Shown piece after piece: positions 1 to 36,922 of a stretch of 36,922 bases of DNA. The DNA comes from Oscillospiraceae bacterium (GTDB lineage Bacteria; Bacillota; Clostridia; Oscillospirales; Acutalibacteraceae). The translations under genes were made by a program, and so were the position numbers. A model generated the notes under the pieces. That model worked only from the letters and a program-made list of their open reading frames with translations, did no database searches and was not told where the DNA came from. The stretch spans positions 1 to 36,922 of the forward strand of contig SVPF01000002.1 of NCBI GenBank assembly GCA_015066005.1, given 5' to 3'. The first letter of the stretch is position 1, and each line of letters begins with the position of its first letter.

Positions 1-277
1 GGATTTTTGCGTAGCAAAAAGACTGAGGGAGAGCGCATATAAACGCATTCTCCTTCCGTCAAAACCTTCGGTTTTGCCACCTTCCTCCCGGAGGAAGGCT
101 TACGGGCGATTCGTGAATCGCCCCTACAGATACACAATTTAATTTGTACAGTAATTACGAATTACGCATTGGCCTTCGTCCCCATAACTCCCGATTTTAA
201 TCCGTCGCGAAGCGACACCGAACCTCTTCACTATTACCTCTTACTTATTACCTCGCGTAAGCGATAAACCCTAATTT
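1..277 (-). repeat. Right part of an intergenic TIR element (copy 1, left end outside window)
   Basis: This gene-free stretch ends in GCGATAAACCCTAATTT (261-277). That is the inverse of the left end of the element at 36156 and similar to the one at 30865. Inside it are a GGGCGATTC/GAATCGCCC hairpin followed by CCTACA (104-127), a GAATTACGCATT block (about 155-170), and a segment reading TTTTTGCGTAGCAAAAA GACTGAGGGAGAG at the window edge that also occurs, inverted, in the 30865 copy. The element is read as a non-coding, MITE-like composite. No ORF in it looks real. Confidence 0.7.
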
Positions 278-284
278 AACATTT

Positions 285-320
285 ATAAAAAAATGCCCTT
301 TGCGGTGAAGCAAAGGGCAT
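285..320 (-). terminator. Intrinsic terminator of the GH94 gene
   Basis: On the minus strand an 11-bp perfect stem (ATGCCCTTTGC, 293-303 with 310-320) with a 6-nt loop is followed by a run of seven T. It starts 8 bases after the GH94 stop codon. Confidence 0.9.
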
Positions 321-327
321 TAAAAAA

Positions 328-2601
328 TTATTCAATTACAACGCTTACATTGTGTACCTTGCCGTCATTATAATCGGGGAGAGTATCGCCGTCAATAACA
401 TTACCGTCCACGGTGATAACCGCTTTTCCGTTGGGGTTGCGGTTTAAAATGCGGATTTCATAGGTTGCATTTCTGAATACGCGGTGAACGCTAACATCGG
501 TCCATTCGTCAGGTAAAACAGGGCGGATTGCAAGACCGTCAAAATCGGCCTGAACACCAAGCATATATTCTACAACGCCCTTAAATAGCCAACCGCAAGT
601 ACCTGTTACCCAGTGCTGAACGGTTTCGCCTGCGCGGAATTCATTTTCGGGTCCTAAGAACATATTGGTAAATGCATAAGGCTCAACACCCGAATGGTCA
701 TAGTGATTGTCGGGGTTGTCGGGCATCATTTTCTTAAAGGTTTTCAAAGCGGCATTACCGTTGCCCAAATGACAGTCAGCCACAAGCTTAAATGCACAGC
801 CATGGTTATAAACCGAGCCGTTTTCATAACAGCCCTTTTGGAAATATGTCATTCTGCCAACATGTGGGTCACCCTTGCTGTAGCTTGGAAGCTGCTGGAT
901 ATAACCGTATTCACATTGTAGATTATTTTCAACAAATTCCATAAGCTTTTGGGCTTCTTCGCCTGTAACGATATCAGCAAGAATTGCCCAGGTTTGTGGG
1001 TTAAGGTACATTTGACCCTGTTCGGTATCGTACGAGCCAACCCTTTCGCCGTAATCGTTAAAGCCGTAAATAAAGTGGTCCTTATCCCAACCGTGCTTTA
1101 GTATGGCGGCCTTCATCGTGTCTATTTTAGCCTGAATTGCATTGGCCTCATCATTTTTGCCAAGGCGGTTAAGTAATTCAACAAATTCACCGCAGAACTT
1201 AACGGTGGCTTCGGCCAACCATAAGCTTTCGCCCTTGCCTAAAATGCCGCAAGCATCGATAGAATCGTTCCAGTCCGAGCCGCCCCAAAGGGTGAAGCCC
1301 TTTTCGCCAACGCCCTCCTGTAAGAAGGAGGCTGCCCTGAACATATGGTCTAAAACGGTGCCTGTTTCATCCGATTCATAATAGGGACAAACTTCATCAA
1401 GAATGGTGTAATCGTTAGTTTCCTTTATGTACTGAATAACGGTTGAAAGCATCCAAGATGAGCAGTCGCGTGCATCGGTTAAGGTTATGGGCATCCAACC
1501 GCGAATATAGTTGCCGTTTGGCATAATAAACTGCATTGAATGTACAATTTTTTTGCGGGCATCCTCGGTATCCATTGCAACAAAGGCCGAAATGTCCTGC
1601 ATCATATCGCGCGAGCCACGGAACCACAAGCGTGTCCAGGTTTTGCCAAGCTCTAACTGGCGCTTAAGCCAAATATTAACGCGGCGGTCAATTTCCTCAT
1701 CACCTGTTGATACGCAGATTTTATCGTTGTACATATCGGCTTGCTGCTTTTGGTATTCAAGATTTTGTGTAAATACTTTTTCGTTTAGAAGTGCTTTATG
1801 GCGGGCGGCATCCTCAACCGAGTTAGCGGCACCCATACCAAAGCGGTAAACCTTTTCTTCACCTGCTTTGAGCTCAAGGTCAAACTGTAAAGCAACGCCG
1901 TTTTCAGCGTCAAAGCAAGAACCGCGGTTTAAAAGCTTTTTATTCTTAAGACCTTGCGGGTTTGTAAGATTGCCGTAAACACCAAGGAAGTATCTGTCCG
2001 ACGCTTCGAAGGCCACGGGCTTTTCTTCTGAAGCCAAGAATTCGTAAACGTAGTCGGTAGGCTCGTTCATACCCTCTTCAGAAACCAAAACACCGTTTAA
2101 AGCGTCGCAATAATCGCCCTTAACATAGCCGATGTAATGGGTGATGGTTGAGAAGAAATGAGCATAAGGGTAAACAGATAAGGATTTAATCCTATCTGTT
2201 TTATTTGTAAGCTTTACTTCCCAACATTCCATAGTTGCATCAAGCGGAACGAAAATAGTCATTTCAAAAAGAAGACCGTTATATTCCGAAATTATTTTTG
2301 TATAACCCATACCCACATGGGTTTCGTGAATAGTAAAGGGGAGATCATTATAATTGCGGTTAGCGGAATAGCTTTCGCCTGTTATATTGTCACGAATAAA
2401 AACGTGGCGGTTGTCACCGCTTTGCATAATATTGCGGAGCTTGTCGTATTTGTCACGAACCAGACTTAAGCCAAAGCCAAATTGGTCAAAATCTGAAATA
2501 AATTTATCATTCCAAATAAAGTTATACCAAGGCCTCTTGGGTGCCAAAAGGTCAGTAATAACATATTCTTTTTTTGCATCATTAAAATATCCGGTAGTCA
2601 T
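328..2601 (-). CDS. GH94 family glycoside phosphorylase (cellobiose/oligosaccharide phosphorylase-like)
   Basis: 757 aa. GH94 enzymes use inorganic phosphate to split beta-glucosidic disaccharides or oligosaccharides into a sugar 1-phosphate and a shorter sugar. The protein shows the family plan: an N-terminal beta-sandwich (about 1-290), a helical catalytic barrel (about 310-690) and a short C-terminal beta part. The GGSDWND motif carries the expected catalytic Asp (Asp443). YNHG contains His600, at the place of the phosphate-binding His. The segment GTCGWLFKGVVEYMLGV is a typical GH94 C-terminal signature. There is no signal peptide, so the substrate must be imported and cleaved in the cytoplasm. 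Length is slightly below the roughly 800 aa of cellobiose and chitobiose phosphorylases, and the exact substrate cannot be read from the sequence. The start is fixed by AGGAGG 5 nt upstream. It is a single gene with its own promoter and terminator. Confidence 0.9.
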   Translation of the reverse strand: MTTGYFNDAKKEYVITDLLAPKRPWYNFIWNDKFISDFDQFGFGLSLVRDKYDKLRNIMQSGDNRHVFIRDNITGESYSANRNYNDLPFTIHETHVGMGYTKIISEYNGLLFEMTIFVPLDATMECWEVKLTNKTDRIKSLSVYPYAHFFSTITHYIGYVKGDYCDALNGVLVSEEGMNEPTDYVYEFLASEEKPVAFEASDRYFLGVYGNLTNPQGLKNKKLLNRGSCFDAENGVALQFDLELKAGEEKVYRFGMGAANSVEDAARHKALLNEKVFTQNLEYQKQQADMYNDKICVSTGDEEIDRRVNIWLKRQLELGKTWTRLWFRGSRDMMQDISAFVAMDTEDARKKIVHSMQFIMPNGNYIRGWMPITLTDARDCSSWMLSTVIQYIKETNDYTILDEVCPYYESDETGTVLDHMFRAASFLQEGVGEKGFTLWGGSDWNDSIDACGILGKGESLWLAEATVKFCGEFVELLNRLGKNDEANAIQAKIDTMKAAILKHGWDKDHFIYGFNDYGERVGSYDTEQGQMYLNPQTWAILADIVTGEEAQKLMEFVENNLQCEYGYIQQLPSYSKGDPHVGRMTYFQKGCYENGSVYNHGCAFKLVADCHLGNGNAALKTFKKMMPDNPDNHYDHSGVEPYAFTNMFLGPENEFRAGETVQHWVTGTCGWLFKGVVEYMLGVQADFDGLAIRPVLPDEWTDVSVHRVFRNATYEIRILNRNPNGKAVITVDGNVIDGDTLPDYNDGKVHNVSVVIE

Positions 2602-2639
2602 ATTGTCCTCCTGTTAAGTATTATGGGTTTTTATACAAA

Positions 2640-2679
2640 AATACATATGTATTATACCATTTGAAAGAATGTAAATCAA
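2640..2679 (-). promoter_or_regulatory. Promoter of the GH94 gene with a palindromic operator candidate
   Basis: On the minus strand TTGATT (2674-2679), a 17-bp spacer, and TATAAT (2651-2656) form a good sigma-A promoter. A perfect 14-bp palindrome AATACATATGTATT (2640-2653) overlaps the -10 box and the expected transcription start, where a repressor would block initiation. The operator role is inferred. Confidence 0.75.
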
Positions 2680-2725
2680 TCTTGTTTTGTTATGAAAATA
2701 TAATGTAATGTTTAAGTATGTTGCA

Positions 2726-3469
2726 CTAATGCTTGGATTCGATGAATTCCATTACAAGCTGTCCGAATATGCTGTGGCCGTTTTTGTCCAAGGTATTAAC
2801 ATAAGCACAGTGACCTCCGTGCATAACCTTTAATTGTACGGTCTCGGAATACCCAAACTGCTTTAAGGTAGAAATTAAAAGCATGGTTTGCTCATAACGA
2901 TTTGGCAAATCATTGTCTGATACAATAATAAGCATCGGCGGATAATTTTCACTTTCGCCAATATGGTATAGAGGGGCGGATTCATCAATAATTACTTTGC
3001 GTGTATCTAGACCTCTTTCGTGAAGTACATTAAAATGGCAGGTGGGTTGCCCTGCGTCGTGAATAAAGCCTGAAATATCGGTGGCCGTAATACCGTGTTT
3101 TGAAAGCCATTTTCCATCAAAGCACAGCATTTGTGAAATATAACCGCCTGCGGAGCTTCCGCCTATGTATATACCCTTAATTTTGCCGTATTTATTCATA
3201 TTGCTTAACATCCACGCGACAGCATCCGCGGCATCGTTTAAATAATCGGGGTATGCCGCATTGGGATACATTCGATAATTTGCGCTTACTACGGCGATGT
3301 TGTTAGAAGCCAAATAATTAAATAAATTTTTATCATTGGTTTTATCACCGGATACAAGCCCGCCGCCGTGAAAATATAAAAACACCGAAAATTCATCGGC
3401 TTCGGGCAAATAAATATCTAAACATTGGTTAGTTCGTTCATTATAGCAAATATCAAAAATGGTTTTCAT
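2726..3469 (-). CDS. Alpha/beta-hydrolase fold carboxylesterase-like protein
   Basis: 247 aa. It has the hormone-sensitive-lipase/carbohydrate-esterase-like layout of the alpha/beta-hydrolase fold: an oxyanion-hole motif HGGG (34-37), a nucleophile elbow GSSAG with Ser106, an acid in VSDND (Asp185 or Asp187), and a catalytic His in HGGH (His220). There is no signal peptide, so it is likely a cytoplasmic esterase, possibly deacylating imported sugars that the neighbouring GH94 enzyme then uses; that pairing is inference. An upstream in-frame ATG at 3502 overlaps the -10 box. The ATG used here has AGGAAG 6 nt upstream and follows the promoter correctly. Substrate is unknown. Confidence 0.82.
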   Translation of the reverse strand: MKTIFDICYNERTNQCLDIYLPEADEFSVFLYFHGGGLVSGDKTNDKNLFNYLASNNIAVVSANYRMYPNAAYPDYLNDAADAVAWMLSNMNKYGKIKGIYIGGSSAGGYISQMLCFDGKWLSKHGITATDISGFIHDAGQPTCHFNVLHERGLDTRKVIIDESAPLYHIGESENYPPMLIIVSDNDLPNRYEQTMLLISTLKQFGYSETVQLKVMHGGHCAYVNTLDKNGHSIFGQLVMEFIESKH

Positions 3470-3489
3470 CTTTATCTTCCTTTTTGTTT

Positions 3490-3530
3490 GGTGCGCACCC
3501 AATTATAGCACATTATATATATACAATCAA
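3490..3530 (-). promoter_or_regulatory. Promoter of the esterase gene with adjacent palindrome
   Basis: TTGATT (3525-3530), a 17-bp spacer and TATAAT (3502-3507) on the minus strand match the same -35/-10 pair as the GH94 promoter. A 10-bp perfect palindrome GGTGCGCACC (3490-3499) lies just downstream of the -10 box, around the expected start of transcription. Confidence 0.75.
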
Positions 3531-3549
3531 TGCGGCTAATAGTTTTAAA

Positions 3550-3585
3550 CAAAAAAATGCACCCCTTCATAAAAATGAAAGGGCG
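3550..3585 (-). terminator. Intrinsic terminator of the 61-aa membrane protein gene
   Basis: On the minus strand CCCTTTCAT, a short T-rich loop and ATGAAGGGG form a stem (3562-3583), followed after TGCA by TTTTTTT. Confidence 0.8.
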
Positions 3586-3615
3586 TCTGCTTATTATTTA
3601 AAAGAATTGGCAGAA

Positions 3616-3801
3616 TTAAAATTCTGCGTTGCGAATTACACGTTCCGAATGGCTTTTAACAACCCTGAAGGCTTTGCGGCGGAAGTATGCCTTTATTTTG
3701 CGTTCGAACGCTACAAGGCGATGCTCGTTAAAAATGCACCAAACAAGTGTGCCAACAAGTGAAAATTCAAAAATTGTGCTTAAAATATCAAATAATGTCA
3801 T
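3616..3801 (-). CDS. Small SOS-controlled membrane protein (unknown function)
   Basis: 61 aa. I do not recognise the family. One hydrophobic segment (about residues 4-24) is followed by a strongly basic tail (RKIKAYFRRKAFR), which predicts a single-pass protein with its C-terminus in the cytoplasm. It is not one of the shadow frames: GGGAGG lies 8 nt before the ATG, a perfect consensus promoter lies upstream, a terminator lies downstream, and a LexA box sits between promoter and RBS. LexA control of a tiny membrane protein recalls SOS cell-division inhibitors (YneA in Bacillus, SidA in Caulobacter), but this protein has no LysM domain and no visible similarity to either, so that role is inference. 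A membrane toxin is an alternative. It is divergent from the peptide cassette. Confidence 0.8.
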   Translation of the reverse strand: MTLFDILSTIFEFSLVGTLVWCIFNEHRLVAFERKIKAYFRRKAFRVVKSHSERVIRNAEF

Positions 3802-3814
3802 TTCTAATTCCTCC

Positions 3815-3828
3815 CGAACATTTGTTCG
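3815..3828. promoter_or_regulatory. LexA (SOS) box
   Basis: CGAACAAATGTTCG has perfect CGAAC/GTTCG half-sites separated by 4 nt and fits the Gram-positive LexA/DinR consensus CGAACRNRYGTTYC at every position but the last. It lies 8 nt downstream of the -10 box, spans the transcription start region and ends one base before the GGAGG ribosome-binding site of the 61-aa gene, an ideal repressor position. Confidence 0.88.
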
Positions 3829-3836
3829 TTATTTGT

Positions 3837-3865
3837 ATTATAACCCGATTTTTGCGCTTTGTCAA
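3837..3865 (-). promoter_or_regulatory. Perfect consensus sigma-A promoter of the 61-aa gene
   Basis: TTGACA (3860-3865), exactly 17 bp, then TATAAT (3837-3842) on the minus strand. Such a strong promoter is usual for tightly repressed SOS genes. Confidence 0.92.
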
Positions 3866-3958
3866 GCATTTTTTAACTTTTTTCGGTGTATTTATTATAT
3901 AACGGGTTAAGTGACGTTTTTGGGACACAAGAAAAAATATTTTTTTCAAAATATACAG

Positions 3959-3987
3959 TTGACAACAGGGCAAAGGTGTTGTATAAT
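3959..3987 (+). promoter_or_regulatory. Perfect consensus sigma-A promoter of the peptide cassette
   Basis: TTGACA (3959-3964), 17 bp, TATAAT (3982-3987). The untranslated leader of about 65 nt ends in a small hairpin, GCGTT/AACGC (4029-4042), placed 2 nt before AAGGAGG. No LexA box is seen on this side. Confidence 0.92.
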
Positions 3988-4058
3988 AATTGTGAATTAT
4001 AGTAAATGGTGTTTTGTGACGAGTTAGTGCGTTAGTAAACGCTTAAGGAGGTTTTGAA

Positions 4059-4172
4059 ATGAAATTTGAATTCCCTGAGGTTAATAAAATTTCCTTTGAA
4101 TCAAAGGAGTCTATCGCGCTTATTATTGAAGATCCTGAAATCTCTTTCACACAAAGCGGCGAAGAAATCTAA
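4059..4172 (+). CDS. 37-aa acidic peptide, candidate RiPP precursor
   Basis: The 37-aa product begins MKFEFPEVNKISFES and ends ISFTQSGEEI. It has a near-optimal AAGGAGG 7 nt before the ATG, a perfect promoter, and an intrinsic terminator right behind it, so it should be strongly expressed. It is acidic, with Ser and Thr near the C-terminus (Ser29, Thr31, Ser33). The next three genes encode an HPr-kinase-like protein, a PqqD-type peptide carrier and a signal-peptidase-like protein, the set expected to bind, modify and cut a short peptide. Short MK.E.PE..-type peptides next to PqqD-like proteins are common in Clostridia in my recollection; function and modification are inferred. It has no Cys and no signal peptide. 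Confidence 0.75.
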   Translation: MKFEFPEVNKISFESKESIALIIEDPEISFTQSGEEI

Positions 4173-4179
4173 AAAAGGA

Positions 4180-4207
4180 TGCTCGGTAGTAATACCGAGC
4201 ATTTTTT
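4180..4207 (+). terminator. Terminator/attenuator between peptide and maturation genes
   Basis: A perfect 9-bp stem TGCTCGGTA/TACCGAGCA with a GTAA loop is followed by six T. It lies 7 nt after the peptide stop and 36 nt before the kinase gene. It should make peptide mRNA far more abundant than the downstream genes, a typical RiPP operon arrangement. A TTGACA (4206-4211) overlaps the T-run, but its matching -10 (TAAAGT, 4229-4234) is poor. Confidence 0.9.
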
Positions 4208-4243
4208 GACAATAATAAAATGTTATTTTAAAGTGAGCTAAGA

Positions 4244-4948
4244 ATGAAAAAATACTCTATTTGCGGCTTAAATGTTTTGATGGATGCGGGTGAAATTACT
4301 TCCCGTCAGGCAGAAAAATATTTAAGTCCGGAAGGCTTTGAAAAAGCTGATATTACCGTTGTTCCTACTAAGGAAGCAATTGAAGCTTATACTGCACGCT
4401 GTAAAACCACTGATGAAATTTCGTCTTATATGGTGGAAGCAGGTATTTTTTATCGTCAGCTTTTAAATTTTGACGGTGTGTTTTTGCATGCATCGGCTGT
4501 GGTGTATAACGACAGGGCATACTTGTTTTCTGCACCCTGCGGTACGGGTAAGTCAACACATACATCGCTGTGGCTTGAGTTATTGGGCGACAGGGCTTAT
4601 ATTTTAAATGATGATAAGCCTGCCATTCGTGTTTTAGGTGATGGTATTTATGCCTACGGTACCCCCTTCAGCGGTAAGCATGATATAAGCGTGCCAAAGG
4701 CCGTAAAGCTTGGCGGTGTTTGTTTTATAAGCCGCGGTGAAGAGGATAAGGTATCTCGTATGGAGAACCGCGAGGCTGTGCTTAAAATGTACCACGCTTC
4801 TCTTCGTAAAATTGATGAACAGCAGCTTGATAAGGAACTTGAAGTTTTACAAAAAATTGCGATGAATATACCCGTTTATAAAATGGAGTGCACACCAACC
4901 CTTAATGCCGCAAGGGTAGCGGTTGAAGCTATGACTAAAGGAGAATAA
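4244..4948 (+). CDS. HPr kinase-like P-loop protein of a RiPP-type cassette
   Basis: 234 aa. The C-terminal two thirds resemble the HprK/PEP-carboxykinase-like P-loop domain: Walker A in SAPCGTGKST (96-105), a preceding LHASAVV strand (81-87), and NDDKP (122-126) at the place of the acidic Walker B-type residues. It is shorter than true HPr kinase (about 310 aa), lacks its N-terminal regulatory domain, and has no ptsH-like neighbour. Homologues in lasso-peptide clusters (ThcoK, PadeK) phosphorylate the C-terminal Ser of the precursor; by analogy this could phosphorylate Ser or Thr of the 37-aa peptide. That substrate is inference. The RBS is weak (GTGAG). It is followed after 3 nt by the PqqD gene. 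Confidence 0.8.
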   Translation: MKKYSICGLNVLMDAGEITSRQAEKYLSPEGFEKADITVVPTKEAIEAYTARCKTTDEISSYMVEAGIFYRQLLNFDGVFLHASAVVYNDRAYLFSAPCGTGKSTHTSLWLELLGDRAYILNDDKPAIRVLGDGIYAYGTPFSGKHDISVPKAVKLGGVCFISRGEEDKVSRMENREAVLKMYHASLRKIDEQQLDKELEVLQKIAMNIPVYKMECTPTLNAARVAVEAMTKGE

Positions 4949-4951
4949 GAT

Positions 4952-5215
4952 ATGAAGCGCAATGAAAATTATGTAGTTAAAGAGTTAATGGGAAGCTATG
5001 TTTTAGTACCCCTTGGGGAAGCCGCAATTGATTTTAACGGCGTTATAACTTTAAATGAAACCGCAAAATTTATGTGGGAAGCCGCAAAGGGCGATTTTAC
5101 CGAGCAGGATTTACAGGCTGCTTTAATAAAGCAATACGGTATTGATGCCGAAACAGCAAAATCGGCTGTGGATAGCTTTGTAACAACTATGAAAGAGGAA
5201 GGCTGTATTGAATAA
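4952..5215 (+). CDS. PqqD-family RiPP recognition element (peptide chaperone)
   Basis: 87 aa, a typical size for a stand-alone PqqD/RRE protein. The winged-helix-like signature is visible: two N-terminal strands (YVVKELMGSYVLVPLGEA), a strand with GVITLNETAKFMWEA (30-44), and a C-terminal helical part ending EEGCIE. PqqD-like proteins bind the leader of ribosomal peptides and present it to modifying enzymes; here the likely guest is the 37-aa peptide. The RBS GGAG is 7 nt before the ATG. The 3' end overlaps the next gene by 8 nt, so the two are translationally coupled. It is not fused to a radical SAM enzyme or to an E1-like enzyme, and none is encoded nearby. Confidence 0.85.
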   Translation: MKRNENYVVKELMGSYVLVPLGEAAIDFNGVITLNETAKFMWEAAKGDFTEQDLQAALIKQYGIDAETAKSAVDSFVTTMKEEGCIE

Positions 5216-5666
5216 AAAGCGTGTTCCTATGGAGGAGCTTTATCCCGTAATGGCGGGAAAAATTGCCGACGGCGGCGAGGTCACCTTTAAGGTTTCGGGA
5301 AGAAGTATGCAGCCAATGGTTTTTCACCGTCGTGATACGGTAACCATTAAAAAGCATATCGGAAGGCTTAAAAAATATGATATTCCTTTTTACCGCCGTG
5401 ATGACGGGAGCTTTATTTTGCACCGTGTAATAAAGCTGCAAAAAAACGGCAATTATACCTGCCGCGGCGATAATCAATGGGAAAAGGAATTTGACGTTCG
5501 TGACGACCAAATAATCGGTGTTGTAACCGCATTTACCCGCAACGGAAAGGCGGTTGATGTAAAGCTTTCCAAGGGTTATAAGCTTTATTGCAGGTTGTGG
5601 CCGTGGGTGCATTTTTTAAAGCCCTGCTATAAATATTATGTAAAATTTAAAAATTTGTTTAAGTGA
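5208..5666 (+). CDS. S24/S26-type signal-peptidase-like protein
   Basis: 152 aa. It contains the signal peptidase box SGRSMQP, with the nucleophile Ser33 next to Met, then ILHRVIK with His72, and RGDNQ (86-90), which matches the GDN box. A His where bacterial type I enzymes have Lys is the pattern of ER-type (SipW-like) signal peptidases, so a Ser-His mechanism is likely. No clear transmembrane helix is present; only the aromatic C-terminal end (KLYCRLWPWVHFLKPCY) could touch the membrane. The start is TTG at 5208 with AGGAAGG about 5 nt upstream; ATG at 5229 is the alternative. It probably processes the cassette peptide. This last gene is closed by the hairpin at 5689. Confidence 0.78.
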   Translation: MNKKRVPMEELYPVMAGKIADGGEVTFKVSGRSMQPMVFHRRDTVTIKKHIGRLKKYDIPFYRRDDGSFILHRVIKLQKNGNYTCRGDNQWEKEFDVRDDQIIGVVTAFTRNGKAVDVKLSKGYKLYCRLWPWVHFLKPCYKYYVKFKNLFK

Positions 5667-5688
5667 TTGTTAAAGGCTCAGGCGTTTT

Positions 5689-5725
5689 GGCGTGATACTC
5701 CAAACGGAGTATCACGCCAGTTTTA
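5689..5725 (+). terminator. Terminator of the peptide cassette
   Basis: A perfect 13-bp stem (GGCGTGATACTCC, 5689-5701 with 5706-5718) with an AAAC loop is followed by AGTTTTATT. The stem contains GTGATA, a word that recurs in the repeats just downstream. Confidence 0.85.
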
Positions 5726-5889
5726 TTCGCCTACGGTGAATTCTATTGCTACGCAGTGTTATTCGGCTTACGCCGAGTGATATTTGCTTCGCAAGTTTAT
5801 GGCGAATAGAATATCACTGAAGCCGTAAGGCTTCAATATCACTTTCGCAAAGCGAAAATATCACGCTGACTTTAGTCAGCATATCACTT
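5723..5889. repeat. Hairpin-array repeat, copy A
   Basis: 167 bp. The block starts with TTATTCGCC and closes that arm with GGCGAATA (about 5802-5809). It is punctuated by AGTGATATT on one side and AATATCACT on the other. Between these words sit short perfect hairpins (GGCTTACGCC, GAAGCCGTAAGGCTTC, TTTCGCAAAGCGAAA, GCTGACTTTAGTCAGC). Overall it is a long palindrome made of small hairpins. It does not code. Copy B follows at 5954. Confidence 0.8.
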
Positions 5890-5953
5890 AATAGACAAAA
5901 CAAAGAGAAGACTCGTTGAAGAGGCGCGCTCCGTAAGGAAGTGCGCCTCAGTC

Positions 5954-6075
5954 TTATTCGCCCAAGGCGAGTTTTATTGCTTCGCAGTGATATTCGACTA
6001 CCGCCTAGTGTTATTCGCTTCGCGAGTTTAGGGGCGAATAAAATATCACTAAAACCGCAAGGTTTTAATATCACT
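5954..6075. repeat. Hairpin-array repeat, copy B
   Basis: 122 bp, the same order of parts as copy A: TTATTCGCC, TATTGCTTCGCAGTGATATTCG, TATTCGCTTCGCGAGTTTA, GGGCGAATA, then AATATCACT, a hairpin (AAAACCGCAAGGTTTT) and AATATCACT. By eye it is about 75-80% identical to copy A over its length and lacks the last two hairpin modules of copy A, so copies differ by whole modules. Confidence 0.8.
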
Positions 6076-6126
6076 TATTATTTTTATCTTTGAGATAGGT
6101 GATATTTTAAATACGTAACCTACTAT

Positions 6127-6155
6127 GACACTTTCAAACAGAAAGTGTCAATTTT
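6127..6155 (+). terminator. Terminator-like hairpin in the 5.7-6.4 kb gap
   Basis: GACACTTTC/GAAAGTGTC, a perfect 9-bp stem with an AAACA loop, followed by AATTTTT. No gene ends nearby, so it may be a leftover of a lost gene or part of the repeat region. Confidence 0.65.
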
Positions 6156-6346
6156 TATATAAAAAGAAAATGTGAAGAACACTTCCTTACGAAGTGTCTC
6201 CCAAAAACGAATCTTCTCTTCTCTTCTCTTTTCTTTTGTTAGTGGCTTGGGCTTTTTGTTTTGTGTTGAAAATTGGTTATAGATTTTAAAATTAAATATT
6301 TATTCATAAATAAATGAAAAAACCCCTTTATTTTTAGGGGGCTTTG

Positions 6347-6355
6347 TGATATAAT
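6347..6355 (+). promoter_or_regulatory. Extended -10 promoter of the lipoprotein/two-component operon
   Basis: TGATATAAT is an extended -10 element (TGN-TATAAT). The -35 region (TTTATT at 6327-6332) is weak. It is the last promoter-like site before the lipoprotein gene at 6405, about 45 nt upstream of its RBS-bearing leader, and may serve the long downstream operon. Confidence 0.6.
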
Positions 6356-6404
6356 TTACCGTGAATGATTATGTGCAATTTTATATTTAAAAGGAGGGCT
6401 CACA

Positions 6405-7718
6405 ATGGTTAGAAAAATTGGTTTGGCGGCAGTTATAATGGCGCTTGTTTTAACACTTTGCGGTTGCGATTTTGTTAAGACCGATATGGCTGAGCTTTTT
6501 TCACCCCCAACCTTGACGGGCGACTTTAAATATATATCAAAAATTATTGAAAAAACTGCAGGAAGCGGTTATACACTTAAATATCCCGTTCGCGGTGAGC
6601 ATCGTTCGGCGGTTGTTCAGTACGATATTGACGGTGACGGCAAAAATGAGGCTTTTGCCTTTTACAGTAAGGTTGAAGGTGACGTCACCACTATGACGGT
6701 ACAGCTTGTTCGTGATGAAAAGGGCAAGTGGATCGATGGCGGCACACAAACAATTATTGCCTCAGGCGTGGATATGGTCCAGTTTTGCGACCTTGACAAT
6801 AACGGAGTTAGTGAAATTCTTGTCGGTTGGCAAATTTACGGCTCAAGCGAAATGCAGTTGGCGGTTTACGGCTACAATAATAACACCTTTGTTCAGCGCC
6901 TTTTGCAAAAATATACAACCTTTATTACCTGTGACCTTAACGGCGACCAAAAAAGCGGGGTGCTGATTATTGATATTAACACAACCGAACAGCACAACAC
7001 AGCGGCGCTTTACGCTTTAGATGATGAAGGTGTTATTCAAACAGGTATATGCGAGCTTGACAGCAAGCTGCAGTCTATCGGCAATCCGATTGTGTCCGAG
7101 CTTTCAAACGGCAGAAACGCGGTTTATCTTGATGCCGTAAAGGGTATGGGTGCCGTGACAGAGGTGCTTGTTGAAGATAAGGGCGGTCTTAGTAACCCGC
7201 TTTTTGATGTTGAAGCCCGCGAAAACCTTCGCACTCTGCGTTCCTCAAGCTTTTCGGTAACGGACATAAATAACGACGGCATTTTGGAAATTCCCGTGCA
7301 GGAAAACATACCCTCTGTTGCAAATGATGCCTTGGCCGAAAAGCTTTATCTTACAAATTGGTGTTCGTTTGACGGTGAAAACCTTACCGTGCAAACCACC
7401 ACAATGATAAATGTTAACGACGGTTATTATTTTACAATACCTACAAAGTGGCGTAACCGAATTGCCGTTTTGAAGGATACCGAAAACCGTATTCGCGAAA
7501 TTTATTTGTACGACTTTAAGCAGTCGGTTATAGGCGAAAGCCTTATATGCATTCGCGCCTTTAATAAAAAGAATTGGGAAGCAGGCAAATATAAGGAGCT
7601 TCGCATGAACGAAATTGCCCGTAATGATAATACGGTTTTTGCTTACAAGCTGAATGATGCAATAATTGAAATGGGCATAACCCACAGCGATGTTGAAAAA
7701 GCCTTTGTGCTTTACTGA
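6405..7718 (+). CDS. FG-GAP/VCBS-repeat-like lipoprotein next to a two-component system
   Basis: 437 aa. The N-terminus is a lipoprotein signal peptide ending in LCGC, with Cys21 as the lipidation site, so the protein sits on the outer face of the membrane. At least four DxDxDG-like calcium-loop repeats are visible (DIDGDGKNEAF, DLDNNGVSEIL, DLNGDQKSGVL, DINNDGILEIP), the pattern of VCBS/FG-GAP beta-propeller blades. AAGGAGG lies 7 nt before the ATG. The stop is 14 nt before the response regulator start, so the three genes probably form one unit; a role as ligand sensor or partner of the histidine kinase is inference. The specific ligand is unknown. Confidence 0.8.
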   Translation: MVRKIGLAAVIMALVLTLCGCDFVKTDMAELFSPPTLTGDFKYISKIIEKTAGSGYTLKYPVRGEHRSAVVQYDIDGDGKNEAFAFYSKVEGDVTTMTVQLVRDEKGKWIDGGTQTIIASGVDMVQFCDLDNNGVSEILVGWQIYGSSEMQLAVYGYNNNTFVQRLLQKYTTFITCDLNGDQKSGVLIIDINTTEQHNTAALYALDDEGVIQTGICELDSKLQSIGNPIVSELSNGRNAVYLDAVKGMGAVTEVLVEDKGGLSNPLFDVEARENLRTLRSSSFSVTDINNDGILEIPVQENIPSVANDALAEKLYLTNWCSFDGENLTVQTTTMINVNDGYYFTIPTKWRNRIAVLKDTENRIREIYLYDFKQSVIGESLICIRAFNKKNWEAGKYKELRMNEIARNDNTVFAYKLNDAIIEMGITHSDVEKAFVLY

Positions 7719-7732
7719 TAGGAGTGATTAGT

Positions 7733-8434
7733 TTGAAACGAATTATGATTGTTGAGGATGAGGCCGCTATCCGTGAATTTGAAGCCATAAACCTAAAGCG
7801 TGTTGGCTATTCGGTTGTTGAAGCGGGCTCGGCCGAGGAGGCACTTTATATATTTGATAACGACACCGAAGGCTTTGATATTGCCCTTTTGGATATTTCA
7901 ATGCCGGGTATGGATGGCTTTACCCTCTGTAAAGAGCTTAGAAAGCGCACCGAAACGCTTGGCATAATTATGCTGACCGCCAGAACACAGGAAATGGACA
8001 AAATTACAGGTCTTATGAACGGTGCGGATGATTATATTACAAAGCCCTTCAGCCCTACCGAGCTTTTGGCCCGTGTGGATTCACTTTACCGCAGGGTTGA
8101 AATGTATGCGCCTAAAGCGGCGCCCGTTTCGGACGATATTACCTTGGGTGAATTCACCTTAAATCTTCGTAAGCGCACCCTGCTTAAAAACGGCAACAAT
8201 ATTGAGCTTACACAGGTTGAATTTCAAATGATTGAATATTTCTTCCAAAATCCAGACGTTGCTTTGGGCCGAACCGATATTCTTAATAAGGTTTGGGGCA
8301 GCAACTATTTTGGCGAAGAAAAAATTGTTGACGTTAACATTCGTCGCCTTCGTATGAAGGTTGAGGATGACCCTTCCGTACCTACAAGGCTTGTAACCGT
8401 TTGGGGTATGGGATATAAATGGAACACACATTAA
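7733..8434 (+). CDS. OmpR/PhoB-family response regulator
   Basis: 233 aa. The receiver domain (about 1-120) has the acidic pair in VEDE (8-10), phospho-acceptor Asp54 in LLDISMPG, Thr82 in MLTAR and Lys104 in ITKPF. The C-terminal winged-helix DNA-binding domain (about 135-232) contains LTQVEFQMIEYF, VWGSNYFGEEKIVDVNIRRLR-type helices and VWGMGYKW. The start chosen is TTG at 7733, 8 nt after GGAG; an in-frame GTG at 7724 lies inside the RBS. It is followed 34 nt later by its histidine kinase. The regulon is unknown; the adjacent lipoprotein gene could be autoregulated. Confidence 0.92.
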   Translation: MKRIMIVEDEAAIREFEAINLKRVGYSVVEAGSAEEALYIFDNDTEGFDIALLDISMPGMDGFTLCKELRKRTETLGIIMLTARTQEMDKITGLMNGADDYITKPFSPTELLARVDSLYRRVEMYAPKAAPVSDDITLGEFTLNLRKRTLLKNGNNIELTQVEFQMIEYFFQNPDVALGRTDILNKVWGSNYFGEEKIVDVNIRRLRMKVEDDPSVPTRLVTVWGMGYKWNTH

Positions 8435-8468
8435 GTTAAAATAAAAAATCAAGAAAGGAGAAGCTGAT

Positions 8469-9911
8469 TTGAATTTAGAAATTAAATTTAAAAGTATAAC
8501 TGTAAAATGGTTTTTTAATATATTTTTGGTTATTGCGGTTGTAATTTGTACTGCGGCAATTGGCTTCTCGGTTCTTTATAACGCACTTTACACCTCGCAA
8601 ATGCAGTCCCTTGGTGATGATTACGCTTACGAATTTAAATCGCTTGAGGCGGCAAGCACCAAAACCTTTAACGATTCGGCCATAGCCTTGGTTGAAGGCT
8701 TTGCTTTTAAGGATAAGGTTGCCGTTCAGGTAACCGACAAAAACGGCAAGGTGGTTGCCACCACAACGGGCTTTCCTACCGTGGTTGAGGATATTCCCGA
8801 ATATCAGCTTGTTATAAACAGCGGAAGAGCGCAGTCCTTCAGGGGTAAAACCGCCGACGGTGAGTCGATTATGGCGGTTACCACACCGATTTATGACAGT
8901 GAGGGTAATTTCCTTGGCACATACCGCTGGTCAACCTCTATGAATGAAGCCTATAAGGCTATTTACGGCGTAATCAGCATTATTGTGCTTGCTTGCTTTG
9001 CGGTGTTGCTGTTTAGTTGTTTTTCTGGTCTTTTCTTTGTGAAGTCAATTGTGCGCCCCATTCGCGATGTTAGTAACATTGCCCGCAAAATTGCAATGGG
9101 TAACTTTGATGAGCGCATTGAAATGACCAAAAATGATGAAATCGGTGAGCTGTGCGACACTATTAACTATATGGCGTCGGAGCTTAGTCAAGCGCAAAAT
9201 ATGAAAAACGATTTTATTTCATCGGTTTCGCACGAGCTTCGGACACCACTTACCGCAATAAGAGGTTGGGGCGAAACGGCTAAAATGTCACTTGGTACCG
9301 ATGAGGAGCTTGTCCGCCGTGGCTTAGACGTTGTGTTGAGCGAATCGGACCGACTTTCAAGCCTTGTTGAAGAGCTGCTTGACTTTTCACGAATGGAAAC
9401 GGGCCGCTTATCCCTTACAAGTCAGCCAATAAACGTTACAGCTATTTTAAATGATGCGGTTGATATGTACACCGAGCTTGCCAAAAAGCAGGAAATCGAG
9501 CTAGTGCTTACTAACCCCAACCCCGAGCTTATCGTTATGGGTGACCGCGACCGTTTAAAGCAGGTGTTTATAAACATTGTTGATAATGCGGTTAAGTACA
9601 CCGTTGGCGCAGGTCAGGTTTTGGTTAGCGCCAATGTGGAGGAGGCTTGCGTGCGCATTACCGTTACCGACACAGGTGTGGGTATTCCCGCGCAGGACAT
9701 TGACCGTGTTAAAGAAAAATTTTATAAAGCAAATAAAACCGTTCGCGGTTCGGGCATTGGCCTTGCCGTTGCGGATGAAATTATTAAGCAGATGAACGGT
9801 CTTTTATTTATTGAAAGTACCGAAAATGTAGGTACCAAGGTAACCATTGTGTTGCCGCTTTATGAAGAAGAAATTTTACCCCAAGAAGAAGGAAATGTTG
9901 ATGGCAAATAA
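8469..9911 (+). CDS. Sensor histidine kinase (HAMP, HisKA, HATPase)
   Basis: 480 aa. Transmembrane helix 1 (about 14-37), an extracytoplasmic PAS/Cache-like sensor (about 40-165), helix 2 (about 166-192), HAMP (193-245), HisKA with His255 in SVSHELRTPL, and an ATPase domain with N box Asn373 (IVDNAVKY), G1 DTGVGIP (401-407) and G2 GSGIGLAV. All catalytic residues are present. The start is TTG with AAAGGAG 8 nt upstream. The sensor contains a VQVTDKNGKVVATT strand typical of small-molecule sensors, but no ligand can be named. The gene ends with an 11-nt overlap with the DUF1385 gene. Confidence 0.93.
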   Translation: MNLEIKFKSITVKWFFNIFLVIAVVICTAAIGFSVLYNALYTSQMQSLGDDYAYEFKSLEAASTKTFNDSAIALVEGFAFKDKVAVQVTDKNGKVVATTTGFPTVVEDIPEYQLVINSGRAQSFRGKTADGESIMAVTTPIYDSEGNFLGTYRWSTSMNEAYKAIYGVISIIVLACFAVLLFSCFSGLFFVKSIVRPIRDVSNIARKIAMGNFDERIEMTKNDEIGELCDTINYMASELSQAQNMKNDFISSVSHELRTPLTAIRGWGETAKMSLGTDEELVRRGLDVVLSESDRLSSLVEELLDFSRMETGRLSLTSQPINVTAILNDAVDMYTELAKKQEIELVLTNPNPELIVMGDRDRLKQVFINIVDNAVKYTVGAGQVLVSANVEEACVRITVTDTGVGIPAQDIDRVKEKFYKANKTVRGSGIGLAVADEIIKQMNGLLFIESTENVGTKVTIVLPLYEEEILPQEEGNVDGK

Positions 9912-10878
9912 ATATACCTCTATCGGTGGTCAGGCCTTAATTGAAGGCATTATGATGAAAAGCACCGAAAAAACCGCAATTGCAGTACGCACACCCGATA
10001 AAAGCATTGATATAAGCTATATGAACGGTAAAAGCGTGCGCGAAAAATATAAAATTTTGGCGCTTCCCATTGTGCGCGGCGTTGTAGGCTTTGTGGAATC
10101 AATGCTTCAGGGCTACAAGGCTTTAAGCATTTCGGCTGATAAGTCGGGCTTTGCTGATGAGGAAGCAAGTGAGCCCAAAACCGAAGAGCAAAAGAAAAAG
10201 GACAGCCGGTTTGTAAACATTGTAATGGTTATCGGCGCTGTTCTTGGCGTGGTTTTGGCACTTGGCCTTTTTATGTATTTACCTCGCCTTTGTGTAAGCG
10301 GTATTGAATGGCTTATAGGGGGCGAAATAACCTCTAAGCTTTTAAGGTCGGTTATTGAACAGGCCCTAAAAATGACAATTTTTGTCGGCTATGTAATGCT
10401 TGTCTCACTTATGAAGGACATTAAGCGTGTTTATATGTACCACGGGGCCGAGCATAAGACCATTTTCTGTTATGAAAAAGGCCTAGACCTAACGGTTGAA
10501 AATGTAAGAAAGCAAAAGCGCTTTCACCCACGCTGCGGTACATCGTTTATGATTTTGATGATTTTAATAAGCATAATATTATCAATCGTTTTACAGTTTA
10601 CCTTTAAAGGTATTTATGACAATGCGTTGGTATGGACTCTTGCTAAGGTTTTAATGGTGCCTCTTACCTGCGGTATTGGTTTTGAGGTTTTAAAAATTTG
10701 CGGCAAGTATGATAATTTTATAACCCGCATAATTTCGGCACCTGGTCTTTGGCTACAGCGTGTAACCACTAAGGAGCCCGAGGATGATATGATAGAAATT
10801 GCAATTGCAGCGCTAAAGGCTTGCGAGCCCGAGGTGCCCGATGTTGACAGAACGGGGTGCTGTAATGACAATATTTGA
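9901..10878 (+). CDS. DUF1385 (YqhQ-like) membrane protein
   Basis: 325 aa. The N-terminal cytoplasmic part starts with the conserved GGQALIEGIMMK (9-20). The HGAEHK box (181-186), followed by FHPRCGTSF (208-216), is the hallmark of DUF1385 and looks like a metal-binding site. Four or so hydrophobic helices are visible (about 104-135, 155-173, 217-236, 243-270). The function of the family is not established. The ATG at 9901 overlaps the kinase gene by 11 nt and has AAGGAA upstream; in-frame extension to 9847 would lie inside the kinase gene. DUF1385 directly before prmC is a common order in Clostridia. Confidence 0.9.
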   Translation: MANKYTSIGGQALIEGIMMKSTEKTAIAVRTPDKSIDISYMNGKSVREKYKILALPIVRGVVGFVESMLQGYKALSISADKSGFADEEASEPKTEEQKKKDSRFVNIVMVIGAVLGVVLALGLFMYLPRLCVSGIEWLIGGEITSKLLRSVIEQALKMTIFVGYVMLVSLMKDIKRVYMYHGAEHKTIFCYEKGLDLTVENVRKQKRFHPRCGTSFMILMILISIILSIVLQFTFKGIYDNALVWTLAKVLMVPLTCGIGFEVLKICGKYDNFITRIISAPGLWLQRVTTKEPEDDMIEIAIAALKACEPEVPDVDRTGCCNDNI

Positions 10879-11704
10879 AGCCTACAACAATACTAAAAAG
10901 CGCCTTGCTGCCGCAGGGGTAGAGGACAGCGTTTTTGAAGCAAAGGCAATTATCCGCCATATAACAGGGCTTTCCAATACCGAAATTTTAACAAGCTATA
11001 TGAACGATTTAACCGAATTTCAGGAAAATAACCTGACCGCAATTATGCGCCAGCGCGAAATTCGTTACCCGCTTCAATATATAATAGGTACTTGGGGCTT
11101 TTATAAGTATAAATTTAATGTTGGTGTTGGGGTGCTTATTCCCCGAAGTGATACTGAGGTTTTGGTTGAAACTGCAAGCGAATTTTTAAAGGATAAACAA
11201 AACCCACAAATTTTAGATTTATGCGCAGGCAGCGGCTGTATAGGTATTTCGCTGGCTAAGGATTATCCTGATTCGGCCGTGGTTATGGTGGAAAAGTTTG
11301 ATGAAGCCATAAGGTATATCGACCAAAATATAAAGCTAAACGAAGCCTATAACACACTTGTGATAAAGGGTGACGCTTTAGAGGGTGACGGCAAGGAAAA
11401 TAAGTATGATATTATTGTTTCCAATCCGCCTTACATTCCCGAAAGTGAAATTCCGCTTATGAATGCCGAAACTAAGTTTGAGCCCGAAACCGCACTTTTA
11501 TGCGAAGGCGACGGTCTTAAGTTTTACCGTGCAATTGCCGAAATTTATAAGGCTTCGCTTAAAGAGGGCGGTATGCTTGCTTTTGAGGTGGGCTATAAGC
11601 AGGCCGACAGCGTTTGTGAAATTCTAAAGCAGAACGGCTATAACAATGTTAAAGCAGTGAAGGACTATAACGGCATAAACCGTGTGGTTTGTGCAATAAA
11701 ATAA
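10865..11704 (+). CDS. prmC: Peptide chain release factor N5-glutamine methyltransferase
   Basis: 279 aa. PrmC methylates the Gln of the GGQ motif of release factors RF1/RF2 using S-adenosylmethionine. A helical N-terminal domain (about 1-80) precedes the Rossmann methyltransferase domain. Motif PRSDTEVLVE (93-102), SAM loop LDLCAGSGCIGISL (117-130) and catalytic NPPYIPESE (187-195) are all present. The start at 10865 gives the usual N-terminus; an ATG at 10841 would add 8 residues inside the preceding gene. It overlaps the DUF1385 gene by 14 nt and lies 17 nt before recA. Confidence 0.95.
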   Translation: MTIFEAYNNTKKRLAAAGVEDSVFEAKAIIRHITGLSNTEILTSYMNDLTEFQENNLTAIMRQREIRYPLQYIIGTWGFYKYKFNVGVGVLIPRSDTEVLVETASEFLKDKQNPQILDLCAGSGCIGISLAKDYPDSAVVMVEKFDEAIRYIDQNIKLNEAYNTLVIKGDALEGDGKENKYDIIVSNPPYIPESEIPLMNAETKFEPETALLCEGDGLKFYRAIAEIYKASLKEGGMLAFEVGYKQADSVCEILKQNGYNNVKAVKDYNGINRVVCAIK

Positions 11705-11721
11705 ACGGAGGATGAGTAAAA

Positions 11722-12858
11722 ATGGCAAAATCGGCTATTAAACCCGTCGTTAAGGCGGTTGAAAACGAAGAAAAGCAAAAGGCTTTAAAAACCGCAATGG
11801 ACCAAATTGAAAAGCAGTTCGGTAAGGGCGCGGTTATGCGCCTTGGCGAAAATCAGGCAATGAATGTTGAGCACATTAAAACAGGCTCACTTACATTGGA
11901 CGTGGCACTCGGTATCGGCGGTATTCCGAAGGGCAGAATTGTTGAAATTTACGGTCCCGAATCTTCAGGTAAAACCACCGTTGCGCTTCACTGTGTTGCC
12001 GAAGCACAAAAGGCAGGCGGCACCGCAGCATTTATTGACGTTGAACACGCTTTAGACCCCGTTTATGCCGCAAATTTGGGGGTTGATATTGATTCATTAT
12101 TGGTTTCTCAGCCCGATTCGGGTGAGCAAGCCCTTGAAATTGCCGACGCTTTGGTGCGCTCGGGCGCAATTGATATTATTGTTATTGACTCGGTAGCGGC
12201 TTTGGTTACCCGTGCCGAAATTGAGGGCGAAATGGGCGACAATCACGTTGGTCAGCTTGCCCGCCTTATGTCACAGGCTTTAAGAAAATTAACAGGCAGT
12301 CTTTCAAAAGCAAACTGTGCCGCAATTTTTATTAACCAGCTTCGTGAAAAAATCGGCGTAATGTACGGCAATCCCGAGGTTACCACAGGCGGCCGCGCTT
12401 TAAAATTCTATTCTTCTGTTCGTATTGACGTTCGCAAGGGCGAGCCTATTAAGGACGGCAGTGAAATTATCGGTGTTCACACCAAGGCTAAAATTGTTAA
12501 AAATAAGGTAGCGCCTCCCTTTAAGGTTGCCGAATTTGACATTATGTACGGTAAGGGCATTTCCCACACAGGCGAAATTGTTGACGCGGGTGTTGAAACG
12601 GGCGTTATTAAAAAATCAGGCGCGTGGTTCTATTACGGTGAAACCCGTTTGGGTCAGGGCCGTGACAATGTTAAAAAGTTGTTTGAGGATAATGCCGAAA
12701 TGGCCGAAAAAATCGAAAATGAAATTATGGCAGTTATTACTAACAAGGCGCAGGATGCTCCCGCACCCGTTATGGATGATGAGGATGTTATAATGCCGAC
12801 CGAGCCGATTGCACGCCCCCACAAGTCAATTGATATTGATATTGCGGTTGACGACTAA
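11722..12858 (+). CDS. recA: Recombinase A
   Basis: 378 aa. RecA forms filaments on single-stranded DNA, drives strand exchange and triggers LexA self-cleavage. Walker A is GPESSGKTT (78-86). DNA-binding loops and the ATP-site strand VIDSVAAL are visible, as is the typical [13 protein letters not shown] segment. The C-terminal tail is acidic (EDVIMPTEP...DIDIAVDD), as usual. GGAGG lies 11 nt upstream. There is no LexA box in the short gap before it, although one exists at 3815 in this window. The stop overlaps the recX start by one base. Confidence 0.97.
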
Positions 12859-13469
12859 TGCAAATAACCGACATTAAAAAGGATAAGCTTCACCTTACTA
12901 GAATGTTTCTTTCCAACGGGGAAGAGGTGCTTATTGATAACGATGTTTACAGTGAGCATTGTTTGAAAAAGGGTGACGCTTTAACCGAAGAAAAGCTTAA
13001 CGATTTAATTTTTCAGTCGCAATACCTCAGGGCAAAATCCCGTGCGGTGTGGTACCTTGACCGAAAGGACCGCACCTCGAAGGATTTATACAATAAGCTG
13101 TGTCAGGCAGGGTTTGACAAAAAAGCCTGCGCAAAGGTTATTGCCAGACTTCAAGAGGTTGGTCTTATTGATGACCGCCGCTTTGCCGAAAATTACGCCA
13201 ACCGCTTAATTGAAGGGAACACATCCAAAAGGGAAGCGCTTCAAAAAATGCTTCAAAAGGGCGTGCCTTACGATATGGCAAAGGATGTTTTGGCAAGCTG
13301 TGATGCTGACGAGGCTGAGCAAATTAACGCGTTAATTGATAAAAAATACCGCACAAGGCTTTTAAGTGACGGCGGCGCACAAAAGGTTTATGCCGCACTT
13401 ATTCGCAAGGGCTTTTCCTATGATGCGGTAAGGACAGCACTTAAGAATTATACAGAATTTGAGGATTAG
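12858..13469 (+). CDS. recX: Regulatory protein RecX
   Basis: 203 aa. RecX binds RecA filaments and limits their activity. Three-helix repeats typical of the family are visible, including KDLYNKLCQAGFDKKACAKVI, LIDDRRFAENYANRLI and a final KGFSYDAVRTALKN. Length suits Firmicute RecX, which is longer than the enteric form (about 165 aa). The start codon overlaps the recA stop (TAATG), so translation is coupled and RecX is made in proportion to RecA. No separate promoter is visible. Confidence 0.93.
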   Translation: MQITDIKKDKLHLTRMFLSNGEEVLIDNDVYSEHCLKKGDALTEEKLNDLIFQSQYLRAKSRAVWYLDRKDRTSKDLYNKLCQAGFDKKACAKVIARLQEVGLIDDRRFAENYANRLIEGNTSKREALQKMLQKGVPYDMAKDVLASCDADEAEQINALIDKKYRTRLLSDGGAQKVYAALIRKGFSYDAVRTALKNYTEFED

Positions 13470-13470
13470 T

Positions 13471-14796
13471 ATGTACAAGGTTAGTATGGTGTCACTTGGT
13501 TGCCCTAAAAATCAGGTCGATGCCGAGCAAATGCTTTACACATTGCAAAGCGCAGGGTTTGAGCTTACCCCCGCCGAAGCTGAAGCTGATGCAATTATAA
13601 TTAACACCTGCGGGTTTATTGAATCGGCCAAGGCGGAAGCTATTGAAAATATTTTAGAAGCCGCAAAATATAAGGATGAAGGAAACTGCAAGGCGCTTAT
13701 AGTTACGGGCTGTTTGGCTGAAAGATACCAAAACGATGTCACCGAAGAAATTCCCGAGGTTGATGCCTGCGTTGGTATTGGCTCGAACGGTAAAATTGCC
13801 GAAATTGTAAAAAATGCAATTGAAGGCAGGTGTGAAAATTCCTTTGGCGCAAAAGAAAATTTGGATTTAAACTCAAAACGAATTTTAGGCGGTTATCCAT
13901 TTACGGCATATTTAAAGGTGGCTGATGGCTGTAACAATTGCTGTACCTATTGCGCAATACCAAAAATTCGCGGTAAAATGCGCAGCCGTAGAATTGAGGA
14001 TTGTGTGGCTGAAGCCAAGGAGCTTGCAATGGGCGGTGTAAGGGAGCTTATTGTTGTCGCACAGGACACTACCGCTTATGGCAGTGACATTTACGGTAAA
14101 CCGATGCTGGCTACACTTTTAAAAGAGCTTTGCAAAATTGACGGTATCCATTGGGTGCGTACCCTGTACACCTACCCCGATAAAATTGACGACGAGCTTT
14201 TAGAAACTATAAAAAATGAAGAAAAGCTTATAAAATATCTTGACATTCCTATTCAGCATGTTAACAGTGATATTTTAAAGAAAATGAACCGTAAGGGCAG
14301 TCGTGAGGATTTAGAAAGCCTTATTAAGAAAATAAGAAAAGAAATTCCCGACATCACTTTAAGAACAACCCTTATTACAGGTTTCCCCGGGGAAAGTGAA
14401 GAACAGTTTGAGGATCTTTGCGAATTTGTAAAGGAAACCCGCTTTGACCGCCTTGGCTGTTTTGCCTACTCACCCGAGGAGGACACGGTAGCGGCTGAAA
14501 TGCCAAACCAAATAGATGAGCAAACCAAGGTGTCCCGCGCGGAAAACATTATGGAAATGCAAATGGACATTATGCGCGAGAAAAACGAGGAAAAAATCGG
14601 CACAGTGCTTGAGGTTATAATTGAAGGCTGGGACGATTATATAAAATGTTATTTTGGCAGAACCGTTTGCGATGCGCCCGAGGTTGACGGCAAAATTTTC
14701 TTTATGTCAGATAGACCTCTTATTATAGGTGATTTTGCAAATGTGCAAATAAACGACTGTTTAGATTATGATTTGTTAGGAGAGTTAAAAATATGA
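13471..14796 (+). CDS. rimO: Ribosomal protein uS12 methylthiotransferase
   Basis: 441 aa. RimO is a radical SAM enzyme that adds a methylthio group to the conserved Asp of ribosomal protein S12. The N-terminal methylthiotransferase domain has the cluster ligands Cys11, Cys47 and Cys81; SLGCPKNQVDAE is characteristic of RimO rather than MiaB. The radical SAM CxxxCxxC is Cys154, Cys158, Cys161, followed by a TRAM-like C-terminus (about 375-441). ATG 13471 has GAGG upstream and follows the recX stop by one base; a start at 13459 would overlap recX. It overlaps pgsA by ATGA. Confidence 0.95.
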   Translation: MYKVSMVSLGCPKNQVDAEQMLYTLQSAGFELTPAEAEADAIIINTCGFIESAKAEAIENILEAAKYKDEGNCKALIVTGCLAERYQNDVTEEIPEVDACVGIGSNGKIAEIVKNAIEGRCENSFGAKENLDLNSKRILGGYPFTAYLKVADGCNNCCTYCAIPKIRGKMRSRRIEDCVAEAKELAMGGVRELIVVAQDTTAYGSDIYGKPMLATLLKELCKIDGIHWVRTLYTYPDKIDDELLETIKNEEKLIKYLDIPIQHVNSDILKKMNRKGSREDLESLIKKIRKEIPDITLRTTLITGFPGESEEQFEDLCEFVKETRFDRLGCFAYSPEEDTVAAEMPNQIDEQTKVSRAENIMEMQMDIMREKNEEKIGTVLEVIIEGWDDYIKCYFGRTVCDAPEVDGKIFFMSDRPLIIGDFANVQINDCLDYDLLGELKI

Positions 14797-15383
14797 ATAC
14801 ACCCAATAAATTAACCTTGGCCCGTATGATAGCAACCCCAATTTTTATGGCAGTAATGCTTATTGATTTTCCTTATCATTATTTAATTTCTCTTGTATTA
14901 TTTATTGCCGCTTCTTTAACCGATATGATAGACGGTAAAATGGCAAGAAAATATAATATGGTAACCGATTTCGGTAAGTTTATGGATCCCTTGGCAGACA
15001 AAATGCTTACCACCTCGGCTTATCTTGGCTTTATGTTTATTTACGGCGGTACACGATACGCTTGGCATATTGTGGTTATAACCTTTATTGTTTTGTTCCG
15101 CGAATTTGCAGTTTCTTCAATCCGCTTGGTAGCAGTAACTGCAGGCGGCAAGGTTGTTGCCGCTAATATGTGGGGCAAGTGTAAAACCGTTAGCCAAATG
15201 GCAGGTATAATTCTTTCCTTGGCAGTTTACGGCGCCAATGAAATTGTTACCCTTCCTTCAAACGTTTTTGTTATTGCCGACGTCGTAATCGTTACTTTGT
15301 TCTGGATTTCGGCTATTTTATGTGTTATTTCAGGTGTTATTTACATCTGGGGTGGCCGCGAATATATTAAAAACGCAAAATAA
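14793..15383 (+). CDS. pgsA: CDP-diacylglycerol--glycerol-3-phosphate 3-phosphatidyltransferase
   Basis: 196 aa. It makes phosphatidylglycerol phosphate, the first committed step toward phosphatidylglycerol and cardiolipin. The CDP-alcohol phosphotransferase signature is complete: Asp44, Asp47-Gly48, Ala51-Arg52, Gly61, Asp65 and Asp69. Several membrane helices follow, ending in a short cytoplasmic tail (WGGREYIKNAK). AGGAG lies 9 nt before the ATG, inside rimO. Its product feeds the cardiolipin synthase encoded at 29247-30779. Confidence 0.94.
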   Translation: MNTPNKLTLARMIATPIFMAVMLIDFPYHYLISLVLFIAASLTDMIDGKMARKYNMVTDFGKFMDPLADKMLTTSAYLGFMFIYGGTRYAWHIVVITFIVLFREFAVSSIRLVAVTAGGKVVAANMWGKCKTVSQMAGIILSLAVYGANEIVTLPSNVFVIADVVIVTLFWISAILCVISGVIYIWGGREYIKNAK

Positions 15384-15399
15384 ACAGTAGGTGACTTGC

Positions 15400-16023
15400 T
15401 TGTTTAAAAGAATTATTGAAGACGTAAACGCAGTGCGCGAACGCGACCCTGCCGCCCGCAGCTTTTGGGAGGTTTTCTTCCTTTACCCAGGCGTTAAGGC
15501 AATTCGTATGCATCGTCGCGCGCACTTTTACTATAAACACAACTTAAAATTTTTGGCTCGCTTTGTGTCACAGCGTGCGGTTAGAAAAACGGGTATTGAA
15601 ATTCACCCTGGCGCTACCATCGGCCGCCGCCTGGTTATTGACCACGGCGTTGGTATTGTTATTGGTGAAACAACCGAAATCGGTGACGATGTGCTCATTT
15701 ATCAGGGTGTTACCCTTGGCGGTACAGGTAAGGATGTTGGAAAACGCCATCCCACCATTGGTAATAACGTTATGATAAGTGCAGGCGCTAAGGTTTTGGG
15801 CCCGTTTAAAATCGGCGATAATTCCCGCGTGGCCGCAGGTGCTGTGGTTTTAAGCGAGGTTCCGCCAAATTCTACCGTTGTGGGTGTACCTGCAAGGGTA
15901 GTAAAGCAGGACGGCAAGCGTGTTGCGCTTGACCAAATTCACATTCCCGACCCCGTCAAGCAAAAAATGGATGCTTTGGAAGAACGCATTTTATTGCTTG
16001 AAGCAGCTTTAAAGGAGAAATAG
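15400..16023 (+). CDS. cysE: Serine O-acetyltransferase
   Basis: 207 aa. CysE acetylates serine with acetyl-CoA in the first step of cysteine synthesis. After a helical N-terminal part come left-handed beta-helix hexapeptide repeats (about 65-170) with the family signature [27 protein letters not shown] and LGGTGK. The catalytic His is expected in DHGVG. The TTG start at 15400, 6 nt after AGGTG, gives the usual [17 protein letters not shown] beginning; the GTG at 15391 lies in the RBS. It directly precedes cysS with a 4-nt gap, linking cysteine synthesis to its charging on tRNA. Confidence 0.93.
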
Positions 16024-16027
16024 TTTT

Positions 16028-17407
16028 ATGAAAATTTTTAACACATTAACCCGTCAAAAAGATGAATTTGTACCCATTAACGAGGGCGAGGTAAAAATTT
16101 ATGCCTGCGGCCCTACCGTTTATAACTATATTCACATCGGTAATGCGCGCCCCCTTTGCGTGTTTGATGTTTTGCGCCGTTATTTTGAATGGCGTGGCTT
16201 CAAGGTGAATTTTGTTCAAAACTTTACCGATATTGATGATAAGCTTATCAATAAAGCAAATGCCGAAGGCATTACCGTGCCCGAGGTGGCAGAACGCTTT
16301 ATAGGCGAATTTTGGACCGATGCTAAGGGTCTTAATGTGCGCGAAGCAACAGTTCATCCCAGAGCTACCGAAAATATTGCTCAAATTCAGGGCATTATTT
16401 CGGAACTTATTGAAAAGGGCTACGCTTATGAGGCCGCAGGCGACGTTTACTACCGCGCTAAAAAGTTCCAAGAATACGGCAAGCTTTCACATCAACCTTT
16501 AGAAGATTTGGAAGCAGGCGCCCGTATTGAAACAGGCGATATTAAGGAAGACCCTATGGACTTTTGTCTTTGGAAGGGCGCAAAGCCCGGTGAGCCCTTT
16601 TGGGAATCTCCTTGGGGCAAGGGTCGTCCCGGCTGGCATATTGAATGCTCGGCAATGGCAGGCAGATACCTTGGCAAAACCATTGACATTCACTGCGGCG
16701 GCTTAGACCTTATTTTCCCCCACCACGAAAACGAAATCGCTCAAAGTGAGGCCGCAAACGGCTGTGACTTTGCGCATTATTGGATGCACAACGGCTTTAT
16801 AAATGTTGACAACCACAAAATGTCAAAGTCCTTAAATAACTTCTTTACCGTTCGTGACGTTGCCGAAAAATACGGCTATGAAGCAATTCGTTACTTCCTT
16901 GTTTCTTCACAGTACAGAAGCCCCATTAACTATTCGGTTGAAATTATCGAGCAGGCCAAAAATTCGCTTGAACGCCTTTACACCTGCCGTGATAATCTTG
17001 ACTTTGCAATTAAAAATGCTGCTGACGGCGGCGAAATCCCTGCATTTATTGAAACCGCAAAGAACGATTTTATAACCGCTATGGAGGATGACCTCAACAC
17101 TGCTGATGCTTTGGCCGCAATTTTCACATTAGTTCGTGAAATTAACACAGCTATTGCAAACGGTTTGGAAAAGAACGGTCTTTTAGCGTGTGCTGATATG
17201 TTTGACCAGCTAACAGGCGTTTTGGGTCTTGTTTACAACCGCAAGGAAGAGGTTTTGGACAGTGACATTCAGGCGCTTATTGATAAACGAAGTGAAGCCA
17301 GAAAGAACCGTGACTTTAAGACGGCCGATGAAATTCGCGATCAGCTTAAAGCAATGGGCATTGTGCTTGAGGACACACCTCGGGGCGTAAAATGGAGCCG
17401 AGCTTAA
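16028..17407 (+). CDS. cysS: Cysteinyl-tRNA synthetase
   Basis: 459 aa, normal length. A class I synthetase: HIGH-type motif HIGN (36-39), KMSKS in NHKMSKSLNNF, and zinc ligands Cys27 (YACGPT), the Cys of WHIECSAM and the His/Glu of FPHHENE. The C-terminal DALR-like helical domain ends KWSRA. AAAGGAG lies 9 nt upstream. No T-box is present before it, because it sits inside an operon right behind cysE. The stop codon overlaps the next ATG by one base. Confidence 0.96.
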   Translation: MKIFNTLTRQKDEFVPINEGEVKIYACGPTVYNYIHIGNARPLCVFDVLRRYFEWRGFKVNFVQNFTDIDDKLINKANAEGITVPEVAERFIGEFWTDAKGLNVREATVHPRATENIAQIQGIISELIEKGYAYEAAGDVYYRAKKFQEYGKLSHQPLEDLEAGARIETGDIKEDPMDFCLWKGAKPGEPFWESPWGKGRPGWHIECSAMAGRYLGKTIDIHCGGLDLIFPHHENEIAQSEAANGCDFAHYWMHNGFINVDNHKMSKSLNNFFTVRDVAEKYGYEAIRYFLVSSQYRSPINYSVEIIEQAKNSLERLYTCRDNLDFAIKNAADGGEIPAFIETAKNDFITAMEDDLNTADALAAIFTLVREINTAIANGLEKNGLLACADMFDQLTGVLGLVYNRKEEVLDSDIQALIDKRSEARKNRDFKTADEIRDQLKAMGIVLEDTPRGVKWSRA

Positions 17408-18129
17408 TGAAATTTGAGCCACTCGGTAACGGCTTTGGTCTTTGGGTGTCTGAAAATCACATTTTCGGAACCGATGCCATTTTGCTCAGCCATTTTGCTA
17501 ACGCTAAAAAAAGCGATAAAATGGTGGACTTAGGCACTGGCTGTGGTATAATTCCGCTTTTAATGCTTAGGGACGGCAATTTGCAAAGTGCTGTCGGTGT
17601 TGATATAAGCGATGAGGCTACCGCTTTGGCCCAAAAAACCAAGGAACAGCTAAATTTGGAAAAATTTACCGTTATAAATGCCGATTTAAAGGATTTAAAG
17701 GGTAAGGTGCAATTTGGGTGTAACACCCTTGTTACCTGTAACCCACCATATAAAGCCAACGGCGCAGGGCTTCAAAACCCAAATGAACGCCACAAGGTTG
17801 CAAGGCATGAGGTTGAGTGCTCTTTAGAGGATATTATTAAGGTATCAGCAAAGCTTTTACAAACTACGGGCAGGCTGTGTATGTGCCACCGCCCTGAAAG
17901 GCTTTGTGAATTACTAAAGCTTATGAGCGATAATAAAATCGAGCCCAAGCGCCTTCGCCTTGTTTGCCAAAGAAAAGGGGAGGAGCCTTGGCTTGTGTTG
18001 GTCGAGGGCAAGCGCTGTGCCAATTCGGGTATGCGCATTGAACCTGTACTTTATGTCGAAGAAAACGGACAATTTTCAGAAGAAATGGTTAAAATTTACG
18101 GAAAGTATAAGGAGGAATATTTGCCTTGA
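17407..18129 (+). CDS. tRNA1(Val) adenine-N6 methyltransferase-like protein
   Basis: 240 aa. It has a TrmN6/YfiC-type Rossmann methyltransferase fold: SAM motif DLGTGCGIIP (41-50), acidic strand end VGVDIS (63-68) and catalytic NPPY (112-115), followed by an unstructured KANGAG substrate loop. Members methylate A37 of tRNA-Val. The N-terminus FGTDAILLSHFA is typical. The ATG at 17407 overlaps the cysS stop by one base with GGAG upstream. Next to rsmI it forms an RNA-modification pair, an order I know from Firmicutes. Confidence 0.88.
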   Translation: MKFEPLGNGFGLWVSENHIFGTDAILLSHFANAKKSDKMVDLGTGCGIIPLLMLRDGNLQSAVGVDISDEATALAQKTKEQLNLEKFTVINADLKDLKGKVQFGCNTLVTCNPPYKANGAGLQNPNERHKVARHEVECSLEDIIKVSAKLLQTTGRLCMCHRPERLCELLKLMSDNKIEPKRLRLVCQRKGEEPWLVLVEGKRCANSGMRIEPVLYVEENGQFSEEMVKIYGKYKEEYLP

Positions 18130-18950
18130 GCGGAAAACTTTATATTGTCGGCACGCCTATAGGCAATTTGTCCGACTTTTCACCCCGTGCCATCGAAACG
18201 CTAAGTAAGGTTGACTTTTTAGCGGTCGAGGACACCCGTGTAACCGTAAAGCTTTTAAATCATTTTAATATAAAAAAAGAAATGCTCGCTTATTACGAGC
18301 ATAATAAAAACAGCAAGGGCAATTTAATAATTACCCGCCTTTTAAATGGTGAAAGCTGTGCGCTTGTGTCGGATGCGGGTATGCCCGCCATTTCCGATCC
18401 GGGTGAAGACTTGGTGCGTCAAGCCTATGAAAACGGCATTGAGGTGGAATCGGTTCCGGGTCCAAGCGCGGTTATAACTGCGCTTGCAATTTCGGGTATG
18501 CCAAGCGGCCGTTTTTGCTTTGAAGGCTTTTTGACTATGAACAAAATCGGCAGGCGTGAGCATCTGGAATCTTTAAAAAACGAAACCAGAACTATGATTT
18601 TTTACGAAGCGCCCCATAAGCTTTGCGCCACTTTACAGGATATGCTTAAATATTTCGGCAACCGCAAAATTGCCATTGTGCGCGAGCTTACAAAGCTTCA
18701 CGAAGGTGTTACACACACCAGTTTAGAGGAAGCGGTTGCGTATTATAACGAAAACGACCCCCGTGGCGAATTTGTGCTTATTGTGTCGGGCGCGGACAAG
18801 CAGCAGGAAAGCTACACTATTGAGGACGCAATAAAAATTGCACAAGGGCTTATAAATGAAGGTCAGTCAACCTCTTCGGCCGCTAAGGAAGCCGCCGCTA
18901 TTACAGGGCATAAAAAGGGCGAAATTTATAAGCGCATTTTAAGCGAGTAA
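18126..18950 (+). CDS. rsmI: 16S rRNA (cytidine-1402 2'-O) methyltransferase
   Basis: 274 aa. A tetrapyrrole-methylase-fold enzyme that methylates C1402 in the ribosomal decoding centre. Signatures are LYIVGTPIGNLSDFSPRA (5-22), AVEDTR, SDAGMPAISDPG and VPGPSAVITAL, followed by FEGFLT and FYEAPHKL. The start is TTG (TTGA overlap with the preceding stop) with AAGGAGG about 10 nt upstream. The C-terminus SSAAKEAAAITGHKKGEIYKR is the usual helical tail. Confidence 0.95.
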   Translation: MSGKLYIVGTPIGNLSDFSPRAIETLSKVDFLAVEDTRVTVKLLNHFNIKKEMLAYYEHNKNSKGNLIITRLLNGESCALVSDAGMPAISDPGEDLVRQAYENGIEVESVPGPSAVITALAISGMPSGRFCFEGFLTMNKIGRREHLESLKNETRTMIFYEAPHKLCATLQDMLKYFGNRKIAIVRELTKLHEGVTHTSLEEAVAYYNENDPRGEFVLIVSGADKQQESYTIEDAIKIAQGLINEGQSTSSAAKEAAAITGHKKGEIYKRILSE

Positions 18951-18966
18951 GGGAAAGGAACGAAAA

Positions 18967-20391
18967 ATGGAAGAAAGAAAAGAATTTGAAGATATAGTTT
19001 CCGATACAGCGTTTAAGAATGGCGCTTTTGTAGATATTTCTTCAGCGAGTGCAGAATATAAAAAGAAAAACTTTCAAAAGAAAAAGCACGGCGTTGCAGG
19101 CTTTTTTCAGCGCTTAGGTAACGGCTGGAAAAATTTGCGCCGTTGGAAAAAGGCGGTTATCATAAGCTGTGTTGCGGTTGTTACGGCCGTTTCAATTGGT
19201 GTTGGCGTATTTTTGGACACCTTCAGCTATGATTATAACCCCGATATAGATAAAAAGCCCCCGCAGGAATTGGGCTTTGAAAATGTTATTGACCAAAGAG
19301 TTGTTAATGTTGCGCTTTTCGGTATAGATTCGCGCAGTAAGGGCTTTAAAGGTAATTCCGACTCGATTATGGTGTTAAGCATTGATACTGAGGCCAAAAC
19401 CGTAAAAATTGTGTCTATCGTGCGTGACACCTTGGTGCCCATTGAACGCAACGGCACTGTAAAATACCGCAAAATTAACACCGCTTACGCTTGGGGCGGA
19501 CCCGAGCTTGCAATTAAAACCATTAACCAAAACTTTGGGCTTGATATTTCGGAATATGCAACCGTAAACTTTAACGGTATGGCCGAAATTATTGATGCTG
19601 TCGGTGGTATTGATGCCGAATTGGTTGCGGGCGAGGTTGTGCCCGTAAGCAAAAGCATTTATGCTTTAAACGGCTGTATTAAGGATGTTTGCGACCGCCT
19701 TAAAATTGACCCCACACCTTATTATATATTAGAGCCCGGCAAGCACCACCTAAACGGTATTCAGGCGGTGGCTTATTCCCGCATTCGTAAAACTAAAAAC
19801 GTTTGGGGCACTAATAATGACTATGGCCGTACCGACCGTCAGCGTTATGTTATGGAGCAGCTTTTCAACAAGGCTTTATCCCTGCCTAAAACCGAATATG
19901 TTAAGCTTGCAAAGGCCTTAATGCCTTACACCCAAACCTCCCTTTCATATACTGAAATTATGGGTCTGGCGTGGGATGTAATGTTAAAGTCACCAACATT
20001 TTCGCAATCCCGCGTGCCGCTTACCGACTATCAAATGCCGGGTAAGAGCATTAAGGGTGTAGGCGACTGCGTTTATTACGACCTTGACTATGCCAAGGAC
20101 CTTTTATATGCATATTTTTATCAGCAAATAACACCCGAGGATTACATCGCGCAAAACGGTGTAAGAAAGAACGACTGGTATGCTCAGGCAATGGGCGGCG
20201 GCACAACATCAACGCCGTCAACACCATCGACGCCTTCCACACCTTCTACGCCCGATACCTCAACCCCTGACGATACTACTAGCGATGAGCAGCAGGGCGG
20301 CACCACCCCTGACGACACCGTAACACCGCCCAAAAACCCCGAGGAAGAGGGCGGCGAAACACCACCCGAAAATCAAGGCGGGGAAGAATAA
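18967..20391 (+). CDS. LytR-CpsA-Psr (LCP) family cell-wall polymer ligase
   Basis: 474 aa. LCP proteins attach teichoic-acid-like or capsular polymers from undecaprenyl carriers to peptidoglycan. The topology is a basic cytoplasmic N-terminus (1-60), one membrane helix (about 62-83) and an outer LCP domain (about 110-350) with ALFGIDSR, NSDSIMVLSID, SIVRDTLV, YSRIRKT and DYGRTDRQR, holding the Asp and Arg residues that bind the polyprenyl pyrophosphate. The last 65 residues are a low-complexity tail of TPS repeats then Asp, Glu, Pro and Gly, probably a flexible wall-spanning region. GGAAC lies upstream of the ATG. It is the last large gene before plsC. Confidence 0.92.
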   Translation: MEERKEFEDIVSDTAFKNGAFVDISSASAEYKKKNFQKKKHGVAGFFQRLGNGWKNLRRWKKAVIISCVAVVTAVSIGVGVFLDTFSYDYNPDIDKKPPQELGFENVIDQRVVNVALFGIDSRSKGFKGNSDSIMVLSIDTEAKTVKIVSIVRDTLVPIERNGTVKYRKINTAYAWGGPELAIKTINQNFGLDISEYATVNFNGMAEIIDAVGGIDAELVAGEVVPVSKSIYALNGCIKDVCDRLKIDPTPYYILEPGKHHLNGIQAVAYSRIRKTKNVWGTNNDYGRTDRQRYVMEQLFNKALSLPKTEYVKLAKALMPYTQTSLSYTEIMGLAWDVMLKSPTFSQSRVPLTDYQMPGKSIKGVGDCVYYDLDYAKDLLYAYFYQQITPEDYIAQNGVRKNDWYAQAMGGGTTSTPSTPSTPSTPSTPDTSTPDDTTSDEQQGGTTPDDTVTPPKNPEEEGGETPPENQGGEE

Positions 20392-20393
20392 TT

Positions 20394-20570
20394 ATGAAAA
20401 GTAATTGCGAAAACTGTTCAAACTATATTTACGATGATGAGGACGATTGCTATTATTGCAACGTTAATTTGGATGAGGATGAAATGCAGCGGTTTTTAAC
20501 CTCGCCCAAGTTTGAATGTCCCTATTTTAATTTTTACGACGAATATTCAATTGTTCGTAAGCAAAATTAG
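20394..20570 (+). CDS. Small Cys-rich acidic protein (DUF6472-like)
   Basis: 58 aa. It has two CxxC pairs (Cys5-Cys8, Cys19-Cys22) plus Cys42, and a very acidic middle (DDEDD, DEDE), ending YSIVRKQN. This is a probable zinc-ribbon-like small protein. From memory it matches the family named DUF6472, found in Clostridia, but I cannot verify that. The ATG is 3 nt after the LCP stop and the stop is 9 nt before plsC, so it is cotranscribed. Its function is unknown. Confidence 0.78.
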   Translation: MKSNCENCSNYIYDDEDDCYYCNVNLDEDEMQRFLTSPKFECPYFNFYDEYSIVRKQN

Positions 20571-20579
20571 AGGTATAAA

Positions 20580-21410
20580 ATGGTTTATTTTTATTTAATT
20601 GCCGCAGGCGCATTGTTGCCTATACTTAATAACTTTTTCCCCATTTTTGAAAAGGGCTATTCCTGGTGGCTGGCACCGATTTTATACGTAGTGTTTCTAT
20701 TTGGCTTAATGTTAATTCAAATTGGGCTTATGTTTTTGGTGTTTGCTGTAGTCAGCCCAAATTCAACATCAAAAAGGGCAACAAAATTTTATCGCTTTAT
20801 GGTAAAATACAGCTTGCCGCTTATAATTTGGCTTGCAAAGGTTAAAATTAACGTTACAGGTATCGACCCCGATGATGTACCAAAGGACCGCAAAATGCTG
20901 TTTGTTTGTAACCACCAGCACGATTTTGACCCCGCGGTAATCTTTTCGGTTTTTCCCGATAACGAAATTGGCTTTATCGGCAAAAAGGATATTATTAAAA
21001 AGCTGCCCTTTATAGCCAAAATAATGAAGCTGCTCGGCGGCTTGTTTATCGACCGCGAAAACGACCGCGAAGCCGCAAAAACCATTATTGAAGCCACACG
21101 CATTTTAAAGGAGGAAAAATCTTCCATTGGGCTTTTCCCCGAAGGCTACACAAGCAAAACCTGCGAGCTTCTACCATTTAGAAACGGTGGCTTTAAAATG
21201 GCCTTAAAGGCTAAGGTGCCGATTGTTGTTTGTGTAATTAACAACACCCGCGCAATACCTAAGCGTATGTGCCGCCTTACCACCAAGGTTGATTTTAAAA
21301 TCGTTGATGTTATCTACCCCGAAGCTTTCGAGGGTATGAACACGGCCGAGATTGGTGATATGATTCACGAAAAAATGGAAAACGCATATAACGAAATCAG
21401 AAATAGGTAA
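20580..21410 (+). CDS. plsC: 1-acyl-sn-glycerol-3-phosphate acyltransferase family protein
   Basis: 276 aa. The PlsC acyltransferase domain (about 95-260) has the Hx4D motif NHQHDFD (His112, Asp117), GGLFIDREN (block II-like) and FPEG (186-189). One or two membrane helices fill the N-terminus (about 1-20, 30-58). The reaction is acylation of lysophosphatidic acid to phosphatidic acid at the membrane, or of a related lipid; the exact acceptor is not certain. AGAGG lies 6 nt before the ATG. It ends the long plus-strand run and is followed by a terminator. Confidence 0.88.
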   Translation: MVYFYLIAAGALLPILNNFFPIFEKGYSWWLAPILYVVFLFGLMLIQIGLMFLVFAVVSPNSTSKRATKFYRFMVKYSLPLIIWLAKVKINVTGIDPDDVPKDRKMLFVCNHQHDFDPAVIFSVFPDNEIGFIGKKDIIKKLPFIAKIMKLLGGLFIDRENDREAAKTIIEATRILKEEKSSIGLFPEGYTSKTCELLPFRNGGFKMALKAKVPIVVCVINNTRAIPKRMCRLTTKVDFKIVDVIYPEAFEGMNTAEIGDMIHEKMENAYNEIRNR

Positions 21411-21417
21411 AATTTAA

Positions 21418-21447
21418 GACCTTGAAGCAAACGCTTCAAGGTCTTTT
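21418..21447 (+). terminator. Terminator of the 6.4-21.4 kb run
   Basis: A perfect 11-bp stem GACCTTGAAGC/GCTTCAAGGTC with an AAAC loop and TTTT. It ends about 20 bp before the displaced GH13 3'-end copy. Confidence 0.9.
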
Positions 21448-21463
21448 CTAAACATCAAGGTTA

Positions 21464-21535
21464 TTTTTGATTTTTAATTACTAAAATCGTGTAACCAAAG
21501 GGTTCAAGTGTCTCCCTTGTCACAGTTAAAAAGGT
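21464..21535 (-). pseudogene. Detached 3' end of a GH13 gene (att-like direct repeat, distal copy)
   Basis: On the minus strand this reads TLEPFGYTILVIKNQK then stop, nearly the same as the last 14 residues (LEPFGYTILVIKNQ) of the GH13 enzyme at 24527. At DNA level 21467-21513 matches 24529-24575 with about four mismatches. Inside the shared coding part the changes ATA to ATT and TTG to TTA are silent. Upstream of the match the similarity fades. It is either the original gene end displaced by an insertion or a remnant of a second GH13 gene. Confidence 0.75.
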
Positions 21536-21613
21536 TTGAACTTTATTATTGCATATATATTGTTTCTATGATAATATATTTATAGTAAAATTCTAAAGGG
21601 CAGGTGTAAAATT

Positions 21614-21745
21614 GTGAAAGAAAACGATAAGGAGTTATTGATTCTGGCTAATATTGAAAAAGACTTAAAACAAATATATAAAAATGCCGGTTCATTTTAT
21701 ATAACACTAACTGTCCCCGTGTCTCTTTTTAAGTTGCATTTTTAA
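21614..21745 (+). CDS. Possible truncated 43-aa protein
   Basis: An open frame starting GTG, preceded by GGCAGGTG, encodes KENDKELLILANIEKDLKQ and a short hydrophobic end (SFYITLTVPVSLFK). It has a plausible helical start and then stops in a T-rich stretch, like the left-over N-terminus of a longer protein. No family is recognised. It lies inside the AT-rich island. Confidence 0.35.
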   Translation: MKENDKELLILANIEKDLKQIYKNAGSFYITLTVPVSLFKLHF

Positions 21746-21786
21746 CCATGTTATAATGTTAATAAAATTATTTGCGAGGTATAAAT

Positions 21787-22506
21787 ATGAAAACAATAAT
21801 AATTTTCCTTATGATTTTTCTAATATCTTTTTCTTTTAATGGTTGTATTAAAACTAATATCACTTCCCCCAATAACGATATTCAAGAAAGCGAAATAACA
21901 AACGAAGGTGGGAATGCAATGCCATATCAAGAATATGATAATATCTTACTTTCAGTATTGAACAATGAAAAGCCGTTTATTAATGCAAAAGATGAAACGG
22001 TTTACCTAAAAAATTATAAACCGCTTTCTAAATATCCCGAAGATACTGATTATTTCGAAAGAGAAAATGTTTTTGTGCCCAGCAAGTATGCTTTTGTGGA
22101 TTTAGATAAAGACGGTCAAAATGAGCTTGTGATTTCAGAACTCCCCAATGGCGATACTTATCTAATTCTACATAAATTAAATGATAAAGTTTACGGCTAT
22201 AGCTTATACGTTCGTTGGTTTGAGGAATTGAAAGTAGATGGAACTTTTTTGAGCTCGGGCGGTGCGTTTTCGCATAATTATAACAATATAAGTTTTGACG
22301 GAAACAAATATAATATCTCAACCTTTGCAAAATTTGATTTTGTAGGTGATGAAGAAAAGCCCTCATCTAACAAATATGGTTTTGAGCCTAATTATGATAA
22401 GTCAGTATTTGAAATAGATGGTAAAAAAGTTTCTTTTAAAGAAATTGTAGAATTTGAAGAAGAATGGGAAAATCGCCCAGAGGTTGATTGGATAAAGTTA
22501 AAATAA
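21787..22506 (+). CDS. Putative lipoprotein of the island
   Basis: 239 aa. The signal peptide ends in FNGC with Cys20 as the lipid site, so it is anchored outside the membrane. One calcium-loop-like sequence DLDKDGQNELVI (about residues 103-114) is followed by beta-rich sequence (YLILHKLNDKVYGYSLY). The rest is acidic with no recognisable catalytic motif. GCGAGG lies 7 nt before the ATG; an upstream in-frame start at 21772 lacks an RBS. A TATAAT at 21752-21757 may be its -10, but the -35 is poor. Codon use is visibly more A/T-ending than in the flanking core genes. Confidence 0.72.
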   Translation: MKTIIIFLMIFLISFSFNGCIKTNITSPNNDIQESEITNEGGNAMPYQEYDNILLSVLNNEKPFINAKDETVYLKNYKPLSKYPEDTDYFERENVFVPSKYAFVDLDKDGQNELVISELPNGDTYLILHKLNDKVYGYSLYVRWFEELKVDGTFLSSGGAFSHNYNNISFDGNKYNISTFAKFDFVGDEEKPSSNKYGFEPNYDKSVFEIDGKKVSFKEIVEFEEEWENRPEVDWIKLK

Positions 22507-22570
22507 CTAAAACTTTTTTCTTCAATCAATCTGTTTTGAACCACGCAACAATCGCATGTTTTTTGTTATG

Positions 22571-22607
22571 CAAAAACGCAGGCCAGTTGTAAAACTGACC
22601 TGCGTTT
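22571..22607 (-). terminator. Terminator of the lysozyme gene
   Basis: A 15-bp stem (AAACGCAGG..CAGTT, 22574-22588 with 22593-22607) has one U-G wobble on the minus-strand RNA and a C-A mismatch on the other strand, followed on the minus side by GTTTTTG. It lies 4 nt after the lysozyme stop, so it serves the minus strand. Confidence 0.85.
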
Positions 22608-22611
22608 ATTA

Positions 22612-23490
22612 TTAAATTATGAAATTATACCAATAATTTGAATTACTTATTCTTTCTTCCAATTCAGGTACTCCAGGGTTTTCATAATTTCTCATAAAGA
22701 CTTCTGTGAGCCAAGCTATAGACGCATTTGACTGTGTAAATTGCTTAAAGGTCATACCAGAATTTGCTCTATCAAGCCACTGTTCACTATTATTTTCAAC
22801 TTCATAAAGAATACGTTGCAATTGATTGTAAATATTTTCCTTTGTCCATCCTTTTGATAGCGCCCAATTAATATATTTTGTCGCTGGTGTCCATTGTGTT
22901 AGCCCATAACCACCACTCATGTTATTTTCGCGGAGACCTTGCCAAAGACCGGGGTTTATGTGGCTTTCTCTTTCCATATTTCCAAGTAGCGCACAAATAG
23001 CTTTCTTTGTCCATCCATAACATCTTAAATAATCATAAATACATTGTGCGTTCACAGCCATTTCTGCTTTGCTTAAGTATCGATTGCAACAATAAACCCA
23101 TTCTGTAGATGTTTCGTGAATATCTGTAAAGTATTTAAGGTCAGAAACAGCCCTAGCAGGTGTCTTATCATTTAAAGTTATAACCGTTTCGGTTTGAGTT
23201 GATGTTTCTTCTTCATCATCAGCGGAAAACACTACAATTTTGCTTTCATTAATTCCTATCGTGGCTATACCAAGATTAGTGTTTTTTATTGCCTCCTCTA
23301 AGGTACACTCTCTCCAACCCATATAATTATTAGTTGAAAAGATATCATATACCTCTCTAATAGTGCCGTGCGGAAGGGATACTCCCATATTGTTAAATAT
23401 AGTTCTTACCACTTCAAGAGAATCGACCTTATCTTTGCAATCATATTGCAAAGAATGCTCAATAATGTTATTGTATTGTTTTTTATTCAT
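22612..23490 (-). CDS. Phage-tail-type lysozyme with an extra N-terminal domain
   Basis: 292 aa. The C-terminal half (about 145-285) matches the phage tail lysozyme fold: helix ICALLGNMERESHINPGLWQ with probable catalytic Glu175, then GGYGLTQWTPATKY. It should cleave peptidoglycan glycan strands. The N-terminal part (about 1-95), GTIREVYDIF..GWRECTLEEAIKN..GIATIGINESKIVVFS, resembles the His-less cysteine-peptidase-like domains found in phage endolysins and is probably not catalytic; a D/E/T-rich linker (91-110) joins them. There is no signal peptide, so release needs a partner. GGAGG lies 7 nt before the ATG, and the stop is followed by a terminator. The gene lies 13 nt behind the DUF1906 gene in one unit. 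Confidence 0.8.
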   Translation of the reverse strand: MNKKQYNNIIEHSLQYDCKDKVDSLEVVRTIFNNMGVSLPHGTIREVYDIFSTNNYMGWRECTLEEAIKNTNLGIATIGINESKIVVFSADDEEETSTQTETVITLNDKTPARAVSDLKYFTDIHETSTEWVYCCNRYLSKAEMAVNAQCIYDYLRCYGWTKKAICALLGNMERESHINPGLWQGLRENNMSGGYGLTQWTPATKYINWALSKGWTKENIYNQLQRILYEVENNSEQWLDRANSGMTFKQFTQSNASIAWLTEVFMRNYENPGVPELEERISNSNYWYNFII

Positions 23491-23503
23491 TTTCACACCT
23501 CCT

Positions 23504-24178
23504 TTACCATAAACTCACAAGAACTTTTTCATCTTTGGCATAAACATTATTAACTTTGATTTTGTCAAATATTGTTTCGCCACAAAACCAAAATGACATA
23601 TCATCAATTTCTAGGTCTGATGGACAAAATGGCGACCACTTTGTGGGAGTTTCATCAATCGCCGGTTCGGTAGCTGCAAATATAGCATCAAAATAATTCA
23701 TGTTTTTTGTGGCGTTTACAAAGTGACCGGTTTGTCGATTAAAAGCAAAATTCTTACTAGAATCTGTGTTGCCAATAAATCCAGCAATGAAACCTTTTGC
23801 TTTTATTGCACTTGCAAAAGAAATCATCCAATTATGGTTTATACTCCAATCAGCTTTAATCTCTGCGAACAAAACAATCCCTTCGTTCACAGGAACACCT
23901 AATTCTAACGCAGCATTAACCACACGTTCAGCAGACAATACTCCGCTCATAGATGAAATTTCTTTTTCGGTAAAGTCGTTGTATATCAAACCGATTTTGC
24001 AACCTTTCGCCTTTAAGAACTCAATTTCCTCGGCAGTGATTTTATCTTCACCGCTAAGCATCCTCATGCAAAATGCAGGATAGCAATTTTTTCTTACTAC
24101 CCATTCGTATAAAGTGTGACCATTTTTGAGTTTTTTATTAATTGGTGTAGCTGAACTAACACCGAAAATAGTTTTCAT
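23504..24178 (-). CDS. DUF1906 (Rv2525c-like) glycoside-hydrolase-like protein
   Basis: 224 aa. It looks like a TIM-barrel, GH25-related domain of the DUF1906 family: FGVSSATPINK near the start, YPAFCMRML, ITAEEIEFLKAKGCKIGLIYND, AALELGVPVNEGIVLFAEIKADW (family acidic strand), and FIAGFIGNTD. Members are found in phage lysis modules and in cell-wall proteins, and may bind or cut peptidoglycan. No signal peptide is present. GGAGG lies 8 nt before the ATG. It is the first gene of a two-gene lysin-like unit with the lysozyme downstream; no holin is visible. Confidence 0.75.
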   Translation of the reverse strand: MKTIFGVSSATPINKKLKNGHTLYEWVVRKNCYPAFCMRMLSGEDKITAEEIEFLKAKGCKIGLIYNDFTEKEISSMSGVLSAERVVNAALELGVPVNEGIVLFAEIKADWSINHNWMISFASAIKAKGFIAGFIGNTDSSKNFAFNRQTGHFVNATKNMNYFDAIFAATEPAIDETPTKWSPFCPSDLEIDDMSFWFCGETIFDKIKVNNVYAKDEKVLVSLW

Positions 24179-24526
24179 TTTATTTACCTCCTATAATTTT
24201 ATTTTTTTGATTAAAATGTAACTATTTTTTTGAAATCAGCGTCCCGATTTCTTACAGCTGCAACCCCATTATAAAAATTAACCCTGACAACTAGTGTCAG
24301 GGTTAAAAATATTTTTCAGATTTTTCAAAAGAGAAGAAAACAGGCCATAAATAAGGAAAATTTCTAAACATTCTTTATACAATTAGTTTTTAGAGATGTC
24401 TCATAGTGATAAAATTTATATCTACACTATGCGGTTAAAAGAAAGTAAAATGCAAAAGTGAAGAATAAATAAAATCCACCCAAAAAAATTATTTCTTTGG
24501 GTGGTTTTTTATAATTGATATAAGAA
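24179..24526. other. 348-bp gene-free gap at the island edge
   Basis: It holds an inverted repeat AACCCTGACA/TGTCAGGGTT (24279-24303), a TATAAT on the minus strand (24268-24273) that could be the -10 for the DUF1906 gene although its -35 is not clear, an inverted CATAGTG/CACTATG pair (24402-24431) preceded by the palindrome GAGATGTCTC, and the GH13 terminator. Very AT-rich. No ORF with an RBS was found. Confidence 0.6.
24476..24510. terminator. Bidirectional terminator behind the GH13 gene
   Basis: CCACCCAAA (24476-24484) and TTTGGGTGG (24496-24504) form a 9-bp stem followed on the plus side by six T and on the minus side by ATTTTATTT. It is about 17 nt from the GH13 stop. Confidence 0.75.
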
Positions 24527-26398
24527 TTATTGATTTTTAATTACCAATATCGTGTAACCAAAGGGTTCAAGGGTTAAAACGCCGTCTTGTGAAGGCTTAC
24601 CGAAAATAGCGGTTGCGGTATCAAATTCCTTCGGTACGTTAATTTCTATTTTTTCGTGCCAACGGGTAGCGGCAATTAAAACGGTATGGTTTTTGGATTT
24701 GCGCATATAAGCAATTTCGCCAAAGTTTGCATAAAAGGGGATAAACTCACCCGATTTAAAGGCGTTATAGCTTCGGCGGAACTGACCAAGCTTTTGGTAA
24801 AAGGCCAAAAGGTCCTGGTCCTCGTTACCCCAAGGGTAAGTCGCGCGGCAAAACGGGTCGCCATAACCCTCCATACCTGCTTCGTCACCATAGTAAAGGG
24901 AAGGCACACCGGGAAGTGTATACTGCAAAACCGCCGCAACCTTTAAAAGCTTAACGGCTTTTTCATATTGCTGAGGTGTCAGCCTTTGCTTTGCCTGCCA
25001 TTCACGGGCGTTAACAAATTCGTTTTCACTACCTAAAACGGTAAGAATACGCTGTGTGTCGTGTGTGCCGATGTGGTTCATCAAAAGCTTGACCGCTTGC
25101 GGTGGATAATTTTCCAAAATTTCCAGCACGGTGTCAATTAAATCGCGGGAATTTCCGCCCTTTAAATAGTTTATAATTGCATTCGCAAAGGGGTAATTCA
25201 TAACCGAATCAAGCTGCTTGCCCCGCAAAAAGCGGCGGCGGGCGTTGTAGCTTATTTTGTTTGTGGCATCCTCCCACACTTCGCCAAGCAGAAAGTTTTC
25301 GTTACTGTCGGCCTTAACGGCAATGCGCACCTTATCTAAAAATTGGTCGGGTAATTCATCGGCAACATCCAAACGGAAGCCCTTTACACCAAGCCTTAGC
25401 CAGTGGCGAATAACACCGTTTTCACCTGTAATATATTCCGAAAAAGAAGGGTCATTTTCCTGTGTTTCGGGAAGGGTTGAAACACCCCACCAGGATTCAT
25501 AATCATCGTGGGTTTCGCCAAAGTCGTACCAGCTGCGGTAGGGGGACTCGTCACTGTTGTAGGCACCCAAGGTGTCATAACGGTTATATTTATTAAAATA
25601 AATACTGTCGTCGCCCGTGTGGGAAAAAACACCGTCCAAAATAATATAAATACCCTGCTTTTCAGCGGCTTTAATAAGGTTTTTCAGGTCCTTTTCATCG
25701 CCTAAAAGCGAATCAATTTTCATATAGTTTGCGGTGTTATAGCGGTGATTTGAATGCGCCTCAAAAATGGGGTTTAAATAAATGCAGTTAACACCCAGCT
25801 TTTTAAGGTATGGTAGCTTTTGCTGAATACCATTAAGGTCACCGCCGTAATAGTCGTTACCGAGATATTTTACCCCGTCACTTTCCTTTTTGGGTGTGTA
25901 TTCGGGGGTTTTTGCCCAGTCGTTTACAATAAAGCGGTCATCGGGTACATTTTTCTTTTCTTTGTTTGATTTATAAAAACGGTCGGGGAAAATTTGGTAA
26001 ATAATACCGCCGTCAAGCCACGACGGTGTTTGATAGCTTTTGTTATAAACGGTTAACTGCCACCAAGCACCCGTGGCAGAAACCTCACCTAAGGAATGGT
26101 CAAATTTTGTTACCCAATATTCCGTTTCGGCGGTGTTATATTTAAAGGCGTACCAATAAATGCCCTCAGGAAGGGAAAATTCACACTCCCAATAAAAGCA
26201 ATCGTCTTTTTGTTCGCCCCTCTTCATTGAAATCTTCTCCAAATTGCCTGTTTGGTCGTTCCTTATCATCAAATAGGCACGGCCCACCCTTGCGCTTTCG
26301 GGTAAAAGCAGTCTAAGCCGAAGGGTTTCCCCTTCGGCTAAGGCACCAAGCTTGCTTTTATGGTTCTGATTTCTGGAATCAAAAGGATAAAAATTCAT
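24527..26398 (-). CDS. GH13 family alpha-glucan hydrolase (neopullulanase/maltogenic amylase-like)
   Basis: 623 aa. GH13 regions are complete: DGVFSHTG (255-262), GFRLDVADE with nucleophile Asp344, LLGEVWED with acid/base Glu373, and NHIGTHDT with Asp447. An N-terminal carbohydrate-binding module of CBM34-type (about 20-115) is typical of neopullulanases and cyclomaltodextrinases, and the catalytic domain begins at IIYQIFPDRFYK. There is no signal peptide, so it is cytoplasmic. It probably debranches or shortens maltodextrins or glycogen pieces for the phosphorylase encoded just upstream. The stop of glgP is 2 nt before its ATG; no strong RBS is seen. Its 3' end is duplicated at 21467. Confidence 0.9.
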   Translation of the reverse strand: MNFYPFDSRNQNHKSKLGALAEGETLRLRLLLPESARVGRAYLMIRNDQTGNLEKISMKRGEQKDDCFYWECEFSLPEGIYWYAFKYNTAETEYWVTKFDHSLGEVSATGAWWQLTVYNKSYQTPSWLDGGIIYQIFPDRFYKSNKEKKNVPDDRFIVNDWAKTPEYTPKKESDGVKYLGNDYYGGDLNGIQQKLPYLKKLGVNCIYLNPIFEAHSNHRYNTANYMKIDSLLGDEKDLKNLIKAAEKQGIYIILDGVFSHTGDDSIYFNKYNRYDTLGAYNSDESPYRSWYDFGETHDDYESWWGVSTLPETQENDPSFSEYITGENGVIRHWLRLGVKGFRLDVADELPDQFLDKVRIAVKADSNENFLLGEVWEDATNKISYNARRRFLRGKQLDSVMNYPFANAIINYLKGGNSRDLIDTVLEILENYPPQAVKLLMNHIGTHDTQRILTVLGSENEFVNAREWQAKQRLTPQQYEKAVKLLKVAAVLQYTLPGVPSLYYGDEAGMEGYGDPFCRATYPWGNEDQDLLAFYQKLGQFRRSYNAFKSGEFIPFYANFGEIAYMRKSKNHTVLIAATRWHEKIEINVPKEFDTATAIFGKPSQDGVLTLEPFGYTILVIKNQ

Positions 26399-26400
26399 AA

Positions 26401-28806
26401 TTATTCAACCGGTTTAATGTGCCAAATGTCGCGCGCATAGTCTTCAATAGAGCGGTCAGCCGCAAAAACGCCCGACTTGGCAATATTTGTAAGTGACATC
26501 TTGTTCCATACGTCACGGTCGTTATAAAGCGCGGAAGCCTTCTTTTGTGCTGCCTGATAATCGGCAAAGTCGGCAAGCGCCATATAAGTGTCGTTATATT
26601 TAAGTGTGTGGTAAATGCTGTCAAAGCTCATACCGCCGAAGCCCTTACCGATAAAGTCAAGCGCATCACGCAGTATGGGGTTATTGTTGTAATGCTCGCA
26701 AGGAGAATAGCCCTGCTTTTGAAGGCGAAGCACCTCGGGGGTCTGCATACCGAAAATAATAATGTTATCATCACCGACAGCACTGTGAATTTCAACATTA
26801 GCGCCGTCCTCGGTACCTAAGGTAATTGCACCGTTCATCATAAGCTTCATATTACCTGTGCCCGAAGCCTCGGTAGATGCAAGCGAAATTTGTTCGCTTA
26901 TATCGGCCGACGGAATCATAAGCTCGGCCATGGTTACGCGGTAATCCTCAAGGAAAACTATCTTAAGTTTATCCTTAACGTCGGGGTCACGCTCCAAAAG
27001 CTGTGAAAGTTCCCAAATCATTTGGATTACCTGCTTTGCAAACAGATAACCGGGGGCAGCCTTTGCGCCGAAGATATAGGTCTTGGGGGTAAAGGGAGCG
27101 TTGGGGTTGTTTTTAATAAACTGATATTCGCTTATAATGTTTAAAACATTAAGGTGCTGGCGCTTATATTCGTGTAAGCGCTTAACCTGCATATCAAAAA
27201 TAGAATCGGGGTTTAAAACAACGCCTGTGGTGTTTTTAATGTGCTTTGCAAAGCGTTCCTTGTTGGCGCGCTTAATTTTTGAAAGCTCATCCAAAACGGC
27301 CTTGTCATCCTTAAACTCCATAAGCTTTTCTAAATTGCGGGCATCCTTAATAAAGTCGTCGCCAATGGTTTCACTCAAGAAGCCTGTAAGCTTGGGGTTT
27401 GCACAGCAAAGCCAGCGTCTGTGGGCAATACCGTTGGTAACGTTGGTGAACTTTTCGGGTGTCATTGAAGCATAATCCTTGAAAAGCTCATCAACAATAA
27501 TCTTACTGTGAAGCTTGGAAACGCCGTTAACGGTGTGGCAGGTAGCACAGCAAAGGTTTGCCATTCTAACAACGCCGTTTGAAATAACACTTGTGCGTTC
27601 AGCCAAAGCCAAGTCGCCTGTTTTGGCAATAACCTCACTGCGATAGCGGCGGTCAATTTCCTTAATAATTTGGTAAATGCGGGGAACACGTTCTTTAATA
27701 AGGCTTTCGGGCCAGCATTCAAGCGCTTCCTGCATAATGGTGTGGTTGGTGTATGCAACGGTACGGGTTACAATGCTCCACGCATCATCCCAAGTGTAGC
27801 CGCATTCATCAAGTAAGAAGCGCATAAGCTCGGGAATGGAAAGGGTGGGGTGTGTGTCGTTAATATGAATTGCAACCTTGTCGGGCAAATTGTCAAGTGT
27901 GTTGTAAACACGCAAATGGCGGTTTAAAATGTCCTGCACAGAGGCGGAAACAAGGAAATACTGCTGGCGAAGTCTTAACGATTTACCTTCATAGTGGTTG
28001 TCAGCAGGGTATAATACCTTAGAAATGTTTTCAGCCATTGCACGCTGTTCAATTGCACGAATATAATCACCCTGGTTAAAGGCCGACATATTAAATTCGC
28101 GACATTCAGCACTCCAAAGCCTGAGGGCATTTACCGTCTTGCCGTCCTTACCTGCAACCATAAGGTCGTAGGGAATAGCGCGCACGGTTTTATAGTCCTT
28201 ATGCTCAAGGCGGTGCTGACCGTTTTCGTCCCACCATTCGTTTACATAGCCGTCAAAGTTAACATCCACGGCCGAGCCGGGTCTTGCTTCAAGCCAAACA
28301 CCGCCGCCGGGAAGCCAAAAGTCAGGCATTTCTGTCTGCCAGCCGTCAACCAGCTTTTGACGGAAAATACCAAGCTCGTAGTTAATGCAATAGCCCATTG
28401 CAGAATAGCCACCGCTTGAAAGTGCATCCAAAAAGCAAGCAGCCAAACGGCCAAGACCACCGTTACCAAGACCTGCATCAGGTTCAAATTCATAAAGGCT
28501 GTCAAGCTTAACGCCGAATTTTTTAAGTGCCTTTTCCATGGTTGAAGTGAGGTCAAGGTTATAAAGGTTGTTCTTAAAGGAACGACCCATTAAAAATTCC
28601 ATACTCAAATAATAAACGGTTTTAGCCTGTTGTTCGGCAGTAGCCTTTTTAAATTCGCTCCTGCGTTCCTTCATAATATCGAGAAGTGTTAAAACACTTG
28701 CTTTATAAAAAAGCTCGTCAGAAGCCTGTTCGGGTGTAACGCCAAAGTTGTGTGAAAGCTTTTTTTCTATAAGTGTGGCAAGCTTCGTTGAGGTAAGCTT
28801 TGTCAT
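26401..28806 (-). CDS. glgP: Glycogen/maltodextrin phosphorylase
   Basis: 801 aa, normal length. A GT35 enzyme releasing glucose 1-phosphate from alpha-1,4-glucans with phosphate and pyridoxal phosphate. The cofactor Lys is Lys654 in EASGTGNMK; other landmarks are DAGLGNGGLGRLAACFLDA and INDTHPTLSIPELMR, and the C-terminal region has GTEDGANVEI. It is in one unit with the GH13 gene behind it, which would remove branch ends that block it. GGAG lies 9 nt before the ATG. Confidence 0.96.
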   Translation of the reverse strand: MTKLTSTKLATLIEKKLSHNFGVTPEQASDELFYKASVLTLLDIMKERRSEFKKATAEQQAKTVYYLSMEFLMGRSFKNNLYNLDLTSTMEKALKKFGVKLDSLYEFEPDAGLGNGGLGRLAACFLDALSSGGYSAMGYCINYELGIFRQKLVDGWQTEMPDFWLPGGGVWLEARPGSAVDVNFDGYVNEWWDENGQHRLEHKDYKTVRAIPYDLMVAGKDGKTVNALRLWSAECREFNMSAFNQGDYIRAIEQRAMAENISKVLYPADNHYEGKSLRLRQQYFLVSASVQDILNRHLRVYNTLDNLPDKVAIHINDTHPTLSIPELMRFLLDECGYTWDDAWSIVTRTVAYTNHTIMQEALECWPESLIKERVPRIYQIIKEIDRRYRSEVIAKTGDLALAERTSVISNGVVRMANLCCATCHTVNGVSKLHSKIIVDELFKDYASMTPEKFTNVTNGIAHRRWLCCANPKLTGFLSETIGDDFIKDARNLEKLMEFKDDKAVLDELSKIKRANKERFAKHIKNTTGVVLNPDSIFDMQVKRLHEYKRQHLNVLNIISEYQFIKNNPNAPFTPKTYIFGAKAAPGYLFAKQVIQMIWELSQLLERDPDVKDKLKIVFLEDYRVTMAELMIPSADISEQISLASTEASGTGNMKLMMNGAITLGTEDGANVEIHSAVGDDNIIIFGMQTPEVLRLQKQGYSPCEHYNNNPILRDALDFIGKGFGGMSFDSIYHTLKYNDTYMALADFADYQAAQKKASALYNDRDVWNKMSLTNIAKSGVFAADRSIEDYARDIWHIKPVE

Positions 28807-28990
28807 CGAATCATCTCCAGTAATATTTTATATTGAATATAATACAATATTCTTACAAAAATTTCTATTGCCTGTTAGCAGTAAATTTTGCCCCTTTTTT
28901 GTATAATTTCCACAAAAAATGGAAAACTAATTCACTTAAATGAACTTTTTTTGGCGAACAGCACAAAAAATCACCCTTTTGTCGATATAA

Positions 28991-29012
28991 GTAAAGGCTC
29001 CTCTCGGAGCCC
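28991..29012 (-). terminator. Hairpin behind the small membrane protein gene
   Basis: GGCTCC/GGAGCC with a GAGA tetraloop on the minus strand, followed by TTTACTTAT. The T-run is short, so it is a weak terminator. The rest of 28807-29018 holds no convincing gene. Confidence 0.55.
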
Positions 29013-29018
29013 TTAAAA

Positions 29019-29177
29019 TCAGTCGTCAACCTCGGGGATGTCCTCAGCCTCGTCACATTCAAGATATTCGCCTTTAATGCGGTTTTTATTCTTGATTTTA
29101 TCAATAATTACAAGTGCGCCAACCAAAGCGCCAAACAATGCTAAAATTGCAACAATTACTTTCCAAACGTTTTTCAT
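29019..29177 (-). CDS. Small single-pass membrane protein of unknown function
   Basis: 52 aa: a short N-terminus, one hydrophobic helix (about 4-26, WKVIVAILALFGALVGALVII), then a basic stretch (DKIKNKNRIKG) and a very acidic end (LECDEAEDIPEVDD). I do not recognise a family. It is supported by a perfect consensus promoter, by AAGGCGG about 10 nt before the ATG, and by a hairpin behind it. An ATG at 29207 would give 10 more residues but falls only about 4 nt after the predicted transcription start and has no RBS. Confidence 0.72.
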   Translation of the reverse strand: MKNVWKVIVAILALFGALVGALVIIDKIKNKNRIKGEYLECDEAEDIPEVDD

Positions 29178-29217
29178 AAAAGTAAGCCGCCTTTCTAAAA
29201 AATTCATTTACAAGGTT

Positions 29218-29246
29218 ATTATAACAAAAGTATTGCCGCTTGTCAA
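29218..29246 (-). promoter_or_regulatory. Perfect consensus promoter of the 52-aa gene
   Basis: TTGACA (29241-29246), 17 bp, TATAAT (29218-29223) on the minus strand. The -35 box ends one base before the cardiolipin synthase stop codon. Confidence 0.9.
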
Positions 29247-30779
29247 TTACATAAACGGCCCAAAAATGTGAAGCAGGGCTTGCTTTATTCGCACAAAAAC
29301 CGAACGCTTTTTCCATTTTGAAAGTGAAATTTCCTTCGAAACGGCCAAAACCTCACGGAAGTGGTGCTTAATATCAAGCGCGGTTTTCTTGTCGCTAAGC
29401 CAAACACCGCATTCAAAGTGGAAAACAAAGCTGCGGTAATCCATATTAACCGAGCCTACCGTTGCAATGCTGTCATCCGACAAATACACCTTTGAATGAA
29501 TAAAGCCGGGGGTGTATTCGTAAATTTTAACACCGCTTTTTAAAAGGTCTAAATAATGGTACTGCGTAACATTGTGAACATACCATTTATCAGGCACATG
29601 GGGCGTTACAATGCAAACCTCAATACCCGATTTCGCCGCCATACACAAGGCAGAGGTCATCATATCGTCAATGACCAGATAGGGCGTCATAATATAAACG
29701 TAACGCTGGGCGGAATTAAGTATCTGCATATAAATGCCTTCGGCGGGGTTTTTATCGTTTAAGGGACCGTCACTGTAGGGCACAACGAAGGCATCATCGT
29801 AGGAAAAGCCTTCGCCAAGGTGAGAATTAAAGTCAATGCGGTTGTTTGTTACAAATTCCCACATAATGCAAAACATACACAAAAAGCTCTTAACTGCCTT
29901 ACCGTAAAGAATAATACCGCTGTCCATCCAATGCCCGAAGCGGCGTTCGCGGTTAATGTATTCATCCCCAATATTAACACCGCCCGTAAAGGCAACCTCG
30001 CCGTCAATAACCACAATTTTGCGGTGGCTGCGGTTGTTCATAAAAATGTTAAAAATGGGGTGAATTGGGTTGAACACAGCAATTTCAATATTTTCACGGC
30101 GAAGCTTTGTTAAAAAGCTTTGGCTTTGGCGCTTAATTGAACCAAAGTCGTCACAAATAATTTTAATTTCAACGCCCTGTTCGGCCTTGCGCTTTAAAAT
30201 TTTATGAATTTCATCCCACATATATCCTTCCGCAAGGATAAAAAATTCAATATAAATATATTTTTGTGCGTTTTCAAGCTCGGCCAGTAAGCGTTCAAAA
30301 AACCTTTCGCCCGAAGGCAGATATTCACTTGAAGTACCGTCGTATAGGGGATAACCCGATTCGTTGGTTAAATAATCAGCCTGGCGCGAATGCATTATAT
30401 CGTGATAACGAAGACGGTCGGTTATATCCTTATTATTCTCAAGAAAGGGCAAATAATGCGATTCACACACCCTCATTTTTTTGCGAAAATGCGGAATAAG
30501 GCTGTTGCCGCCCCACAAAAGATAAACCGAAATGCCAAAAATGGGGAAAAGCAAAATAAAAATAATCCAACTCATTTTATGGTCGGGGTTGCCGCGGCGG
30601 TTAATAATGAAAATAACCGTTACCATACCGACGATAGCTGACAGTACAAGCATACCTGCTGAATGAATTGTAAAATTGTAAAGTACCGCAAATAAAAACG
30701 CAAACTGTATTAGCAAAAGCAAGGCTGAAGCTATTACTCGTGCGGGAATTCTCAAACCGCGTTTATGCTGTCGTGCCAA
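29247..30779 (-). CDS. cls: Cardiolipin synthase
   Basis: 510 aa. A phospholipase D superfamily transferase joining two phosphatidylglycerols into cardiolipin and glycerol. The N-terminus has three hydrophobic helices (about 10-30, 37-60, 66-88), followed by two HKD motifs: SHRKIVVIDG with His252 and FIHSKVYLSDDSIATVG with His428. The N-terminal layout and length fit the ClsA-type Firmicute enzyme. The TTG start has AGAGGTG 6 nt upstream. Its substrate comes from the pgsA pathway encoded at 14793. The gene stands alone with its own promoter. Confidence 0.94.
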   Translation of the reverse strand: MARQHKRGLRIPARVIASALLLLIQFAFLFAVLYNFTIHSAGMLVLSAIVGMVTVIFIINRRGNPDHKMSWIIFILLFPIFGISVYLLWGGNSLIPHFRKKMRVCESHYLPFLENNKDITDRLRYHDIMHSRQADYLTNESGYPLYDGTSSEYLPSGERFFERLLAELENAQKYIYIEFFILAEGYMWDEIHKILKRKAEQGVEIKIICDDFGSIKRQSQSFLTKLRRENIEIAVFNPIHPIFNIFMNNRSHRKIVVIDGEVAFTGGVNIGDEYINRERRFGHWMDSGIILYGKAVKSFLCMFCIMWEFVTNNRIDFNSHLGEGFSYDDAFVVPYSDGPLNDKNPAEGIYMQILNSAQRYVYIMTPYLVIDDMMTSALCMAAKSGIEVCIVTPHVPDKWYVHNVTQYHYLDLLKSGVKIYEYTPGFIHSKVYLSDDSIATVGSVNMDYRSFVFHFECGVWLSDKKTALDIKHHFREVLAVSKEISLSKWKKRSVFVRIKQALLHIFGPFM

Positions 30780-30800
30780 AATATCACCTCTTTAAAGCAT

Positions 30801-30829
30801 ATTTTACCATATTTGCTTTAAATTTGCAA
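30801..30829 (-). promoter_or_regulatory. Promoter of cardiolipin synthase
   Basis: TTGCAA (30824-30829), 17 bp, TAAAAT (30801-30806) on the minus strand. AAAGCA and ATATGCTTT flank the -10 as an inverted repeat. Confidence 0.65.
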
Positions 30830-30864
30830 CCAACTATAAAATTTTGAAATTTGTTTTGGTTTAT

Positions 30865-31111
30865 AAATTGGGAGTTTATCGCTCGGTTTGATGGATATAT
30901 CATTGGCTCCCTCTGACGAGGGAGCTGGCACGAGGAACTCGTGACTGAGGGAGAGAAAGTGCTTATTTACAGTGTTTTCGGTCTCTCCCTCCGTCTTTTT
31001 GCTACGCAAAAATCCACCTCCCTCATCAGATGGAGGCAAGGGGTTGTACAATAATTACGAATTACGCATTACGAATTACGCATTGGGCGTTAGCCCGACA
31101 AACTATAATTT
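30865..31111. repeat. Complete intergenic TIR element, copy 2 (247 bp)
   Basis: The left end AAATTGGGAGTTTATCGC (30865-30882) and the right end CCCGACAAACTATAATTT (31094-31111) are imperfect inverted repeats. Inside are GGCTCCCTCTGACGAGGGAGC and CTGGCACGAGGAACTCGTGACTGAGGGAG hairpins, TTTTTGCTACGCAAAAA, and two GAATTACGCATT blocks (about 31060-31085). It contains no ORF with an RBS. It separates two divergent operons (cls and the M16 pair) and its right end lies about 20 bp from the promoter of the latter. Confidence 0.7.
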
Positions 31112-31153
31112 GAATGTCTTATTAAATAAGTAGTAGCAAAAACAGCAAAACTG

Positions 31154-31162
31154 TGGTATAAT
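31154..31162 (+). promoter_or_regulatory. Extended -10 promoter of the M16-lgt-folD operon
   Basis: TGGTATAAT is an extended -10 box; the -35 region (TAGCAA) is weak. Transcription would begin near 31170, which rules out the TTG at 31179 as the natural start and supports GTG 31200. Confidence 0.7.
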
Positions 31163-31199
31163 TATTATAATTATATTTTTGAAACGGAGATTTTTTAAA

Positions 31200-32483
31200 G
31201 TGTCAGGAAAAATTGTTTCAATCGCTCAGGGTGTAGAAGGGTTGTTTATTGAAAATAACCGTTTTAACACTACTAGTATTTCATATAATTTTTACTTGCC
31301 TTTAAAGGAAGAAACTGTGGCTGAAAATGCCCTTTTACCTTTTATTTTAACGGCTTCAAGTAAAAAAAATCCCGACTTTTCGGCTCTTAATTTAAAGCTT
31401 GATAAGCTTTACGGCGCAAGGCTGGATGCAAGCGCCGAAAAATACGGCGACTGTCAGCTTTTATCAATGCGGATTTCATGTATAAATGACCGCTTCACCT
31501 TTGACAGCGATTCGCTTGTAAAATCGGCAAGCGATATGCTTTTGGGTCTGATTTTTGAGCCTAATACCGAAAACGGCGCTTTTATGGAAAACGATGTCGA
31601 GCGTGAAAAGCGTAAGGCGATTGAGCACATAAAGGGTGAAATTGCCGAAAAGCGTGTGTATGCCAAAAACCGCCTTATAAGCGAAATGTATAAGGGTGAA
31701 GCCTACGGCATTCAAAAATGCGGTACGGTTGAGCAGGTAGAAGCCATTACGGGTGAAAGCCTTTACAGTGCTTGGGTTAATATGCTGTCCTCGGCTTTTG
31801 TAAGGGTTCAGGTTATTGGCGAAAGCCTACCGCCCAAGTTTTTTGAAGGGGTTGCAGAAAAATTCGAAAACCTTTCCCGCGGCGATATTACCGACTGCCG
31901 TTTGTGTAAGCCCACTGCCCCTGCAAAAAAGGTTAAAACCGTTTTTGAAAAAATGGACGTTAAACAGGGTAAGCTTGTTATGGGCTTTTCAAGTGAAATG
32001 TACGGAGATGATGATATTTCGCTTCCCTTAATGGTTATGTGTGATATTTTCGGCGGTGCGCCCTATTCACGCCTTTTTACAAATGTGCGTGAAAAGATGA
32101 GCCTTTGTTATTATTGCGCGGCTTCTACCGTTCGTTATAAGGGTCTTTTAACGGTTGATTCGGGTGTCGAATGGCAAAATGCCGACAAGGCGGTAAATGA
32201 AATTTTAAATCAGCTTGAAATTATGCAAAAGGGCGAATTTACCGATTTTGAATTTGAATCCTCAATTAAAAGCATTTGCGATACCTTAAAGGGTAGCTAT
32301 GACAGCCAAAACGGTATTGATTTGTGGTATGCTTTAAAAATTAACAACCGCCAGCTTTATTCACCCGAGGATATTATTGAAAAAATTAAAGCTATCACCC
32401 GTGAGGATGTAATCTACGCCGCAAGGGGTGTTAAGCTTCATACAATTTATAAGCTTTTACCGAAGGAGGGACCAATATGCTAA
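31200..32483 (+). CDS. M16 peptidase-family protein without zinc site (YmfF-like)
   Basis: 427 aa. It has the two-lobed pitrilysin/insulinase (M16) fold seen in NVREKMSLCYYCAASTV and FGGAPYSRLF, but no HxxEH motif, so it is likely the inactive partner of the next protein, as in Bacillus YmfF/YmfH. The start is GTG at 31200 with CGGAG about 10 nt upstream; the in-frame TTG at 31179 has no RBS. It ends with a 7-nt overlap with the active partner. The substrate is unknown. Confidence 0.85.
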   Translation: MSGKIVSIAQGVEGLFIENNRFNTTSISYNFYLPLKEETVAENALLPFILTASSKKNPDFSALNLKLDKLYGARLDASAEKYGDCQLLSMRISCINDRFTFDSDSLVKSASDMLLGLIFEPNTENGAFMENDVEREKRKAIEHIKGEIAEKRVYAKNRLISEMYKGEAYGIQKCGTVEQVEAITGESLYSAWVNMLSSAFVRVQVIGESLPPKFFEGVAEKFENLSRGDITDCRLCKPTAPAKKVKTVFEKMDVKQGKLVMGFSSEMYGDDDISLPLMVMCDIFGGAPYSRLFTNVREKMSLCYYCAASTVRYKGLLTVDSGVEWQNADKAVNEILNQLEIMQKGEFTDFEFESSIKSICDTLKGSYDSQNGIDLWYALKINNRQLYSPEDIIEKIKAITREDVIYAARGVKLHTIYKLLPKEGPIC

Positions 32484-33742
32484 AGCAAGTTTTTGAAAGC
32501 GATTTCGGCGAAAGCTATATTAAGTGCGAGCACGAATCGGGGCTTAAAATTTACATTCTTGAAAAGCCGCTTTACAATTCGGCTTACGCCATTTTTGGCA
32601 CAAAATACGGCTCGATTGATAACTGCTTTTCGGTAAACGGCGAAAAGGTAGAGGTGCCCGAGGGCATTGCCCACTTTTTAGAGCATAAGCTGTTTGAAAG
32701 TGAGGATGGCGACGCCTTTACCCGCTATGCCGAAACGGGCGCTTATGCAAACGCCTTTACTTCCTTTGACAAAACCTGTTATCTTTTCAGCTGCTCGTCC
32801 CGTTTTTACGACAATTTGGAAATTTTATTAGACTTTGTTCAAAGTCCATATTTTACCGCCGCAACTGTTGAGAAGGAGCAGGGCATTATCGGGCAGGAAA
32901 TAAGAATGTACGATGACAGCCCGGGCTGGCGCGTAATGTTTAATATGCTGCTTGGTATGTATAAAAACCACCCTGTAAGAATTGATATTGCAGGCACGAC
33001 CGACAGCATTGCCGAAATTACCGATGAGCTTTTATACAAGTGCTATAACACGTTTTATAATCCGCAAAATATGTTTTTGTGTATTGCGGGTAACGTTAAC
33101 ACCGAAAAAATTCTTAAAATGGTGGAAAACGGCATTAAGCCTAAGGAAAAATTTGACCTTTGCCGAATTATGCCAACCGAGCCTGATGAGGTTTTACAGC
33201 CCGAAATTGTTCAGGCTTTAGAGGTTGCAACCCCAATGTTTTGCTTTGGCTATAAGGAAAATGCTGACAGTATGCCAACCGTTAAGGAACGCATTTGCAC
33301 CGCTGTGCTGCTTGAAATGATAGCGGGCGATGCTTCACCCCTTTACAAAAGCCTTACCGAGCAGGGTCTTATAAATGATGAATTCAGCTTTGAATATTTT
33401 AACGGCCCCGGTTATTCGGCAGTTATATTCGAGGGCGAATCGAGTAATCCCAAAAAGGTTGCCGATGAAATCAAGGCCGAAATTAACCGCCTTAAAGAAG
33501 AAGGGCTTAATAAAAAGCTTTTCACTGCCATTCGCAGTGGGCTTTACGGCAACGCAATACGCGGCTTTAACAGCATTGAAAATATTGCAATGGGTCTAGT
33601 GGACTGCGCTATGAATGACACCGACCTTTTTGATGATGTTAAGTATTTAAAGGCAATTACCGTTGATGATGTTTACAAGCGCCTTTCAAGGCTTGATGAT
33701 GACAAAACGGTTTTATCGGTAATTGTACCTAAGGAGAAATAA
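32477..33742 (+). CDS. Zinc peptidase of the M16 family (YmfH-like)
   Basis: 421 aa. The inverted zinc motif HFLEH is present (His66, Glu69, His70), with a third ligand probably Glu141 in GIIGQEIRMY. The rest follows the M16B plan, ending with the second lobe. It probably forms a heterodimer with the preceding zinc-less protein, the two chambers closing on a peptide. GGAGG lies 6 nt before the ATG inside the upstream gene. No signal peptide, so cytoplasmic. Physiological substrates of this clostridial pair are not known to me. Confidence 0.88.
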   Translation: MLKQVFESDFGESYIKCEHESGLKIYILEKPLYNSAYAIFGTKYGSIDNCFSVNGEKVEVPEGIAHFLEHKLFESEDGDAFTRYAETGAYANAFTSFDKTCYLFSCSSRFYDNLEILLDFVQSPYFTAATVEKEQGIIGQEIRMYDDSPGWRVMFNMLLGMYKNHPVRIDIAGTTDSIAEITDELLYKCYNTFYNPQNMFLCIAGNVNTEKILKMVENGIKPKEKFDLCRIMPTEPDEVLQPEIVQALEVATPMFCFGYKENADSMPTVKERICTAVLLEMIAGDASPLYKSLTEQGLINDEFSFEYFNGPGYSAVIFEGESSNPKKVADEIKAEINRLKEEGLNKKLFTAIRSGLYGNAIRGFNSIENIAMGLVDCAMNDTDLFDDVKYLKAITVDDVYKRLSRLDDDKTVLSVIVPKEK

Positions 33743-33745
33743 TAA

Positions 33746-34672
33746 ATGAGCTATGATGTTACAATTTTTGGTATAGATATTACTTTAAAGCCCGTTGCAT
33801 TCACTTTACCGATTGGTGACGGCTGGGATGTTTATTGGTACGGCATTATAATTGCAATAGGCTTTTTGGGTGCCCTTATTTACGCTTATACAAATTATAA
33901 ACGCTTTAACTTAAATATCGACCGTGCGCTTGACGTTGTGCTTGTAACCACACCTGTGGCAATTTTGTGCGCAAGGGCCTATTACGTTATTTTTGACGGC
34001 GAAAAGCTTGAAAGCATTGGTGACTTTTTTGGTTTTGGTAATTCGTCGGGCTTTGCAGGGCTTGGCATTTACGGTGGTGTTATAGGCGCCTTTGTTACGG
34101 GCTTTTTAATGTGCAAAATCCGCAAGGTTAAAATTGGCGATATGTTTGACATCGCCGCCCTTGGCTTTTTAATCGGTCAGGGTGTGGGCCGTTGGGGCAA
34201 CTTTATAAATCAGGAAGCCTACGGCGCGTTTACAGGCAGTGACTGGTGGGGTATGCAAAGTGACATTACTGTTATGGAAATGGGTCACGGCATGGTGCAC
34301 CCCTGCTTTTTGTATGAATCTATCTGGTGCCTTACCGGCTTTGTGGTAATTCACTTCTTAAGCAAAAAGCGTAAATTCAGCGGTGAGGTATTTTTAATGT
34401 ATCTCGCGTGGTACGGCTTTGGTCGCGCTATAATTGAAACACTTCGTACCGATAGCTTAATGATAGGTCCCTTTAAGGTATCTCTCTTGCTTGGTATTTT
34501 ACTATGTATTGTAAGTGTTACTTTAATTGTTATTATTCGCAAAAAGCTAAAGGAAAAAGAAGCTGTTTATGAAAGCGTATTTTCTGATGAAGCTGAAGAG
34601 GCATTTGAGGAGGATATAGCGATTGAAGAATCTGAAATAGAAGAGGTTGAAGATAATGTACAAGCTGATTGA
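33746..34672 (+). CDS. lgt: Prolipoprotein diacylglyceryl transferase
   Basis: 308 aa. Lgt adds diacylglycerol from phosphatidylglycerol to the Cys of lipoprotein signal peptides, so it acts on the lipoproteins encoded at 6405 and 21787. The signature GVGRWGNFINQEAYG spans about residues 146-160, with essential Arg149, and HPCFLYES follows. About seven membrane helices are visible, starting YWYGIIIAIGFLGAL. The last 40 residues (EAVYESVFSDEAEEAFEED...) form an unusually acidic cytoplasmic tail. AAGGAG is 8 nt upstream. The 3' end overlaps folD by 17 nt. Confidence 0.95.
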   Translation: MSYDVTIFGIDITLKPVAFTLPIGDGWDVYWYGIIIAIGFLGALIYAYTNYKRFNLNIDRALDVVLVTTPVAILCARAYYVIFDGEKLESIGDFFGFGNSSGFAGLGIYGGVIGAFVTGFLMCKIRKVKIGDMFDIAALGFLIGQGVGRWGNFINQEAYGAFTGSDWWGMQSDITVMEMGHGMVHPCFLYESIWCLTGFVVIHFLSKKRKFSGEVFLMYLAWYGFGRAIIETLRTDSLMIGPFKVSLLLGILLCIVSVTLIVIIRKKLKEKEAVYESVFSDEAEEAFEEDIAIEESEIEEVEDNVQAD

Positions 34673-35507
34673 CGGTAAGGTTATATCTGCCGCAGTTAAA
34701 GAACGGGTTAAAAACGAGGTTGCCGCTTTAAAGGAAAAGGGCATTACAACAGGTCTTGCGGTTATAATTGTTGGTGAGGACCCCGCATCGAAGGTGTATG
34801 TAAACAATAAGAAAAAGGCTTGCGAGGCGCTCGGCATAATTTCGGAAGAGTATGCCTTACCCGAAAACACCACACAGGAAGAATTATTGTCTCTTATTGA
34901 TACATTAAATAAAAAAGAAAGCATTAACGGCATTTTGTGCCAGCTACCACTTCCCAAGCATTTAGATGAGGGCGCTGTTATAAATGCTATTTTACCCGAA
35001 AAGGATGTTGATGCTTTTCACCCCGTTAACGTTGGTAAAATTATGCAAGGCGATTATGATTTTGTGCCCTGCACCCCTGCAGGTATTATGGAAATGCTCG
35101 ATTATGAGGGTATTGAAATTACGGGTAAAACCTGTGTTGTAATTGGCCGCAGTAATATTGTTGGCAAGCCAATGTCAATGCTTCTACTACACAAAAACGG
35201 CACGGTTACCATTTGCCATTCGAAAACCCAAAACCTTAAGGACGTTTGCAAAAATGCCGATATTTTGGTAGCGGCAGTTGGCAGACCGAATTTTGTAACT
35301 AATGATATGGTTAAGGATGGCGCAGTTGTTATTGACGTTGGTATTAACCGTGTTGACGGCAAATTGGTTGGCGATGTTAATTTCGGTGATGTGTGCGAAA
35401 AGGCTTCATATATAACCCCCGTACCCGGCGGTGTTGGACCTATGACTATTGCCATGCTTATGCAAAACACACTTACCGCCGCCAAAAAACAAAACAAGGT
35501 GATTTAA
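34656..35507 (+). CDS. folD: Methylenetetrahydrofolate dehydrogenase/cyclohydrolase
   Basis: 283 aa. This bifunctional enzyme interconverts 5,10-methylene- and 10-formyl-tetrahydrofolate with NADP. Family landmarks are YVNNKKKACEALG with catalytic Lys52, CQLPLPKHLD, GRSNIVGKPMSMLLL (cofactor loop), PGGVGPMTIAML near the end. The start at 34656 has AGAGG upstream; an in-frame TTG at 34647 has none. It is translationally coupled to lgt by a 17-nt overlap and followed by the next gene after 1 nt. Confidence 0.96.
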   Translation: MYKLIDGKVISAAVKERVKNEVAALKEKGITTGLAVIIVGEDPASKVYVNNKKKACEALGIISEEYALPENTTQEELLSLIDTLNKKESINGILCQLPLPKHLDEGAVINAILPEKDVDAFHPVNVGKIMQGDYDFVPCTPAGIMEMLDYEGIEITGKTCVVIGRSNIVGKPMSMLLLHKNGTVTICHSKTQNLKDVCKNADILVAAVGRPNFVTNDMVKDGAVVIDVGINRVDGKLVGDVNFGDVCEKASYITPVPGGVGPMTIAMLMQNTLTAAKKQNKVI

Positions 35508-35508
35508 A

Positions 35509-36153
35509 TTGCTTAAAAAATTACTTATAGCGGTTACGGTTCTTACTGTAATGCTTGTAAGCGTTGTTTCCGCCTTAGAAATCGGGGACGATTTTTACCT
35601 TTACGGCAGGGACAATAAAAAGCTTGCCGCCGCACTTTCAATGAGTGAGGCTGAGGTTACGGCTTATTGTAAGGAAAACTACATAACCTTACTGGCGGTA
35701 AATGCCGATAATACAAAGCAGATTCGTGAAACCACCCGCGAAACTGAATTTTCTAAAACGGTTAATAACCTTGCGGTACTAAGTGATAGCGAAATAGCTG
35801 ACCTTACCTACCAGCTTTGCGGAATTGAAAACGTAAAGGGAAGGGTTATTGAAAAGGATTCTTATAAATACCTGAAAATAGAGGTTAAAAGTAAGGATAG
35901 CGGCGGCGAATATATTTTAACCCAGTATATTACCGTTAAGGGTGGCAAGTCGGTTGTGTTAAGCTTTTACACATCGGGTGGAAAGGACACCTCTTATACT
36001 GCGGATATTTTCAATTCACAGTTTAGTAATACCTCAGCTACAAAGGGCTGGCTTACTGCTGCTTTGGCTGTACTTCTTCTTATTTGCGCTACGCTGTCGC
36101 TTATGATAGTGCGTGACCTTAAAGCACCGAAAAGGGAAGAAATTGAAGATTAG
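35509..36153 (+). CDS. Secreted, membrane-anchored protein of unknown function
   Basis: 214 aa. Signal peptide (1-22, ending VVSA), an extracytoplasmic part (about 23-178), one C-terminal membrane helix (about 179-202) and a charged cytoplasmic tail (RDLKAPKREEIED), so a type I membrane protein. The outer part holds beta-strands such as KYLKIEVKSKD and YILTQYITVKGGKSVVLSFYTSGG. No enzyme motif is recognised. The start is TTG with AAGGTG 8 nt upstream. It is the last gene of the M16-lgt-folD run. Its stop is 2 nt before a TIR element. Confidence 0.8.
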   Translation: MLKKLLIAVTVLTVMLVSVVSALEIGDDFYLYGRDNKKLAAALSMSEAEVTAYCKENYITLLAVNADNTKQIRETTRETEFSKTVNNLAVLSDSEIADLTYQLCGIENVKGRVIEKDSYKYLKIEVKSKDSGGEYILTQYITVKGGKSVVLSFYTSGGKDTSYTADIFNSQFSNTSATKGWLTAALAVLLLICATLSLMIVRDLKAPKREEIED

Positions 36154-36155
36154 TT

Positions 36156-36472
36156 AAATTGGGGTTTATCGCTTACGCGAAATGCGTAATTCGGAATGCG
36201 TAATTCGGAATTAACGAACAATTAAAATTATATATTCGTAGGGGCGAACTGTGTTCGCCCGCTTGCATCCACATTTTTTACGGGCGAACACAGTTCGCCC
36301 CTACGGGTTATATTAGTGAATATAGTATAATTTTATCGGACTCGGTTGTATTGGTGGCACATTGTAGGGAAGGGCCTTGGTCCTTCCGTTTAATCAATGT
36401 TTTTTACGGCAGGAGCAAGCCCCTGCCCTACAGTATCAGTAAAAATTCATCTTGCCCGATAAACTATAATTT
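36156..36472. repeat. Complete intergenic TIR element, copy 3 (317 bp)
   Basis: The left end AAATTGGGGTTTATCGC and the right end CCGATAAACTATAATTT are inverted. The body has an ATGCGTAATTCGG pair (36180-36213, the inverse of the GAATTACGCATT block of the other copies), GTAGGGGCGAACTGTGTTCG facing CGAACACAGTTCGCCCCTAC (36237-36304), then a second unit of the same design, GTAGGGAAGGGCC facing CCCCTGCCCTAC (36364-36432). No real ORF is seen in it. Confidence 0.72.
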
Positions 36473-36515
36473 GAAAATATTCAGTTATGTGATTCGTGCT
36501 ATTAAGGAGAATAAT

Positions 36516-36764
36516 ATGTGTAGTAATGAGGATTGGCGTTTGTTCGGCCAAGAAAAATATTTGCAAAATGAAACGTTGACCTTTAAAAAGTGGACGCCTC
36601 GTCATAAGGATAACGACCACGACCATTGTGCGTTTTGTTTTGAAAAAATATCCGATATTCAAAACACGTTAAATTATGGTTATGTAACAACAAATGGCCA
36701 AACTTGGATTTGCGAAAAATGTTTCAATGATTTTAAAGAAAAATTTAATTGGCAAGTGAAATAA
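36516..36764 (+). CDS. Small protein with CxxC pairs (zinc-binding-like)
   Basis: 82 aa. A compact acidic protein beginning MCSNEDWRLFGQEKYL with two CxxC pairs, HCAFC (about 48-52) and CEKC (about 68-71), spaced as a zinc ribbon, and ending CFNDFKEKFNWQVK. Similar small DHDHC-type proteins occur widely in Clostridia in my memory, but I know no function. AAGGAG is 7 nt before the ATG, which decides the start; the longer frame reaching to 36351 runs through the TIR element and is not credible. Confidence 0.7.
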   Translation: MCSNEDWRLFGQEKYLQNETLTFKKWTPRHKDNDHDHCAFCFEKISDIQNTLNYGYVTTNGQTWICEKCFNDFKEKFNWQVK

Positions 36765-36777
36765 TTTTTTGTGCAAA

Positions 36778-36803
36778 AAACGCACCTGTAATCAGGTGCG
36801 TTT
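36778..36803. terminator. Bidirectional terminator
   Basis: AAACGCACCTG/CAGGTGCGTTT, an 11-bp stem with a TAAT loop, T-runs on both sides, shared by the convergent genes 36516 and 36809. Confidence 0.88.
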
Positions 36804-36808
36804 AATTT

Positions 36809-36922
36809 TTAATTGGTTTCAATTTTTCCGTGCTTTTCTTCGTATTTCTCAATAGCGTCGCGTATAAGAATTAAAATCTGACTGTTTGCGCTTCGGCCTT
36901 CATAATCGGCAACAATATGCAA
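36809..36922 (-). CDS. C-terminal part of a ribbon-helix-helix (Arc-like) protein
   Basis: Only the last 37 residues are in the window (start lies beyond the right edge). They read ADYEGRSANSQILILIRDAI then EKYEEKHGKIETN. The pattern GRSANSQILxLIRxxIxxYE is that of Arc/CopG-family DNA-binding proteins, second helix and tail. Function is probably transcription regulation, perhaps an antitoxin; the rest is not visible. Confidence 0.6.
   Translation of the reverse strand: MHIVADYEGRSANSQILILIRDAIEKYEEKHGKIETN

Follow-up and report, generated by a model that had tools for sequence, protein, structure and literature searches.

A likely clostridial pathway of the linear polyphosphorylated peptide type, with probable further precursors behind genes for secreted proteins

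What do four adjacent genes for a 37-residue peptide, a kinase, a PqqD-type protein, and a signal-peptidase-like protease make together, and is the peptide beside the enzymes their only substrate? The locus lies in a window (the whole stretch of DNA analyzed, 36,922 nucleotides, contig C33:1-36922) of an Oscillospiraceae draft genome of 1.97 Mb that is 88% complete. An initial annotation, made from the sequence alone, had described these genes as a minimal RiPP-like cassette, and all four were present at the positions it gave, as was the GTGKST motif at residues 100 to 105 of the kinase (Table 1). Its remark that the window contains no radical SAM enzyme was incorrect. One such enzyme, the housekeeping gene product RimO, is encoded at 13459 to 14796.

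Table 1. Positions of genes and putative expression signals at the peptide-kinase locus
Feature	Position	Strand	Basis or key residues
Sigma-70 type promoter for the peptide, TTGACA-17-TATAAT	3959..3987	+	Consensus match only, 12/12 positions
Shine-Dalgarno sequence of the peptide, AAGGAGG	4045..4051	+	From sequence
Precursor-like peptide, 37 aa	4059..4172	+	Family profile E 1.4e-6 in own genome
Hairpin resembling an intrinsic terminator, with T run, separating the peptide and kinase genes	4174..4207	+	
Second promoter-like site ahead of kinase	4206..4234	+	10/12 consensus positions; weak
HprK-related kinase (LppK-like), 234 aa	4244..4948	+	His82, P-loop 100-105, Asn122-Asp-Asp-Lys125
Stand-alone PqqD-type RiPP recognition element (LppB-like), 87 aa	4952..5215	+	PF05402 E 3e-15, above cut-off
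SipW/archaeal-type signal-peptidase-like serine protease (LppS-like), 152 aa, TTG start	5208..5666	+	Ser33/His72

Strong expression of the peptide, as had been proposed, is suggested by its promoter. Because the peptide gene is followed by a hairpin and the promoter ahead of the kinase is weaker, peptide output could far exceed that of the enzymes, judging from these sequence signals. The hairpin (−20.7 kcal/mol; z, −7.7) was matched in stability by 0 of 200 shuffles, and a terminator scan placed it on the minus strand only. It did not figure in the initial annotation.

The 37-aa frame is coding and under purifying selection, according to its codon substitution pattern. Lack of codon-level conservation had been named at the outset as grounds for dropping the cassette idea, and the frame proved to be conserved: compared with a sister genome, the leader alone had a pN of 0.08 and a pS of 0.55, and the full-length frame a dN of 0.22 and a dS of 0.65. 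Two paralogues within the source genome differed with a dN of 0.02 and a dS of 0.49. A profile built from ten seeds at 8 loci (with the window peptide itself a member row) was used to search up to 5 kb on either strand of 120 kinase loci. Family peptides (E < 1e-4) were found at 30 of these loci, including the 8 seed loci and one repeat (L073, of L053), and scores beyond the 30 were 0.02 and weaker. Occurrence of the enzymes without a short peptide had been the other named ground for doubt, and here the outcome was divided: the peptide accompanies the kinase at those 30 loci, and loci with no peptide found remain. Many precursors sit away from kinase loci.

The family consensus is [Y/F]xxPE(I/L)E(I/V)xxFxxED(V/I)ITxS. 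Tallies of its elements are partly circular, because the profile itself selected the peptides; [YF]xxP was present in 126 of 128 distinct peptides (91 Tyr, 35 Phe), Phe seven residues past the Pro in 90 of 128, an ITxS-like pattern with Ser in 81 of 126 aligned peptides, and a Ser in the C-terminal part in all 126. The window peptide has a leader of approximately residues 1 to 20, with FxxP at residues 3 to 6 and a Px6F spacing ending at F13, and no ITxS. Three phosphorylation sites had been suggested for it, Ser29, Thr31, and Ser33. Ser33 lies in a T-x-S-G pattern near the C-terminal end that was kept in 10 of 10 peptides of the source genome, and Ser29 is replaced by Asp in the sister peptide, so Ser33 (codon 4155 to 4157) is the better candidate and the case for Ser29 is weakened.

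Of special relevance to these genes is the lpp cluster of Paenibacillus alginolyticus, the source of linear polyphosphorylated peptides (LPPs) described by Popov et al. in May 2026. According to the portions of that paper available to us (PMC13381572), LppK phosphorylates LppA by placing several phosphates onto Ser3 of the core, the RiPP recognition element (RRE) LppB binds a YxxP leader, and the SipW-like LppS (S29, H68, D93) cuts after Thr-1, aided by LppB. The same portions list an NTP transferase and an MsbA-like exporter among the core genes, list no cyclase, report that loss of the nucleotidyltransferase changed nothing visible, and, in the Discussion, state that LPPs have no known role (PMC13381572). 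The order of events put forward in the initial annotation, in which PqqD binds the peptide, the HprK-like kinase phosphorylates it, and the peptidase cuts it, matches this experimentally studied pathway, and it gains support from homology to the LPP proteins, co-occurrence of the three enzymes, and co-variation between RRE and leader. The suggestion that the cassette is a little-described RiPP type was overtaken by this publication, since the nearest kind is already described. We consider it likely that the locus is a minimal clostridial LPP-type RiPP pathway, in the order A-K-B-S, which probably also serves about nine scattered precursors.

A search for the neighbors across Clostridia, as had been recommended, showed that the three enzymes recur together. 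Of 149 genomes screened as relatives, 82 had a kinase match, and at least 575 genome stretches encode a kinase relative, the best 80 of which were kept. Among 120 kinase loci, which include some near-duplicates and divergent kinases, PqqD was encoded on the same strand within 3.5 kb at 86, the peptidase at 71, and both at 68. Within 6 kb, an ABC protein was present at 41 of 120 loci (some of which may be unrelated ABC proteins picked up by the profile) and a nucleotidyltransferase at 21 of 120. None of these four partners was found at 29 of 120 loci; by eye, several of the 29, from the same genus, have CapA-like and HAD neighbors in common. When the peptide and kinase profiles were applied to 394 genomes of the order, 79 contained both, 10 the peptide only, 47 the kinase only, and 258 neither, a Fisher odds ratio of 43 (41 without the 5 seed genomes) that is uncorrected for genome relatedness. 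The 10 genomes with a peptide and no kinase match, and the 47 with the reverse, are a counterpoint to the LPP-type reading.

Both the kinase and the peptidase of the window were recognized solely below curated cut-offs. The best NCBIfam match of the kinase was ScmC (E 7e-8, 32.1 bits versus a cut-off of 125), and among 24 family members, at E up to 0.05, 23 matched ScmC, 19 HprK_rel_A, and 2 PF07475. Residues H82, G102, K103, T105, N122, D124, and K125 were invariant in all 24. The HprK-like protein could use its P-loop for a reaction other than peptide phosphorylation, in which case PqqD and the peptidase would only trim the peptide. This would be consistent with a window kinase that has no Pfam match, a weak PEPCK match in 1 of 24 relatives, and a kinase profile that matched no solved structure at E 0.1. 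The His-Lys-Asp-Asp residues reported for lasso kinases in the available part of PMC9266682 are, however, present by apparent residue correspondence (with Gly replacing Asp123 in some relatives), the family matches are chiefly to ScmC and HprK_rel_A, and LppK phosphorylates LppA in the published system (PMC13381572, as far as available). With these data, a nonkinase role appears quite improbable.

The peptidase also resembles its LPP counterpart in part. Its gene overlaps the PqqD gene by 8 nt, and its profile matches, below cut-off, were to archaeal-type signal peptidase (E 7e-7) and S24 (E 2e-4). Ser33, His72, Asp88, and Glu94 were invariant in 26 members, and the Ser-His spacing of 39 equals that of S29 and H68 in LppS. 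The acid position differs, with D93 of LppS 25 residues past its His and Asp88 of the window protein 16 past His72. No N-terminal membrane helix was evident by eye. Against the PDB, the peptidase profile gave weak signal-peptidase matches alone (best E 0.03), and a single-sequence search at E 1 returned nothing.

For the PqqD-type protein, a single-sequence PDB search at E 0.01 likewise returned nothing, and its profile matched the solved structures of TbiB1 (5v1u, E 4e-10), PbaB1 (9x90, 3e-9), TfuB1 (6jx3, 3e-8), and LppB (9x8z, 2e-7), so that lasso B1 proteins scored better than LppB. This ranking, together with a [Y/W]xxP leader motif that is common to lasso leaders (PMC13381572, available portions), would be expected if the locus were a decayed or split lasso cluster with its cyclase and B2 elsewhere and a phosphorylated lasso peptide as its product. 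Against such a cluster, searches of the 88%-complete genome found 0 matches to Transglut_core3 (B2) and, for Asn_synthase, one 34-column match alone (E 1e-4, just over the cut-off), in line with the cyclase-free cassette of the initial annotation, and many relatives of the trio have a SipW-like peptidase beside PqqD. At this level of completeness, missing lasso genes are not proof of absence; taken together, the evidence makes a lasso cluster highly improbable, and it was set aside.

In LppB, Asp70 holds the leader Tyr (PMC13381572, in the portions available), and the corresponding position in the window protein, matched through a conserved Phe four residues later, appears to be Ala72. At loci with a Tyr leader, the aligned residue was Asp in 17 of 20 cases (the others being Glu, His, and Ala), versus 0 of 8 at loci with a Phe leader. 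These 20 and 8 loci retain two weak peptides (L056 and L094) and leave out loci where [YF]xxP could not be read or a genuine peptide was lacking (L066, L135, L149, L070, and L038), two lacking PqqD (L106 and L116), and one repeat (L073, of L053). A prediction fixed beforehand was then compared with genomes carrying Tyr or Phe leaders, with 3 of 33 PqqD matches unread. In Tyr genomes, Asp was present in 20 of 20 PqqD proteins from 19 genomes (one more, G182, had no PqqD match). Read strictly, for kinase-adjacent PqqD proteins, the prediction failed in 3 of 5 Phe genomes, with just 2 of 5 non-Asp. In 3 more Phe genomes, the PqqD that was read lies away from the kinase and is non-Asp, and a non-Asp PqqD is encoded at least once in 7 of 8 Phe genomes. 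As for the kinase-adjacent Asp exceptions, G398 has a Tyr leader at the same locus, G436 has both leader types, and G191, which additionally encodes an Ala version, has no other explanation.

Pooling all rows, the residue was non-Asp in 15 of 18 Phe rows and Asp in 38 of 41 Tyr rows (Fisher p 1.4e-8), omitting rows with no single aromatic (L066, L056, and L038) and repeats (L073, L135, and L119). A tree-based independence test yielded one supported pair, from a short-protein tree in which the number of independent changes is not readable. On these alignments, the leader Tyr or Phe mostly tracks one RRE residue, also for peptides unlinked to the kinase. This pairing, of Tyr with Asp and of Phe mostly with other residues, would add a third leader type to the published discrimination between Tyr and Trp by RREs.

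Two further LPP functions are encoded outside the window. An MsbA-like ABC exporter is located on contig C32, beside prophage-like genes, where it immediately follows another PqqD-like gene, a divergent one scoring just under the Pfam cut-off, and a PF14907 nucleotidyltransferase is located on C24 among the sugar-epimerase genes of a polysaccharide locus. Their positions agree with one of the two options named in the initial annotation, reliance of the cassette on distant genes.

The peptide profile identified the window peptide plus nine further places in the source genome (E 4e-6 to 0.01). All nine scattered peptides begin 12 to 18 nt past the stop codon of a preceding open frame. Among these upstream genes, six are complete, lie 12 to 13 nt away, and encode proteins of 664 to 1,487 aa with a signal peptide by the rule used; three are cut by contig ends. 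Common to the secreted proteins is a C-terminal domain, approximately 130 aa long, with no Pfam match. In 2 of 7 scanned, the remainder contained a domain above cut-off (carbohydrate-binding module, metallophosphoesterase). There are 15 copies of the C-terminal domain in the genome, 10 reaching the domain end and 5 running off contig ends. A peptide follows in 9 of the 10 readable copies, the exception being an Endonuclease I protein on C4.

This arrangement extended to relatives. A first set comprised 67 of 111 profile matches plus one more (G007:C20 was dropped for a broken frame). Leaving out the source genome, 38 of its 58 peptides, from 24 genomes, had a frame of at least 250 aa ending within 60 nt upstream, 3 were cut by contig ends, and 17 had no long upstream frame. 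A second set of 43 of 189 matches from 30 genomes, picked from the stronger matches and mostly away from the kinase, included 31 with a long upstream frame, 1 cut by a contig end, and 11 without. The signal-peptide rule, a loose one that 164 of the 380 genes of at least 250 aa in 80 loci satisfy, was passed by 27 of 29 complete upstream frames in the first set and 24 of 25 in the second. At least one two-gene unit occurred in 22 of the 24 genomes of the first set and in 23 of the 30 of the second, spanning 26 genera, all these genomes having been selected for having peptides. As a background, 45 of 661 genes follow a comparable upstream gene; all genes of at least 100 aa in 80 loci were used for this comparison because a short-ORF control was too small (5 ORFs, one a missed precursor).

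These data bear on whether the trio acts on the adjacent peptide alone, with the scattered peptides sharing the motif by descent and serving, for example, in regulation or immunity. The window peptide does have its own promoter and a divergent C terminus, and 10 of 89 peptide-positive genomes had no kinase match. Nevertheless, leader motif and spacing are alike in the window and scattered peptides, peptide-kinase co-occurrence is strong, and the tracking of the RRE residue by the leader, for the most part, includes unlinked peptides, which together make a restriction to the adjacent peptide unlikely. Substrates besides the neighboring peptide are therefore probable.

Under the preferred LPP-type reading, the peptide would be made from the strong promoter at 3959 to 3987, and homology and co-variation suggest that the PqqD-type protein would bind its N-terminal FxxP leader. 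The HprK-like kinase would phosphorylate, once or several times, a Ser toward the C terminus, with Ser33 the most likely target, and the SipW-like peptidase, aided by PqqD, would cut at a predicted site after a small residue near Ala20. The exporter and nucleotidyltransferase would act from genes on other contigs, and the cassette would process about nine further precursors in trans, each presumably cotranscribed with its secreted-protein gene. More speculatively, the mature phosphopeptide may have an extracellular role together with the secreted proteins, e.g., as an attachment or assembly partner, perhaps involving surface polysaccharide. As to the purpose of such phosphopeptides, the connection of their precursors to secreted proteins sharing a C-terminal domain offers a concrete lead, and one that is testable in a cultured relative, such as Herbivorax sp. 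ANBcel31 (L147), which has the cluster. A broader proposal, which we regard as tentative and somewhat doubtful, is that one trans-acting phosphopeptide machine serves genome-wide two-gene units. In this proposal, the phosphopeptide would leave the cell, perhaps after elaboration by the nucleotidyltransferase of the polysaccharide locus, and, as a partner of the C-terminal domain, would anchor the secreted proteins at the surface or assemble them there, a RiPP-based form of protein sorting.

The tie between precursor genes and secreted-protein genes is apparently unreported. Titles and abstract openings, a scope that takes in few subscription journals, contained nothing on clostridial LPPs and, in one targeted look, nothing on precursors behind secreted-protein genes; the window's kinase type was not mentioned in the available portions of PMC12710340 and PMC7470986.

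Among known systems, SynChlorMet cassettes provide the best NCBIfam match of the kinase, ScmC, and a PqqD-like protein, ScmD. SynChlorMet cassettes have radical SAM partners, and none of these lie beside the window cassette; this assignment was rejected, with the kinase far under the ScmC cut-off. Prochlorosins, which have lanthipeptide chemistry, pair one maturation enzyme with many scattered precursors. The window genome likewise would combine one enzyme set with scattered precursors and differs in their linkage to secreted proteins; we know of no prochlorosin precursors that neighbor secreted-protein genes.

Lasso clusters share with the window a discrete B1-type RRE (PF05402, with lasso B1 profile matches) and differ in that no B2 and no convincing cyclase were found in its 88%-complete genome. 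Paeninodin-type phosphorylated lasso clusters are similar in their HprK-like kinase, discrete PqqD-type B1, and nucleotidyltransferase. From the available portions of these reports, known lasso kinases modify a C-terminal Ser or, for BsfK, Ser3 (PMC10368454, PMC9266682), paeninodin leaders are WxxP (PMC13381572), and a homologous nucleotidyltransferase is reported to add hexoses to phosphorylated Ser in pseudomycoidin (PMC9266682).

Compared with LPPs as described in the accessible portions of PMC13381572, the window also has an HprK-like kinase, a stand-alone RRE, a SipW-like Ser/His peptidase, and a [Y/F]xxP-type leader, with no macrolactam cyclase found in its genome; some loci of the wider family also include a nucleotidyltransferase and an MsbA-like exporter. 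The leader consensus of the clostridial family, in its Tyr form YxxPE(I/L)E(I/V)xxFxxED(V/I)ITxS, differs from the LPP consensus YxxPxVLxHQxIxFETxxS, and the LPP motif Px9Fx[T/A] was matched by none of the 128 distinct peptides. Unlike LPPs, the window lineage has an FxxP and Px6F leader, its cassette lacks a linked exporter and nucleotidyltransferase, and its genome has further precursors behind secreted-protein genes. The window cassette is likely to work like an LPP, and it is probably a clostridial variant of that kind, whose substrates would be supplied in trans and have a link to secreted proteins.

The initial annotation, which had stated that no radical SAM enzyme is encoded in the window, was inexact on this point, as the window carries a gene for RimO. 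Across positions 3600 to 6500, 14 terminator-like sites were observed versus 3 expected. The stretch downstream of the peptidase gene (5687 to 6150) contains inverted repeats and terminator-like hairpins, together with ATATCAC-like repeats seen by eye.

Features in the window and at other loci (L) of the same genome, with contigs (C)
Feature	Location	Strand	Remark
RimO, radical SAM enzyme	window 13459-14796	+	score above NCBIfam cut-off
Divergent second PqqD-like gene and MsbA-like ABC exporter	L072:7047-8974 (C32)		exporter immediately 3' of the PqqD-like gene
Secreted Endonuclease I protein	L164:10785-13892 (C4)		bears shared C-terminal domain
NTP_transf_5 gene	L326:6104-7321 (C24)		within UDP-sugar epimerase/polysaccharide locus

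On C32, prophage-like terminase and portal genes, identified by eye, adjoin the PqqD-like/exporter pair. A precursor peptide was sought downstream of the Endonuclease I gene on C4 and was absent.

Neither PqqD nor the peptidase was found near the divergent HprK-like kinases at loci L037, L044, L046, L047, L049, and L051, all from the same genus, and these kinases occupy a different recurrent gene neighborhood.
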